A DNA stretch of 52,093 nucleotides from a virus. The position numbers and the translations under genes are program-made. Positions 1-52,093 of this stretch are shown here, piece after piece. The stretch covers positions 1-52,093 of IMG/VR virus record IMGVR_UViG_3300022911_000005. One strand, given 5' to 3'. The notes beneath the pieces were generated by a model that was given only the letters and a program-made list of their open reading frames with translations, did not search any database and was not told the DNA's origin. The number at the start of each line of letters is the position of its first letter. The stretch's first letter is position 1.

Positions 1-18
1 TTTGCACATCTAGGTAAA
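1..18. repeat. Terminal direct repeat (left copy), circular join
   Basis: Bases 1-18 are identical to 52076-52093. A minus-strand gene starting at 269 is open to base 1, and its reading frame meets a TAA at 52072-52074 just past the right-hand copy. The repeat is therefore most simply the overlap of a circular or circularly permuted assembly, not a packaged terminal repeat. Confidence 0.9.
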
Positions 19-269
19 AAGCCATTCATGATAGTTCCATCTTGGCGGTTTATATGTCTCATGATTCCATAAATGTCATGTCCAAAGTTTGCTTCGTCAA
101 ATGCTAGTAGTTTTTCAAAATCCAAAGGGGTTCCGTTTAGATGACAAGCTGTAATGTCCATTTGCATAGAAAGAATATCTTCTATTTTTAAATTCTTAGC
201 GGCCTTTTTAGAGATAGCAATTATACTTTGCTTGTCTTGCTTAGTTGCATTAAAATTGATTGTTTTCAT
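1..269 (-). CDS. Hypothetical small protein, runs across the circular join
   Basis: It starts at ATG 269 (MKTINFNATKQDKQ) and stays open to base 1. In the circular molecule it ends PRCAK with TAA at 52072-52074, giving about 90 residues. It starts two bases after the TGA of the gene at 272-481, and its end overlaps the start of the next gene (ATG at 52084). I do not recognise the family. The protein is soluble and has a run of hydrophobic residues alternating with charge. It belongs to the long minus-strand operon of small genes. Confidence 0.75.
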   Translation of the reverse strand, partial: MKTINFNATKQDKQSIIAISKKAAKNLKIEDILSMQMDITACHLNGTPLDFEKLLAFDEANFGHDIYGIMRHINRQDGTIMNGFLPRCA

Positions 270-271
270 TT

Positions 272-481
272 TCAGTATTCCGGTTTAAATGATAGTTTGA
301 TTTCTATAAGTAATTCATCATTTAGTCTTTCCAGACTTTCTTTGTTAAGTTTTACTGGAATTGAGTATTTGTCAGGATCAAAGTCTTTATATCGACATTG
401 CATATAAACATCATGATAAAACATAAGCGTTTCCAATGCTTCAAATGTTTCTTCTTTGGCGGTTAGTTCTTTCTTTGTCAT
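272..481 (-). CDS. Hypothetical protein, 69 aa
   Basis: MTKKELTAKEE onward: a charged, probably helical N-terminus, then an MFYHDVYMQCRYKDF segment. No family recognised. The start ATG overlaps the TGA of the upstream gene (478-636) in an ATGA junction, which fixes the start and indicates translational coupling. Confidence 0.7.
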   Translation of the reverse strand: MTKKELTAKEETFEALETLMFYHDVYMQCRYKDFDPDKYSIPVKLNKESLERLNDELLIEIKLSFKPEY

Positions 482-636
482 AGTTTTGGTCGTTTGAAGA
501 CAGTTAAAGTAAGTTCGCCTTTATCACTAGCAGAACATAGCTCCCATCCTTGCTCTCCAAGTTTATTTAAAAAATCAGATAAGTATTCCCCCCGTCTGTG
601 TAGAAAAACATCTACTTTGTATTCCCATTTTTGCAT
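478..636 (-). CDS. DUF4177-like small protein, 52 aa
   Basis: ATG 636 to TGA 478-480. The protein starts MQKWEYKVDVF, continues with LNKLGEQGWELC, and ends with LTVFKRPKL. The pattern K-W-E-Y-K-V, then L-N-x-L-G-x-x-G-W-E-L, then a closing beta strand with F-K-R is what DUF4177-type small beta-alpha-beta proteins look like; that assignment is by eye. The function of the family is unknown. The ATGA overlap with the next gene supports translation. Confidence 0.7.
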   Translation of the reverse strand: MQKWEYKVDVFLHRRGEYLSDFLNKLGEQGWELCSASDKGELTLTVFKRPKL

Positions 637-673
637 TGTGATTTACATTTTATCGTCTGACGACGGGGGTTAG

Positions 674-949
674 TTAATATACCCATCCTTTTCTTACTTT
701 TAACAGGTTTATACTTTTTCCTTTAAAAATAATGTGATGGTTTTTTATTTGTACTAAAAAATAGATACCTACTTTGTTTGTCTTGTTGTTTCTCCAACAA
801 GCGGAATAAGTGCCACGCCCTAAACTTTCCATCAAACACAACTCTTTGTTTCTATTTTGTGGATGATAAATATCTAAATACCTTAATGGAATCATAAAAT
901 ACCCTTCCGACACGCTTCTATTTTTCTGAAATTTATTTATGCTTGACAT
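674..949 (-). CDS. Hypothetical protein, 91 aa
   Basis: Starts MSSINKFQKNRSV. The C-terminal half (VGIYFLVQIKNHHIIFKGK) looks like a small beta sheet. Contains two Cys but no metal-binding spacing. Family not recognised. Its start overlaps the end of the upstream gene (937-1086) by 13 bases, so it sits in the same minus-strand operon. Confidence 0.6.
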   Translation of the reverse strand: MSSINKFQKNRSVSEGYFMIPLRYLDIYHPQNRNKELCLMESLGRGTYSACWRNNKTNKVGIYFLVQIKNHHIIFKGKSINLLKVRKGWVY

Positions 950-1086
950 AGTTCTATTAGGTTTATTTTCTTTCCTTTGTGCTTAATGGTCTGAGTTCTT
1001 GAAATAGCAAAACCATTTTCTTGTGCATACTTTTCAACCTCTTCAAAGGTTTTAAAAGTAAATCCGTTTGCTTTGTACGTTTCCAT
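937..1086 (-). CDS. Hypothetical protein, 49 aa
   Basis: ATG at 1084-1086 to TAA at 937-939. The sequence METYKANGFTFKTFEEVEKY, then AQENGF, followed by a basic KHKGKK segment, suggests a beta-alpha-beta mini-domain. No family recognised. Support is the good frame and tight packing: its end overlaps the following gene. Confidence 0.6.
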   Translation of the reverse strand: METYKANGFTFKTFEEVEKYAQENGFAISRTQTIKHKGKKINLIELCQA

Positions 1087-1108
1087 AATTGTATATTTTA
1101 AAAGGTTA

Positions 1109-1351
1109 TTAAAACGCTAAACTCATTAAATACTTTTCAATCTCTTTAGCATCGTTGAAATGCTTTTCAATAAATTCTAATACTTCTCCTGTAGTAGTAT
1201 TAGAAGATACAATCATAAAATCTATGAAAGGTGTACCGTTTTCAAGCGGATAAGATACTGTGATAATATCTTTATCTTGTGATACTTCAAAGTCTGGTAT
1301 GGTGCTGAAGTTGTAATCTGATTCGGCTTGTGCTTGTTGTAAGATATTCAT
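1109..1351 (-). CDS. Hypothetical acidic protein, 80 aa
   Basis: Starts MNILQQAQAESDYNF and ends NDAKEIEKYLMSLAF. Acidic, with a middle beta segment (DIITVSYPLENG) and a C-terminal helix. No family recognised. It lies four bases after the stop of the upstream gene at 1356. Confidence 0.65.
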   Translation of the reverse strand: MNILQQAQAESDYNFSTIPDFEVSQDKDIITVSYPLENGTPFIDFMIVSSNTTTGEVLEFIEKHFNDAKEIEKYLMSLAF

Positions 1352-1355
1352 TTGA

Positions 1356-1583
1356 TTATGCTATTTTTTGTTCAGTGCCATTTAATAAGTTTCTAAAAAT
1401 AGACTTGCCTCTTTTATATACTTTATCGGTATCTGAATTAGACAAAGCATTAATTATAATTCTTCTTTTGCCTTCCCCTAGCCTTGATTCTTTCCACCCA
1501 GTTCTAATTACTGCCCCAAATTGCCCGTTTCCTATTGTTGAAAAAGTAGGATTCTTTTCTGATGTTTGATAGATTGTTGTCAT
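1356..1583 (-). CDS. Hypothetical basic protein, 75 aa
   Basis: I use ATG 1583 (MTTIYQTSEKNPTFST); an in-frame GTG at 1598 would add five residues. The C-terminal part is basic (KESRLGEGKRRIIINAL, then KVYKRGKSIFRNLL), which fits nucleic-acid binding, but no motif is diagnostic. A plus-strand frame open over the same bases has no promoter and is read as its shadow. Confidence 0.55.
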   Translation of the reverse strand: MTTIYQTSEKNPTFSTIGNGQFGAVIRTGWKESRLGEGKRRIIINALSNSDTDKVYKRGKSIFRNLLNGTEQKIA

Positions 1584-1622
1584 TTTTTCAGTTGGCACTA
1601 ACGCAGTTCCCGCAGTTGATTG

Positions 1623-1799
1623 TTATAGAGATTCTAATTGATTGGCTATTTCGGACATTCTAATTTGTATGGCGTCCATTTCTTGAGAAATTTTAAAAGA
1701 CTTTTCTTCATCTTTAACAGATTTAGACAACTTTTTGTCAAGACTTTTGTATTTTTTATTAAGTGTTTCGAATGCTACTTCTAATATTGCCTTGTTCAT
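1623..1799 (-). CDS. Coiled-coil small protein, 58 aa
   Basis: ATG 1799 to TAA 1623-1625. Starts MNKAILEVAFETLNKKYKSL and ends MSEIANQLESL. Lys/Glu-rich with heptad spacing of hydrophobic residues over nearly its whole length, so probably a coiled coil. It is the first gene after the promoter at 1827-1856 and its operator, and so the first gene of the long leftward operon that continues through the circular join. Confidence 0.65.
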   Translation of the reverse strand: MNKAILEVAFETLNKKYKSLDKKLSKSVKDEEKSFKISQEMDAIQIRMSEIANQLESL

Positions 1800-1826
1800 T
1801 TTCTTGTTTGTTTTAATTTGATAGTA

Positions 1827-1856
1827 TAAAGGTAATACTTATTTTCATTTATGCAA
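1827..1856 (-). promoter_or_regulatory. Bacteroidetes-type promoter of the leftward operon
   Basis: Reading the minus strand: ATTG with TTG at 1856-1854, a 19-base spacer, then TACCTTTA at 1834-1827, close to the TAnnTTTG element. Transcription would start near 1820, about 20 bases before ATG 1799. The palindrome at 1852-1869 covers the upstream element, so a bound repressor would block this promoter. Confidence 0.7.
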
Positions 1857-1869
1857 TATAAATATTGCA
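1852..1869. promoter_or_regulatory. Palindromic operator, copy 1
   Basis: TGCAATATAAATATTGCA is a perfect inverted repeat of 8-base arms around AA. It overlaps the -33 element of the leftward promoter and lies immediately beyond the stop of the XRE regulator at 1874-2077. XRE-family repressors bind such palindromes, so self- or cross-regulation is inferred. Confidence 0.7.
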
Positions 1870-1884
1870 AAAGTTATCCACATT
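1858..1884. repeat. 27-base direct repeat, copy 1 (with 3079-3105)
   Basis: Bases 1858-1884 and 3079-3105 are identical over 27 positions. The repeat holds the right arm of the operator palindrome followed by AAAGTTATCCACATT. TTATCCACA is the consensus high-affinity DnaA box. Both copies lie just past the end of an XRE gene and just upstream of a minus-strand promoter. Confidence 0.85.
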
Positions 1885-2077
1885 CTTGCAGATATTTATT
1901 TTCTAAGGCAAATATCTTTGCTAGTTCTTCTAAAGTTTCAAAAGAAGGACTAAACTTACCGGATTCTATTTGACTAATTGCCTGATGCGTGATAGGGGGG
2001 TTAAATTTTTCTCCTAACATCGTTTGTGACCAGCCACGACTTAAGCGTAATTCTTTTATTTTTTCGTTGATTTTCAT
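1874..2077 (-). CDS. XRE-family transcriptional regulator 1, 67 aa
   Basis: Helix-turn-helix of the Cro/C1 type: MKINEKIKELRLSRGWSQ forms helix 1, SQTMLGEKF helix 2, HQAISQIESGK the recognition helix, then TLEELAKIFALE. An insertion, FNPPITHQ, just before the recognition helix is shared with the second regulator at 3111-3311 (FIPPVKKQ), so the two are paralogues. I start at ATG 2077 because it forms an ATGA overlap with the upstream gene; an earlier in-frame start exists at 2110. Its stop lies inside the 27-base repeat next to the operator. Probably represses the leftward promoter. Confidence 0.85.
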   Translation of the reverse strand: MKINEKIKELRLSRGWSQTMLGEKFNPPITHQAISQIESGKFSPSFETLEELAKIFALENKYLQECG

Positions 2078-2505
2078 ATCTTTTCTAGTGTTAATAATTC
2101 TGTTATCCATCCGTTACTTTCGATACAAGGTATTCCGTTTGACACAAATTCGAGAATACAAAATTTCTCTTTGAAACACGGATAAGGATAAGAATTTGAC
2201 CCTCCAACACTCGTAGGAGTACCTTGTAGTAACTTAACTCCTTTTCCAAAGTGAACTTCTCCGACCTTTTTAAGTCTAAAACATATACCCCGATTATTTA
2301 CAATAATATCATCAAGCGCATGAGGGCTTTGTGTAAACTTCATCACTACCCTGTATTGACAAAACAAACTTTTTTGTATTTCATCTAATAACGGGTGTGA
2401 ATGATTTAAGACGAACTTTGCCACATCATAATTTATTTCAAAGAAGTGCTTAGGTAGCATAGAACTATTATAATATGTATTTTCTAAATCTGCTTTTAAT
2501 TCCAT
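2074..2505 (-). CDS. Hypothetical protein, 143 aa
   Basis: Starts MELKADLENTYYNSSMLPKH. The middle carries several predicted strands (CQYRVVMKF, GICFRLKKVGEVHFGKGV) and a Gly/Ser turn. No family recognised. It lies between the zinc-site protein (2545-3012) and XRE regulator 1, overlapping the latter by ATGA. All three are probably read from the promoter at 3048-3077. Confidence 0.7.
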   Translation of the reverse strand: MELKADLENTYYNSSMLPKHFFEINYDVAKFVLNHSHPLLDEIQKSLFCQYRVVMKFTQSPHALDDIIVNNRGICFRLKKVGEVHFGKGVKLLQGTPTSVGGSNSYPYPCFKEKFCILEFVSNGIPCIESNGWITELLTLEKI

Positions 2506-2544
2506 TGTTTTATTTTCGGCACTACGTAGTTCCCACGATTATTT

Positions 2545-3012
2545 TTAATAAACAATTAAGTGTTTAATGTCTTCATAAAAACTAGGATAGTAGTCTTTTA
2601 TATCTGAGGGAGCAGCCCAAACCGTTTTAAAAGCTCCCTTGTTATCGTAATAATCTAGTTTTAATTCCATGCCAGCAAATTCTATATGTCCGTAGTTTTC
2701 TGGTTTTCTAGCTTGTGTCATAAAGCGATTAGTTTTATTTAGGCTGTACATATCTACGCTGAAATCTGGCCCGTTCCACCCTTTCTTATATAGAACCTTT
2801 GCACGTTGTAAGGTTTCGCAGCAATCAGTTCCTATAGTAAACTTCTCTCCTGTTTTCTCATTCTGAACATAGCAATGATTAGTAATAAGAACGCCACAAT
2901 TATCGCATGAAGTAGCGTTACCGCCCTCTAAAGTCCCTCTCTGAAGTCCCAAATAAAAGTAGTGTTGGTCAAACTTTAAGTTTCTTTCTATTATTTTCTT
3001 TTCTTGTGACAT
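2545..3012 (-). CDS. Zinc-site protein, 155 aa
   Basis: Residues about 37-66 contain CDNCGVLITNHCYV, then KTGEKFTIGTDCCETL. A CxxC followed by a beta hairpin and G-x-D/E-C-x-x-x-L is a recurrent zinc-ribbon pattern in phage and mobile-element proteins, where it labels a small treble-clef-like domain. The C-terminal half (IEFAGMELKLDYYDNKGAFK) looks like a beta domain. The precise function is not known. First gene after the promoter at 3048-3077. Confidence 0.75.
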   Translation of the reverse strand: MSQEKKIIERNLKFDQHYFYLGLQRGTLEGGNATSCDNCGVLITNHCYVQNEKTGEKFTIGTDCCETLQRAKVLYKKGWNGPDFSVDMYSLNKTNRFMTQARKPENYGHIEFAGMELKLDYYDNKGAFKTVWAAPSDIKDYYPSFYEDIKHLIVY

Positions 3013-3047
3013 TGTCTTAGTTATTTTATTGTTCCGTTTAACTGATA

Positions 3048-3077
3048 CAAATATACAAGGATAAAATTAATACGCAA
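3048..3077 (-). promoter_or_regulatory. Bacteroidetes-type promoter with operator copy 2
   Basis: On the minus strand TTG (3077-3075), a 19-base spacer, and a perfect TATATTTG (3055-3048). Start of transcription is expected near 3041, 29 bases before ATG 3012. The -33 element lies inside the imperfect palindrome at 3073-3090. Confidence 0.8.
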
Positions 3078-3090
3078 CATAAATATTGCA
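3073..3090. promoter_or_regulatory. Palindromic operator, copy 2 (imperfect)
   Basis: CGCAACATAAATATTGCA: same layout as the operator at 1852-1869, with 6 of 8 arm positions pairing. It overlaps the -33 element of the promoter at 3048-3077. Substitutions are all in the left arm, so this copy may bind more weakly. Confidence 0.65.
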
Positions 3091-3105
3091 AAAGTTATCC
3101 ACATT
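3079..3105. repeat. 27-base direct repeat, copy 2
   Basis: Identical to 1858-1884. Includes TTATCCACA at 3095-3103. Located between the end of XRE regulator 2 and the promoter at 3048-3077. Confidence 0.85.
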
Positions 3106-3110
3106 GAGAA

Positions 3111-3311
3111 TTATTTTTTAGCTACTAAGAAGTGATTTTCTACGTCTAGTATCTTAGCTATCTTTTCAATAGATTCAATAGATAGATTCGCTTTGCCTGC
3201 TTCAATATCAGAAATGTATTGTTTCTTTACTGGAGGGATAAATAAAAGGCCGAACGCTGATTGCGTTAAGCCTTTTTCTTTGCGGAGTTGTTTTATTTTT
3301 TCGTTAATCAT
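3111..3311 (-). CDS. XRE-family transcriptional regulator 2, 66 aa
   Basis: MINEKIKQLRKEKGLTQSAF, then FIPPVKKQYISDIEAGKANL, then IEKIAKILDVENHFL: a complete Cro/C1 helix-turn-helix domain with no extra oligomerisation domain. Paralogous to regulator 1 at 1874-2077, sharing the unusual F-x-PP-(I/V) insertion before the recognition helix and the IEKIAKI-type helix 4. Its start overlaps the upstream gene by 8 bases. The operator next to its 3' end suggests that it controls the adjacent promoter. Confidence 0.85.
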   Translation of the reverse strand: MINEKIKQLRKEKGLTQSAFGLLFIPPVKKQYISDIEAGKANLSIESIEKIAKILDVENHFLVAKK

Positions 3312-3525
3312 TTTCCTTTATAAACGTTTCTAAAAATGAGTGTAAATATCTTGCTTCTTGTAAGTTAATATCGAAATGGGTATAGCATTTAGCATTACAC
3401 TTCGCCCTGACAAACAATATTATAGTATCCCCGGAGGCAGCAAAGTCCAATATGCAGTGTATATCTCCACTGGAAATATCTCTCTTCACTTTGCCATTTT
3501 CTGTGTTAATTTCTATTTGCGCCAT
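3304..3525 (-). CDS. Hypothetical protein, 73 aa
   Basis: MAQIEINTENGKVKRDI, then ILDFAASGDTIILFVRAK, then a segment with two Cys (CNAKC), ending in a helical HSFLETFIKEND. Probably a small beta domain. No family recognised. Overlaps the start of XRE regulator 2, so the two are translated together. Confidence 0.65.
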   Translation of the reverse strand: MAQIEINTENGKVKRDISSGDIHCILDFAASGDTIILFVRAKCNAKCYTHFDINLQEARYLHSFLETFIKEND

Positions 3526-3535
3526 AGATTCTGGT

Positions 3536-3700
3536 TTAGTTTTTTAGCGACCATTTTTTAATCATTCTATCAAGAAATGGGCTGATAAGGTTTTTAAAAA
3601 TTATGTCTGTTTTTTCGGCGGTTACATTGCCTTTGGTTTCTTTGTCATCAATGCCGCCATATTTCTTTATATAGCTTTTGTCTAATTCTTTTTGTTTCAT
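3536..3700 (-). CDS. Hypothetical basic protein, 54 aa
   Basis: ATG 3700 to TAA 3536-3538. Starts MKQKELDKSYIKKYGGIDDK and ends LISPFLDRMIKKWSLKN. Lys-rich with two probable helices. No family recognised. The start overlaps the stop of the gene at 3697-3900 in an ATGA junction. Confidence 0.65.
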   Translation of the reverse strand: MKQKELDKSYIKKYGGIDDKETKGNVTAEKTDIIFKNLISPFLDRMIKKWSLKN

Positions 3701-3900
3701 GCTGCTTGTTTTTGTTTAGCTGACTCAACCGCTGCTAATATTTTTTCAGAACCCACTCTTTTAACCAATTCTTTGAAAAAGCTGATAGCTTCGCATTTCT
3801 TTCCGTAATTAATGGTATTAATTCTAAACCCGTCTACGGTTACAAAGAATACAACGCCTTTACCTGATTTGTTTGCTTTTCTATTGATTTCGTAATTCAT
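3697..3900 (-). CDS. Hypothetical protein, 67 aa
   Basis: Starts MNYEINRKANKSGKGVVFFV and contains TVDGFRINTINYGKKCEAIS, then a helix with a KQKQAA tail. Looks like a small two-strand-plus-helix domain. Function unknown. First gene after the leftward promoter at 3932-3961. Confidence 0.65.
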   Translation of the reverse strand: MNYEINRKANKSGKGVVFFVTVDGFRINTINYGKKCEAISFFKELVKRVGSEKILAAVESAKQKQAA

Positions 3901-3931
3901 TGTCTTGATTTGTTTATGTTGTTTGCTGATA

Positions 3932-3961
3932 TAAAGGTACGCAAATAAATTGACTTTGCAA
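3932..3961 (-). promoter_or_regulatory. Leftward promoter of the 3900-2545 block
   Basis: Minus strand TTTG (TTG at 3961-3959), 19-base spacer, TACCTTTA at 3939-3932. Gives a leader of about 25 bases before ATG 3900. It is back to back with the late promoter at 4012-4019, so 3901-4049 is a divergent control region. Confidence 0.7.
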
Positions 3962-4011
3962 ACATTTGTGCAATTATTTTTGAAATTATTTTTAAGTAGT
4001 AAGAATATTTA

Positions 4012-4019
4012 TATATTTG
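4012..4019 (+). promoter_or_regulatory. Late-region promoter, -7 element
   Basis: TATATTTG at 4012-4019 matches TAnnTTTG exactly and lies 31 bases before ATG 4050. The expected -33 region is only T-rich, with no clear TTTG at the right distance. This promoter may therefore depend on a late activator; that is inference. Confidence 0.6.
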
Positions 4020-4049
4020 TAAGAAAAACATTATCAAAACATTAATACA

Positions 4050-4466
4050 ATGAAGAAATTTCTTGGTGTTATATTTTTAGTTTCTCTCTCTATTTGTTCA
4101 TTTGCTCAAAATCCAGTTGCATCTGGTACAGTAACTAATACTACTTATGCTTATGCGCAACACGTAGTTACCCCTAGTTCTGGTGTTAATATAACAGGTA
4201 AGGTTACTTACCATATTGAAGCAACCCGAACATCTGGCACAACTACAGGCGGAATACAGTTACAATACTCAAACAATGCTACTACATGGACTGCGATACC
4301 TTCGGCCGATACTTTAGCCATAGCTAATGCAGCAGGGGCGCAAGGAAAGGTTATTACTATTGACATTCCATCCGCAAAATATGTACGTGCAAGAGCGCAA
4401 TTAGCCGGAACGGGTGTTTATGCCTTTAGATTATATGCAAGTTATAGATATAATTCTAGACCTTAA
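4050..4466 (+). CDS. Secreted or surface beta-sandwich protein, 138 aa
   Basis: Residues 1-20 form a clear Sec signal peptide (MKKFLGVIFLVSLSICSFAQ), probably cut before or after the Gln as in Bacteroidetes. The mature part is Thr/Ala-rich beta sequence, e.g. VNITGKVTYHIEATRTSGT, IQLQYSNNATTWTAIP, YVRARAQLAGTGVYAFRL. This resembles Ig- or fibre-like sandwiches. It is the first gene of the late operon, directly upstream of terS. A virion decoration, exclusion factor or surface protein is possible; none is demonstrated. Signal peptides recur on the fibre genes at 27247, 27987 and 30916. Confidence 0.75.
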   Translation: MKKFLGVIFLVSLSICSFAQNPVASGTVTNTTYAYAQHVVTPSSGVNITGKVTYHIEATRTSGTTTGGIQLQYSNNATTWTAIPSADTLAIANAAGAQGKVITIDIPSAKYVRARAQLAGTGVYAFRLYASYRYNSRP

Positions 4467-4478
4467 TTGTATTATTCA

Positions 4479-4509
4479 AAGTCTTGTCTCCTATAGTCGG
4501 TTGAGACTT
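4479..4509 (+). other. Weak stem-loop between signal-peptide gene and terS
   Basis: AAGTCT at 4479-4484 pairs with AGACTT at 4504-4509, and GTCTC with GAGAC overlaps the same stem. There is no T-run, so not a clear terminator. It lies 18 bases before the TTG start of terS and could limit its translation. Confidence 0.35.
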
Positions 4510-4526
4510 CAAAACATTGTATTATT

Positions 4527-4940
4527 TTGGGATTACACAAAAATATAGAGACGCCAGATGAATTTCTTTCTCTTTTCTACGAATATAAGAAGATAAGAGA
4601 GAAAGAAACTATTACTGTGCCTCATGCTACCGTAAAGGGAGTAGTAGAAGTTAAAATTAATCCCCCTCTTACCTGGGTGTCTTTTGATGCCTGGTTATTT
4701 CAGAAGAAAGTTATAAAAGATACTGGAGACTATAGGACTAATTCAAATGGTGTCTATGATGCTTTTTCGGAGGTCATTCGCGCAATAAACAACATTATCT
4801 ATCAAAGTAAATTCGACGGAGCTACAGTGGGGCTTTATAAAGAAAATATTATATCCCGTGATTTGGGTTTAATAGATAAATCAGAAGTGAATGCCACAAT
4901 GAAGCTGGGGAAGGATGCGTTTAAAGCGGTTTACGATTAA
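4527..4940 (+). CDS. terS: Terminase small subunit (P22 gp3-like), TTG start
   Basis: Binds the packaging site and hands DNA to the large subunit. The C-terminal block GATVGLYKENIISRDLGLID matches the GP3_package pattern (A-x-V-G-L, then N-I-I-S-R-x-L-G-L-x-D-K). The middle LTWVSFDAWLFQ corresponds to the helix-turn-helix region. There is no ATG in frame between the upstream stop at 4494 and this domain, so TTG 4527 is the best start. Length of 137 fits the family. The stop overlaps terL (TAATG). P22-type small subunits go with headful packaging. Confidence 0.8.
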   Translation: MGLHKNIETPDEFLSLFYEYKKIREKETITVPHATVKGVVEVKINPPLTWVSFDAWLFQKKVIKDTGDYRTNSNGVYDAFSEVIRAINNIIYQSKFDGATVGLYKENIISRDLGLIDKSEVNATMKLGKDAFKAVYD

Positions 4941-6397
4941 TGATAGTTTACGATAGATATTGGTTTAACCCTGTTTACTACCACATTGAAAAGTATATTC
5001 ATTATCCAGAGATAAGATATATTTTCGTTTATGGTGGAAAGTCAAGTTCTAAAACCTTTTCTATTGTACAGTTATTTGAAATACTGGTATTAGAGCAGGG
5101 AATAGGCGTAGCAGCATTCAGAAGGGAATTAACCCGTATGAAAGATTCAATTCGTAAAGATGCTATTACTAATCTGAGAAACTTTAACATAGATTCGGCG
5201 TATGAGATTCTTGAATATGAACTAAGGTGTAATAAGTATCCTAAAGATCAGGCTCTATTCAGAATGAAAGGGATGGAGGATGAAAACGCAGTAAAAGGGA
5301 TAGCCGGATTCAAATATGCTTTATTAGACGAGTTAGATCATTTTGAGGTTAAACTATTTAGGCAAGCTAACGCTTCTTTTAGAGGTGTACCGGAACAAAA
5401 ACTATTTGCTACTTGGAACCCTATTAGCGAAGATCACTGGATTAAAAAAGAATGGATTGATAAAAGGGAATGGATTGATTTAGACAGGGCCGCTTATCCT
5501 GTAGGACATAAGTTACATAACGTTAGTAAACTAAGTAATCATAGTTCAATCAGAAGAAGCAAAGACGGTTCAGCTATTTTAATTAAAACCAATTTCTTTG
5601 ACAATAAATGGGTATTTGGTGGAGAAGATAACGGGGTTAGTTATGGAGTGGTAGACGAAAATCTAATTAAACTTTATGCATCCTACGAAGAAGAAGATCC
5701 AGAATTTTACAGGGTAAACGTTTTGGGTGAATGGGGTACTATACAAGCTGAAAACCCTTTCGTAAGAAACCTTAACTATAATACTCAGGTAGGACTTTGC
5801 AATTATTTATATAAAAAGAATTTACCTGTTTATTGTACCTTAGATTTCAATGAGAAGTGGACGGCTTTAATTAAGCAGATACAGGGAGATAAGATTTATT
5901 ACTTCAAATGTTTTCACGATTACCCTGAGAACATTATGGAGCAAATAGCTTTAGAGTACGGACATTATGAAATGTATTTTACTGGGGACTTCGCGGGTAA
6001 TTCTAATAACCAATATACCAACGACAATAGTAAAAAGACTGCCTGGAAATTAGCCAGAACCTTGTATAATGAAGCTTGTGTTAAGTTGTATAAAAGAAAG
6101 GCACACGAGCAAGAAAATGCTTATGCAGACTTTTCAGCCGTACCGACCAACGGGAATATAGGCATAGCACAAAGCAGGACAATAGTAAACAGGCTTTTAT
6201 TTAATTGGGGTGAAAGGGTAATGTTTGACAAGGTAGAATGCAGGGATTTAATTAATGATTGCAAGCGAATAGAGGCTACCTCGCAGGGAGGTATCAATAA
6301 AGAAGAAATGAATCGAAAGAATATTTGTCACTGGTTGGATTGTCTCAGGTATGACCATTCTTATTTTCATTATCAGGATTTTTTACAATTAGGTTAG
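4940..6397 (+). CDS. terL: Terminase large subunit, 485 aa
   Basis: ATPase and nuclease that packages DNA into the prohead. Walker A GGKSSSKT at residues 32-39; Walker B YALLDELDHF with D130-E131; coupling segment FATWNPISEDHW follows. The C-terminal nuclease has YCTLDFNEKW (Asp near residue 302) and YFTGDFAGNSNN (Asp near 350), with DCLRYDHSYF near the end supplying another Asp. Length is normal for a terL. Starts on the TAATG overlap with terS. Confidence 0.92.
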   Translation: MIVYDRYWFNPVYYHIEKYIHYPEIRYIFVYGGKSSSKTFSIVQLFEILVLEQGIGVAAFRRELTRMKDSIRKDAITNLRNFNIDSAYEILEYELRCNKYPKDQALFRMKGMEDENAVKGIAGFKYALLDELDHFEVKLFRQANASFRGVPEQKLFATWNPISEDHWIKKEWIDKREWIDLDRAAYPVGHKLHNVSKLSNHSSIRRSKDGSAILIKTNFFDNKWVFGGEDNGVSYGVVDENLIKLYASYEEEDPEFYRVNVLGEWGTIQAENPFVRNLNYNTQVGLCNYLYKKNLPVYCTLDFNEKWTALIKQIQGDKIYYFKCFHDYPENIMEQIALEYGHYEMYFTGDFAGNSNNQYTNDNSKKTAWKLARTLYNEACVKLYKRKAHEQENAYADFSAVPTNGNIGIAQSRTIVNRLLFNWGERVMFDKVECRDLINDCKRIEATSQGGINKEEMNRKNICHWLDCLRYDHSYFHYQDFLQLG

Positions 6398-6423
6398 TAT
6401 CAAAATAAACAGGCAGCGTAAAG

Positions 6424-6618
6424 ATGGAAGATAATCCTATATTTGATTTTTGGAAAGGAGAAACAGAAAACAGATTCTTTCTTACTGATGAAGAAAAAAA
6501 GAATCTGTTTATTGCTAAGAAGTATATTAAAAACTCTAAGCCTGCACCTTCACACATAACTGACCTTTTAGATTTGCATTATAGAGATTTACTTACAAAA
6601 TACCCGTCTCGCAAATGA
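6424..6618 (+). CDS. Hypothetical protein, 64 aa
   Basis: MEDNPIFDFWKGETENRFFL, then two probable helices (DEEKKNLFIAKKYIK and ITDLLDLHYRDLLTKY). It overlaps the next gene by four bases (ATGA). No family recognised; position right after terL suggests a small packaging or head-completion role. A minus-strand frame over this gene is its shadow. Confidence 0.65.
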   Translation: MEDNPIFDFWKGETENRFFLTDEEKKNLFIAKKYIKNSKPAPSHITDLLDLHYRDLLTKYPSRK

Positions 6619-7667
6619 GCTACATCGAACAAATAGTAGGACTATCAGGAACAACAGACCCAGCACCGCAAGCGGGTGTAAGGTTAGTTAATACGCTTCC
6701 TATTATTTCAGATTCATTTGCTATTGCTATTGCTAAACTAGACGATGCTAGTCCAATAAATGACGTTTGGAACAGGACAATAGAAAACGCTGAAGCAAAA
6801 CTAAATATAGATTTGTACAGCGAACTAATGAAAGATTTAAGGTTCAGGCAAATGATGGCTAGAACTACTAACTTTGGTTATTCTTCGGGTGCAAGTAGAG
6901 TACAGAGTGAAAGATGGGAGGGGGCAAGATTCAGGGCCAACAAACAAGAGAATACCAAGCTATCAATCAGACAAATTTATGTATCAGGCACAGGCTCTTT
7001 TAATTGGAAGATATTCGATTTAACTACTAATACTATTTTATTTCAATCCTCAACCCCTACAGTAATAACAGGAGAAGGATATATAGATATTAAAAAAGAT
7101 ATTCCTTTATCTAAATTACAGAATGATATTTTAGTCGCTGTAGATTGTACCAATATAGACTTAAACCCTATTGATGGCAACAAAGGTTTCTTCTCAGACA
7201 ATTGCGGTGGATATAATGTTTCGGTAACCTCTGGTTATATCTTTGAGGCACAAACGAAAGTTGCTGCTAACTTTACCACATCTAACTGTTATGTTCATGT
7301 AATAGCCGAAATATCAAGCGACATGAATAGTGTAATAGAGCAGAACGTAGATTTGTTCAGAGAATGTGCCTGGCATTTGTGCGGACATTTGCTACTAAGT
7401 GAATCGTTAAGTACCGATAAATTTAACTGGTGGACTAACACAAACAGGGTTGTAAGAAGCGATGAGGCAGACAGGCAATACAATGAATACCACGAGTATT
7501 TATGTAAGCTAGTACAGCCTATTTTAATGCGTTTAAATACGACGAATATAGTAGAAGACAAAGACGTAACAGAGAAGCTAGGCATTCATACCGCTAGTTT
7601 ATTGCCTAGTGAATATTATTTAAGAAACTATGAAGTATTAAATTCACAAGATTATCCAATGTATTGA
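6615..7667 (+). CDS. Virion or connector protein, 350 aa
   Basis: The N-terminus (MSYIEQIVGLSGTTDPAPQA) and C-terminus (helical, WHLCGHLLLSESLSTDKFNW and KLVQPILMRLN) flank a central beta region with FNWKIFDLTTNTILFQSSTP. No recognised family. Its place between terL and the HK97 gp10-like gene makes a head-tail connector or neck protein plausible; this is inference from position only. Confidence 0.6.
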   Translation: MSYIEQIVGLSGTTDPAPQAGVRLVNTLPIISDSFAIAIAKLDDASPINDVWNRTIENAEAKLNIDLYSELMKDLRFRQMMARTTNFGYSSGASRVQSERWEGARFRANKQENTKLSIRQIYVSGTGSFNWKIFDLTTNTILFQSSTPTVITGEGYIDIKKDIPLSKLQNDILVAVDCTNIDLNPIDGNKGFFSDNCGGYNVSVTSGYIFEAQTKVAANFTTSNCYVHVIAEISSDMNSVIEQNVDLFRECAWHLCGHLLLSESLSTDKFNWWTNTNRVVRSDEADRQYNEYHEYLCKLVQPILMRLNTTNIVEDKDVTEKLGIHTASLLPSEYYLRNYEVLNSQDYPMY

Positions 7668-7668
7668 T

Positions 7669-7839
7669 ATGAAAAAATATAGAATAATGTGTTCCGAAAC
7701 AGTTGTCGTAGAAGTAAAAGGCATTTTAAAGTTAGGTGTAGACCTGAATGGGAACGATAGCGTGTCGTATCTTTATAATGAAGACAAGCAAATTGTAGCA
7801 GTAGTGCCAAAGTCTTGTTTAATCTATGCTATTGACTAA
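7669..7839 (+). CDS. Hypothetical protein, 56 aa
   Basis: ATG 7669 to TAA 7837-7839. Starts MKKYRIMCSETVVVEVKGIL and ends VVPKSCLIYAID. Beta-rich: strands alternate with N-G turns. No family recognised. Spacing of one base from the upstream stop and overlap with the next small gene support translation. Confidence 0.55.
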   Translation: MKKYRIMCSETVVVEVKGILKLGVDLNGNDSVSYLYNEDKQIVAVVPKSCLIYAID

Positions 7840-7933
7840 TCAATTTATAATAGTTACCTTAGGGTTTATTATAGCAATAGGGTTTTCTTTTTGGTTAGGT
7901 TGTAAGATTGATAAATTTATAGATAAGATATGA
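7826..7933 (+). CDS. Single-span membrane peptide, 35 aa
   Basis: MLLTNQFIIVTLGFIIAIGF followed by SFWLGCKIDKFIDKI: one hydrophobic helix of about 20 residues with a basic C-terminal tail. Overlaps both neighbours, with an ATGA junction into 7930. A tiny membrane protein inside the connector block is odd; it could be a holin-like or exclusion peptide, but there is no direct evidence. Confidence 0.5.
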   Translation: MLLTNQFIIVTLGFIIAIGFSFWLGCKIDKFIDKI

Positions 7934-8184
7934 AACCTTTAGAATTTTTAATAGACAACCCAAACAATCCTTATACTGAAAGCGTAAGGGAAAAGTACTC
8001 TAAAATGTCGCCACAGGCTCAAGAACGTTTTCAAGGCATTGTAAGAGAAGTAGAATCTAAAATTATCGAAGACTTATTCTTTAAATGTCCGGTAGAAAAT
8101 GTAGGTAAAAACGCATATTATGATTCAAATAATAACACCTCTCGACAAGATTCAGCAGACCCTAAAGAATCTGAAAGATGCTGA
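7930..8184 (+). CDS. Hypothetical protein, 84 aa
   Basis: MKPLEFLIDNPNNPYTESVR, then a helical EKYSKMSPQAQERFQGIVRE. The last 20 residues (from NNNTSRQDS) are read in the 65 bases that overlap the start of the next gene and look low in complexity. Family not recognised. Confidence 0.6.
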   Translation: MKPLEFLIDNPNNPYTESVREKYSKMSPQAQERFQGIVREVESKIIEDLFFKCPVENVGKNAYYDSNNNTSRQDSADPKESERC

Positions 8185-8587
8185 AAATGCTATTCCTGAG
8201 ATTATATTTGAGGGTGCTAAGAAGTCAGCCGATGCAGTAAGAGACAGAGTAGAGGGGCAAGGTTTAGCAACTAATGGAAGTTTTTTAGATACACCTTCAA
8301 GTAACCCAATTGGCAGATATGGACAAAGACACGGAAAAGAAAGACAAGAAAAAGGATTGCAAACACAAATCGTGTCTCTTGGCTTCACAGAACAAATGTG
8401 GAACTCATGGACAGAAGAGCAAAACGGACTTGAAACGGGTGTAGGTTTTGATAATGAAGAGGCAAGGTTTAAGGCTAAAGCAAATGAAGACTTATACGAC
8501 ACGCCAATATTTCCACCTTCCGAACAAGAGATTAAAGACGCAGGTAAGTTTATAATGGATATGTTTAACGAAAAGATGAAACAATAA
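8120..8587 (+). CDS. HK97 gp10-like head-tail joining protein, 155 aa
   Basis: N-terminal helices DKIQQTLKNLKDAENAIPEI and FEGAKKSADAVRDRV, then a Gly/Ser-rich stretch, a beta segment (GLQTQIVSLGFTEQMWNSW) and a C-terminal helix. The pattern of a long amphipathic helix followed by K-S-A-D-x-V-R resembles gp10/tail-completion proteins. Position before the chaperones and tape measure agrees. Assignment is by pattern and context only. Confidence 0.55.
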   Translation: MIQIITPLDKIQQTLKNLKDAENAIPEIIFEGAKKSADAVRDRVEGQGLATNGSFLDTPSSNPIGRYGQRHGKERQEKGLQTQIVSLGFTEQMWNSWTEEQNGLETGVGFDNEEARFKAKANEDLYDTPIFPPSEQEIKDAGKFIMDMFNEKMKQ

Positions 8588-8697
8588 CGGCATGTAGCTC
8601 AGCTTGGGAGAGCAACGTACGAGAGGGTCAGTAGAGTGCGCGCTTTATACTGATGAGGTACTACGAAGGTCGGGCGGTTCGATTCCCCCTGTGTCGA
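8588..8697 (+). tRNA. tRNA-like element with an expanded anticodon loop
   Basis: Acceptor CGGCATG (8588-8594) pairs over all 7 positions with TGTGTCG (8690-8696), three of them G-U. The D arm GCTC/GAGC has a normal GG-containing loop. The T arm GGCGG-TTCGATT-CCCCC has one C-C mismatch. The anticodon stem can only be CGTA/TACG, enclosing about 41 bases instead of 7. Inside lies a hairpin, GTCAGTAGAG and CTTTATACTGAT around TGCGCG. No anticodon can be assigned and no CCA is encoded. It fills the gap between two genes. It could be a tRNA-derived structure, a tRNA with an insertion, or a decayed tRNA. Confidence 0.45.
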
Positions 8698-8709
8698 CAA
8701 ATAAAATTT

Positions 8710-9258
8710 ATGTACTTAAAAGACCAAATAGCACTAATAGACCAGCAGATAGGCTTACAACTGCCTAAAGAATGTGGCATAACTGACAGATGGAACGTGA
8801 AGTATCACGGCCTTTGTCGGGAAATGACTATTCAGAACAACCTAAGAGATGAAAAGGGCAATAAAGCACTATTGGGACTGATTGGAGAAGATGAAGACGG
8901 AAAGTTTTACAAGGTAACGATTGACGACCAGTACGATGTACAAATTATGCACGTACCACAATCAAATACCCCCTCTATTTTTCTTACATGGGGTTCTTAC
9001 TATGAAACCAATCTGAACTATGAAATGAAATTAGTTTACATTGGCAAAAAAAAGACAGTATTTGAGAGAATAAAGAAAGCTTTAGAAAACACACCTGATA
9101 CGCTTTTCAGACGTGCTAATTATGATACTGAGTCAGTGATGCGAAATGATGTAAAGATACAAGTCGGCACAGATAAAAACTACCCGCCCGAATACTGGGC
9201 ATTTACTATTTATTACGGAGTTAATGAAATTGAACCTATAATTGAAGATGAAGAATGA
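8710..9258 (+). CDS. Probable tail terminator or connector protein, 182 aa
   Basis: ATG 8710 follows the tRNA-like element; the frame is open further upstream, but that part would be read through the RNA element. Starts MYLKDQIALIDQQIGLQLPK, then several strands and a helix (KTVFERIKKALENT), ending in an acidic tail (NEIEPIIEDEE). No family recognised with confidence. Lies two genes before the chaperone gene, where tail terminators usually sit. Confidence 0.6.
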   Translation: MYLKDQIALIDQQIGLQLPKECGITDRWNVKYHGLCREMTIQNNLRDEKGNKALLGLIGEDEDGKFYKVTIDDQYDVQIMHVPQSNTPSIFLTWGSYYETNLNYEMKLVYIGKKKTVFERIKKALENTPDTLFRRANYDTESVMRNDVKIQVGTDKNYPPEYWAFTIYYGVNEIEPIIEDEE

Positions 9259-9401
9259 TTCATATACTAGAAAACACATACAAACACCCTGCCAGAAATT
9301 GGATGGTCACTAAGTTTTTTATGCAAACTTTTGGTAAAATCTATCAAAGAAGAATTGGAAACAATTTTCATCGCAAGAACAGACTAAACCCTAATTTATG
9401 A
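9255..9401 (+). CDS. Hypothetical basic protein, 48 aa
   Basis: ATG 9255 overlaps the previous stop (ATGA), and TGA 9399-9401 overlaps the next start in the same way. Strongly basic: MIHILENTYKHPARNWMVTK, then QRRIGNNFHRKNRLNPNL. No family recognised; double coupling supports it. Confidence 0.6.
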   Translation: MIHILENTYKHPARNWMVTKFFMQTFGKIYQRRIGNNFHRKNRLNPNL

Positions 9402-10114
9402 ATAGCATTTTCAAAGAACTATTAGACAGTGGAAGAATAGACCCGAACCCTATTTTTGAGTGTACGAGTGACGGAGTGACAAGAAAGGCGTATAAGTTTG
9501 CAGACGGACACGTAATGATGTCACAAAGCAGATTTGAGGATATAGGGGAAGTGATGAAGGCTTATTCTGCCTTTGATTTAGAGTATGACGATGTAAGTTT
9601 ATATTTTGGCATAGTAAAGAATAACTTAAAACGGGCTATGTCTGACTATAGACATGATGCAGATTCGGCAATTGAGTTGATGCAACAAGTCTTAAAGTAT
9701 ACCGACGAAATAGAAGCGAGAAGAGAATTTAAAGTACCATTAGCACAAAGTTTTGATTTGTTAAGTTTTGGAGCAATTGAAGAAGATGAAAACCCTTTGG
9801 TTTATAACCACGCTTATAACAAAGAGAAGGTAAAAAGGTGGAAAAAAGATTTAGACGTTGAAAAAAAAAGGATATTCTTAATAGAAATGCTACCGAGATT
9901 TCCAATCTTTTCGCCATTGTTAGAGCTGGGTTCCCTCAAATCTTTGACGGTTCAAGCGATGTTGGAAAATACCAGCTTACAGATTCTATGGCATGGACGC
10001 GGCATGAGTGGTCTCTCGCCAGAGATAGTTGGTATTTTGGAATCTCAGATGGAAAAATCGAAACTAGAGATAGATTACTTAACGGAACTGTCGAGGATTA
10101 CCACAGATACGTAA
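9398..10114 (+). CDS. Tail assembly chaperone, short form (gpG-like), 238 aa
   Basis: Located immediately before the tape measure, where siphophages encode two overlapping chaperones joined by a frameshift. Residues 1-157 look like real protein (MNSIFKELLDSGRIDPNPIF, KFADGHVMMSQSRFEDIG). After the A9G run at 9861-9870 the zero frame continues to 10114 with less protein-like sequence (LPRFPIFSPLLELGSLKSL). The -1 frame over the same bases reads as well-formed protein. No sequence homology to known gpG was recognised; the role is from context. Confidence 0.65.
   Translation: MNSIFKELLDSGRIDPNPIFECTSDGVTRKAYKFADGHVMMSQSRFEDIGEVMKAYSAFDLEYDDVSLYFGIVKNNLKRAMSDYRHDADSAIELMQQVLKYTDEIEARREFKVPLAQSFDLLSFGAIEEDENPLVYNHAYNKEKVKRWKKDLDVEKKRIFLIEMLPRFPIFSPLLELGSLKSLTVQAMLENTSLQILWHGRGMSGLSPEIVGILESQMEKSKLEIDYLTELSRITTDT
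9861..9870 (+). other. Candidate -1 frameshift site (A9G)
   Basis: Nine A then G. In the zero frame the codons are GAA-AAA-AAA-AGG, so A-AAA-AAA is a proper X-XXY-YYZ heptamer. A -1 slip opens 105 further codons. A homopolymer sequencing error of one A would give the same picture. Confidence 0.55.
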
Positions 10115-10182
10115 ACCAGTGGATAACAGATAAGAAGAATAAGGCTAAGAAGCCACAACCGCAGCAAGAATGGCAGACATAG
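9861..10182 (+). CDS. Tail chaperone extension reached by -1 frameshift (gpT-like)
   Basis: Slipping back one base on A-AAA-AAA at 9862-9868 joins residue 157 of the 9398 gene to the frame starting at 9868 and ending TAG 10180-10182. It gives a fusion of about 261 residues. The extension reads KDILNRNATEISNLF, then FPQIFDGSSDVGKYQLTDSM, then HEWSLARDSWYFGI, with Trp- and Tyr-rich helices, and overlaps the tape-measure start. An internal ATG at 9988 exists but would omit well-formed upstream sequence. Confidence 0.6.
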
Positions 10183-13100
10183 TATATGAGTATATATTTC
10201 GGGGAGTGCCACAGTTTCAAGACGTACAAAATGAACTTCTTGAAATTATTACGCTTAATGAAAAACTAAAACTACAGGATACTCAGAACAGGCAAGCCGC
10301 CAAAGAAGCCGCCGCCGCAAGAAAACAAGCCGCAGAAGAAGCCAAACAAGCAGTAATAAGCCAGATAAACGCCGAATTGGGAATCAAGAAAGGACTTGAA
10401 GATCAGATAGGTATTATTGAGCAGCTACGCCAAAGAATCAAGATTTTAAAATCTGAAAGAGAGTCAGCCAATAACGTAGAATCTATTCTCACCTACAATA
10501 AGGCTCTACAAGCAAGTCAAACCGAACTAAATAAGCTAACTGGCGTAACTGATAAGTTTCGCGGGTCTAATGGCTTCTGGCAGGATTTAAAAGGGCAAAT
10601 ATTTGCAGCTTTAGCTGTTGGGCAAGTGGTAGAATGGGGCAAAGCATTGGTTACTAATGAAGCCTATTTAGAATCTCAAAGACTAGCTTTAAGGAACGTA
10701 ATTAAATCGCAGGAAGATTACGCAAATAGCTTAGCTTTTCTCAATAACTTATCCAATAAATACGGGCAGGATATAACCGTATTGACACAATCGTATAAAA
10801 GTTTTGTTGCAGCATCTGAAGAATCTGGACTTTCATTAAAAGAAAGAAACCGGATTTATGAATCTATTGTAAAAAGTGGGGCAGCTTTAAATCTGACTAA
10901 CGATCAGATACAGGGCTCTTTGAATGCGGTTGCTCAGATGTTCTCTAAGGGTAACGTACAGGCGGAAGAACTAAGAGGTCAATTAGGGGAAAGGTTGCCA
11001 GGTGCATTCGGATTAGCCGCTAAAGCATTAGGGGTAACGGAAAGTAAGCTAAATGACATGCTAAAGCAAGGGCAAGTCTTAGCGAAAGACTTACTCCCTT
11101 TGCTTGCTACTGAACTGGAGAAAACCTATGGAAGCAAGGCCGCTAACAATGTCAATACGCTGGCGGGCGCATCTAATAGATATTTTAATGCAGTAAAAGA
11201 GTATTTTGGAGAAATAAATAAGAATTACGGTATTACACAAAAGTTCGTCGCTAGTTTTAACTTTCTGGCTGACAATTTAGGAGAGGTAGTTAATGTACTT
11301 GGCACTGTTTTAACCACACTAGGATTATATATAGCCTCAACAAAAGCCGCAGGGGTAGCAAGTGCCGCATGGACTGCCATAGAGAAAATAGGGTTAATTG
11401 TAAGAGGCGAAGCTATATTGGCTACTGAAGCACTAACGGGTGCAACAATTGTACAAACAGAATCTCAAATAGCCGCTACGACTGCCGCCAAAGCCTTTAA
11501 TAGTGCCTTACTTTCCAATCCAATTGGATTAGCCGTTTTAGCGATTGGCACACTGGTAACTGCATATCAGTTATACAATGCCGCTCAAGAAGATGCCACA
11601 GAAGCGCAAGAGAAACTTAATAAACAAATAAGTGATGCAATTGCGCCCTTAGAACTTCAAAAAAGGGAATTTAATCTTTTGGCTAACGAGGTATTGAAAG
11701 GGGTTGTGCCACTACAACAGCAATACGAAACATTAGAAGCTCTTAAAAAGCAATATCCTGACCTTTTAAAAGGTATATCTAATCTTACAGAGGCCGAAAA
11801 GGTGCTGAATGAAAACAAGATTAAAGTAAACGCGCAGGATGATTATAGATTAGGAAAGTTAGAGCTATTAAAACAGAAATACCCAGAACAGTTAGCCGGA
11901 ATTAACAACCTGAAAGATGCCGAACAGAAACTAAGCGGTATACTAAAAGAGGTTAATGCGGATTTTGCTGTAAGGGCTTTGTTGTTAGAGGCAGATATTA
12001 AATATAATATCAATAAAGAAAAAGCAACTAATCTGATAAAAGACCAGATTACGGCCGAACAACAATTAGGCAATGTAAGAAAATCACTTGCAGTAGAGTT
12101 AAAGAATAACCTGGAGGGGCGTGAGGATTTGATAGCGGCATTAAAAGAAGAGCAGAAACAATTAGAGGGAACAATCAGGGCGCAAAAAAACGGAGTCGTA
12201 AACTTGATAGGGGTTAATCAAAGTCTTACTAAATTACAAGACGATCAGCGAAAGAAGCTAAAATATAATTATGACGAAGAAGTAAAAATAGTAAAGGATG
12301 GCGAAGGTAAAAAGTCTAAAGAGAAAATAGATTCGGCTAAAACCCTAGCTTTGATTCAGGAAAAATCAGATAACGACGCCTATGAAAAAACGCGCGCAAC
12401 AGAACAAAAAACACTTTCCCTACAACGTGATATTGACGTTCAACGTATCAAGGATTCAAAAGCAAGTGCAGATAAAAAAGCGGCTCAGATATTAAAAGTA
12501 GAAGAGGAATACTTCGCCAAATCCTCGCAACTGACTAATAAATATGATACACAGGAAGATAAAGAGCAGGATAAATTAAGAAAGCAAAGACTAGACTTTC
12601 AAAAATCGTTCGACGACAATGTTATCAAATCGAAAGAAAGTCAGGCGGATAGAAGCGTTAAGATAGCAGGGAAAGAGAAAAAAGAACTTGATGCCTTAGA
12701 CAGAAAGGCGGCTAAAGATTCTAATGAATTACAAGTGCAAAAGAACGAATTGGCTGAAAAGCTAAGGGTATTAGATTTAATAGCCAATGCAAAGACCGCA
12801 AAAGAAGTAACTACCATTCAAAGGACTGAACAAGAAAAACAATTGAGGGACTTAAAAGAACATTATGCCTTAAATCTTCAATTGGCAAATATTCGTCTTA
12901 GTCAGATAAAAGAACAGTACGGTGAAGAATCGGAAGAATACAAGAAACAAAGAAACGTCGTAATAGGGTACGAGCAGAGTTTTGTAGTCGTTTCTATTTC
13001 CTTGATTGATTTTTTAACAGAAAAACAAAAGCAAGCCTACAAGACCAGAGCGCAGGACGCGCAAGAAGCATTGGGCTTTATATTAGACGCTACCGAAGCA

Positions 13101-15053
13101 TTTGGAAGTCTATTAGAGAAAACGATAGACGATTCTATGACTGATACCAGTAATTTGGTGCAGCAGGAGAACGCTAAAATAGCCAAAGAAACGCTCAATT
13201 CGTTTAAAAACATAATTAGCGGAATAGGGCGTTTGGCTTCTGGGGACATTGTGGGAGGTGCAATAAGTTTAATTGGTGGATTGGTTGAGGGCATTAACTC
13301 TTTAGGCAATAGCGCGGAAAGGTTAGCCGAGGCAAGGATGCAACAGTCTATTGCTTTGCTTAACGAGTACCTGACAGAAGTACGTTCGGACATAGACGAG
13401 ATAGTAAGTTATTTTGACAAAATCAAAGAAGTATACAATTTGGCTAATGATGCTAAACTTCCTGACTACGGCGCAAACAGTGCAAAGGAAGCGATTGAAA
13501 ACGAAATCAAGAGGGGTGAAGCGATACAGGAAAATTACAACAAAGCGGTTGATGCTGAAAACAGGTTACACGAAACCACCATTGCTAATATCAATGATAA
13601 GTACGGCAAGCTAGAAGCGAATGAAGACACCTATCATAATACGCAAGTACAAAACATTGACGATGCCTATGCAAAGGACGTAAACAAAGAAAAAGAAAGG
13701 CATGACACTGCTATTAAAAATATCAACGATCAGTATGATTTAGAGGTAGCAAAAATCAATGCTAAGTATGATTTAATCAGTACAAAGGCCGAACAGCAGT
13801 ACAATAAAGAGACTTTAGCAATTACTAGCGCAGGTACTGCACAGTTAGAGGCTTTAATAAAGAACGAACAAAGCCTAAACAGTGTAAGAGAGGAATTTGC
13901 AGCCAAAAGGCAATATATTAATGAAACTTTCGCATTAGCCAATAAACAACTAACCGCCGAATCTAGTCAGGCAGAAATAGACGCGGTAAATGCAGCAATA
14001 AAGGCCAGAGATTCCGCGCTCGCTGAACTACAGAGCCAGTACAATGACGAATTAGTATTAATTGCCAACGCAGAGGGGCAAAAAAGAAAGGAATACAGCG
14101 CAACCGAATTGATTCAGAAAACGATTCGAGAAAATCTTGATAAAGCCGCTTTGAAATTTGAAGCAGACGAAATTCAACGGACTAAAGACAGGACGGAAGA
14201 AATAGTAAAAGCCGAAAAAGACAAAAATACAGCCCTTTTAGCTGAAACAGCAATATATAATACTAATCTTGTTGCTTTAGAAGTAACCAAAAATAAAGAC
14301 TTACTGGATGAAAGTATCAGGCATAACACTGCTATATTTGATATAGAGGCTAAAAGAAGAGTAGATACGGAACAGGCAGTAGCTTTGCATAATGACACAC
14401 TACAAAAGCTAGCTATTGACAAGGATACTGCTATCGCCGAAAGTGCTGTGCGGCTAACAACTCTTTTGCAAATACAAGCCCTATTGATAGAACAAGCCCT
14501 AGCCAATAGCGCAGCAAAAGGAACAGAGGCATATCAAGCACTTGAAGCAGAATTGCAACGGGTAAAGGCATTGTTGGAACAAATAACAGGAGGGACATAC
14601 ACCCCTTTCAATCCTTTCCCTGCTTTTCCTCCAGGAGAAATTCCAGTCCCGCCAATAATACCGCCTTTTGACCCTATTACAGTACCTAGAATTGCTAAAG
14701 GGGTTGATAGATTGCCAAATTATAGCGGGGTTATAGGCATAGACACACAACCGGCTATGTTAAATACAGGCGAAAGGGTTATGACTACCGAAATGAATGA
14801 CGGATTAAAACAGTTTTTCGGCAAGGATATGACTAATAAGCAGCTATTCAATTACATCGTCAATCCTAATTACGAGTATATTTCTAACATAGGAAAAGTA
14901 AAGCCTAGTGGGAATAAAGACGTAGTGGATGCGCTAAATGGAGTGAAAAAAGAATTTGGCAAACTAGAACAGGTTAAAATTATTATGAACAATGGCGTAC
15001 CTGATATAGAAAAAAGAAGTTCAGACAGAATGATTAAAAGAATAAGATTATAA
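10170..15053 (+). CDS. tmp: Tail tape measure protein, 1627 aa
   Basis: Sets tail length and helps DNA entry. Residues about 150-350 match the tape-measure N-terminal domain: YGQDITVLTQSYKSFVAA, LTNDQIQGSLNAVAQMFSKG, QAEELRGQLGERLPGAFGLA. Hydrophobic segments lie near 370-475 (LGEVVNVLGTVLTTLGLYIA). Long Lys/Glu/Ala coiled coils follow, including NINDKYGK-type imperfect repeats near 1130-1210. The C-terminus is Pro-rich (FNPFPAFPPGEIPVPP), then GVIGIDTQPAMLNTGERVMT. At 0.15 nm per residue this would suit a tail of about 240 nm. The start overlaps the chaperone extension. Confidence 0.92.
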   Translation: MADIVYEYIFRGVPQFQDVQNELLEIITLNEKLKLQDTQNRQAAKEAAAARKQAAEEAKQAVISQINAELGIKKGLEDQIGIIEQLRQRIKILKSERESANNVESILTYNKALQASQTELNKLTGVTDKFRGSNGFWQDLKGQIFAALAVGQVVEWGKALVTNEAYLESQRLALRNVIKSQEDYANSLAFLNNLSNKYGQDITVLTQSYKSFVAASEESGLSLKERNRIYESIVKSGAALNLTNDQIQGSLNAVAQMFSKGNVQAEELRGQLGERLPGAFGLAAKALGVTESKLNDMLKQGQVLAKDLLPLLATELEKTYGSKAANNVNTLAGASNRYFNAVKEYFGEINKNYGITQKFVASFNFLADNLGEVVNVLGTVLTTLGLYIASTKAAGVASAAWTAIEKIGLIVRGEAILATEALTGATIVQTESQIAATTAAKAFNSALLSNPIGLAVLAIGTLVTAYQLYNAAQEDATEAQEKLNKQISDAIAPLELQKREFNLLANEVLKGVVPLQQQYETLEALKKQYPDLLKGISNLTEAEKVLNENKIKVNAQDDYRLGKLELLKQKYPEQLAGINNLKDAEQKLSGILKEVNADFAVRALLLEADIKYNINKEKATNLIKDQITAEQQLGNVRKSLAVELKNNLEGREDLIAALKEEQKQLEGTIRAQKNGVVNLIGVNQSLTKLQDDQRKKLKYNYDEEVKIVKDGEGKKSKEKIDSAKTLALIQEKSDNDAYEKTRATEQKTLSLQRDIDVQRIKDSKASADKKAAQILKVEEEYFAKSSQLTNKYDTQEDKEQDKLRKQRLDFQKSFDDNVIKSKESQADRSVKIAGKEKKELDALDRKAAKDSNELQVQKNELAEKLRVLDLIANAKTAKEVTTIQRTEQEKQLRDLKEHYALNLQLANIRLSQIKEQYGEESEEYKKQRNVVIGYEQSFVVVSISLIDFLTEKQKQAYKTRAQDAQEALGFILDATEAFGSLLEKTIDDSMTDTSNLVQQENAKIAKETLNSFKNIISGIGRLASGDIVGGAISLIGGLVEGINSLGNSAERLAEARMQQSIALLNEYLTEVRSDIDEIVSYFDKIKEVYNLANDAKLPDYGANSAKEAIENEIKRGEAIQENYNKAVDAENRLHETTIANINDKYGKLEANEDTYHNTQVQNIDDAYAKDVNKEKERHDTAIKNINDQYDLEVAKINAKYDLISTKAEQQYNKETLAITSAGTAQLEALIKNEQSLNSVREEFAAKRQYINETFALANKQLTAESSQAEIDAVNAAIKARDSALAELQSQYNDELVLIANAEGQKRKEYSATELIQKTIRENLDKAALKFEADEIQRTKDRTEEIVKAEKDKNTALLAETAIYNTNLVALEVTKNKDLLDESIRHNTAIFDIEAKRRVDTEQAVALHNDTLQKLAIDKDTAIAESAVRLTTLLQIQALLIEQALANSAAKGTEAYQALEAELQRVKALLEQITGGTYTPFNPFPAFPPGEIPVPPIIPPFDPITVPRIAKGVDRLPNYSGVIGIDTQPAMLNTGERVMTTEMNDGLKQFFGKDMTNKQLFNYIVNPNYEYISNIGKVKPSGNKDVVDALNGVKKEFGKLEQVKIIMNNGVPDIEKRSSDRMIKRIRL

Positions 15054-16879
15054 TGTACACCTTTTACCTAGATAATACACAAGTAGCTGAACCGGAATCA
15101 TTTACTAATATCAATTTTGAGAAATTGAGAAATAGTAAATACTTCGGGTTTATCTTGCGTAATGTAGGACGGGTATTAGGAGCAGGACAAATTAAATTCA
15201 CAGAAGAAAAGGCTGTAGCCATTCTCAAAGCAGCTAAGAAAAAATACGGATATGGCGCACAGGTTAAATACCGAGTTAATTACATGGATGCGTTCGCCTA
15301 TGAAGGTACGGTGGATTTCTGGAATAGTGAGTGGTACGCCGAAAGCGTAGTAGTAACTTTTACGGACGGTTCACCTACGGTTAAGTTTCTAAACAATACG
15401 ACTAAACGTTATCAGATAACGCCAAATACTTTTCAAACTTTATCCTCTACGGGAATAGTAGGAAAGACGACACACAAGATAATTGACAGCCTGACGACGT
15501 TTAAAAAGAAAACTAAAAACCCTGTTAATTATTCGCACCCTGTACCATTTCAAACGGCTGAAGGAAGTTCTAACTCTAGTGTAAACCCTATTATTGACTT
15601 TAGCCAGATATTGCCACTTTATACTAATAGCGAAGAAAAGAAAAAGGTTTCTATCAAAGCGGCTATTTACTTTAATGTAAAAACGAGCAATGGCGGTGAT
15701 TTTGTTTTAAAGCTGAATGATTTAATTGTACAAGAGTTTGCCTCTGATTTAACACCGAGCGATGAAATAGGTATTATAGACAAAACTATTACCTTAGAAC
15801 CTAACCAGACGATTACGATAAGTATTCAGTCTGTTGTAGATAGTTCAGACACACAGTTTATTTACGATGCTGAATTATCTACACTTTCAATCAACGAGAT
15901 AAAAGATAATTTAGCAGATACCCAAGTCCCTGTTATTTCTAGCTACGACTTGATTAGTCAGTTAGTTAATAAGACTTCTGAAGGCTCATTGACTTTACAA
16001 AGTACGTTCTTAAAATCACTAAGCCACGATTGGACAAACGGGAGAAACCTAAGAGGGGTAAGCGACGTAATTAATTGCTCTTTTGATGATGTGTACGAAG
16101 ATTTAAATAGAATGTATTGTTTGTATTGTACAATTGATAAGGATAAGATAGTAATTGAGAGACGAGTAAATATAAAAAAGTTAGGCAAGAAAAGCAATTT
16201 AGATAGAAATAGAATCGTAGGAGAGGTTAATACGCCTAATACGGATATGTTATTTTCTTCTGTCATCGCAGGGTACAAGAACTGGCAGGGGGATGCGGCT
16301 TTATCTAATCAGGAGGTAAACGCGCGGCTAGAATTTCAGTCTAATTTGTTTGGCATTGAAAATGTGCTAAATTTGGAATGCAATTGTATTGCTTCGGGTA
16401 TATTGATAGAAGAGATACGGCAATCACAATTCGGCAAGGTCAGTACAGATCAGCAGAAGAAATACGACGACACATTAGTAAGTTTGATACCTAACGATGG
16501 AACGGGTAAATATATTAGCTCAGGTTTGAATCAGGATTTACGAAACCTATCTATCCGGCCAAGACAAATGATGCTGAATTGGGCGGCAGTACTAGGAGGC
16601 TATTTGTATTGGGAATTTACAAGCGGGCTGGGAAATTATAAGGCTTCGATAGATTTAGAAATACAATCTAAAACGATTGATAGCTTTGGCAATGTGATAG
16701 GGTCGGCTTTTTGGGATTTATCGTACCAATGTGAACTTTCAGAATATAGCACTATAGGGGAAGTAATAAGCTGGTTAGATACGCACGGAGATTTACAAGA
16801 GCAGATACTTTGGCAGGCACAGTGGGCGACAGGTAATAAAACAATGGTAATACAAGGAATGGGCAATGAGACACTTTGA
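15053..16879 (+). CDS. Distal tail or baseplate protein, 608 aa
   Basis: Directly after the tape measure (TAATG overlap), where distal tail proteins sit. N-terminus MYTFYLDNTQVAEPESFTNI, then FGFILRNVGRVLGAGQIKF and a segment FAYEGTVDFWNSEWYAESVV. The central part has beta segments and the C-terminal 100 residues look like a separate domain (GYLYWEFTSGLGNYKASIDL). No named family recognised. Function by position. Confidence 0.65.
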   Translation: MYTFYLDNTQVAEPESFTNINFEKLRNSKYFGFILRNVGRVLGAGQIKFTEEKAVAILKAAKKKYGYGAQVKYRVNYMDAFAYEGTVDFWNSEWYAESVVVTFTDGSPTVKFLNNTTKRYQITPNTFQTLSSTGIVGKTTHKIIDSLTTFKKKTKNPVNYSHPVPFQTAEGSSNSSVNPIIDFSQILPLYTNSEEKKKVSIKAAIYFNVKTSNGGDFVLKLNDLIVQEFASDLTPSDEIGIIDKTITLEPNQTITISIQSVVDSSDTQFIYDAELSTLSINEIKDNLADTQVPVISSYDLISQLVNKTSEGSLTLQSTFLKSLSHDWTNGRNLRGVSDVINCSFDDVYEDLNRMYCLYCTIDKDKIVIERRVNIKKLGKKSNLDRNRIVGEVNTPNTDMLFSSVIAGYKNWQGDAALSNQEVNARLEFQSNLFGIENVLNLECNCIASGILIEEIRQSQFGKVSTDQQKKYDDTLVSLIPNDGTGKYISSGLNQDLRNLSIRPRQMMLNWAAVLGGYLYWEFTSGLGNYKASIDLEIQSKTIDSFGNVIGSAFWDLSYQCELSEYSTIGEVISWLDTHGDLQEQILWQAQWATGNKTMVIQGMGNETL

Positions 16880-19373
16880 GAATTTTATTCGTAATTATAA
16901 CGCTGACGACACAATCGACAGACTTACTAATCTTTTTGAACCAAGAGAGCCGAGAATAGGTATGTTGGTACAGAAAGAGGGAGAAGTAATAAAATTCTTT
17001 ACGCCAAAATCTGACTTCGGAACTACGAGACTAGAAAATCTACAAGTAGGCTTATACGGTGAAGCGTTCGACGGATGTACAAGTTTAGGCAATCAGATTC
17101 TAAAAGAAAATATAGGGTTCCTAAGAAAGCAACAATCCGAGTTTTTCTATGACATGGTGATTAAAGTAAATAATGCGCCTACCGCAGATACATGGAAACA
17201 ATTCGCTTTATACAGACCTAACGGGCAGCAATTATTAGGCACTTTTTCAAGCCAGCAGACGGACTTAGATAAATATATTTTAGAATTAAAAGATTGGCTA
17301 GAGAATTACCCTCATACCTTAGTAAATGTTTATAAAGACGGAAATCTTTTAAATATCAAGATAAAAGAAAATGGCAATTTCAGAATAAGAAACGAAGAGA
17401 TAACCGTAGGAATAGGCACAGTAAGTGTATTAAATGAAAATAGTCCTACTTTAGTCAGACAATTCATTAATACTTACAATAGACCCGCTTACAATACCTC
17501 AGATTTAGTAATTGGTGGCGACGTAACAGAAGGCAATGTGTATACTTTAGGGACTACCGTTTACACTGCCACTAAAAATGATACGGCAGCAACAGTAAAA
17601 ACGGCTTTGTTAGGCGACAATTCAAAGGTAGTTATCAATGTAGGGGATAGCGTGCCGATTAATGCCGTAGTAGGCACTATTCGCACAGTAAATACGAATA
17701 ACCCTACTATTAATCTACTATATGAAGATACGCTAAGCGGGAATGATAGATACGTTGTAGAAGTTAGTAACGTGCAAAAAGGCAATATATTCCAAATTGC
17801 CAGAAGTGGATTAAGCCCGCTAACAAAACAAGCAGGTGACACAGACACCAAAGCGACAATTGAAGCCTATTTCAATGCTACGGGTGGATTCTTAGTAGTA
17901 CCCACAGGGACAACATTAACAGAGAGCGCAGTAGCAGGGGTTAGGGTAGATGCAAATACCAACAGCCCGACCATAGGGATATCCAATACGGTTCTTACGC
18001 CCGCACAAATGACAGACAAATATAAAATGTTTGTGGGAACGAGTGTAAGAAAAGGAAATAAGTTTTACTTGAACGATTTGGTAGTAACGGCTACTGAAGA
18101 CGATACCTATTTAACCATTGCGCAAAAGTTAAACCTAATAGACGGATTGTACTTCGAGATAGTACAAAACGGAGTTTTTGATTCGTATGCCGAAAGAGGT
18201 TCTGCTTATGACGAAGACAATATAGCGGACGTTCAAATTTTATCCTCTCCTATTATGAGAAGGTCTTTGCACTACCTATTTGAAGCAAAGATGCCAACAG
18301 GATTTAGAAACAGACCATTACAGATTTCAGTAAGTGAATACTACAAGGACGAACTGGGTATATTTATTTTTGTTAAGCTATTGACTGTTTCTAATTATTT
18401 TACAATAGAAGAAAACCCACAAGAAACTGTTTTGCTTAGATGTTCTGATTTAGGAGAAGTATTTGGATACCAGTATTTCGAGCAAGGGATTAACCAGCAA
18501 ATACGTGTACCTATTTATCTGAAAAATGATGGATACGAAACTACACAGGTCGAATCACAAAGCGTAAACAATGCCAGCGTATTAGGAAATATCCAAATGC
18601 GCAGAATGTACAACTTTGACATAATGGCGCACCCTAGCTGGTTTCATAGGGCAATGCAATGTTGGATGCGCAGCAGATTTGTATTTCTGGACGAAAAGAA
18701 AATAACCTTGCAAACTTACGAGACGGGAGAAGATAGAGGGGCAAAGAAGATACAGCCCGCTAACGGCACATTGTATGAAGATAGGTACTTAATGAAGAAT
18801 TTCGGGAAATTATTTCTGTCAGAAGACAATTATAAAGAAAAATTTTCTGTGATTACAAACTTTAAGAGTAAAATAATTTGTATAGTGTTAAAAAATGATT
18901 TATTTTGTCAAGAGATACTGGAAGACGGAGAAGTTTTTATTCCGGTCGGCGAATATAAGTGGCGTGCATGGGTAGGTGGCGCAGTTGGTGATACAGTAGA
19001 TATGCAAATTTACCACAACGGAACGAGAATACATTATGTGACTTTGTTTTGTGGCAGATGGAATAAATTAGAATCTTTAATCAGAGTTTACCCGCGCGAC
19101 GAATTGTTGTTTGAGGAAATGAACGAAGACAGGGCGGCAGGGATTACAGAGATAGACACCACACTAGAAACAACAATTCCTTACGACAGTGTAGAATATA
19201 TAAATGAGATAGGCGGAGACGAAGAGTTAAACGGATATGTAGCACCCTTTGTGCCTCAACCTCTGGACACTTCGGGCGACTGGCGGACAAGAGTAGATGA
19301 GAATACGGACTTATCAGAAGAACGACACACTGAAGAAGGGGATATTTGGATAGTAAAATCAATTACAACATAA
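16866..19373 (+). CDS. Large tail protein with internal repeats, 835 aa
   Basis: Overlaps the previous gene by 14 bases. Residues 1-200 form an N-terminal domain (MRHFENFIRNYNADDTIDRL). Around residues 222, 305 and 395, units of 80-90 residues begin with G-N-(V/I/K)-(Y/F), followed by a T-A/T-K/T-I helix of the type ATVKTALLG, ATIEAYFNA and LTIAQKLN. They read as three tandem beta-rich repeats. The last 35 residues (GDWRTRVDENTDLSEERHTE) resemble the whole C-terminal half of the next small gene. Probably a tail tip or tail hub protein. Confidence 0.65.
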   Translation: MRHFENFIRNYNADDTIDRLTNLFEPREPRIGMLVQKEGEVIKFFTPKSDFGTTRLENLQVGLYGEAFDGCTSLGNQILKENIGFLRKQQSEFFYDMVIKVNNAPTADTWKQFALYRPNGQQLLGTFSSQQTDLDKYILELKDWLENYPHTLVNVYKDGNLLNIKIKENGNFRIRNEEITVGIGTVSVLNENSPTLVRQFINTYNRPAYNTSDLVIGGDVTEGNVYTLGTTVYTATKNDTAATVKTALLGDNSKVVINVGDSVPINAVVGTIRTVNTNNPTINLLYEDTLSGNDRYVVEVSNVQKGNIFQIARSGLSPLTKQAGDTDTKATIEAYFNATGGFLVVPTGTTLTESAVAGVRVDANTNSPTIGISNTVLTPAQMTDKYKMFVGTSVRKGNKFYLNDLVVTATEDDTYLTIAQKLNLIDGLYFEIVQNGVFDSYAERGSAYDEDNIADVQILSSPIMRRSLHYLFEAKMPTGFRNRPLQISVSEYYKDELGIFIFVKLLTVSNYFTIEENPQETVLLRCSDLGEVFGYQYFEQGINQQIRVPIYLKNDGYETTQVESQSVNNASVLGNIQMRRMYNFDIMAHPSWFHRAMQCWMRSRFVFLDEKKITLQTYETGEDRGAKKIQPANGTLYEDRYLMKNFGKLFLSEDNYKEKFSVITNFKSKIICIVLKNDLFCQEILEDGEVFIPVGEYKWRAWVGGAVGDTVDMQIYHNGTRIHYVTLFCGRWNKLESLIRVYPRDELLFEEMNEDRAAGITEIDTTLETTIPYDSVEYINEIGGDEELNGYVAPFVPQPLDTSGDWRTRVDENTDLSEERHTEEGDIWIVKSITT

Positions 19374-19561
19374 TGGCTTACTTATACAGACAAGGATTAA
19401 AGGTAGTAGGAAACCGTGATAGAAGTATCATTACGCCTGATACTACGCCGCCTGTGGTAGGCAGTTGGAGGGAAAGGGTTGACGGAGTAGGCGAAAATAG
19501 CCAATTGATTTTTGAGAAGTGGGATGGCACAGTATGGGAAATTAAACGAGCAGTTTCATAA
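19373..19561 (+). CDS. Small WRxRVD-module protein, 62 aa
   Basis: MAYLYRQGLKVVGNRDRSII, then PVVGSWRERVDGVGENSQLI and FEKWDGTVWEIKRAVS. The start ATG overlaps the upstream stop (TAATG) and the stop overlaps the next start in the same way. The C-terminal half is similar to the end of the 835-residue tail protein just upstream (both W-R-x-R-V-D, ending W-x-(V/I)-K), suggesting duplication of a tail module. Confidence 0.65.
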   Translation: MAYLYRQGLKVVGNRDRSIITPDTTPPVVGSWRERVDGVGENSQLIFEKWDGTVWEIKRAVS

Positions 19562-19854
19562 TGGCAAAGAAATCTAAAAACATGGAAAACGAAGACCTAG
19601 TAAACGAAGAACAATCACTTGAAGCGCAAAAGGAATCTTCTAAAAAAGAGCCGAAACAAAAGCCTGTGAAAATGTCAGGATATGACCTTAACGGCGGAAG
19701 AGTCTATTTTGATGCTCCTGGCAGGGCCGATGGCGATACTTTCAACGTAACAGTAAACGGTAAGCATAAAAAACTTACTATTGAAGGTGAAAAAGCAGAA
19801 TACGCCGCAGATTGGAGTTTCAAAGAGTTTCCAGCCGTAGAAATTAAAGACTAA
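19561..19854 (+). CDS. Hypothetical charged protein, 97 aa
   Basis: The first 40 residues are Lys/Glu/Gln-rich and probably disordered (MAKKSKNMENEDLVNEEQSL). The rest is a small beta domain (GGRVYFDAPGRADGDTFNVT). Coupled by TAATG overlaps at both ends. No family recognised. Confidence 0.65.
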   Translation: MAKKSKNMENEDLVNEEQSLEAQKESSKKEPKQKPVKMSGYDLNGGRVYFDAPGRADGDTFNVTVNGKHKKLTIEGEKAEYAADWSFKEFPAVEIKD

Positions 19855-20861
19855 TGGCAGTAAATTCCGCACAAATAGACGAAGGTCATTATCAAGGTTC
19901 TGCCGAAGTTATCGTTAGTTGCGATGAGGCAGACGGTACGGATATTTTAGTCTATAAGTACGTGAACGACGTAGCAACTTTAGTAGGTACGGCTCAACTA
20001 GGAAACGATACAGGACTAGGAAGCGGATATTCGAGGGTTCCTTTAACGACTAATATCGCTATTGGAAATATACTGATCGCTTACGTAGAAGAGCAGTACA
20101 ATCAAGGGGGTGACCCTAGAGTAGTATATGAACTAGCGAACGGAGAAAAGACAGGATGGCAGAACCCTAGTGTAGTTTCAGAAGTTGATACAGAAATATC
20201 ATATCAGGAGTATACACAGCAGGGAGGCTTAGAGATAGCAAGCGTATACGCACCCGAAGAAAGTATTAATAATACGGTTAATAGAAACGGCGACCCGCCT
20301 AAGCAATTTGCCGACGCTACTTTAATATTAGCTTATACAACGGCCGATTTAGGGGCAGGGGTAGTGAATGTATGTATAGCGACAATCGGAGGTTTTAACA
20401 ATGCTTTAGGGGCAGCTCGTGTAAGTTGGGACGGCGGTGCATTAGAACAGGTTTATCAAAAGACCTATGTAATAGCTGATAATGGCGCGCATACGGTAGA
20501 GGTGTTTCCTGAAACGTTGAACTACGAAACAAAAGAAATAGATTTTACAATTAACGTAGCCGCCGGAACACCCACACCAAGCGCAGGAAATATCAACGCC
20601 CCTTCGTACGAAATCAATCCGGTATCAAACAGGCAATTATCCTTATTTTGTTATTCGGATTATCAGATTGAAAGCAGGGTAATAGGTTTAGGCGACGGGG
20701 TACACGGTTCAGGCGTATTTGTAGCCATGACAGGATTTACTGGGGGGAAGTGGCAGCAACCTATTCCATTTCAGAACGTACCGAATGCGAACTATAATGC
20801 AGAGTTCAGGGTACAAGGCACACTAGGCGTTGTTACGCTTGTGGTTAAGATTAATTTTTAA
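19854..20861 (+). CDS. Tail or virion structural protein, 335 aa
   Basis: MAVNSAQIDEGHYQGSAEVI opens a beta-rich protein with Ig-like features: GTDILVYKYVNDVATLVGTA near the N-terminus and AGVVNVCIATIGGFNNALGA in the middle. The C-terminal domain has VFVAMTGFTGGKWQQPIPFQ. No named family recognised. Tail-tip or appendage role by position. Confidence 0.55.
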   Translation: MAVNSAQIDEGHYQGSAEVIVSCDEADGTDILVYKYVNDVATLVGTAQLGNDTGLGSGYSRVPLTTNIAIGNILIAYVEEQYNQGGDPRVVYELANGEKTGWQNPSVVSEVDTEISYQEYTQQGGLEIASVYAPEESINNTVNRNGDPPKQFADATLILAYTTADLGAGVVNVCIATIGGFNNALGAARVSWDGGALEQVYQKTYVIADNGAHTVEVFPETLNYETKEIDFTINVAAGTPTPSAGNINAPSYEINPVSNRQLSLFCYSDYQIESRVIGLGDGVHGSGVFVAMTGFTGGKWQQPIPFQNVPNANYNAEFRVQGTLGVVTLVVKINF

Positions 20862-20889
20862 TAGTATATACAATAAATAAAACAATAAA

Positions 20890-21846
20890 ATGACATTACA
20901 AAATTTATTGGCTACTAATCTGGCAGGAGCAGGAGCCTTATCGACAGGCCAAAATAAGACAAGTAACAATATCGTTGCTATGGCTATTATCAATAAAGGC
21001 GTTTTGCCTGCCGTTGGTGACCCATATACTTTTGTCGGTGAAGAAACTGTAACCGTAGACGGCGCAAGCATCGCGGCTATTTGTCAGGATTTGGCCGTTT
21101 TTAATCAAGCCCGTTGGTTGCCAAATGGTAGCATAAACGGTTCACAAGCCGAGACGGTTAATATTATGGAAGGTCAGATTTACGGCCTTGACCCTGCCGA
21201 TGCTACAACCGGAGAAATTTATGAAGCATTTACGATAATGTTTAAAAACTATTATCAAAATCGTGCCGGACTGAATGCCATCAGAAGCAGACCCCGTGAT
21301 TGGGATATTGTTTTGTTTACCAATAATACGGCGGAAATCTACAGACGTGCAGACAATAGCACGGTAATTACCAAAATCGCAGACACCGCAGATGGTAGTA
21401 ACACTACGTCAAGAAAAGGTACGATTGATTTCATGGCTAGAGGGTTAGACGGACAAGTAATTCCATTGGAAGGCATCAGAAGAGACCAGCTAGGAGAAGT
21501 AAGCAATGAACGCTTTAGTTTAACATCTGGAGCAGACACTAATCTAACGGCCGGAACTTGTAGCGGGGAATATCACAGATGGGTAAGAGATACGACTAAT
21601 ACTATCTCAACGCTAGCCATGACACCCTCTATTACCGGAGCTTGTATGAGTTATTCTTTGAACCGACTTACAACACAAGGTGTATTTATACCGTCTACCG
21701 GTTCTACCTATGCGAGTATCAATACAGTAACCGGAGTAGTAACTTTTCCGGCGGCGCACGTTCTAGGTGCTACGAAATACGTGGTTGTACTTCAAAATGA
21801 AGTAGGCGTTCACGCAGAATATTATCTTGAAGTAAATATCGCTTAA
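20890..21846 (+). CDS. Structural protein, candidate major tail protein, 318 aa
   Basis: MTLQNLLATNLAGAGALSTG onward, ending with an Ig-like segment (TGVVTFPAAHVLGATKYVVV). Gly/Thr-rich and moderate in size, with no signal peptide. There is no other obvious tail-tube protein in the usual place before the chaperones, so this is a candidate, weakly. A 28-base gap precedes it and a GC-rich hairpin follows, so it may be separately expressed. Confidence 0.45.
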   Translation: MTLQNLLATNLAGAGALSTGQNKTSNNIVAMAIINKGVLPAVGDPYTFVGEETVTVDGASIAAICQDLAVFNQARWLPNGSINGSQAETVNIMEGQIYGLDPADATTGEIYEAFTIMFKNYYQNRAGLNAIRSRPRDWDIVLFTNNTAEIYRRADNSTVITKIADTADGSNTTSRKGTIDFMARGLDGQVIPLEGIRRDQLGEVSNERFSLTSGADTNLTAGTCSGEYHRWVRDTTNTISTLAMTPSITGACMSYSLNRLTTQGVFIPSTGSTYASINTVTGVVTFPAAHVLGATKYVVVLQNEVGVHAEYYLEVNIA

Positions 21847-21852
21847 CACTAA

Positions 21853-21872
21853 AAGGGGGTTTATTCCCCCTT
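21853..21872 (+). terminator. GC hairpin between tail and head genes
   Basis: AAGGGGG (21853-21859) pairs perfectly with CCCCCTT (21866-21872) around TTTATT. Only two T follow, so termination would be partial. It lies in the 34-base gap before the portal gene and could be an RNA-stability or partial-termination element. Confidence 0.55.
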
Positions 21873-21880
21873 ACTATAAA

Positions 21881-23800
21881 ATGCTTGATTTCGAGAAAAT
21901 AAAGAAGTATCTTAAATGCGACCAGAACGGACTACCTTTAGACAAATCCTTGTTTCATGCAGGGTATGACAAGTCCGTTGCGGTAGCAAAAGAGATAAAA
22001 GAAGTTTTCTCGGAAGAATATCCTCAATTCATGGTCAAAAAAAGGCCAAAGGAGAAGCAAGAGCATACACAGTACCGGATAGATTTCTACTATAACATAG
22101 TAGGGAAGTTCCGCACTAAAGCCCTTTCAATGGTAAGTACGGTTTATCAGAATGACGATTTTTCAGTAATATTTAATAAAGACACGGACTTTAAAGAATT
22201 TACCGAGAAGCAGATGTTTGACAATCAGAGTTTGCCTGAATGGTTCTTTAGTGACTGGTCAAAATCGTATATAGATGATCCGAATAGTGTTTTAGCACCT
22301 GTCTTTAAGGACTTCGCCAGTACCGATCAGGAATTTAACGAACCGACCTTAAAACTGTTTTCATCTGAAGGAGTAATCCAACTCAACAAAGATATAGCCG
22401 TTTTAAGAGGAGACGAAAAAACATGGATAACGGTAACGAATGACAAGCAGACAGGCAAACAAAAAGTGGGAAGGAATCTTTACTTTTATGATAGAGATTC
22501 CTTCATTATTGCCAAACAAACGGGTATTACCTACGGCAATGACAACACTAATTACACGTGGCAGATTATCGGGCAAAGTATTTTTGAGCTAGAGGGTGAG
22601 TTTTTTGATTTTGAACCTTTCCAAACCAATACTAGCAAAGTTCCTGCGCAAAGAATCGGACGTATTTTAGGCGACAAGATAGACGGCGAAGTTCAGCTAT
22701 ACAGAAGTGAGTTATCCGACGCTTTGCCATTCTTGAAAAAGATATTGATGCGTGCGAGTGATTCAGAAATTGAGTTTCTACTTCACATTCATACGATTGA
22801 GTGGTATATTACCACCAAGCACGAATGTAAAGAGCCTGGTTGTCATAAAGGATATATAGATAATCCTGGTTGGACTACTAATTCAGATGTACCGCCTAAA
22901 ATCAAGTGTAGAAAGTGTGACGACAAAGGTTTCCCGCTAAACGGCATGGAAACGATTGTACATACCATAGATGGAGGCAGTCCTTTAGATTCAAAAAACG
23001 GCGCATTATCTGGCCCTTTCATGGGCTATGCTGAAAGAAACGTACAGACTGTACAGGAGTTAAGAACTGAAATGGCAGTCAATGAAGCGGCAGCGTATAA
23101 TTCTTTAGATATGCTTTGGCTTTTCCAGACTCCTTTAAATACGAGTGGAAAATCGAAGGCTTACGACAGACAAGAATGGTATAGACGCTTATCAGATGCC
23201 AGTATGCACATCAATAAGCAAATGGTATTCTGCTATGAAGGGGCGGCTAGTTTCAGATACGGAGTAATAGGGAATATTGAACGGATTTTGCCAGTAGTAA
23301 ATACCCCGCAGGATACTTTCGATATAACCACAGACGTAGAAGTAAGAGACGAATTAGTTGCATTAGATGCCATAGGTATAGACGGCAATCTATTCAAGAA
23401 TCTAGAAAATAACTGGTCTAAGAAGCGTTTTGGCAAAGAATCGAATATTACTAAGCTAGTAGATTTAAAGATGTTTGTAGACCCGTTTGTAAGCGTTAGA
23501 CGCAACAAAACACAGGTATTAGATTTGGCTATTTTCAACGAAATTAAAGTATTTGGCAAGGATAATCCTAAATTAAAACCTGTACTACAAAAGTACTATC
23601 TTTCTAAGTATCTGGATTCTATTATCAGGGATTTACGAATAGAAAATGATAATTTCCTAGACCTTGATAGAAACCTTCAGATTGAGAAAATAAATACTAA
23701 GTTACTAGACTACGTACCAGACACAATTAGTGAAGAAGTATATACAACGATAAAACAAGAACCTGCCGTCGACGTAGTTAATGACAATCAGGCGGCATAA
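21881..23800 (+). CDS. Portal protein, 639 aa
   Basis: Forms the dodecameric ring at the packaging vertex. Long alpha-rich protein with MGYAERNVQTVQELRTEMAV, then AYNSLDMLWLFQTPLNTSGK and YDRQEWYRRLSDASMHINKQ, as in phage portals and their stem and clip helices. Residues about 315-350 contain a four-Cys zinc site (CKEPGCHKG, then CRKCDDKG), an unusual insertion. Followed by scaffold and capsid genes, which supports the call. No homologue was searched. Confidence 0.7.
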   Translation: MLDFEKIKKYLKCDQNGLPLDKSLFHAGYDKSVAVAKEIKEVFSEEYPQFMVKKRPKEKQEHTQYRIDFYYNIVGKFRTKALSMVSTVYQNDDFSVIFNKDTDFKEFTEKQMFDNQSLPEWFFSDWSKSYIDDPNSVLAPVFKDFASTDQEFNEPTLKLFSSEGVIQLNKDIAVLRGDEKTWITVTNDKQTGKQKVGRNLYFYDRDSFIIAKQTGITYGNDNTNYTWQIIGQSIFELEGEFFDFEPFQTNTSKVPAQRIGRILGDKIDGEVQLYRSELSDALPFLKKILMRASDSEIEFLLHIHTIEWYITTKHECKEPGCHKGYIDNPGWTTNSDVPPKIKCRKCDDKGFPLNGMETIVHTIDGGSPLDSKNGALSGPFMGYAERNVQTVQELRTEMAVNEAAAYNSLDMLWLFQTPLNTSGKSKAYDRQEWYRRLSDASMHINKQMVFCYEGAASFRYGVIGNIERILPVVNTPQDTFDITTDVEVRDELVALDAIGIDGNLFKNLENNWSKKRFGKESNITKLVDLKMFVDPFVSVRRNKTQVLDLAIFNEIKVFGKDNPKLKPVLQKYYLSKYLDSIIRDLRIENDNFLDLDRNLQIEKINTKLLDYVPDTISEEVYTTIKQEPAVDVVNDNQAA

Positions 23801-23813
23801 AAAATAAATTATC

Positions 23814-24230
23814 ATGACAGAGAATCAAACTCCAGAGGTTGTAGAAGAAGAGACAACCGTAGTAAAGAAAAAAGCACCAGCAACTAAAAAGGCTGTAAAA
23901 TCAGAGGTTGTAGAAGGAGAGATAGACGATGAAGATGAGCAGGAAGAAAAAGGCACTCCTATTGGTCAGTCAGAAAAAGACTTCTTCAATAGAAAAGACC
24001 TTTTAGAGAAAAAGGCACGCATTTATGTAGAAGTGGCTGAGGCAAGGGGAGAAGATGAAAAAGGAAAATCTATTGTGATGTACCCTGCAAAAGAAATAGA
24101 GGTACAACCTGCTTACTGGAATACTATCTTGCGAGACAAAGAGACAGGACTACCAATGAAGGAACAAAAGTTGGTAGGGTACAAGATTGAGGAAGGTGGC
24201 AAAATGAAACAATATAAATTTAAAGAATAA
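23814..24230 (+). CDS. Acidic head-assembly protein, 138 aa
   Basis: The first 60 residues are disordered Glu/Lys/Val sequence (VVEEETTVVKKKAPATKKAV). The rest is a compact domain ending YKIEEGGKMKQYKFKE. It lies between portal and scaffold genes. Function unknown; head assembly inferred from position. Confidence 0.6.
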   Translation: MTENQTPEVVEEETTVVKKKAPATKKAVKSEVVEGEIDDEDEQEEKGTPIGQSEKDFFNRKDLLEKKARIYVEVAEARGEDEKGKSIVMYPAKEIEVQPAYWNTILRDKETGLPMKEQKLVGYKIEEGGKMKQYKFKE

Positions 24231-24232
24231 AT

Positions 24233-25075
24233 ATGAAAGTAGGCAACATTATTAACGAGTTCGCAAAGAAGGCGGGTTTGGATACTAACAAGTATAAAGA
24301 GTTAGTTGAGGCATTGAACGCAGTTGACAAAGAAATTGACGAAGAAGATGCCACCAAATTACAACAAAGCCTTTTGACCGAATCGGAAGCAGAAAGCCGA
24401 TTCATGAGCAAACACAAAAACGGTCTTTTAACTCAGGGGAAAAAGGAAGCATGGGAGGATATAGACAAGAATCATGCAGAAATCATTTCTCTTTTGGATA
24501 CTGAAGATAAAGCAAAGTTTGATGCACTAAAAAGCACCAAAGAAAAAGATAAATTCCTTTTCAACTTCTTTATTGAAAGAAAGATTACCGACAAAGACTC
24601 TTTAGCTATCAAAAAAGCACACGACACCTTGTTATCTAAAATAGATACCGACTACACGCCAAACGCTAAGTATAAAGAGTTAGAAGACAAGTACAAACCA
24701 AAAGCAGACAAAGCATTCTTTAGCGAATTTGTTTTGGATGCCGTAACAAATAGTAAAATATCTGACACTTTTAAAGCAAACAAAAGATTCAGAACCAATT
24801 TAAAAACAGATTTTGATACACTCTTGACAAAAAGGGGCTGGACTGTAAATACTGAAACCGGAGAGTATTTAGACAAGGAGGGCTTACCTGTTTTGAAAGG
24901 AAGTGAGAAAATGAGCAATAGCGATATTCTGGACGAACTTATTTCAAGTGACGACGAATATCAGAAAAAGTCTAATGGTAAACCTGCAAGCGGGGAAATA
25001 GTGATTGACGCACCAAAGGTGAACGGAAGTAGCCTTGCGGATAATCCAAACTATAAAAACCTTGTGAGGCAGTAA
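24233..25075 (+). CDS. Capsid scaffolding protein candidate, 280 aa
   Basis: Highly charged and helical: MKVGNIINEFAKKAGLDTNK, then DEEDATKLQQSLLTESEAES and KYKELEDKYKPKADKAFFSE. The C-terminal end has disordered Ser/Gly/Asp sequence. Size, composition and position immediately before the capsid gene fit a scaffolding protein. Confidence 0.7.
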   Translation: MKVGNIINEFAKKAGLDTNKYKELVEALNAVDKEIDEEDATKLQQSLLTESEAESRFMSKHKNGLLTQGKKEAWEDIDKNHAEIISLLDTEDKAKFDALKSTKEKDKFLFNFFIERKITDKDSLAIKKAHDTLLSKIDTDYTPNAKYKELEDKYKPKADKAFFSEFVLDAVTNSKISDTFKANKRFRTNLKTDFDTLLTKRGWTVNTETGEYLDKEGLPVLKGSEKMSNSDILDELISSDDEYQKKSNGKPASGEIVIDAPKVNGSSLADNPNYKNLVRQ

Positions 25076-25118
25076 TGCTGATTGGCGCAATTTAATTTTT
25101 AAAACTTAAAAAACGACA

Positions 25119-26375
25119 ATGGCAAATAATGTAAATTTAGGAGCAGCCAGAGGGCTGTACGCAGCTATCCTGCATACCACTAATAACTATTACCGATTCA
25201 CTAACGTAGGTACAACAGGAGCCTTGCGAAACCCTGCAAGTAAGGAGATTCAGGACGCAACTAACCCTTGGTTGTTACAAAATACAGGCGGTGCGAATAT
25301 TGGATATGTAGCAGGAACAAGTAACGGAAGAATTACTTTAACATGGACACCTGCATACGCTGGCGGTTACCGTACTTCACGTGTGGGCGCAGGTGGTGCA
25401 GCAGATTCAAACGGTGTTAAAACGATTCAGGCGGCACAAAGTTTGGTTTTCAACTTCGACAAAGTAATCGAGTTTGAAGTAATCCAATCTTTGGCTACGG
25501 CTGATTTTTTCTTGGAGCCTTTAACTATCGAGTATTTAGATAAGTTGGAGAATCCGAAAATGATGGTTGATGCGCTTAATGATGGCAAATACACAGGTGT
25601 AAGAGCACAATTAGTACGTATTGGTAATGAAATCATGCGCCGTCTGGATAGAGATATGTTAATCCCGATGGACGATGATTTAATTGCAACTTTGGCTACT
25701 GGCGTAGGACGTAACGTGGCTTATCCTTGGAACAACACTGATGGCACGTTAAATGCACCAATCACACAGATTTACGCCTTTAAAGCGGATGGCACACCAG
25801 ACCCTATGTTCTGGAACTATATCCAGAATACTTCTCGTGACAATAGATACCAAGGAAAAGCGATATTTGTTGGGGGTACGGCAATGGCTCAGTATATGCA
25901 ATTAAAAGAAATTGTTGGTGCCGCCGATACCGGATATTTATTGAACGCTCAGATTGAGAAATTACCTGTACTATGGTATTACGACGCACGTATTGATACA
26001 ATCTTAGGACAAGACGAGTTTTTGATGTGGGATTCTGGCGCAGCAGCGTTACAAACATGGCTAAACCACAGTTCATACGGAACTGTAAGACAAAAACGCT
26101 ATGCGAATATGGATTATGGCAACATGAATGTAACTGTAGGTCAATATCGTGGCATTGGCTTAGACGGAAACCTAAATACTAACAACATTTCTTTAGATAT
26201 GGATGTTCGTATTCTGGAAGGAAGAGACGCAGCCGATTATCCAACAAGCCGTGTAGTACCTTCGATTAACTACGGCGTATTTATGCGTCCTGTAGGTTAC
26301 TTCACTTCTGATAATACCGATCCGTTATATTACATGACTGGTATTTTCAGAGGAAAACTTTTAACTAGAGCTTAA
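25119..26375 (+). CDS. Major capsid protein, 418 aa
   Basis: MANNVNLGAARGLYAAILHT, then a middle part with DKVIEFEVIQSLATADFFLE, ITQIYAFKADGTPDPMFWNY and a C-terminal GRDAADYPTSRVVPSINYGV. The length, Ala/Gly content and position after portal and scaffold fit a major capsid protein, probably of the HK97 fold. No protease gene is visible. Confidence 0.75.
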   Translation: MANNVNLGAARGLYAAILHTTNNYYRFTNVGTTGALRNPASKEIQDATNPWLLQNTGGANIGYVAGTSNGRITLTWTPAYAGGYRTSRVGAGGAADSNGVKTIQAAQSLVFNFDKVIEFEVIQSLATADFFLEPLTIEYLDKLENPKMMVDALNDGKYTGVRAQLVRIGNEIMRRLDRDMLIPMDDDLIATLATGVGRNVAYPWNNTDGTLNAPITQIYAFKADGTPDPMFWNYIQNTSRDNRYQGKAIFVGGTAMAQYMQLKEIVGAADTGYLLNAQIEKLPVLWYYDARIDTILGQDEFLMWDSGAAALQTWLNHSSYGTVRQKRYANMDYGNMNVTVGQYRGIGLDGNLNTNNISLDMDVRILEGRDAADYPTSRVVPSINYGVFMRPVGYFTSDNTDPLYYMTGIFRGKLLTRA

Positions 26376-26379
26376 TATC

Positions 26380-27177
26380 ATGGCAACACAGCAAATCACA
26401 ATTGATGGGTCAAATGGAGTCTATAACGTTTTTAAGGAACGTAGAAGATGGACTATTTACGAATATATCGGTACATTCAGGGGAGAGATTAACGAAAGCA
26501 AAGTTTTACTTCGTTTAATCGCTGATAACGAGGTTCGGTTGATTGGGTTTGCTGTAGCGCCTGAAATTACAAACAATCCGTTTATAGGAGGCTTTGAGAA
26601 TGAAAAGCCAAAGCCTCCTATTCCTGACATAGACCCGCCAAGCGGTGTATTTGAATTGCATATTTTACCCTGCATAGATGAGTACGCTACGCTTAAAATA
26701 TGGTCTGAAGAACTGACAAAGAAAAATACCGACTTAGTAGAATTTCAGCTATTAACGCATTCTTTGACCTATAACGAAAAAGACGCAAAAGAGGGAAGAT
26801 TAGCTAAATGCGAATATACCCTACGGGATGCGGGCGGTATGCTTTGGGCAAACATGGTTCAACATAAAGGTGCTAAGGCTGCCGTTTGGGGCGGCACGTG
26901 TGGAAACAACCATCCACGACATGAAGACATAGACGGTTTGAAGTATGATTGTAAAGTCTATATCCCTAAAAGAACATTCTTTTTAGATATTAAAAATACG
27001 GGAGATTGTGATATTATGCCCTGGGTACATCACCCTGACACAGAACCGAATGAAAACAGGGATATTTACAAACAGACTTTAGGAGTAGGACAAAGTATCA
27101 CGATTGAAATTCCCTCAAAAGAGTTCAATGGGCCATTTCACAAGAACGCCATTAAAATTAATGCCAATAACGTATAG
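26380..27177 (+). CDS. Head-associated protein, 265 aa
   Basis: Begins MATQQITIDGSNGVYNVFKE four bases after the capsid stop. Beta-rich, with a Pro-rich linker (PKPPIPDIDPPSG) near residue 75 and a His/Cys-containing stretch (WGGTCGNNHPRHEDIDGL). Could be a capsid decoration or a head-completion protein. Family not recognised. Confidence 0.55.
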   Translation: MATQQITIDGSNGVYNVFKERRRWTIYEYIGTFRGEINESKVLLRLIADNEVRLIGFAVAPEITNNPFIGGFENEKPKPPIPDIDPPSGVFELHILPCIDEYATLKIWSEELTKKNTDLVEFQLLTHSLTYNEKDAKEGRLAKCEYTLRDAGGMLWANMVQHKGAKAAVWGGTCGNNHPRHEDIDGLKYDCKVYIPKRTFFLDIKNTGDCDIMPWVHHPDTEPNENRDIYKQTLGVGQSITIEIPSKEFNGPFHKNAIKINANNV

Positions 27178-27204
27178 CTTTTGAAACATAGAAATGCTTT
27201 TTGC

Positions 27205-27227
27205 TGTAAAACTTGACAAATTTTACA
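27205..27227 (+). other. Stem-loop before the fibre genes
   Basis: TGTAAAA (27205-27211) pairs with TTTTACA (27221-27227) around a 9-base loop, in the 69-base gap before ATG 27247. AT-rich, no T-run. It may mark a boundary between the capsid and fibre operons. Confidence 0.35.
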
Positions 27228-27246
27228 CATTTAAAAACAAATCTTT

Positions 27247-27990
27247 ATGAAGTACCTTTTATTTTTATTGATTACATTTCAAGCAAACGCACATTTATTA
27301 GAAGTCGATTTTAAAAGTTTAAGAGACACAACCGTTACGGATACTATCCCCGATTCGACGATTATAGATTACCACTTAGACATTGCGGGTAAATCTAAAT
27401 TCAGAGATTCGGTAATAGTAGAAAAGTACAGCGAGTTTAAAGACTCAGCTAGGTTTACAAGTTTAGTAGCAAACTATATAAGAGTAACAAATTTACGAAT
27501 GCCTATATCTGACGGCGTTTTGAGAATGGCAAACGGTAGTGTAGTTTCTAGCAAAGTATTCAGAAGTGATATTGAAATAGACTACAAAAAGATAATGTTT
27601 GGCGGCCCTGATGCACAGGCAAAGGTATCTGAGTCTTTTGTTTATAATGATTCAACCGGAACGCTTTATGTACCTAATATAGTAGTAGGGGAGGGGGCAA
27701 GTGAAGAACTATTTTTTGGCAAGAAAATAAGAAAGGTAAAAGAAGACTACAAACTAGAAGACCGGATAGAAACGGTATTGGTCGATACCACAGACAAAGA
27801 TGTAGCTGTAGAATTATTTCAACCCGAAAAAGAGGGTAAAATATTAACACTTAAAAAGACAAAAGGCAAGCACCGGATACTGATTAAGGGAAAGATTGCA
27901 GACAAAGGAAATGATTTACAGGATTTAAAGGTAAAGAACTTTGACACAATCAAATTAATCTGGGACGGGGCAGAATGGCAAAAACTATGA
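27247..27990 (+). CDS. Signal-peptide fibre-associated protein, 247 aa
   Basis: Residues 1-16 look like a signal peptide (MKYLLFLLITFQANAH). Then Asp/Thr/Ser-rich sequence (DTTVTDTIPDSTIIDYHLDI) and beta strands, ending KNFDTIKLIWDGAEWQKL. This resembles the N-terminal parts of Bacteroidetes surface or fibre proteins. It overlaps the large fibre gene by ATGA, so they are expressed together. Confidence 0.6.
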   Translation: MKYLLFLLITFQANAHLLEVDFKSLRDTTVTDTIPDSTIIDYHLDIAGKSKFRDSVIVEKYSEFKDSARFTSLVANYIRVTNLRMPISDGVLRMANGSVVSSKVFRSDIEIDYKKIMFGGPDAQAKVSESFVYNDSTGTLYVPNIVVGEGASEELFFGKKIRKVKEDYKLEDRIETVLVDTTDKDVAVELFQPEKEGKILTLKKTKGKHRILIKGKIADKGNDLQDLKVKNFDTIKLIWDGAEWQKL

Positions 27991-30902
27991 AACTACTTAA
28001 ATATATATTCTTCTTGCTTCCATTCGTGAGCCTTGCTCAATCAGGGACAGGACACTACGGTAAAATAAATATTAATAACGGTACGACTGTTCCTACTGAA
28101 CGATTGTATGTAAACGGTACATCCCGATTTATAGGAGCAGTTCAAATGAATGCTTATGCTAACGGATTTCTTACAGTAAATGGTAGTGGCGTATTAGGGG
28201 TTTCAACAGGCCCTAGCCCGACCACAGGTGGCACAGGACAAACGGCAGTAGCAACGGGTGACTTATTGTATGGTTCGGCTACTAATGTTTGGTCGAGAAG
28301 AGCAATAGGGACTACTGGACAAGTTTTAAGGGTAACTGGCGGTTTACCTACTTGGGGTACGTTTAACTATTCTACAGACGGAACGGGAACTTTAGGGGCT
28401 ACTTTTGGCGGAACAGGACAAAGTTCCTATGTAGTAGGTGACTTATTGTATGCAAATACTACTACAACGTTAGCAAAATTAACAGATATAGCGACCGGAA
28501 ACGCACTAATAACAGGCGGCGTAGGAGTTGCCCCTGCTTATGGAAAAATTACACCTAGTCATATTAGTGGTACGTGGCCTCTTGCAAATGGAGGAACCGG
28601 AAATACATCTTATACAACCGGAAGCATTCCTTTTAGCAATGGTACTATCCTAACGCAAGACAATGCTAATTTAAGTTGGAATGCTACAACCTCCTATCTG
28701 TTGGCTAGAAAAACATCAAGTGATACAACTTATTTTAAGGCAGGAGGAACACAACAACTGATTAGTACTACTTTATACAGATACTATAATCAGATTGAAT
28801 CGGACGGAAGAAATAGCTTTATCAAGTACAAGAAGATAGGAACTGGCATCCCTTCAGGGACAGTTATTCAAACTACGCTTGATAATGGAAATACCGGATT
28901 CGGCACTGGCAGCTATGCAACAAGTGCTGCCAGTAAATTATCTGTAGATGGCACATTTGGCGTTAATGGAGCGATAACTACAGATAATTATACTGGTTAC
29001 CCTAAAGCAAATGGCGCAAGTCCATGGACGGCTTCAAGTACTATTCCTGCTACTGATATTACAGGAAATTTTGCTAATAGCAGAATCACAGGCACAGACA
29101 CTCAAGTACAATATATTTCAGGAACTACACAAACGGGTAGTTCAACTTTTACTTTTGACCCTAGTATTACAACTTTAGGCATATCAAGTACTAAAAACGC
29201 TAACGTATCTATTGCAAGCAACTTTAATTCAACTTCTAACCTTGCGGCTGGTTCTTATACAGTTAATAATTATCGACACTTCTCGGCAAATCAAGGAACA
29301 TTTGCTGGGGGTGCTACAGATTATCATGTAGGTTTTTATGCAAACTCTAATTTATCAAATGGGGGCGGATTTGGATTAGGTATAGGATTTCAAAGCGAAA
29401 TTCCCTTTACTTCGTCTAGTACCTACGGATTATACTTTAATGGTGGCGCAAATAACTATCTAGAAGGCGGCTTAGGAATTGGCACAACTGATATCCCTCA
29501 GCATGGCATACATATTAAGAAAAACTTCACAAGCGTTGCTGGAACGAATTATGGCATTCGAGTATTTCCAACTTATACGACAAGTACGGGGCTAACCGTA
29601 AGGCTAGTTAATTCTAGTTTAACTTTACCAAGCGGTTCTTCAATCAACAGCCTTTATAATTACTATGCAGAAAGAGGTACGATTGGCGGCACTATAACAA
29701 ATCACTATGGATATTACGCTTCTTCTACTATTAATCAAGGCAGTACAAGGAATATAGGGTATTATGGAGGATTATCTGCGGGGGCTACAAGTTGGAATTT
29801 GTATATGTCAGGAGATGGTGCTAACTATATGGCGGGAGCTTTAGGCGTGGGTACAGATGTACCTACTACGACAAACGGGGGTGTGGATATAGCAAGTGGT
29901 GGGATAGGGTTGTCAATAGGTGCTGATAATGGAGCAAGCACAAGAACGGCATCTACTAATAAATTCGGCAGGATAGTAACCCCTACCTATTCAAATAGTG
30001 CTATCCCAATGGCTGTGTTAATGGCTACAAGTACAGCCACTGGAGGTGTAATATATGTAGGCGGAACTACGGCAGGATATGCGCCTACACAAATAAGACT
30101 CCATACGGCAGCGAACAATACTACTACAACTGGCAATGAGGTGGCTAGGTTTGATAGTTTAGGCAGATTTGGTATAGGCGTAATACCAGCAGGATATAAG
30201 ATGCAAATGAACACTTCGTACGTAACGCCTTATGTTTCCACTACTAATCAGGGTGACGGATTATTTTTATTTAACTCTAATGCGTCAAGCGTAGATAATA
30301 ACTTTCAGACATTAAAAATGCAGGTAATGTCTAATGTGGCAAACTCGATAGGATTAATAAACTTAGTACAGCCGCTTTCGGCAAGTGCAAATTCTGCATG
30401 GGCTTTTCAGTTAAGAAACTCTGCCGGAAACTATACCGAACCTATGCGTATCGACGGTAGCGGAACGGTAAGTATCGGTAAAGCAGGGGTAGCGGGTACG
30501 CAGAAACTAGAGGTAGTAGGGAACGTGCTGGCAAATAGATATATCAATGGCGGATCAGCCCCAACAATTGCTGCAGGCGCAGGTGCAGGAACTACGCCAA
30601 CTATTTCGGTAGTAGGTAGGGATAACGACTTTAGTATTCTACTGACTACCGGAACGACTCCTACAGGGGCAAATGCTATTATTGCCACTGTGACTTATGC
30701 CGGCGGTGCTTATTTAACCGGCTCAATCCCTACGTGTACGGCGGCACAAGGAGCGGGTAGCACTTTCAATGCAGCGTTGCTAACTGGTTCTACTATGTTC
30801 TCTGTAGACGGAACTACTACAACAATGGTTTTGTATTCCGGCACAACCGCCCTAACAGGGTCTACCGTTTATAAATTCAATTGCCATTCGGGAGGATATT
30901 AA
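27987..30902 (+). CDS. Large fibre protein with GGTG repeats, 971 aa
   Basis: Start chosen at ATG 27987 (ATGA overlap); an ATG at 27975 would add four residues. A signal peptide, KLLKYIFFLLPFVSLAQ, comes first. Then three GGTG-type modules (GGTGQTAVATGDLLYGSAT, GGTGQSSYVVGDLLYANTTT, NGGTGNTSYTTGSIPFSNGT), characteristic of phage tail fibres. A long Gly/Thr/Asn/Tyr-rich shaft follows, and a C-terminal domain with GRDNDFSILLTTGTTPTGAN as in Bacteroidetes fibre tips. Probably the host-binding fibre. Confidence 0.75.
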   Translation: MKLLKYIFFLLPFVSLAQSGTGHYGKININNGTTVPTERLYVNGTSRFIGAVQMNAYANGFLTVNGSGVLGVSTGPSPTTGGTGQTAVATGDLLYGSATNVWSRRAIGTTGQVLRVTGGLPTWGTFNYSTDGTGTLGATFGGTGQSSYVVGDLLYANTTTTLAKLTDIATGNALITGGVGVAPAYGKITPSHISGTWPLANGGTGNTSYTTGSIPFSNGTILTQDNANLSWNATTSYLLARKTSSDTTYFKAGGTQQLISTTLYRYYNQIESDGRNSFIKYKKIGTGIPSGTVIQTTLDNGNTGFGTGSYATSAASKLSVDGTFGVNGAITTDNYTGYPKANGASPWTASSTIPATDITGNFANSRITGTDTQVQYISGTTQTGSSTFTFDPSITTLGISSTKNANVSIASNFNSTSNLAAGSYTVNNYRHFSANQGTFAGGATDYHVGFYANSNLSNGGGFGLGIGFQSEIPFTSSSTYGLYFNGGANNYLEGGLGIGTTDIPQHGIHIKKNFTSVAGTNYGIRVFPTYTTSTGLTVRLVNSSLTLPSGSSINSLYNYYAERGTIGGTITNHYGYYASSTINQGSTRNIGYYGGLSAGATSWNLYMSGDGANYMAGALGVGTDVPTTTNGGVDIASGGIGLSIGADNGASTRTASTNKFGRIVTPTYSNSAIPMAVLMATSTATGGVIYVGGTTAGYAPTQIRLHTAANNTTTTGNEVARFDSLGRFGIGVIPAGYKMQMNTSYVTPYVSTTNQGDGLFLFNSNASSVDNNFQTLKMQVMSNVANSIGLINLVQPLSASANSAWAFQLRNSAGNYTEPMRIDGSGTVSIGKAGVAGTQKLEVVGNVLANRYINGGSAPTIAAGAGAGTTPTISVVGRDNDFSILLTTGTTPTGANAIIATVTYAGGAYLTGSIPTCTAAQGAGSTFNAALLTGSTMFSVDGTTTTMVLYSGTTALTGSTVYKFNCHSGGY
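28257..28452 (+). repeat. Direct repeats inside the fibre gene
   Basis: GGTGACTTATTGTATG occurs at 28257-28272 and again at 28437-28452, each in a GGTG-x-GDLLY module. Nearly identical DNA in two of the three modules suggests recent duplication or gene conversion, and gives a site for recombination. Confidence 0.8.
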
Positions 30903-30915
30903 TTAACTTTATAAC

Positions 30916-31692
30916 ATGAAAACAATACTTCTTTTGCTCATTAGCTTTGGGATATTCGCACAAGTACCCTTAACTAATATTGACTACTCAGTAACTTTGA
31001 ATGTGGATAATACTTTGAATAAGTATTACAACTTAGGAAGTATTATTCCTAGTGGGGTAAGTGTGAACTTGTCAGCCAACTGTAACAACGCACTTTGGAA
31101 ATCATCTAAAACCTATAACTTTCAAGCAGGCGGCAATCCTTCGGGGGCATGGCTGAAAGTTGAGCCTACCAATCCAGGTGCGCCGCTAAGTGACTGGGAG
31201 TTACAAGTATATTTTTATGCAGACTCTACGCAGATAAGAATTAAAAATATCGCCTCGCATGGCGGCACGGTTCCGGTGACGTTTACTATTGCTATATCTG
31301 GTCAAAGTGATGCCAAGTTCATTGCCAATAACGCTACAGGTTCAGACGCAACGGCGCTTAGTTCTTATAACTCACTCAACCCGATTATTATAACCAATTC
31401 GTTAGGTTATAAACCCAGACGGCCCGCTACTTATTCAGGGACTACAGACGCAAACGGGGCATATACGGCAACATTTGCCACGCCTTTTACGGTAGCCCCT
31501 AATATACAGGCTAGTTTAGTACCGCAATCACAAACGAACCAGTATATTCGGATCAGTTCAATAAGTACGACAGGTTTTACGGTCAATGCCTATCAGTTTA
31601 ATACTAATAATGTATTGGGGATTATTAACCTAATAAATACGACCAGTAATATTGTAGGAGCTAACATAGACGTTTTAGTAACAGAGAAATGA
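30916..31692 (+). CDS. Signal-peptide fibre or receptor-binding protein, 258 aa
   Basis: Signal peptide MKTILLLLISFGIFAQ, cut near FA-Q. Two beta domains: N-terminal (YSVTLNVDNTLNKYYNLGSI) and C-terminal, after PRRPATYSGTTDANGAYTAT, with FTVNAYQFN. The C-terminal domain resembles the small lectin-like or H-type modules of fibre tips. It overlaps the endolysin start. Confidence 0.6.
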   Translation: MKTILLLLISFGIFAQVPLTNIDYSVTLNVDNTLNKYYNLGSIIPSGVSVNLSANCNNALWKSSKTYNFQAGGNPSGAWLKVEPTNPGAPLSDWELQVYFYADSTQIRIKNIASHGGTVPVTFTIAISGQSDAKFIANNATGSDATALSSYNSLNPIIITNSLGYKPRRPATYSGTTDANGAYTATFATPFTVAPNIQASLVPQSQTNQYIRISSISTTGFTVNAYQFNTNNVLGIINLINTTSNIVGANIDVLVTEK

Positions 31693-32255
31693 TAATCAAG
31701 CAAAACTTTTTTAATATTGTTCGTCAGGAATTTGGCAAACTCAACCAATCACAAGTCGAGGGTTTTGATTTTATATTGGATTCTTTGGCCGAACAGGAAG
31801 AAATAAAAGATTTGCGCCAATACGCTTATATCTTAGCTACTATATGGCATGAGACGGCCGCCACGATGAAACCTATTGAAGAGTACGGGAAAGGTAAAGG
31901 CAGGACCTACGGCGTGGCTGACCCTATTACAAAGCAAGTTTATTACGGGCGTGGCTATGTGCAAATTACATGGAAAACTAACTATCAGAAGTTTGCTAAC
32001 ATATTAAATCTTAATTTAGTCAATAAGCCTGAATTAGCCTTATTGCCCGAGGTGTCTATGAAAATAGCTTTAATAGGCATGAAAGAGGGCTTGTTTCGCC
32101 CTAGTCATACATTAGGGGTATACTTTAACGACAGAAACACCGATTGGATTAATGCCCGTAAGATTATCAACGGCGCAAGACCAGGAGAAAAGTTACCCGA
32201 CAAAGCAAAAGAGATAGCAGAATACGCACAAAAGTTTTATAAGGCACTTATTTGA
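31689..32255 (+). CDS. Endolysin, GH19 chitinase-like, 188 aa
   Basis: Cuts peptidoglycan glycan strands at the end of infection. Typical GH19 features: IWHETAATMKPIEEYGKGKG carries the two catalytic Glu, then YYGRGYVQITWKTNYQKFA (substrate-binding motif), and ARKIINGARPGEKLPDKA. No signal peptide, so a holin or carrier is required. Last gene of the late operon; followed by hairpins. Confidence 0.88.
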   Translation: MIIKQNFFNIVRQEFGKLNQSQVEGFDFILDSLAEQEEIKDLRQYAYILATIWHETAATMKPIEEYGKGKGRTYGVADPITKQVYYGRGYVQITWKTNYQKFANILNLNLVNKPELALLPEVSMKIALIGMKEGLFRPSHTLGVYFNDRNTDWINARKIINGARPGEKLPDKAKEIAEYAQKFYKALI

Positions 32256-32319
32256 ACTTGTGCAATTTCGGCACAAGTTGGACAAAATAAAAAAGACCTC
32301 CTAAAATAGAAAGTCTTTT
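32255..32319. terminator. Two hairpins ending the late operon
   Basis: AACTTGTGC (32255-32263) pairs perfectly with GCACAAGTT (32271-32279), overlapping the endolysin stop. A second stem AAAAGAC/GTCTTTT (32291-32297, 32313-32319) is followed on the minus strand by six T (32294-32289). It can therefore terminate the opposing minus operon, and plus transcripts less well. The region from 32320 to 32425 holds no gene; I see only a weak CCGC/GCGG stem. Confidence 0.7.
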
Positions 32320-32425
32320 CCTGAAGTACTAACCAATAAGCACTATCCTAAACTATTTTTCGTATCCCTACCTACCCTTTATCCGCACTAACAAGCGGGG
32401 TTTAAAAGGTGAAAACAAATATAAA

Positions 32426-32770
32426 CTAAAGAATTAGAATAACAAAGAAAATTGCATTTACTATTAATGAGCCGATAGCTATTTTGTTCTTATTTCTGAT
32501 TTTCTTCTCTGCCCGTTTAATCTGTGTGTCTTTAATCTTTGACGAATCGCTTAATACTTTATTCTGATTGTCTAGCGTCTTGGCAATTACGCTTAACAGG
32601 AATCCGGCAGCATTGCAGGAATCACGCTGCCGAAAAGCATTGTTAGCGGCCCTTAATTCTTCTTCTGTAACGGTGAATACCTGTGCTTTACTTCTTACGG
32701 GTATTGCGCTTAAAGCGATCATAAGCATCATTAGCAGGCTCATTGAAAATCTTCTGTTTTTCTTTTGCAT
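32426..32770 (-). CDS. Membrane protein with signal anchor, spanin-like partner, 114 aa
   Basis: N-terminal hydrophobic segment after a basic start (FSMSLLMMLMIALSAIPV), then a Lys/Gln-rich helix and a C-terminal hydrophobic helix (IAIGSLIVNAIFFVILIL). Overlaps the gene at 32688-32954 in another frame by 83 bases, like nested spanin pairs. No lipobox Cys is visible at the N-terminus, so outer-membrane spanin is not proven; a holin is another possibility. Confidence 0.6.
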   Translation of the reverse strand: MQKKNRRFSMSLLMMLMIALSAIPVRSKAQVFTVTEEELRAANNAFRQRDSCNAAGFLLSVIAKTLDNQNKVLSDSSKIKDTQIKRAEKKIRNKNKIAIGSLIVNAIFFVILIL

Positions 32771-32954
32771 CTTCTTGAATGGTTTGAATTGATTCTTTTA
32801 TTTTAGTATTACAATCGTCATTTCCTCGCTGTAAGCCTGCTTTATATCCTCTTGTATAGGATTTATCCTTTTCAACTACTACGATGATTGTAGCGACTAT
32901 CAGGACTACTAAAGCGGCTATTAACTCCCAATGTGTACGATTAAGTTTTTTCAT
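32688..32954 (-). CDS. Rz-like inner-membrane spanin candidate, 88 aa
   Basis: One N-terminal transmembrane helix (WELIAALVVLIVATIIVVVE), then SYTRGYKAGLQRGNDDC and a long charged helix to the end. A single span followed by YxxGYxxG and a periplasmic coiled coil is the Rz plan. It lies back to back with the endolysin but is read in the opposite direction. Confidence 0.6.
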   Translation of the reverse strand: MKKLNRTHWELIAALVVLIVATIIVVVEKDKSYTRGYKAGLQRGNDDCNTKIKESIQTIQEDAKEKQKIFNEPANDAYDRFKRNTRKK

Positions 32955-33145
32955 TGTACAAGTTTTTTATAAATATAATTTAATAGTGCAAAAGGCCAAC
33001 CAATAAAAGTTACCGCAAATAATAGCATCACTTCGCCGTATTCTCCAGCATGAATTTTATGGTTATCTTTAAAAAATAGTTGATAAGTAAAGACTAAACC
33101 TACGCCTAGACTTAAAAGTAAATGAATGATGATGTAATATTTCAT
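32951..33145 (-). CDS. Holin-like membrane protein, 64 aa
   Basis: Two hydrophobic helices (YYIIIHLLLSLGVGLVFTY and VMLLFAVTFIGWPFALLNYI) joined by a charged loop, with a basic tail (YKKLVQ). Short two-span proteins next to spanin-like genes are often holins. It overlaps the next gene by ATGA. Confidence 0.55.
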   Translation of the reverse strand: MKYYIIIHLLLSLGVGLVFTYQLFFKDNHKIHAGEYGEVMLLFAVTFIGWPFALLNYIYKKLVQ

Positions 33146-33177
33146 AAGCCTGATAATTTAAAAAGTCTGATTAGGGA

Positions 33178-33519
33178 TTAAAAATAAACTATGCCGTATC
33201 TCTTTCTTTGGTCTTTAACCATCTCGATAGAAATCTTAGTGCCTTTGCTTTTGCCATCCCAGAATGCAATTAATTCATCACATTCGTTTACTATCAATCG
33301 GTTTCTAATTGCACCTGCCGCCTTGCCGTATTTGCTCCAATCGGGTAAATGTACGACGATAGGAATGTTATTTTCTTTAGCCCAATTATTTGCAAAGGTA
33401 TCTGCACCTTCAGCACCTCCGCTTATTACAAGTGTTACCTTATCTTTATAAGGTTCTAGTTTGTAGTTAAACCTTTCTTGATTGTTGAAGTTCCTACTGC
33501 CTATTATTGCTAGTTTCAT
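33178..33519 (-). CDS. SLOG/YAcAr-type nucleotide-binding protein, 113 aa
   Basis: MKLAIIGSRNFNNQERF, then LVISGGAEGADTFANNWAKE, HLPDWSKYGKAAGAIRNRLI, ELIAFWDGKSKGT. The G-S-R start, the S-G-G-A-x-G-A-D loop and the A-G-x-I-R-N segment are diagnostic of the DprA/LOG-like Rossmann (SLOG) family, PF10686-type. These bind nucleotides or nucleotide-derived ligands and are common in phages and defence islands; the ligand here is unknown. Confidence 0.85.
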   Translation of the reverse strand: MKLAIIGSRNFNNQERFNYKLEPYKDKVTLVISGGAEGADTFANNWAKENNIPIVVHLPDWSKYGKAAGAIRNRLIVNECDELIAFWDGKSKGTKISIEMVKDQRKRYGIVYF

Positions 33520-33755
33520 ACCTTCCTAAGTATTTTATCTACTTCCATTTTAAACGTTTCTTTTAGCTCCTTAAAAGCCCTATTAACATTATATCCTGCA
33601 TACCCAAAACTTCTCCTATAGCCATCTACATACTTTTCATTAGAAAATATATTGTGCCAAAGGATTATATCCCCGCTTTTGTTATAGAAATCAACAATAT
33701 AGTCAATCAATGATTTCTCTATATGCGGATATTCTTTGTATAGTTTATCTTTCAT
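33516..33755 (-). CDS. Hypothetical protein, 79 aa
   Basis: MKDKLYKEYPHIEKSLIDYI, then aromatic-rich FGYAGYNVNRAFKELKETFK. Helical and charged. ATGA overlap with the SLOG gene. No family recognised. Confidence 0.6.
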   Translation of the reverse strand: MKDKLYKEYPHIEKSLIDYIVDFYNKSGDIILWHNIFSNEKYVDGYRRSFGYAGYNVNRAFKELKETFKMEVDKILRKV

Positions 33756-33858
33756 CGTTTAGTTCTTCAAAGGTTTCTATATCTTTTGCAATAGAGGCAA
33801 AGAGAATGCCCGCTAATAATATAGCTACAAATTCTAGGCAGTTTTTAAGTAGTTTCAT
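33745..33858 (-). CDS. Single-span membrane peptide, 37 aa
   Basis: ATG 33858 to TAA 33745-33747: MKLLKNCLEFVAILLAGILF, then ASIAKDIETFEELNDER. One transmembrane helix and an acidic tail. It overlaps both neighbours (ATGA with the upstream gene). No function known. Confidence 0.55.
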   Translation of the reverse strand: MKLLKNCLEFVAILLAGILFASIAKDIETFEELNDER

Positions 33859-34376
33859 ATAGATGGAATTTTACCATAATTAGTTAATTTTTCTTTCAAA
33901 TCGTCCATACTTTCGTAAGAATACCTTTTTGTTTCTGTGGCATCTTTATATGTTTCTAAGCTACGAATATTTGGGTACAATAATACGGCCCATGTTCCGC
34001 CAAGATTGTAAAAAACATATTCGTCTTTCTCTGCATTATAACTATGCAAAAAGAATCCTAAATGTGCTACCCAGCTAACATCTGGCGGTATTGTTTTATT
34101 AGAATGTTCTTTTACTATCTCCCAACTCCTATCAATGATTTCTTGAGTAATTTTACCTACCAATCCGTTAGAGGTTTTGAATACATATTCGCCAATATTC
34201 AAATTAAAAGTCATTCGCTTGGCTTTAATAACTATCGTTAAGAAATCTTCCTTATCAGGTGCAAAAACATCTACTTCGTCACCAAGAAAATCAGCTATTT
34301 CTTCGTAATTACTACCACCGCCTGTATATTTAATAGCCTCAAACGGATCTTCTTTCTTTCGTATCTTTAATATCAT
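33855..34376 (-). CDS. Two-domain hypothetical protein, 173 aa
   Basis: Residues 1-90 (KEDPFEAIKYTGGGSNYEEI, then LNIGEYVFKTSNGLVGKI) have the E-A-I-K/Q-Y, I-G-(E/D)-Y-(V/I) pattern of a small beta domain seen often in phage genomes. The C-terminal half (VSWVAHLGFFLHSYNAEKDE) is unlike that domain. Function unknown. Confidence 0.65.
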   Translation of the reverse strand: MILKIRKKEDPFEAIKYTGGGSNYEEIADFLGDEVDVFAPDKEDFLTIVIKAKRMTFNLNIGEYVFKTSNGLVGKITQEIIDRSWEIVKEHSNKTIPPDVSWVAHLGFFLHSYNAEKDEYVFYNLGGTWAVLLYPNIRSLETYKDATETKRYSYESMDDLKEKLTNYGKIPSI

Positions 34377-34410
34377 TATCGTATCAAATTAAGTGATTGA
34401 ATTGCATCGT

Positions 34411-34692
34411 TTATCTTATAGCCTCCATTTTTCTAAACAAAGACGCAAACTTGCTTTCTGGTATTTTTTCTATAGGTTTAGGAAATTTGTACCAGTCAAT
34501 AGTCAATTCTTCATCCCAAAATAGATGAAAATTATTGTCTCCATGTGCGGCTTGATTCTTAAACTCTATTTTCATAAAAGCCTTGCCTTTCGATGTAGGA
34601 GTAGGAACTGCATAGATGCCGTCTTTGATAGGTTCGCCATATCCAAACTTAGCACCTAAATACCTTTTAACTTGATTCATTTCTGCTAACAT
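34411..34692 (-). CDS. Hypothetical protein, 93 aa
   Basis: MLAEMNQVKRYLGAKFGYGE, then IYAVPTPTSKGKAFMKIEFK, and an acidic, Trp-rich segment (LFWDEELTIDWYKF). Probably beta with a C-terminal helix. No family recognised. A second ATG four codons in is an alternative start. Confidence 0.6.
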   Translation of the reverse strand: MLAEMNQVKRYLGAKFGYGEPIKDGIYAVPTPTSKGKAFMKIEFKNQAAHGDNNFHLFWDEELTIDWYKFPKPIEKIPESKFASLFRKMEAIR

Positions 34693-34699
34693 AACGTTT

Positions 34700-34969
34700 T
34701 TATTTATGGTTAATTAATTCTTGTACGTTTCCTTTTTCAATAGCGTTTCTTAGGGCAAAAGGTCTATTTGTGAACCTTTCGTTAATAGACAATCCATGAG
34801 GTAAAGTTGTAGATATTACTTCTAGTGTTAGTAAATCTTCCGTTTCTTTAACAACCTTGAACTTCGTAGCAAATCCATAACCTGACCAAATAAAAACTTT
34901 ATTTAGTAGTTTCTTTTTCTTACTTGCCTGTTCTATCAGGTCTTTAGCTGTTTGTAGTTGAGAGGTCAT
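34700..34969 (-). CDS. Hypothetical protein, 89 aa
   Basis: Start chosen at ATG 34969 (MTSQLQTAKDLIEQASKKKK) because it forms an ATGA overlap with the Cys-rich gene at 34966-35139. Helical and basic N-terminus, then beta FATKFKVVKETEDLLTLEVI. No family recognised. Confidence 0.65.
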   Translation of the reverse strand: MTSQLQTAKDLIEQASKKKKLLNKVFIWSGYGFATKFKVVKETEDLLTLEVISTTLPHGLSINERFTNRPFALRNAIEKGNVQELINHK

Positions 34970-35139
34970 ATTATATGGCTTATTTCTTGTGGACACCAAT
35001 CGGGTATAGGATGCAGTATTTCAGCATCTTCATTAAAGATAAGTTCTTTGTCAGCCTTTTTACAAAACCACTTATTCTCATAGGCTACGGAATAAGGACA
35101 ATGCGCACAATCATCTATTTCAATTACTACTTTCTTCAT
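34966..35139 (-). CDS. Cys-rich small protein, 57 aa
   Basis: MKKVVIEIDDCAHCPYSVAY, then KWFCKKADKELIF and a terminal IPDWCPQEI. Four Cys in a CxxC-P, C, W-C-P arrangement fit a small zinc-binding protein of a type frequent in phages. Coupled by ATGA on both sides. Confidence 0.7.
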   Translation of the reverse strand: MKKVVIEIDDCAHCPYSVAYENKWFCKKADKELIFNEDAEILHPIPDWCPQEISHII

Positions 35140-35378
35140 AGTGCTTTAAATTCGTTTTCAAGTGAATCAATGCTTATATCTATTCTTTTAACAACCGAAT
35201 CAATAAAGTTTACAAACTCAGGCACTTCTTCTATATTAAATTCGCTTTCCATATCCCCGAATTTTCTAATCTGAAAAGAATTTATGTATTCTTTATTATC
35301 AAACCTTAACCTTAGACCTCTTAACTGTCTAACTTCTTCGTTGATTTCATTCCCACGTTTTAATGTTTCTTGTGTCAT
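35136..35378 (-). CDS. Hypothetical protein, 80 aa
   Basis: MTQETLKRGNEINEEVRQLR, then RLRFDNKEYINSFQIRKFGD, and a C-terminal coiled-coil-like FIDSVVKRIDISIDSLENEF. Charged and helical. ATGA overlaps both neighbours. No family recognised. Confidence 0.65.
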   Translation of the reverse strand: MTQETLKRGNEINEEVRQLRGLRLRFDNKEYINSFQIRKFGDMESEFNIEEVPEFVNFIDSVVKRIDISIDSLENEFKAL

Positions 35379-35623
35379 GTATTCATTAGTTTATCAAATT
35401 GCTTAACAAAATCTAAGCTTGGCTTGCTTTTTATTAGAACAAAGTATCCAATCTTATTATCGCTTTGGTCAATTTCTTTTACATACATTTCCTTAATTTC
35501 TTTCGTGCCAACCCTAAGATATAGCACAAAATCAGGATATCTCTTTGTGTATGAAAACACATTGTACCCACTTTCATTTAGCACAAACCCCAAGCCTTCC
35601 AGTTGTTTCTTTATCTCGTTCAT
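35375..35623 (-). CDS. Hypothetical protein, 82 aa
   Basis: MNEIKKQLEGLGFVLNESGY, then FSYTKRYPDFVLYLRVGTKE, and SKPSLDFVKQFDKLMNT. Alpha-beta pattern with conserved-looking aromatic core residues. No family recognised. Confidence 0.65.
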   Translation of the reverse strand: MNEIKKQLEGLGFVLNESGYNVFSYTKRYPDFVLYLRVGTKEIKEMYVKEIDQSDNKIGYFVLIKSKPSLDFVKQFDKLMNT

Positions 35624-35631
35624 TTTAGGTG

Positions 35632-35910
35632 CTACATTTCATTGAATAAAATATGACCCTTGTGTTTATGTCTATCTAGGTTCTCTAAAAACTTATTTAC
35701 CGATTCTTCGCTTCTTCCGCCATCAGTCCATATTTTAATAAATTCTTCTCTGTTGCAAAATGGACACGGGTTGTAGTCATCTAACTCATACAAGTTCCCT
35801 TCGTCGTCGCACTTGTCCATATCATATAATATTCCATCTATACAAGTTGCATCTGGATATTTAGCACCAAAATATGGAAATGTCGGGCAATCGTTTGTGT
35901 TGTTATTCAT
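35632..35910 (-). CDS. CxxC protein, 92 aa
   Basis: MNNNTNDCPTFPYFGAKYPD, then IDGILYDMDKCDDEGNLYEL, NPCPFCNREEFIKIWTDG and a His-rich end (DRHKHKGHILF). The CPFC with an earlier Cys pair fits a zinc site. Acidic. No named family recognised. Confidence 0.65.
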   Translation of the reverse strand: MNNNTNDCPTFPYFGAKYPDATCIDGILYDMDKCDDEGNLYELDDYNPCPFCNREEFIKIWTDGGRSEESVNKFLENLDRHKHKGHILFNEM

Positions 35911-35955
35911 ATCTTTTCTTGTTTATAAAATTAGCCGCCTTTCAGCCTAACTCTA

Positions 35956-36270
35956 TTAGGCCAATTCTGATTCATTAAATGGTGGATAGATAATATTTCC
36001 GGTGCAAGTTTGTACCTTTCCACCTTTGAAATACTTTTTCCAAAAATCAGGAAACTCTTCACCTATTCCTGTCATTTCAAATAAAACATATGGGTGCTTT
36101 GCTGAAAAATGAATCATTTCTTGTTCCATATCATACCATCTAGATTTTTGACTGCAACTACCGTCAGACTCTAATGAATACCTTGCTTCATCGCTTTGTT
36201 CTCTCAATTCTGTAATTAAATCAGTTTCTCCAGAAACAATATTTAAACTATGCTTTGTGTAGTATCCCAT
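35956..36270 (-). CDS. MGYYT-family hypothetical protein, 104 aa
   Basis: Begins MGYYTKHSLNIVSGETDLIT and contains HFSAKHPYVLFEMTGIGEEF, then DFWKKYFKGGKVQTC and IIYPPFNESELA. The combined pattern (GYYT, S-x-K-x-P-x-x-L-F, G-E-E, D-x-W-K-x-Y, G-K-x-Q) belongs to a family often seen in phages and genomic islands, whose role I do not know. Downstream of the broken gene at 36276-36626. Confidence 0.7.
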   Translation of the reverse strand: MGYYTKHSLNIVSGETDLITELREQSDEARYSLESDGSCSQKSRWYDMEQEMIHFSAKHPYVLFEMTGIGEEFPDFWKKYFKGGKVQTCTGNIIYPPFNESELA

Positions 36271-36275
36271 GTTTT

Positions 36276-36626
36276 TTATAAGTTTATCGGGTGAAATTGA
36301 TTTTGTTCGTCTATTGATTGTTGGATAGATTTTAGTAAATCATCAACCTCGTTCATTAAGTGCCTAATAGTATCGTCTCCTACTGGGTACACTTCCCAAT
36401 ATGGCTGGTCTACCGCTCCCAATATCCCATAACAATCTAAATAAACCGAAACGTCTGCCTTGTCTTTTTTTATTCTGAATCTAACAACAGCCCCCGTAAA
36501 TGGAGGTGATATTTGAATTTGTCAATCAGCAGGAAAAGAAATAAAGGGGATTTCTAGTCTCCACTTTTCGTGTTCAAAAGCTTTAGAATAATCTATGCCA
36601 ATTGAAAGTCTATCTGAATAGTTCAT
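36276..36626 (-). pseudogene. Gene with an in-frame TGA, 116 codons
   Basis: ATG 36626 to TAA 36276-36278 is a single uninterrupted frame except for TGA at 36522-36524 (codon 35). Before it: MNYSDRLSIGIDYSKAFEHE, ending FISFPAD; after it: QIQISPPFTGAVVRFRIKKD and VYLDCYGILGAVDQPYWEVY. Both halves look like good protein. No ATG follows the TGA until near the C-terminus. A TGG-to-TGA change would explain it. It is the first gene after the structured leader. Function unknown. Confidence 0.75.
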
Positions 36627-36782
36627 AAAATGAAAAAGCCTCATAGGTAGTAGCTATGAGGCATGGTTTTAGGTTTCCCTAATTCCATTAGAAAGGCTAC
36701 TACCTCTCTCTAACGGATAATATATTAATGCTAAATCCTATCCGGTTGCGCTGTTCTTATGAGAAGCGTGATAGGCATTATG
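36627..36782 (-). ncRNA. Structured 5' leader with kissing hairpins, copy A
   Basis: Minus-strand order. A 5' domain (CCTATC/GATAGG around an inner CGC-TTCT/AGAA-GCG hairpin, 36737-36775) comes first. Hairpin 1 (36716-36685) has an 11-bp stem CCGTTAGAGAG/CTTTCTAATGG with loop AGGTAGTAGC. Hairpin 2 (36682-36669) is TTAGG-GAAA-CCTAA with a GNRA loop. Hairpin 3 (36662-36638) is GCCTCATA/TATGAGGC with loop GCTACTACC, followed by five T and then ATG 36626. The loops of hairpins 1 and 3 are perfectly complementary. Two pairs in hairpin 1 are G-U only in the minus-strand RNA (A-C in the plus), which fixes the strand. Likely a cis-acting attenuator. Confidence 0.75.
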
Positions 36783-36788
36783 ATGAAA

Positions 36789-36820
36789 CAAACTTAATAA
36801 CTATTTTTTAAACTTCCAAA
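36789..36820 (-). promoter_or_regulatory. Promoter of the 36626-32426 operon
   Basis: Minus strand TTTG (36820-36817), 20-base spacer, TAAGTTTG (36796-36789), an exact TAnnTTTG. The start is expected near 36782, giving the 156-base leader. Confidence 0.75.
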
Positions 36821-36826
36821 TAAAAC

Positions 36827-36835
36827 TTATCCACA
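36827..36835 (+). promoter_or_regulatory. TTATCCACA box between divergent promoters
   Basis: Matches the DnaA-box consensus and the sequence inside the 27-base repeats at 1858 and 3079. It lies between the minus promoter at 36789-36820 and the plus promoter at 36841-36871. Whether host DnaA or a phage regulator binds is not known. Confidence 0.5.
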
Positions 36836-36840
36836 TACAA

Positions 36841-36871
36841 TTTGCATTAGACGCTAAAATAAATATCTTTG
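36841..36871 (+). promoter_or_regulatory. Promoter of the membrane-protein cassette
   Basis: TTTG (36841-36844), 19-base spacer, TATCTTTG (36864-36871): a complete consensus. Start near 36878, leaving a short leader of about 12 bases before ATG 36890. Confidence 0.85.
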
Positions 36872-36889
36872 TAAAGAATTATCAAACCA

Positions 36890-37186
36890 ATGGCAAAGAA
36901 AAAAAGAGTAGACATGGCCGACGGATGGGATGCCCCTTGGTGGGTATACCTTTCTTTAAAGCAATCAAACATTGCGGTTGGTACTTTATTGGGCTTTGCT
37001 ATTGGGCAGGGGTCTTTTTTTGGCGCAACAGGTGTATTAATACTTACGCTACTTAGAGACCAGTTTCAAGGACTATTAAGGGAAAAGGCCAAGAATGATA
37101 CACCGCCCGATTCGACAACATTCAAAAGTACAGAAGTAGGCCCTAAGGGTACAACAGAATCAAGTGTGACAACAGGAAACGAATGA
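36890..37186 (+). CDS. Membrane protein, 98 aa
   Basis: Basic N-terminus (MAKKKRVDMADGWDAPWWVY), then one or two hydrophobic helices (VGTLLGFAIGQGSFFGATGV, LILTLL), and a disordered Thr/Ser-rich tail (GTTESSVTTGNE). First gene of the plus cassette. Role unknown; lysis or a membrane complex are possible. Confidence 0.65.
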   Translation: MAKKKRVDMADGWDAPWWVYLSLKQSNIAVGTLLGFAIGQGSFFGATGVLILTLLRDQFQGLLREKAKNDTPPDSTTFKSTEVGPKGTTESSVTTGNE

Positions 37187-37647
37187 AAATATGGTTTACC
37201 AAATTTAGTATATGGCTAGTAGACAAGTTTGACGACATGGATGATATGTGGTATCTGGCGTCTATGGCGTTGGCTTATATTACAAGATGGTTGCCGTTAA
37301 GCGATTTTATAAGTAGTTGGGGTTTTGTAATGTCTCATGCTTATTGGGCAGCTAGTGGACAATTTTTTCTATATCTGGTTAAAATCAGATTACCTGGAAT
37401 ATTCGGAGATAAAGACGAGCATAAGATAGGAACAAGGGTTATGTATTTTGCTATTGATATGATAGTAAGTGGGTTCTTTGGTTTGATAGGGACACCCTTT
37501 TTAATAGCCAATGTAAACGAAACAACACCTAAGATTGCAATGACTTGTATCATAATAGGCGCATTTTATGAAACTATCGCAAAAATAGGTTTTAAAAGAA
37601 TAATTAAATTCATTGAGGAGAAAGGAGGAAGCGAAAAGAAAGAGTAA
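37183..37647 (+). CDS. Multi-span membrane protein, 154 aa
   Basis: About four hydrophobic stretches: MWYLASMALAYITRW, FVMSHAYWAASGQFFLYLV, YFAIDMIVSGFFGLIGTPFL, IAMTCIIIGAFYETI. Acidic linker DKFDDMDDMW near the start and a charged tail. ATGA overlap with the upstream gene. No family recognised; could be a holin. Confidence 0.65.
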   Translation: MKIWFTKFSIWLVDKFDDMDDMWYLASMALAYITRWLPLSDFISSWGFVMSHAYWAASGQFFLYLVKIRLPGIFGDKDEHKIGTRVMYFAIDMIVSGFFGLIGTPFLIANVNETTPKIAMTCIIIGAFYETIAKIGFKRIIKFIEEKGGSEKKE

Positions 37648-37663
37648 CTAAATTTAAAGCAAT

Positions 37664-37783
37664 ATGGCAAAGAAGTTGATTAAACCGATCAGGCCGAACC
37701 CTAAACCTAAGCCCCTGCCAAAGCCCAGGGAGTTAGACGATGAAGGGGGCGCACCTCACCCGCCAAAACCAAAAGGGCCTTGA
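37664..37783 (+). CDS. Pro/Lys-rich peptide, 39 aa
   Basis: ATG 37664 to TGA 37781-37783: MAKKLIKPIRPNPKPKPLPK, then PRELDDEGGAPHPPKPKGP. About one third Pro. Such peptides occur as Rz1-like spanin parts, but there is no signal peptide or Cys here. The stop overlaps the TTG start of the next gene. Confidence 0.5.
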   Translation: MAKKLIKPIRPNPKPKPLPKPRELDDEGGAPHPPKPKGP

Positions 37784-38286
37784 AAAAGCACTTAGGTACT
37801 TTTACGTTAGCTTTTGTATTTTACATGGCTAACGTTCTTTTTTTAGCCCTGTTCTACCGTGACGTAGAGTGGATGTGGACACTTAGCTGGATTATTGACC
37901 ACACCTATCAGGTATTTGCTGCTATGTATATTTTCTTAACTGCAAAACACCGCGACATTAAGCTCATTTCAGGCTACTGGTCTATTGTGACGGTTGTAAG
38001 ATTATCTTATACTCTGGCGGCGGCTAAAGGGCTTATTCCTTTGATTTCAGAGAAGTACTCATACGTATTTTTACTTGTTTTGCTGATATGTGGGCTAATT
38101 TATTTCATTATCAATACCGTTGAAATAAAAAATAAAACTATATTGCAGCAAATAAAACAACTTAGGTGGCGAGAATCACAATTAGTCATTTTTTGCAGTG
38201 GATACTTACAAAGATTGAGACAGTTATTTGCATTATATTATGCGACATTATTGGCATTCTTGAAGAAGCATTTGGATATGTTTTAG
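37780..38286 (+). CDS. Four-span membrane protein, TTG start, 168 aa
   Basis: The frame opens with TTG 37780 (TTGA overlap with the previous stop) and no ATG occurs before the first membrane helix. Helices: LAFVFYMANVLFLALFY, YQVFAAMYIFLTA, WSIVTVVRLSYTLAAA, YVFLLVLLICGLIYFIINT. The last 40 residues overlap the next gene in another frame and look less natural, so the functional end may be nearer residue 128. Function unknown. Confidence 0.6.
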   Translation: MKKHLGTFTLAFVFYMANVLFLALFYRDVEWMWTLSWIIDHTYQVFAAMYIFLTAKHRDIKLISGYWSIVTVVRLSYTLAAAKGLIPLISEKYSYVFLLVLLICGLIYFIINTVEIKNKTILQQIKQLRWRESQLVIFCSGYLQRLRQLFALYYATLLAFLKKHLDMF

Positions 38287-38483
38287 GAGAAGGCAAAAGT
38301 TGGATTGTGGTAATTACTGCTGTGTCATTCTATATTGGGAAACATATCTGGAATAGAAAATTAAAAATTGTGGAAATCAAGAAAATAGAAGAAGAAGCAA
38401 GAGAGAGAAGATTAAAGAACGACAGGGAAGAGCAGGAGATTAGAAAGCTAAAACACGAAAACGATATTTTAGAAGGCAAATAG
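38166..38483 (+). CDS. Membrane-anchored coiled-coil protein, GTG start, 105 aa
   Basis: The frame opens right after a TAG at 38163, so GTG 38166 is the only early start. Hydrophobic HFLQWILTKIETVICIILCD and SWIVVITAVSFYIGKHIW precede a charged helix (KIVEIKKIEEEARERRLKND) to the end. Plan resembles an inner-membrane spanin or a holin. Overlaps the previous gene by 121 bases in another frame, so a frameshifted fusion cannot be excluded. Confidence 0.6.
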   Translation: MARITISHFLQWILTKIETVICIILCDIIGILEEAFGYVLGEGKSWIVVITAVSFYIGKHIWNRKLKIVEIKKIEEEARERRLKNDREEQEIRKLKHENDILEGK

Positions 38484-38506
38484 TTTGTTTCATAAGGTTG
38501 GATAGT

Positions 38507-38536
38507 AAAAGCCTTAGATGTTTGTCTAAGGCTTTT
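38507..38536. terminator. Bidirectional terminator
   Basis: AAAAGCCTTAG (38507-38517) pairs with CTAAGGCTTTT (38526-38536) around ATGTTTGT. Seven T follow on the plus strand and four on the minus. It sits between the convergent ends of the membrane cassette and the minus operon. Confidence 0.9.
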
Positions 38537-38542
38537 TTTGTT

Positions 38543-38749
38543 TTAGGCAGACCCATAACGATAGGACTTTATAGCCTCGTCAGATTCTGCATAAAAGAAT
38601 CCTAATTCGTCTAATTTATCCCTATCTTCTTGTGAGAAACTTTCCCAATCATAACCACATATCCAAAGTTCATCATGCGCACAATGTGTTGGATATTCTG
38701 GATTTCCGTACTTTAGGAAAATTTGCAATGCTTCTATAAGTTTTTCCAT
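38543..38749 (-). CDS. Conserved phage-type hypothetical protein, 68 aa
   Basis: MEKLIEALQIFLKYGNPEYP, then THCAHDELWICGYDWESFSQ, EDRDKLDELGFFYAES and a terminal SYRYGSA. The P-T-H-C-x-H-D-E-L, then S-x-E-D-x-x-x-L-x-x-L-G-F, then G-S pattern recurs in many phages and bacteria; the function is not known to me. Last gene before the terminator at 38507-38536. Confidence 0.75.
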   Translation of the reverse strand: MEKLIEALQIFLKYGNPEYPTHCAHDELWICGYDWESFSQEDRDKLDELGFFYAESDEAIKSYRYGSA

Positions 38750-38787
38750 TTTGTTCTAATAGTTTTTAAATATAGTTGATTAATTAT

Positions 38788-39003
38788 TTAGCCCTCACTT
38801 AGTTCTTTTATTTTAAACTCAACTTCCCGAATCTTTTCTTTTATCTGGTCGTGTCTCGTAAATGATGGAGTGCATTTTACACACCTCATCGCTCTGCCCC
38901 AACCGAATCTCTCAACTACGCCATGTATTCTTAAATTCTCTTTATGTAGTGATTCGTTAAGTTTAACTAGCCTATTCTTTAGCGATTGAATTTTTTTGTT
39001 CAT
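38788..39003 (-). CDS. Hypothetical coiled-coil CxxC protein, 71 aa
   Basis: MNKKIQSLKNRLVKLNESLH, a middle segment with GRAMRCVKCTPS (CxxC) and a C-terminal helix KEKIREVEFKIKELSEG. Two helices flanking a Cys pair could form a zinc-hook-like or dimer structure. No family recognised. Confidence 0.6.
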   Translation of the reverse strand: MNKKIQSLKNRLVKLNESLHKENLRIHGVVERFGWGRAMRCVKCTPSFTRHDQIKEKIREVEFKIKELSEG

Positions 39004-39380
39004 TGCGTTATCGTGTTTATGTCGATACCTTCATTTTTATCCAAAAGTCCGAATACATCGAAATGGTGTTTGGCAAGTATTAAAACTATTGCATAAGGTG
39101 TAATACTAAAATCTAGATTTTCTATAATTGGCATTAAGAAATCAAGATTGTAAAGCGTATTCAATTCATCTAATGCAGGCTTAAAAGTAGGCAAGTCTTT
39201 CATTGGTCGGAGAATAGGCTTAAAGCCTTCTTCGTTTTCATAATGACATAAACCGGATTTCTCTTTAAACTCAATCATTCCGGCACGAATATCTATTGAA
39301 AACATTTCACCTATTTTGTCTTCATAGGTCTTTATCCTTAACTTGTAAGTTAAGTAAACTACTAATTTTTCTAGTTTCAT
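39000..39380 (-). CDS. Hypothetical protein, 126 aa
   Basis: MKLEKLVVYLTYKLRIKTYE, then DIRAGMIEFKEKSGLCHYEN, and a helical C-terminal half (LDELNTLYNLDFLMPIIENL). Family not recognised. ATGA overlap with both neighbours. Confidence 0.6.
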   Translation of the reverse strand: MKLEKLVVYLTYKLRIKTYEDKIGEMFSIDIRAGMIEFKEKSGLCHYENEEGFKPILRPMKDLPTFKPALDELNTLYNLDFLMPIIENLDFSITPYAIVLILAKHHFDVFGLLDKNEGIDINTITQ

Positions 39381-39820
39381 GTTGTTAGTTGGTTAGATTG
39401 TAGTCTCTCGTAAACATCGTCTTTCCAAAACTCAATATTTTCAAACTGCTTTTTTCTTTCAAAATATATTGAATTTTTGTTGTCTTTTTCGTCATCAAAC
39501 CTTAAAGAAAACCAATAATCAAACTCTTTATCTGTCATGCGTTTGTTCATAACAACATTGTGAAACCTTAATTGCACTTCCCAAGAAACATTCTCTCTGA
39601 ATACATCGCAAACCTTTTCAATGACCCTATATTTTCTTTTCATTGTATACGAGTTATATCCTCTAGGAATAAGGTCGTAAAACTCAATAGGAAAATCCCA
39701 TTGATTGAAAATCCAATCAAATTGAACCCAACGATCTTTAGGAAATGTAAATAGACGCTCTACTATCCTTCGACTAACTCTTTCATCCTGCCATTTTTGA
39801 AATTCTTCTAAAATATTCAT
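39377..39820 (-). CDS. Hypothetical protein, 147 aa
   Basis: MNILEEFQKWQDERVSRRIV, then RLFTFPKDRWVQFDWIFNQW and FEFYWFSL-type aromatic helices; the end is KDDVYERLQSNQLTT. Rich in Trp, Phe and Arg. No family recognised. First gene after the structured leader B. Confidence 0.6.
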   Translation of the reverse strand: MNILEEFQKWQDERVSRRIVERLFTFPKDRWVQFDWIFNQWDFPIEFYDLIPRGYNSYTMKRKYRVIEKVCDVFRENVSWEVQLRFHNVVMNKRMTDKEFDYWFSLRFDDEKDNKNSIYFERKKQFENIEFWKDDVYERLQSNQLTT

Positions 39821-39922
39821 AGTCTTAAAATAAAGAAACCGCTACCGGAAATGAGAGGCTCCGGCAACGGTTCTTTGGTTTTGTCTTGTTAGACAATTTC
39901 TTTTATCTGCTCTCATTCAGAT
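39821..39922 (-). ncRNA. Structured 5' leader with kissing hairpins, copy B
   Basis: Minus-strand order. Hairpin 1 (39924-39903) is TTATCTG/CAGATAA with the 8-base loop AATGAGAG. Hairpin 2 (39896-39881) is TTGTCT-AACA-AGACAA. Hairpin 3 (39876-39832) is AAAGAACCG pairing with CGGTTTCTTT, with an inner CCGG/CCGG and a loop containing CTCTCATT. The whole loop of hairpin 1 is perfectly complementary to that segment. After hairpin 3 comes ATTTT, then ATG 39820. Same plan and order as leader A (36627-36782) with unrelated sequence. Confidence 0.75.
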
Positions 39923-39926
39923 AACA

Positions 39927-39957
39927 CAAATATACTCTTAATTCTTAGTATTCCAAA
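39927..39957 (-). promoter_or_regulatory. Promoter of the 39820-38543 operon
   Basis: Minus strand TTTG (39957-39954), 19-base spacer, TATATTTG (39934-39927): complete consensus. The -33 element lies within the last codons of the gene at 39945-40097. Confidence 0.85.
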
Positions 39958-40097
39958 CCTTTACGCTTCAAAAAATATTCAATAGTAACAGGTGTACGAT
40001 TTAAGCAGAACGCTATCTTTTCAGGCTTGTATTTCATGTAATATAGCCGGACAATGAACCTCATTTCATCTTCGGTTAAGTGGAAGGTTGGTTTCAT
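39945..40097 (-). CDS. Small HTH-like protein, 50 aa
   Basis: ATG 40097 to TAA 39945-39947. MKPTFHLTEDEMRFIVRLYY, then MKYKPEKIAFCLNRTPVTIE, then YFLKRKGLEY. The three-helix pattern with P-E-K-I-A-x-x-L-N-R-T-P-V-T-I-x-x-x-L resembles a minimal homeodomain-like helix-turn-helix. Overlaps YopX by ATGA. A regulatory role is inferred. Confidence 0.65.
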   Translation of the reverse strand: MKPTFHLTEDEMRFIVRLYYMKYKPEKIAFCLNRTPVTIEYFLKRKGLEY

Positions 40098-40462
40098 TCG
40101 GCTGTAAGTTCGGGGTTATCATAAATATTGCCAACAATCGTGCAAGAGTCGGATAAAACACCTTCTTGCATTAAGTAGATTGCGTTTTCAAATTCAATCT
40201 CTATTAACTCTTTCCCGTCGCTCCACTTATCCACAATATCGCCTTCATAAATACGGTTTTCGGACTTATCCTTTAGCCCAATGTATTGACCTACTGTTTC
40301 GGGGATTACTTCAACAGCCCAAGCGAAACTACCAGAATGTTCACCAATTTGATGAATATAAAAATAGTCTTTTTTTGTGATAAAATCTTTATTAATCATT
40401 ATAAATCCAAATGCCCAATCCCCTTTATGTGTTTTGCCTCTAAATTTTATTTCTCGTTTCAT
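40094..40462 (-). CDS. YopX-family protein, 122 aa
   Basis: REIKFRGKTHKGDWAFGFIM, ETVGQYIGLKDKSENRIYEG, DIVDKWSDGKELIEIEFENA, and IVGNIYDNPELTAE. These are the signature blocks of the YopX domain (PF09643): R-E-I-K-F-R-G-K, T-V-G-Q-Y-x-G-L-x-D, I-Y-E-G-D-I-V, I-V-G-N-I-x-D-N-P-E-L. Common in phages; molecular role not established. Confidence 0.9.
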   Translation of the reverse strand: MKREIKFRGKTHKGDWAFGFIMINKDFITKKDYFYIHQIGEHSGSFAWAVEVIPETVGQYIGLKDKSENRIYEGDIVDKWSDGKELIEIEFENAIYLMQEGVLSDSCTIVGNIYDNPELTAE

Positions 40463-40733
40463 CTTCTATCTGTTGTTTAACTATCGCTATTGCGGTTTTT
40501 AAAAGTTCGATTCTAGGAAACGGATCGCCAGCGTTAAACCATAGTTTTTTAATTGGTTTCCCATCTCTCAAAGAAAGTAGTGTTGTTAGTCCTTTTAACA
40601 GTGATATACTTTGCGTTTGAAAGAAATAATAACACAGTCCGTCAAAAGTGTAAAGGCTTTGCTCATTTTTTGCTTTTGTCTCCCAATCAATCAAGGCCTT
40701 CTCGTAAATCTCTAACTCCTGTTGTTTTGTCAT
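40440..40733 (-). CDS. Hypothetical protein, 97 aa
   Basis: MTKQQELEIYEKALIDWETK, then SLYTFDGLCYYFFQTQSISL, and FNAGDPFPRIELLKTAIAIV. Starts with a helix and has an F-D-G-L-C-Y-Y segment seen in other phage proteins. Function unknown. Overlaps YopX by 23 bases. Confidence 0.65.
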   Translation of the reverse strand: MTKQQELEIYEKALIDWETKAKNEQSLYTFDGLCYYFFQTQSISLLKGLTTLLSLRDGKPIKKLWFNAGDPFPRIELLKTAIAIVKQQIEDETRNKI

Positions 40734-40903
40734 TGCTTTAATAGGTTTTGTAGGTTTTTAATAAATTGTCTCAAACATATTCTACGTTCATAGAGTTGTA
40801 TTTCTCTTGTTGAGCCAATTTGCAATTTGGCTATTTCTACGCCTAATATTTTTATTTCCTGTTCGTAACTGTTAATGAGTTCTTTTATTTTATCCTCTGT
40901 CAT
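40730..40903 (-). CDS. Coiled-coil small protein, 57 aa
   Basis: ATG 40903 to TGA 40730-40732: MTEDKIKELINSYEQEIKIL, then GVEIAKLQIGSTREIQLYER and a basic helix to LLKQ. Heptad-like hydrophobics over most of the length. ATGA overlap with the next gene. Confidence 0.6.
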   Translation of the reverse strand: MTEDKIKELINSYEQEIKILGVEIAKLQIGSTREIQLYERRICLRQFIKNLQNLLKQ

Positions 40904-40916
40904 GGTTTTAATTATG

Positions 40917-41651
40917 TTAATTGAACTTATATTTAAAAAGCCTTTCAGTACTTACTTTGCTGCCTCCTATTATTCCGTTTGCAGATAGAGAACTTTTTAC
41001 TTCTTTTTCCCAGACACATTCGAAGTCTTTTGGGGCCTGATATTCACTTATAAAGACTTTATTTTTTTTGCTTTCCTTTCTAGCCCAATCCCAAAACTCT
41101 TTATGATTGAAACTATGGCTGTATTTTTTTGTGTCTTCATAAGGTTTATCACAATAAACAATACTATTGCTTGGTATTTCTAATTGACGATAATCAAGAT
41201 TATTAAATACAATTCCGTCGATTAATGGCATTTGCTTTAATATATTCCTTATAGACTCAGAAATATAGTCTCTTTGTGTCCCTATGGTTGTATTAGATAT
41301 GCCAGAATACCCTCCCTCGAAAAAACGACCGTTAGCACTACCCATAAAACCTATCCATCCTATCGTAAAGAAATCAATGGAGTTTGCTGTTTTTTTATTG
41401 TATTCATTTCTTGCATTATCATAGATGGCTTTAGGTATATCCATAGCTCCAAGTCTACCTTTCTGCAATCCTTTCCAAAATTCAATTAAATACGGGTTTA
41501 TGTCATTTGCTATTCTATTACCGTCCACCTTGTCTATTATGTTCATTCCACCTGCAAACAAATCGACAAAATACTGTTCAGGTTTTCTATCTTTCAAGAT
41601 AATAGGTAAAATATCATTGGCTATTCTTGCTTTGCTTCCCATGTATTTCAT
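40917..41651 (-). CDS. DNA adenine methyltransferase (D12 class), DKPY variant, 244 aa
   Basis: Transfers methyl from SAM to adenine N6. MKYMGSKARIANDILPII is the usual start (K-Y-x-G-S-K); VDLFAGGMNIIDKVDGNRIA is SAM motif I with F-A-G-G; NDINPYLIEFWKGLQKG follows. The catalytic block is SIVYCDKPYEDTKKYSHSF, i.e. DKPY where most members have DPPY; Asp and the second Pro-Tyr are kept. Probably protects phage DNA from restriction; activity with DKPY is uncertain. Operon with a cytosine methyltransferase. Confidence 0.85.
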   Translation of the reverse strand: MKYMGSKARIANDILPIILKDRKPEQYFVDLFAGGMNIIDKVDGNRIANDINPYLIEFWKGLQKGRLGAMDIPKAIYDNARNEYNKKTANSIDFFTIGWIGFMGSANGRFFEGGYSGISNTTIGTQRDYISESIRNILKQMPLIDGIVFNNLDYRQLEIPSNSIVYCDKPYEDTKKYSHSFNHKEFWDWARKESKKNKVFISEYQAPKDFECVWEKEVKSSLSANGIIGGSKVSTERLFKYKFN

Positions 41652-41875
41652 TGTATTGAATCTTTAAATTGTTTTAATGTAAGTATAGTATCGAAATCAT
41701 CTTTGCCGCCATAAATAGCAACTTGCCCTTGTTTGTCTATGCCATAGTAAAAGAAGAACCACTTATCTATAAACTTTTTCTTCTTTTTAACTTTTTCTTT
41801 AAGATAATTATATACTATCTGAAATTCTTCTGAGCCATCATTAAAGACAGCCCATGAGTGAGGGAGTTTGTTCAT
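41648..41875 (-). CDS. LPxSW-module protein (methyltransferase-linked), 75 aa
   Basis: MNKLPHSWAVFNDGSEEFQI, a Lys-rich linker, FFFYYGIDKQGQVAIYGGKD, then TILTLKQFKDSIQ. The pattern L-P-x-S-(W/F)-x-V-x-N-D-G-S, then Y-x-G, then L-T-L-x-Q-F recurs in the proteins at 48565-49080 and 49697-50440. ATGA overlaps join it to both methyltransferase genes. The function is unknown. Confidence 0.7.
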   Translation of the reverse strand: MNKLPHSWAVFNDGSEEFQIVYNYLKEKVKKKKKFIDKWFFFYYGIDKQGQVAIYGGKDDFDTILTLKQFKDSIQ

Positions 41876-42732
41876 GAGTTAATAAATGAAAATATGTGAG
41901 ATACTACATCCACTGTCCAACCATCCCCTATTAAATCACACGATTGAGAAGGAGATAAGATATTTGTATAGCCTTCGGGTATATTGTGTAATCTTTCTAA
42001 CTCTAATTGCGTAACGTATCTAACGGGTTTGTTTAAACTAAATTTATTGTCTGTATATATAATTGTTGTCATACCAGTAGTATTGTATCGATGAATCATA
42101 CTTTTCTGACTACGACACGAATTACTTTTAAGATTCAAACAAGTATGCTTATATTGATTTGTATAACCATATTCTAAAATACTTTGTAATGACATTTTTT
42201 TATCTTTTGGTAAAGGAATATTAGATTTTTTATTACCAAACAAGTCTGTTCCGATTGGGCCAATATTAGTCCAGTATAACCTATCTCTTAAAGCTGCACT
42301 TACCCTACTACCACAAATTCTTACCGGCTCAATACCCAAAAGATTACTAATAGTATTATATCCATCCCTTTCCATTATCACATTTTCCAAGAGAAAATAT
42401 TTAGGATTTAATTCGTTTAGTAACCTAATATATTCGTAGAATAAAATTGATTTCAAACCTTTTAATCCGTCTCGTTTAGAGTTAGCTCGACTAAAGTCCT
42501 GACATGGAGAACCCCCAATTAATAAGTCTATTTTTGGCAAATCGTTTGCTGTTATATTCCTTACGTCACCTAATTGAATAGTATTAGGATAATTATATTG
42601 AGTTACTTTTATAGCGTGTTTCTTAATCTCAGAAGCATAATATTTATTATATTTGATTCCAGCACGATTAAGGGCTATTTGTCCACAACTCATACCATCG
42701 AAAAGAGAAAGCACATTACCTATTATTTTCAT
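41872..42732 (-). CDS. dcm: DNA cytosine-5 methyltransferase, 286 aa
   Basis: Methylates cytosine C5. Motif I SLFDGMSCGQ (residues about 8-17); motif II YASEIKKHAI; motif III QLGDVRNIT; motif IV GGSPCQDFS with the catalytic Cys; motif VI KYFLLENV; motif VIII-like SRVSAALRDRLYWTNI; motif IX TQLELERLHNIPEGYT; motif X LIGDGWTVDVVSHIF. All core motifs are intact. Target specificity cannot be read from the sequence. Confidence 0.93.
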   Translation of the reverse strand: MKIIGNVLSLFDGMSCGQIALNRAGIKYNKYYASEIKKHAIKVTQYNYPNTIQLGDVRNITANDLPKIDLLIGGSPCQDFSRANSKRDGLKGLKSILFYEYIRLLNELNPKYFLLENVIMERDGYNTISNLLGIEPVRICGSRVSAALRDRLYWTNIGPIGTDLFGNKKSNIPLPKDKKMSLQSILEYGYTNQYKHTCLNLKSNSCRSQKSMIHRYNTTGMTTIIYTDNKFSLNKPVRYVTQLELERLHNIPEGYTNILSPSQSCDLIGDGWTVDVVSHIFSFINS

Positions 42733-42977
42733 TATCTTAAAGATTTAGATGGTAAATTAAAATGGTAATATAGTGCTAATATTTTAGCGTGAACTTTGTC
42801 GGGGAAATAAATGTCATAAGGAACTGTTTCGGATTTTATAACTTGATTATTACGCCACAGTTCAATTACAATGTGCTTTTTATCTACTAACCTAGCTGTT
42901 ATATCATACTCAGAACGAACTAGCCATGTAATTGCCGCTATGCTTATTCTTTGTGATTCTGCGTCTTTTGCTGTCAT
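42732..42977 (-). CDS. Hypothetical protein, 81 aa
   Basis: MTAKDAESQRISIAAITWLV, then YDITARLVDKKHIVIELWRN, and KVHAKILALYYHFNLPSKSL. Alpha-beta. Shares its stop base with the cytosine methyltransferase start. No family recognised. Confidence 0.65.
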   Translation of the reverse strand: MTAKDAESQRISIAAITWLVRSEYDITARLVDKKHIVIELWRNNQVIKSETVPYDIYFPDKVHAKILALYYHFNLPSKSLR

Positions 42978-43249
42978 CTGTTATGATATAAAAGTGCTTC
43001 GTGCAATTCTGATAAAGACCTTATTTCGTAAGTGGGAAAACCTTTTTCGTATAGTTCTCCTATCCTGAATTTTTGAAGTTCAGCCGTTACGCCTTTTTTT
43101 GCTTTTACTTCCACAAAAAAAACATCATTCTTTTTCATTGCTAATAAATCGGGAATACCATTTTTGTTGCATTTTATAATTTTTATAACGTAATACCCTT
43201 GTTCTTCTAGGGCTTTAATTATTTTTGATTGTATCTGGCTTTCTAGCAT
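42974..43249 (-). CDS. VRR-NUC nuclease, 91 aa
   Basis: MLESQIQSKIIKALEEQGYY, then NKNGIPDLLAMKKNDVFFVE, VKAKKGVTAELQKFRIGELY. The G-x-P-D-L, F-F-V-E-V-K-A and L-Q-x-F/Q blocks form the PD-(D/E)XK active site (D, E, K) of the VRR-NUC family. Acts on DNA junctions in replication or repair; a free-standing domain next to an SNF2-type helicase is common in phages. Confidence 0.9.
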   Translation of the reverse strand: MLESQIQSKIIKALEEQGYYVIKIIKCNKNGIPDLLAMKKNDVFFVEVKAKKGVTAELQKFRIGELYEKGFPTYEIRSLSELHEALLYHNR

Positions 43250-44459
43250 CTTGATAAAATTGTGAAAGTGTATAATCTTTTTTGTTCATAACTGCTTTAT
43301 AAATCTTGTCTTCTATTCCGCCCTCTGAAAATATCCAGAATATTTCATTTCTTAGCCTATCCATTGTTGTCAATCTATCTCGGCTCTGCCAGTAGCTAGT
43401 GCTACTAAAATCTATGTTCACGTACACCAAGTATTTAGCTGCCTTTAGGCTTATTCCTTCACGGCCTGAGACTATTTGCAAGGCTATGTTTTTAGTAGTG
43501 GTATTAAATTCTTCTAAGTTGTCGCAGATATTATCTGCAAATACTTTTTTGAGCATCTGATACTCTGCTTTGAATTTATAGAAAATAGCTATTTTTTCGT
43601 GTTTGAATCTTTCTTTGATGAACTGACCCTTTGTGTCGTCTATTACCTGACAGTTGCCGGATTCAAATAAGATAGTACCCGAATATAGTTGATGTAATTT
43701 GCCCATAAGTTTAACGCCTGTATCGGCCAGTATCACTTCCTTTTCACCTTGTACTACAAAATCTTTATTCAGTCTTTTACATAAATCATAAGTTAAAGGC
43801 GACATTTTACAATAAAGAATCTGCTCGCTAACCGAAGAAGTAAATCCGGCTTCTTGCTGGGTGAATCTTATAAACAACTTATCCACATATTGCAATATCT
43901 TTTCTTGGTTTGCATCTGTATAGTCTTTTATGTCGGCATAACCGAAGTTTCTGGTAATTACATTTACAAACTCCTTAGACCATTTGTAAAAATTGCTATA
44001 TTCCCTGAACGGACTAAAGTCGCTTATCCAAAGTTGATGATAAATTTGCGAATAGCTTTCAGGGGTTGGTGTGCCTGATAGTAATATTACGGGCAGTCCT
44101 TTGCATTTTTCTTTCACTAACTTTGCCATTTCGCTAGGTTTAGGGAATCCAGCTATTTTGCCGTGTGCCTCATCACAGATCACTAAATCAAAACTCTGTG
44201 TAACTAAATGCAGTGATTCGTAATTAACTACCATCAAATCAAAAGTATAACCGAAGTCATTATAGTCTTTCTGAATGCTTGAAATAGCTTTCTTTTTAGT
44301 GATAAATAATACACGGTTAGCTTTATATAGCTTGGCGGTTTCTAGGGCCATTAAACTTTTGCCAGTTCTGACCTGGCACGCCAAATAAACTAGCTTAAAG
44401 TTTATCAGCTTCACTACTGCCTCATTAGCTATTCGTATTTGATAGTCTCGTAGTTGCAT
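43215..44459 (-). CDS. SNF2-type SF2 helicase, 414 aa
   Basis: Motif I QVRTGKSLMA (res about 30-39), Ia VLFITKKKAIS, motif II LVICDEAHGKI (DEAH), motif III ILLSGTPTPES, motif V IALQIVSGREGISL, motif VI SYWQSRDRLTTMDR. The end overlaps the VRR-NUC gene. Likely acts in phage DNA replication or recombination together with the nuclease. Confidence 0.88.
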   Translation of the reverse strand: MQLRDYQIRIANEAVVKLINFKLVYLACQVRTGKSLMALETAKLYKANRVLFITKKKAISSIQKDYNDFGYTFDLMVVNYESLHLVTQSFDLVICDEAHGKIAGFPKPSEMAKLVKEKCKGLPVILLSGTPTPESYSQIYHQLWISDFSPFREYSNFYKWSKEFVNVITRNFGYADIKDYTDANQEKILQYVDKLFIRFTQQEAGFTSSVSEQILYCKMSPLTYDLCKRLNKDFVVQGEKEVILADTGVKLMGKLHQLYSGTILFESGNCQVIDDTKGQFIKERFKHEKIAIFYKFKAEYQMLKKVFADNICDNLEEFNTTTKNIALQIVSGREGISLKAAKYLVYVNIDFSSTSYWQSRDRLTTMDRLRNEIFWIFSEGGIEDKIYKAVMNKKDYTLSQFYQDARKPDTIKNN

Positions 44460-44653
44460 TAGAGTGTTAATATAAATTCTAAATCAGATATAAAATCTTT
44501 TACTAAATAAATTTCGGCCCTGACTATGGATAATTCAAATTGATTTGTAAAGCTACTACCGGCTAACTCTTGCTCTCTGATTTCTAATGCAGACAATTGT
44601 CTTTTCTTATTAAGAATTAAAACTTTTATGTCTTCTCTTGTTCTATTTTCCAT
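44459..44653 (-). CDS. Hypothetical coiled-coil protein, 64 aa
   Basis: MENRTREDIKVLILNKKRQL, then SALEIREQELAGSSFTNQFE and VKDFISDLEFILTL. Helical with heptad-like pattern. Sits between primase and helicase with overlap of one base at its 3' end. No family recognised. Confidence 0.6.
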   Translation of the reverse strand: MENRTREDIKVLILNKKRQLSALEIREQELAGSSFTNQFELSIVRAEIYLVKDFISDLEFILTL

Positions 44654-44657
44654 GTCA

Positions 44658-47015
44658 TTAAAAGGGTATTGTTTCTTCTTCTATTTTGTGATTATTAATA
44701 ACAACGTCAGGTGTTTGAATCATAAACCATTTTACATTCATGCTTGACCCTTCGTTAAACTCGTATCCCTTAAAGTCGCAATACTTGACAATCCATTTAT
44801 GGAAAGTTCTTTTTTGTAGGGTCTTTTTGAAGTCGGTATATTCTTCTGTAAATTTCTCAAAATACTCTGTTTTTGTGTTCCTAATATTTCTTGGCACAAT
44901 TTCGGGGTCGTCTATCCATTCGTAAAACTCGTTAGAGGTTTCTGCCATCAATTTACGCATGGCTAAATTTTTGGCTTCTTGTGGTATTATTCCTACTTTT
45001 AAATATGTTTGAAGGCAATTAACCATATAATTGTCAAAGTTTAAAAATTCTTCTTTGCTCCAGTCATCGAATAAGTGACGACCAAATTCATCGTAAGGGG
45101 TTAGCTTTTTGCCGTAATGCTGTGAGAACTCAACTTCTAAACGTCTTCTATCGTGGCTATTTCCTGCACCTTTTATGACATAGTTGGTAGATATAACCAT
45201 TTTAGGGCTATTTTCAACACTTAACTTTATGGCATCTTTATTTTTCCTTTCCAATGTCATACCTTCAGTAACTAAACTGAATTTATTTTCAAAATTGAAA
45301 TTCTTAATCACATCGTCAAAAACTAAAATTTGAGTATCTGAACTAACAGTTTGGTAAGGGAAAGACTTTTTATCATCAAACGTTTTGCCGTCTAGTATAG
45401 CTACTTTTCGCATTTGTCTAAGCCCCTGGATAAATAATCCTTTTCCTGTGCCGCCTTCGGGGTTCTGGCTTATCACTTCATCATTTAGAATGATAGCCTT
45501 GTTATTGGTTTTATTTTTATAGGTACTCATTAAATACCCTATTGTGGTTTCTAAGGGTAAGGGATTGCCGGAAGAAACATTATTAATAAATTTCTTATAA
45601 TCGTTTTCTAAATTTTCGGATAATACAAAATCTCTGTCAATTATCTGTCTTTTCCACACATAGCCATCTACATCAATATAATCAGATAGGCTAATTTCGT
45701 TTTTAGTTACCTTTAATATTCCGTTTCTAAATGCCAGATAAGAAGTTTTAGGTGTATCGTTCAACATCATTAGTTCTATTGTATCCAGCATTAGCAAATA
45801 TCCTTCTGTGAATAGATTTGAGAATGAAGAACAAAAATTCCATACCTCTCTTTCACCTCTTTGTAGTAGATAATTTAAAACATAATCCTTTATCTTTTCT
45901 ACACTTGTTTCTGTTACCTTGTTAGATTCTACAAAAATAAAAATAGGTTTATCAGTATTTTCTGGAAAGTATTTTTTGAATCCATTTCTTTCTAAGAACC
46001 ATTTGAATTTCAATGAATCAACTTTCAATTTCGGCTTTTTGTCGTCGGTATAATACCAGAAGTCATCTAACTGAGCCTCTTCTTTAATTGCGTTATAGGT
46101 TTCTTCGTCGATATTGTATTTCTTTTTTAGTTCTTCTTTTGGGGTTTTAATATCTTTTTGAAGTGCTTTTTTTCTTTTTATGTCCTCAAAGTATTTTGTA
46201 TTTGGTGAAGCAGTCCGATATGCAGACTTAACAGCTTTTGTCATTTCGGCCTCTGAAAAGTCGCCTATTACTATATTATTCCATGTGTACCCTAACGCTG
46301 TATCAATATGTATTCCATATTCACAGAAGAAGCAAGCTAAAATAAAAATATTATCATTTCTTTGCCCCTCAACAAAACCCCACTTTCTATCCCAAAAACC
46401 TAACACTCGATCTATAATCTCATTTTCATCTGTAAGCGGCATTAAAGGAATTTTTTCATGTACCGAATACCCACTGTCAGGCATTAGTTCTGTAAAAGTA
46501 ACAGCGTCAGGATTGTAATAAATATTTGGATCGTAGCTTTCGTAGCACACCCTGCAAACGTCTGAATTACTTTCGTCAAAATATTCTAACTGGTATTTTT
46601 TATTAAATCCTTTAAAATATCTCGGATGGGTTTCTTTGTCGCATTCGGGTATTCTTATTACTGCTTTTATACCCTTCCTAGGGCTTAAAAAAGCTAACAT
46701 AACATGAGGATTAGTAATTACTTTTGCATAAATTTCATCTAATCTCTCAGGCGGTATCTTATCAAAATCAATAATAGATAAACCCGAATGAGTAACTAAA
46801 GATTTAGCATTCCTTTCCGAAAACTTGCCCGCAAATAATATGCATGGAAGTTCCTGTTTTAATTTATCCTGCTTATCCTTGTCTGGTTCTGCCAGAATTT
46901 TTTCAATTAATACTTTAGAATTGCCATTTCTTATTCTCTCTATCACATTTTCAATAGATAAATAATGAGGAATAGATTTTGATTTATGCAAATCTTTAAA
47001 AACCGTGATAATCAT
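44658..47015 (-). CDS. Primase-helicase (VirE/BT4734-like N-terminus, SF3-like helicase), 785 aa
   Basis: Residues 1-130 (SKVLIEKILAEPDKDKQDKL, CILFAGKFSERNAKSLVTHS, LSIIDFDKIPPERLDEIYAK) match the Bacteroidetes VirE_N/BT4734 domain, followed by a primase-like segment (FLSPRKGIKAVIRIP). After a central region (VEGQRNDNIFILACFFCEYG) there is a P-loop SQNPEGGTGKGLFIQGLRQM, Walker B-like TQILVFDDVIKNF, and NSPKMVISTNYVIKGAGNSH, as in D5/SF3 replicative helicases. The largest replication gene of the phage. Confidence 0.85.
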   Translation of the reverse strand: MIITVFKDLHKSKSIPHYLSIENVIERIRNGNSKVLIEKILAEPDKDKQDKLKQELPCILFAGKFSERNAKSLVTHSGLSIIDFDKIPPERLDEIYAKVITNPHVMLAFLSPRKGIKAVIRIPECDKETHPRYFKGFNKKYQLEYFDESNSDVCRVCYESYDPNIYYNPDAVTFTELMPDSGYSVHEKIPLMPLTDENEIIDRVLGFWDRKWGFVEGQRNDNIFILACFFCEYGIHIDTALGYTWNNIVIGDFSEAEMTKAVKSAYRTASPNTKYFEDIKRKKALQKDIKTPKEELKKKYNIDEETYNAIKEEAQLDDFWYYTDDKKPKLKVDSLKFKWFLERNGFKKYFPENTDKPIFIFVESNKVTETSVEKIKDYVLNYLLQRGEREVWNFCSSFSNLFTEGYLLMLDTIELMMLNDTPKTSYLAFRNGILKVTKNEISLSDYIDVDGYVWKRQIIDRDFVLSENLENDYKKFINNVSSGNPLPLETTIGYLMSTYKNKTNNKAIILNDEVISQNPEGGTGKGLFIQGLRQMRKVAILDGKTFDDKKSFPYQTVSSDTQILVFDDVIKNFNFENKFSLVTEGMTLERKNKDAIKLSVENSPKMVISTNYVIKGAGNSHDRRRLEVEFSQHYGKKLTPYDEFGRHLFDDWSKEEFLNFDNYMVNCLQTYLKVGIIPQEAKNLAMRKLMAETSNEFYEWIDDPEIVPRNIRNTKTEYFEKFTEEYTDFKKTLQKRTFHKWIVKYCDFKGYEFNEGSSMNVKWFMIQTPDVVINNHKIEEETIPF

Positions 47016-47056
47016 ATTTTACAATTTTTTTGTAATGTCAATAGAAATAAAAAAAA

Positions 47057-47209
47057 TTAAACCTTTACTAAAGTTTTACCAAAAAACGTCTTTGTTTCTA
47101 TTTTTTTGGCGTTTATCTTATTATAAACAGTCTTGAAACACATTTTATTTTTAGCTGCATAGTCTTTTGGAGTCATAAATTTTTCTCCGGCTATTTCTAC
47201 TGAATCCAT
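47057..47209 (-). CDS. Small excisionase-like DNA-binding protein, 50 aa
   Basis: Start ATG 47209 (MDSVEIAGEKFMTPKDYAAK), used because it follows the promoter at 47231-47260; the frame is open upstream to 47260. Then NKMCFKTVYNKINAKKIETK and FFGKTLVKV: a winged helix-turn-helix of the MerR/excisionase sort. First gene before the primase; probably regulatory or a replication initiator. Confidence 0.65.
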   Translation of the reverse strand: MDSVEIAGEKFMTPKDYAAKNKMCFKTVYNKINAKKIETKTFFGKTLVKV

Positions 47210-47230
47210 TTTTAATTCCTTTGTGATATG

Positions 47231-47260
47231 CAAATGTAATGATAAAATAATTATATACAA
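47231..47260 (-). promoter_or_regulatory. Promoter of the replication operon
   Basis: Minus strand TTTG (TTG at 47260-47258), 19-base spacer, TACATTTG (47238-47231). Start near 47224, 15 bases before ATG 47209. Confidence 0.85.
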
Positions 47261-47288
47261 ATGTTTTGTAAAAATAATTTAAAAAAAA

Positions 47289-47381
47289 TACGCAAGGTAC
47301 TCTCGCTATATACTCCCCGCTGAAAATGAAGTGTAAAAATAAGGGGGGGGGTATATTTCAATTTCGTTGCGTATTTGCGTA
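47289..47381. other. Inverted-repeat region, candidate replication origin
   Basis: TACGCAA (47289-47295) faces TTGCGTA at 47367-47373, repeated at 47375-47381. Between them TATACTCCCC (near 47309) faces a run of nine G followed by TATA (47343-47355), separated by about 24 bases. AT-rich flanks and the position between divergent replication operons suggest an origin or operator complex. No gene was found between 47210 and 47499. Confidence 0.45.
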
Positions 47382-47405
47382 TCTTTTTTTTATTTATACA
47401 AAATG

Positions 47406-47436
47406 TTTGTAAGTATTATTTTTATTTGTATCTTTG
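47406..47436 (+). promoter_or_regulatory. Promoter of the ssDNA-binding operon
   Basis: TTTG (47406-47409), 19-base spacer, TATCTTTG (47429-47436): complete consensus. Start near 47443, giving a leader of about 57 bases. Confidence 0.85.
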
Positions 47437-47440
47437 TATA

Positions 47441-47494
47441 CCTCAACGATGAGGGTTATTATTCATCCGTACCGAACAGGTACTTAAACTTTTT
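47441..47494 (+). other. Two-hairpin leader before the ssDNA-binding gene
   Basis: CCTC/GAGG (47441-47454, loop AACGAT) and GTACC/GGTAC (47469-47483, loop GAACA), then TTAAAC and five T (47490-47494) just before ATG 47500. Terminator-like hairpin close to the start codon, as in leaders A and B, but its loops are not complementary. Confidence 0.5.
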
Positions 47495-47499
47495 ATATC

Positions 47500-48120
47500 A
47501 TGGCATTTAATGTTAGTGAGGCTGATAGTAAGCCTAGAGAATTAATCCCTACTGGGACTATCTTAGCAAGATGTTACCGTTTTATTGTATTGGGTACATC
47601 TATTGACCCTACATTCGGGAAGGAACAGACTAAAATTATGTTTGGGTTTGAGTTTCCAACAAAGAAAAAAGTATGGAAAGAGGGAGAACCTGCAAAATCC
47701 TTAGTTAAGGATATTGAATTTACGGCCACGTTGGGGGAAAAGTCTAACCTTCGGGCATTTATTGAGTCATGGAGAGGGAAGCCGTTTACAAAAGAAGAAT
47801 TAAGGAGTTTTGATATTGCTTCATTAATTGGGCAGACAGGAATTGCAAACATCATTCACGATCAGGGGAAAAAAGACCCTACAAAGATGTATGATAAAAT
47901 TAAGTCTATTATCCCATTAATGGAAGGACAAGAATGTCCAGAGCAAATAATGCCTTCCTTTGAGTTTAATTTTACTGATAAATATTCAGAAACAACATTA
48001 GAGGATATGCCTGATTTTTTGAAAAATAAAATCAAAGAGTCAAATGAATATAAGGCAATAATTAGAATGGAAGAAGAAAAAAGAGCTAAGGAAGAAAAAG
48101 AAAATCCTTTACCGTTCTAA
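47500..48120 (+). CDS. Probable ssDNA-binding protein, 206 aa
   Basis: MAFNVSEADSKPRELIPTGT, then YRFIVLGTSIDPTFGKEQTK, LRAFIESWRGKPFTKEELRS and IGQTGIANIIHDQGKKDPTK. Beta-barrel-like core with the L-R-x-F-x-E-S-W-R-G-K segment common to a family of phage DNA-binding proteins. The acidic, basic-mixed tail ends NPLPF, like the D-x-P-F tail of SSB proteins. Adjacent to primase and helicase. By-eye assignment. Confidence 0.6.
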   Translation: MAFNVSEADSKPRELIPTGTILARCYRFIVLGTSIDPTFGKEQTKIMFGFEFPTKKKVWKEGEPAKSLVKDIEFTATLGEKSNLRAFIESWRGKPFTKEELRSFDIASLIGQTGIANIIHDQGKKDPTKMYDKIKSIIPLMEGQECPEQIMPSFEFNFTDKYSETTLEDMPDFLKNKIKESNEYKAIIRMEEEKRAKEEKENPLPF

Positions 48121-48572
48121 TGACTAAATTAACTATAGATATTATCAAGGGTAGTACTGAACAAGAAATAAGTACTATTCTTGATGATATTGCTATGGAT
48201 ATAGTTGATGGTAACGAAATGGCTTTAGAATGGTTTGTGTTAGGGCATAAGCTAGAGCTGTTTGGAAAGGAATTAAAAGAACGCCTACGGGCGTTTTCTG
48301 TGTCAGAAGTAGGCGATGATAAGCAAGAAGTATTTGGACTTGTTGTAGGGCCTAGAAATGCGGTTAAATACGATTACAGTAATAGCCCGATATGGAAGCA
48401 ATATAATAGTGAAGCGGCAAGGATAAAACTAGAAATGGATAAAATCCAGGAGGTAGCTAAAAATACTAAAAACCCTGTTGAAATTATAGACGAAGAAACA
48501 GCCGAGATATTATATATCTATCCGGCTGTTAAAATTGAGACAAGTACTATCGAATGTCGGTTTGTTAAATGA
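48120..48572 (+). CDS. Hypothetical helical protein, 150 aa
   Basis: MTKLTIDIIKGSTEQEISTI, then MALEWFVLGHKLELFGKELK, and KDYSN-type segments; the C-terminal YPAVKIETSTIECRFVK is beta. TAATG overlap with the ssDNA-binding gene. Resembles phage helper proteins of recombination or replication in size and composition, but no family is confirmed. Its end overlaps the convergent minus gene by 8 bases. Confidence 0.6.
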   Translation: MTKLTIDIIKGSTEQEISTILDDIAMDIVDGNEMALEWFVLGHKLELFGKELKERLRAFSVSEVGDDKQEVFGLVVGPRNAVKYDYSNSPIWKQYNSEAARIKLEMDKIQEVAKNTKNPVEIIDEETAEILYIYPAVKIETSTIECRFVK

Positions 48573-49080
48573 GTTCAAATTCTTGAATTACAATCACCTC
48601 GTCATTATTGTAATAGGTGTTTTCCCTTGTGAGTGCTTCTTTAAGTTTATCGAACTCTGATTTTTCATTATTAAGATTTGAAACAAAACTTTTTAGGCGT
48701 TCTGACGCCTTTTCAATAGTAGAATAGAGAGGGTGTAAAATATATTCCCTCATTTCTCCTATATAGCTTCTTTTAATCCCATAAACTATTTGTTTCTCTT
48801 TTGTCATTTCTATGAATTGGGATAGCGAAAGAAACTTTTCTACTTTTGACGGTGCAACTATTCCTTTGTCTTCATTATTAATTACTCCTATTGTGCATCC
48901 TTTGAATCCGCTGGCTTTTTTATAGTTGCACCCATGAAAAGTATTCATATATTTAAGCACATAAAAGAAATCAAGTTCTCCATAACTTTTTACACCCCAA
49001 TTAGGGTATATGTGTTCAATTGTTTTCATACTTATACTGCCATCGTTAAGCACTCCGAATGAAGGTGGTAAGGTGTTCAT
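48565..49080 (-). CDS. LPxSW-module protein, 171 aa
   Basis: Starts at ATG 49080 (ATGA with the methyltransferase): MNTLPPSFGVLNDGSISMKT, then HIYPNWGVKSYGELDFFYVL and GCTIGVINNEDKG, then KFLSLSQFIEMTKEKQ. Same module as 41648-41875 and 49697-50440. A C-terminal helical extension (ASERLKSFVSNLNNEKSEFD) is unique to this copy. Function unknown. Confidence 0.65.
   Translation of the reverse strand: MNTLPPSFGVLNDGSISMKTIEHIYPNWGVKSYGELDFFYVLKYMNTFHGCNYKKASGFKGCTIGVINNEDKGIVAPSKVEKFLSLSQFIEMTKEKQIVYGIKRSYIGEMREYILHPLYSTIEKASERLKSFVSNLNNEKSEFDKLKEALTRENTYYNNDEVIVIQEFELI
48695..48713 (+). terminator. Rho-independent terminator of the ssDNA-binding operon
   Basis: AGGCGT (48695-48700) pairs with ACGCCT (48705-48710) around TCTG, followed by TTT. 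It faces rightward, lies inside the opposing gene at 48565-49080, and is the first good terminator after the plus operon. A second similar stem, AACGCC/GGCGTT with a T-run, lies inside the 48120 gene near 48285. Confidence 0.55.
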
Positions 49081-49700
49081 AGTTTTACAGAGTCTAATAT
49101 TTCGTTGCACAATTGTTGAGGTACCATAGATCGATTGTAGGAATCTTTTCTTCCCTGTGTTCCTGTTTTGGATCCTCTAGGGGCTGGTTGATGATGACAA
49201 TTCGTATTTCCGTTTCTACAAACAGATTTAGGAATCCAGGTTTTTGAATTAGTCCAAATGTCTGTTGGTTTTGCCCTATCGTCTCCGTATTGACAATACC
49301 AAATCGTATGTCGGGTAAAATCCTGCATAAAAGGCATTTTTCTAAGCATTCCTCTTGGATTTTCAATAAAAAACACCAAGTCGGGATTAACAGATTGATA
49401 ATACTTTATTAGTGAAATAAAGTTTAAATTCACCTTGTCGCACTTTTTAGCGTATTCGCTTTTAGGCTCTATCCCGTCTCTATGATGGCTTATTGCTGCA
49501 ATAGTATAGGTAGTACAGTCAGGGGATGCCCAAATAAAATCTGGAATAAATGGTATGTCTTCCTGTTTTAGTTCTTCTATATCTTTTGCTAGATGTATCC
49601 CTTCAAATGGTTGCCAATCTACTGAAAAAACATCGTATCCTTTCTTTTCTGCTTCCTTTCCTAGTGATTTACTTCCGGCAAATAGTTCTAATATTTTCAT
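49077..49700 (-). CDS. Phage-type DNA cytosine methyltransferase, SPDC variant, 207 aa
   Basis: MKILELFAGSKSLGKEAEKK is SAM motif I (E-L-F-A-G-S); motif IV is IWASPDCTTYTIAAISHHRD (Asp where Pro is usual, with the catalytic Cys kept); FFIENPRGMLRKMPFMQDF is motif VI-like; then WYCQYGDDRAKPTDIWTNSK, APRGSKTGTQGRKDSYNRSM, PQQLCNEI. This short C5-methylase type is common in phages of Bacteroidetes and others. Second cytosine methyltransferase of the genome. Confidence 0.8.
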   Translation of the reverse strand: MKILELFAGSKSLGKEAEKKGYDVFSVDWQPFEGIHLAKDIEELKQEDIPFIPDFIWASPDCTTYTIAAISHHRDGIEPKSEYAKKCDKVNLNFISLIKYYQSVNPDLVFFIENPRGMLRKMPFMQDFTRHTIWYCQYGDDRAKPTDIWTNSKTWIPKSVCRNGNTNCHHQPAPRGSKTGTQGRKDSYNRSMVPQQLCNEILDSVKL

Positions 49701-50440
49701 TTTTTCTCTACATTATAGGTTATTACACTAAACTCTGATTCTTCATTACTCTTTTTGATTAGTTCTTCTATTTCTTTTAGGTAGGGGATAGCGGGTTCGT
49801 AGGGCTTAATTTTCTCGTAAAAACCAACCAATTCTTTGCTATCCTTGTCTACACAAATATATTTGCCTTCGTATTCTGCAATAAAAATATAAGGAGTATA
49901 AAAATAGTCTCTAAAGTTTTTATTCTTCACAAAACACAAACTACCCTTCTCTGGTGTCCATGTAGTAGATTTTTCAATGGTGAAATACTTAGAAATATCT
50001 TCGTTAGAAATTAGCAAATGTTCAGCCCTTACACCGCCCTTGTGTACATAGTTTATCAATAGTCTGTCCCCTACTTCAATTTCCATAATAGCGGGGATAC
50101 TTACCCTTACACGACAAATTAAATAATCTCCTATTTCGACTATAGGGCTGCTATCGGTAACTCCGATAGCAGGTTTTTCAAACTCTATTTTTACTGGGTC
50201 GATGAAGCTAAAGAATTGGGTAATAGTTAAAACAACCCCAAAAGTATTTTCATCGGCCGATAGAATCCTACTACCATTTACTACGCCGACATAAGGAGCA
50301 TTAAAAGATACATTGTACGAATTTTTATCGCCTAACTCATTTTTGTATATTTCTACAAATTCATTCCACCTCGAACTATTTTTTGCCGTATTAGTCCATA
50401 CACCCCAACTTTTCGGTAAATTCTCTAAATTGTATTTCAT
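49697..50440 (-). CDS. LPxSW-module protein with C-terminal domain, 247 aa
   Basis: Starts at ATG 50440: MKYNLENLPKSWGVWTNTAK, then NAPYVGVVNGSRILSADENT, then VVLTITQFFSFIDPVKI. This is the third copy of the module. A second domain follows: YLICRVRVSIPAIMEIEVGD, LLINYVHKGGVRAEHLLISN and SLCFVKNKNFRDYFYTPYIF. The end overlaps the short methyltransferase by ATGA. Confidence 0.65.
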   Translation of the reverse strand: MKYNLENLPKSWGVWTNTAKNSSRWNEFVEIYKNELGDKNSYNVSFNAPYVGVVNGSRILSADENTFGVVLTITQFFSFIDPVKIEFEKPAIGVTDSSPIVEIGDYLICRVRVSIPAIMEIEVGDRLLINYVHKGGVRAEHLLISNEDISKYFTIEKSTTWTPEKGSLCFVKNKNFRDYFYTPYIFIAEYEGKYICVDKDSKELVGFYEKIKPYEPAIPYLKEIEELIKKSNEESEFSVITYNVEKK

Positions 50441-50649
50441 AATATTAATAATAAAACAGTTGAGTAATAAACACCAAAACAAACTTTTCTTAAATTCTTT
50501 AAGCTGATACATACCTTTTCATCTTTATCGTAGGTAAATCCGCTTAAGAAACAAAACCTAAATGCCTCTATAATAGAAATAGCGTAATAGGTATCAAGAT
50601 TTTCTTTAACATTAAATCTAATCATAGACTTAAAAGATGATCCTTTCAT
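50437..50649 (-). CDS. Hypothetical membrane-associated protein, 70 aa
   Basis: ATG 50649 (MKGSSFKSMIRFNVKENLDT) lies one base after the upstream stop. Then YYAISIIEAFRFCFLSGFTY and a hydrophobic C-terminus (VCFGVYYSTVLLLIL). Stop overlaps the next gene (ATGA). No family recognised. Confidence 0.55.
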   Translation of the reverse strand: MKGSSFKSMIRFNVKENLDTYYAISIIEAFRFCFLSGFTYDKDEKVCISLKNLRKVCFGVYYSTVLLLIL

Positions 50650-50650
50650 T

Positions 50651-50806
50651 TCAATAATATTTAGCAAAAAGTTGAACAATAATAAATAATGCCATTGTGG
50701 TAATACCTGCCCATAGTAACGCTGATAGTAGTTTATTATGAGGCTTAGAGTTCAAAGAATCAACGGCTTTCTTTGCTCTGAATAGATTTGTTGTAGTTGG
50801 CTTCAT
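50651..50806 (-). CDS. Single-span membrane protein, 51 aa
   Basis: ATG 50806 to TGA 50651-50653: MKPTTTNLFRAKKAVDSLNS, then KLLSALLWAGITTMALFIIV and QLFAKYY. One transmembrane helix near the C-terminus. Function unknown. Confidence 0.6.
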   Translation of the reverse strand: MKPTTTNLFRAKKAVDSLNSKPHNKLLSALLWAGITTMALFIIVQLFAKYY

Positions 50807-50814
50807 GATGTTAG

Positions 50815-50988
50815 TTAAAATTCTTTATGTATCTTTAATAACTTAGAAGGAAGTTCCAATATTTTGTCTTTATAATCATCAAGCAAGTCTTCAAAACCCC
50901 ATGCAAATGGGACTTCATTAAGTAAAATAACAGCCTCTTTTATTTTTTCTTTGGCCTCTTCAATTTTTTTATCTGCGTCTGTTTTCAT
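50815..50988 (-). CDS. Hypothetical helical protein, 57 aa
   Basis: ATG 50988 to TAA 50815-50817: MKTDADKKIEEAKEKIKEAV, then ILLNEVPFAWGFEDLLDDYK and KLLKIHKEF. Charged and helical. ATGA overlap with the upstream gene. No family recognised. Confidence 0.6.
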   Translation of the reverse strand: MKTDADKKIEEAKEKIKEAVILLNEVPFAWGFEDLLDDYKDKILELPSKLLKIHKEF

Positions 50989-51215
50989 TTGATAAAGTTA
51001 TTAAAATCTGTTTCGTTTAATTCTATTATGTTGGTGATTTGAACCTCAACAAATGCACTTTCTTCTTTTATCTGTTGAGCTATAAATTCCTCCGTCTTTT
51101 TTTCGTTCGGATATTCTGATGAATATATACACATTTTTCCAAACTTAAGCTTTGTAAAGCTATCTAACTTATTTAAGGTAAAGTGTGCTTCGTAAAACAC
51201 TATAAAATATCTCAT
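50985..51215 (-). CDS. Hypothetical protein, 76 aa
   Basis: MRYFIVFYEAHFTLNKLDSF, then KFGKMCIYSSEYPNEKKTEE, ending TNIIELNETDFNNFIK. Alternating strand-helix pattern suggests a small ferredoxin-like fold. No family recognised. ATGA overlaps. Confidence 0.65.
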   Translation of the reverse strand: MRYFIVFYEAHFTLNKLDSFTKLKFGKMCIYSSEYPNEKKTEEFIAQQIKEESAFVEVQITNIIELNETDFNNFIK

Positions 51216-51421
51216 GATTTCTTTCTTTTAATTAGTTCTAAAACAAATAAACTGAAACGTGCATTGTGTATTTTGGCGTGTTCCCATGCCTCAGAAAGCA
51301 TTACTCTTTTGTGATGTGGCATTAAATGCCTGACAAACGATATTACAGGCCCATTGATAACCATTGACCGCTTTCCTTGAATAATGTCTTCTGCATACAT
51401 ATTTGCTTCAATGTCTCTCAT
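51212..51421 (-). CDS. Hypothetical basic protein, 69 aa
   Basis: MRDIEANMYAEDIIQGKRSM, then SFVRHLMPHHKRVMLSEAWE and AKIHNARFSLFVLELIKRKK. His/Arg/Lys-rich with helices. No family recognised. Confidence 0.6.
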   Translation of the reverse strand: MRDIEANMYAEDIIQGKRSMVINGPVISFVRHLMPHHKRVMLSEAWEHAKIHNARFSLFVLELIKRKKS

Positions 51422-51633
51422 GATTCTTCTTGATTAGCAAGTGTCCGATAGTTTCTATACGTCATAACACAGTTACCTAACAAGCAAGGTAAAAGAATAC
51501 ACCAGGCTAAGAACTTTTCAATAAAAGGGTAGCCTGTAAAGCATACGGCAATGCTCATAAAAAACAGAACAATTGCATAAAATCCAAACCAAAGATAATT
51601 ATCTTCAATTACTCGCTGTTGAGGTGTTTTCAT
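51418..51633 (-). CDS. Two-span membrane protein, 71 aa
   Basis: MKTPQQRVIEDNYLWFGFYA, then IVLFFMSIAVCFTGYPFIEK and FLAWCILLPCLLGNCVMTYR. Two hydrophobic helices with a short loop, and a charged tail (NQEES). Function unknown. Confidence 0.65.
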   Translation of the reverse strand: MKTPQQRVIEDNYLWFGFYAIVLFFMSIAVCFTGYPFIEKFLAWCILLPCLLGNCVMTYRNYRTLANQEES

Positions 51634-51830
51634 TCTTGAAAGTGAGGGTTTTGAATATTTATTTCTTTGTGAATTAATTCCTTTCTTAAGTCTAAGGCTA
51701 TTTCATTATATGCTCTCATTTGTGCTAGGGCTATTTCTGATGCGACATATTGCTTTCTTTTTCTTAAACTATTAGCCCTTGCACTTGCTTCTGCATACTT
51801 TGCTTCGTATTTATTATACAGTGTTTTCAT
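51630..51830 (-). CDS. Hypothetical helical protein, 66 aa
   Basis: Start taken at ATG 51830 (MKTLYNKYEAKYAEASARAN), which overlaps the end of the frameshifted gene upstream. Then SLRKRKQYVASEIALAQMRA and a long charged helix. Probable coiled coil. No family recognised. Confidence 0.65.
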   Translation of the reverse strand: MKTLYNKYEAKYAEASARANSLRKRKQYVASEIALAQMRAYNEIALDLRKELIHKEINIQNPHFQE

Positions 51831-52084
51831 TTTCTTGTAGGTAGTTTTGAGGGTTGTCATAAATAGTATCCCAATATTCGTAACCTTCTTTTGAGTAAAT
51901 CCAATGAAAAGAGTCATTTAATGTGTCTTCAAAAGACCTGCTTTCTTGTTTCATGAAATAATCAATGCTGTGAAATAGCGCATATTCATTATAATCTGAA
52001 TCTTTTTTTCACATTCTCAAACGCCTGACTACGAAAGGGTTCTTTGAGTCGGTTTAACTGGTCTCGGTTGGTTATTTTGCACAT
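51814..52084 (-). pseudogene. Gene interrupted by a one-base frameshift in an A7 run
   Basis: ATG 52084 (MCKITNRDQLNRLKEPFRSQ) overlaps the end of the junction-crossing gene. It reads well to a run of seven A (minus strand of 52003-52009), then must lose one base to continue with SDYNEYALFHSIDYFMKQES, SFEDTLNDSFHWIYSKEGYE and YWDTIYDNPQNYLQENENTV, stopping at 51814-51816. The length is 271 bases, one more than a multiple of three. The restored protein would be 89 residues. Sequencing error, true mutation or +1 recoding are all possible. Confidence 0.7.
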
Positions 52085-52093
52085 CTAGGTAAA
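52076..52093. repeat. Terminal direct repeat (right copy), circular join
   Basis: Identical to bases 1-18. Supports a closed circle of 52,075 bases once the duplicate is removed. Confidence 0.9.

Follow-up and report, generated by a model that had tools for sequence, protein, structure and literature searches.

A family of leader RNAs with almost free sequence, two of which precede genes in a 52,093-base virus record, is strongly supported as real and as more than a chance pair in one genome. Judged from their sequences, its members look like terminator-bearing leader RNAs, an apparently new and widespread control element in flavobacterial viruses. We propose, with slightly less than even confidence, that they are a cis-acting RNA family of Bacteroidota (mainly flavobacterial) phages that meters transcription into the following gene by promoter-proximal attenuation.

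Two structured leaders in one viral genome

The window analyzed is the whole virus record of 52,093 bases. Leaders A and B both lie on its minus strand and have the following features.

39927..39957 (-): promoter of leader A, TTTG-N19-TATATTTG, consensus match
39926-39821 (-): leader A, full extent, up to the ATG at 39820
39903..39924 (-): leader A hairpin H1, TTATCTG-AATGAGAG-CAGATAA, with loop 1 (AATGAGAG) at 39917-39910
39881..39896 (-): leader A hairpin H2, TTGTCT-aaca-AGACAA
39836..39873 (-): leader A hairpin H3, terminator-like, GAACCG...CGGTTT, whose loop holds CTCTCATT
39857-39850 (-): CTCTCATT in the leader A H3 loop, complement of loop 1
39827..39835 (-): leader A U-rich tract; CTTTATTTT follows H3
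39377..39820 (-): first gene behind leader A, 147 aa, ATG at 39820, no family match
36789..36820 (-): promoter of leader B, TTTG-N20-TAAGTTTG, consensus match
36788-36627 (-): leader B, full extent, up to the ATG at 36626
36684..36717 (-): leader B hairpin H1, with loop 1 (AGGTAGTAGC) at 36705-36696
36669..36682 (-): leader B hairpin H2, TTAGGGAAACCTAA
36638..36662 (-): leader B hairpin H3, terminator-like, GCCTCATAG-CTACTAC-CTATGAGGC, then TTTTTC
36654-36645 (-): GCTACTACCT in leader B H3, complement of loop 1
36627..36637 (-): leader B U-rich tract, TTTTTCATTTT
36276..36626 (-): first gene behind leader B, 116 codons, with an in-frame TGA as codon 35

A Bacteroidota-type promoter (TTTG-N19/20-TAnnTTTG) lies directly upstream of each leader. 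Loop 1 is complementary to loop 3 over 8 nt in leader A (AATGAGAG/CTCTCATT) and over 10 nt in leader B (AGGTAGTAGC/GCTACTACCT), where the outer bases fall in the ends of the H3 stem. The leaders have no extended common sequence, and their fold z-scores relative to shuffled sequences are −5 to −6. A scan of both strands of the window for two hairpins with complementary loops and a U-tail matched leaders A and B only; 20 whole-window shuffles (k = 7) contained no such architecture, and 3,000 dinucleotide shuffles of each leader yielded no such element. The hairpin plan with complementary loops 1 and 3 described in the sequence-only reading is therefore present in both leaders, but not in an identical layout: leader B carries an additional hairpin 5′ of H1, able to compete with the base of the H1 stem, so that H1 is not 5′-terminal there and the two leaders differ in plan.

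Further promoter-like sites in the window are found at −47261 (followed by a 50-aa ORF) and −32446. The plus strand within the two leaders has no Bacteroidota consensus promoter, the one promoter type covered. A megablast search of the leader region against phages gave no match. The product of the gene behind leader A (147 aa) was without a match in Pfam and PHROG searches and no relatives of it were found, while the protein encoded behind leader B has one distant relative contig, on which no such leader was seen.

A family in related phage contigs

Other instances were sought in related phage contigs, where their absence would have counted against a family. The survey set (1.93 Mb) comprised contigs related via a primase-helicase gene, together with a few named phages and some non-phage contigs binned with other bacteria, and it contains 57 sequence-distinct members. 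A strict scan of this set gave 90 matches, 47 of them with the Bacteroidota promoter motif near H1, compared with 17 and 2, respectively, in shuffled sequence. A looser scan returned mostly chance matches and was abandoned in favor of strict, anchored, and loop-agnostic tests.

In the anchored test, sites were chosen for a promoter motif, a strong U-tailed hairpin, and an ORF, with no condition on pairing. The distribution of complement lengths between the RNA start and the hairpin loop was bimodal: 7 to 9 nt in 36 of 68 dereplicated sites, 6 nt in a single site, and 3 to 5 nt in the other 31; swapped partners reached 7 nt in about 3% of cases. The element was present in 39 of the 54 primase orthologues that have a promoter motif no more than 260 nt away, and none had a marginal 6-nt match. 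The loop-agnostic search of viral contigs fixed one subfamily's H3 scaffold and left its loop open. All 32 distinct instances, some of which were already present in the survey set, had an upstream complement of 7 to 10 nt, with 13 different loops between them, and 31 had the promoter motif; among swapped partners, 7% reached 7 nt. A second, looser scaffold gave a complement in 17 of 23 matches with a promoter.

Covariation points in the same direction. In 22 aligned leaders, the inner 8 pairs of the helix between the 5′ element and the H3 loop were formed in every sequence, and double compensatory changes occurred at 9 of its 10 pairs, although these counts are not independent events, because related sequences inherit changes. 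The covariation score was 0.388, against 0.101 after shuffling, and the pattern of pairs and double changes was lost when the partner was shifted by one column. The helix is a pseudoknot, which a covariance model cannot represent. The stems beside the complementary loops covary too. Stronger evidence comes from the swapped-partner tests; together with the double changes, these bear out the earlier suggestion that pairing is retained while bases differ.

Anatomy of the leaders

Leader anatomy was described from 32 dereplicated members with a strong H3. The paired element begins close to the RNA 5′ end, 3 to 15 nt past the −7 motif, and lies inside a hairpin (score of at least 5) in 26 of the 32, compared with 35% in controls. 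Loop 3 is mostly 8 nt and the complement mostly 7 to 8 nt, sizes similar to those of natural kissing loops. GC content is 0.57 in the paired element and 0.20 in the AU-rich linker, where AAAACATTA or a small H2 is frequently present; not every member of the wider family has an H2. One subfamily has a weak or missing H1, and there the H3 loop finds its complement in the bare 5′ end, giving an H-type pseudoknot. A symmetric internal loop of tandem G-A type, either TGAA/GGAT or TGAT/TGAT, interrupts some H3 stems. A-tracts often precede H3, and T has a frequency of 0.58 to 0.82 at positions +1 to +7 behind it, although T was not required, with A commoner further on. The ATG lies 4 to 23 nt, often 10 to 17 nt, behind H3.

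Some U-tracts are short or interrupted. Inspection of the leaders by eye revealed no tandem repeats like those of type III toxin-antitoxin systems. One leader (L003:2102) has no ORF close downstream, and the next 340 nt contain repeats.

Genes behind the leaders and phage distribution

A simple sequence sort of the ORFs behind 71 sites, a tally that includes some near-duplicates, gave 36 primase-helicases, 22 ORFs of unknown type, 7 NUMOD4/HNH-like and 4 GIY-YIG proteins, and 2 DNA methyltransferases. Leaders A and B were noted as heading operons of small accessory genes; small genes are among the targets of the family, but it is not confined to them, and primase-helicase is the commonest. Contigs carry one to three leaders, and cross-pairing between different leaders of one contig was found in 0 of 42 comparisons, which points to action in cis.

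Members also occur in cultured Flavobacterium elemo phages (68 records matched), where the element precedes a small gene ahead of the replication gene. The elemoF and elemoA sequences are identical up to the promoter and nearly identical in the start region, yet their cores differ (GTGGAGG/CCTCCAC and TGAGAGC/GCTCTCA); elemoA_15-3D has a related but altered promoter region and the core GTGAGATG/CATCTCAC. The elemoF fold is modestly better than shuffled (z of −1.7), and the case for elemoF therefore rests on loop pairing. The element precedes varied gene types, and the elemo cores change between closely similar flanks.

An anchored scan of most of each genome found no convincing member in Cellulophaga phages phi10:1, phi13:1, and Nekkels_1, Maribacter phage Panino, or Polaribacter phage Leef_1. 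On the host side, 400 kb of Tenacibaculum chromosome contained just four weak, chance-like matches, and a one-scaffold pattern search of four Bacteroidota genomes plus elemoF gave no match.

Comparison with known systems

Phage HK022 carries two put RNAs downstream of its early promoters, each of which has two stem-loops and needs no dedicated protein to act; they share sequence, and no kissing interaction is mentioned (PMC9378689). Like putL and putR, the leaders are phage RNAs in cis behind promoters, with two stem-loops and two copies in the window. The put RNAs make contact with RNA polymerase, and the terminators they act on are separate, whereas the leaders include a terminator-like hairpin and are free in sequence; the common sequence between copies of one genome that marks put is absent from leaders A and B, and loops differ within contigs. 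In attenuators of the pT181 type, the leader has kissing hairpins as well as an intrinsic terminator (PMC4878617), much as the present leaders combine kissing loops with a terminator-like hairpin. In the pT181 type, however, the kissing partner is an antisense RNA acting in trans, and an antiterminator contests the stem of the terminator. The present leaders pair within one RNA, a search for an antiterminator found none, and the window leaders have no opposite-strand consensus promoter. The leaders somewhat resemble both HK022 put and pT181-type attenuators but lack defining features of each.

The promoter early stem-loop (PeSL) of T4-type phages is a cassette of promoter and stem-loop that lies between accessory genes and is spread by recombination. 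To our knowledge, loop complementarity does not belong to its description. By that description, the leaders are likewise phage units of promoter and stem-loop, but they occur in different phages, with different promoters, and have complementary loops.

Terminator riboswitches with kissing or pseudoknot folds share with the leaders tertiary loop pairing in a leader RNA and a terminator-like hairpin before an ORF. Unlike such riboswitches, the leaders have no conserved ligand core, and loops and stems vary freely. A ligand common to leaders A and B, as once suggested, is not supported, as the leaders lack a conserved aptamer-like core and their loops differ freely; a common regulator of both found no support either. 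The loci tested had no Rfam match, and the architecture is not described in the literature searched. The notion of a candidate new RNA family has held up, with members in many genomes and with the covariation.

Proposed mechanism and alternatives

In the attenuation model, the promoter would start an RNA carrying a 7- to 10-base element near its 5′ end, usually as the H1 loop and sometimes as the bare 5′ end. This element would pair with the loop of the promoter-proximal terminator-like hairpin H3 to give an intramolecular kissing complex or an H-type pseudoknot, followed by the U-tract and the start codon. Loop 3 should leave the polymerase earlier than the 3′ arm of H3, and its early capture by the 5′ element may set how or when the terminator hairpin folds, so that the leader would meter the transcription entering the gene. 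By sequence, an intrinsic terminator (hairpin plus U-tract) lies in the leader ahead of the ORF, and we infer both that H3 acts as a terminator and that loop pairing alters termination. We lean toward weakened or delayed termination, since the genes need expression and a good hairpin with a U-tract terminates unaided.

A fraction of 0.257 of the H3 5′ arm pairs upstream, compared with 0.272 when the upstream sequence is shuffled, which argues against a competing antiterminator. Because the complement lies mostly within loops, the H3 stem can probably form together with the kissing pairs, and a simple on/off exchange is unlikely. With no antiterminator found, the effect would be exerted through folding order or a tertiary clamp. 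Attenuation by a leader peptide is unsupported, as just 10 of 32 leaders have an ORF of at least five codons (ATG or GTG) starting before H3.

The main rival to attenuation is protection of the mRNA 5′ end combined with a well-spaced start codon. Pairing would hide the transcript 5′ end and H3 would stand just beyond the ribosome footprint, so that readthrough mRNA is protected and well translated and the U-rich tract is mainly an AU-rich initiation region. The paired element does sit at or near the RNA 5′ end (3 to 15 nt past the −7 motif), members without H1 still link that end to H3, and the spacing from H3 to the ATG is narrow, often 10 to 17 nt. We nevertheless regard this explanation as unlikely: T rather than A prevails right after H3, with A-tracts often before it, which is the mark of an intrinsic terminator; a terminator ahead of the gene is needless for stability alone; and H1 of leader B is not 5′-terminal. 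Stand-alone small RNAs and put-like antitermination are less likely than either attenuation or 5′-end protection. A unit of promoter, short RNA, and terminator could encode a trans-acting small RNA that, for example, dimerizes with or silences sister leaders through complementary loops, and both the repeats, in place of an ORF, in the 340 nt behind L003:2102 and the fast divergence of the elemo cores would suit it. The lack of cross-complementarity within contigs (0/42) and the position of nearly all leaders directly before an ORF make this quite improbable. We give similarly little credence to a folded leader that modifies its own polymerase to pass H3 and later terminators: the leaders likewise lie just downstream of phage promoters, several per genome, but their free sequence and built-in terminator are unlike put RNAs, with their common sequence and no mention of kissing.

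Complementary 7- to 10-mers are also inverted repeats in DNA and might be operator half-sites instead of RNA elements. The repeats, however, sit in hairpin loops beside covarying stems and vary between leaders of one genome, so that one protein could hardly read them all; an explanation at the DNA level is very improbable. Chance or a search artifact has next to no probability left: the loose scan does yield many chance matches, but strict, unbiased, and loop-agnostic tests agree, and the complement in 32 of 32 loop-agnostic instances, against 7% for swapped partners, rules it out.

A more far-reaching reading takes the leader, whose own 5′ element would capture its terminator loop, as a categorically new phage RNA switch. 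Its freely drifting, leader-private loop code would either meter termination by folding order alone, with neither ligand nor protein, or prevent interference among leaders of one phage or of co-infecting phages, in the manner of plasmid incompatibility loops. We regard this as possible though doubtful.

Implications

A structured RNA family with almost free sequence is one that sequence-based RNA searches would miss. In phages of Bacteroidota, about whose gene control little is known, a terminator-like hairpin linked to the 5′ region of the RNA stands in front of replication genes and homing endonuclease genes. Since members occur in cultured elemo phages on Flavobacterium sp. BAL314, the family is directly testable. 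If pairing sets terminator use, these leaders would amount to a programmable RNA timer that needs no ligand and whose orthogonal parts are ready to use.

Sequence features in the window

The first gene after leader B (36276 to 36626, minus strand; 116 codons) has an in-frame TGA at codon 35 (36524 to 36522, minus strand) and reads FPAD*QIQ, versus FPADWQIQ in the homologue on contig L002. Either the record contains a disrupted copy of the gene, or the TGA reflects a base misread in sequencing. At an operon end (32446 to 32290, minus strand), a promoter-like motif is accompanied by a short transcript unit; this unit contains a terminator-like hairpin, and CTATTTT in the hairpin loop is complementary to AAAATAG upstream; this unit may be a third, AU-rich, weaker leader element, or the complementarity may be due to chance.

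Upstream of its primase, the window carries ATACGCAA repeats (about 47385 to 47290, minus strand). They are similar to the GCAACACTTT repeats of contig L003 (2190 to 2510), which are flanked by a primase gene on one side and a leader of this RNA family on the other and look like replication-origin iterons.

Leaders in other phages

A leader with the identical pairing ACCGCCAA/TTGGCGGT recurs (L009:7066, L036:12462, L019:2873, and L063:4693, among others), and the gene behind it often begins M(K/R)ISELP. Among the elemo phages (cultured Flavobacterium phages carrying the leader family) of one host strain, the flanks are closely similar, whereas the leader core is almost completely different between phages. 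The annotated tRNA just upstream also varies (Met or Ala).

Elemo leader regions compared
L302, 480 to 760, leader region
L301, 300 to 560, leader region
L122, 9420 to 9180, minus strand, leader region

In members lacking H2, the optional small hairpin, the linker between the 5′ element and terminator-like hairpin H3 carries a conserved AAAACATTA-like motif. This motif, found in many members (e.g., L050, L059, and L099), is possibly a contact site.
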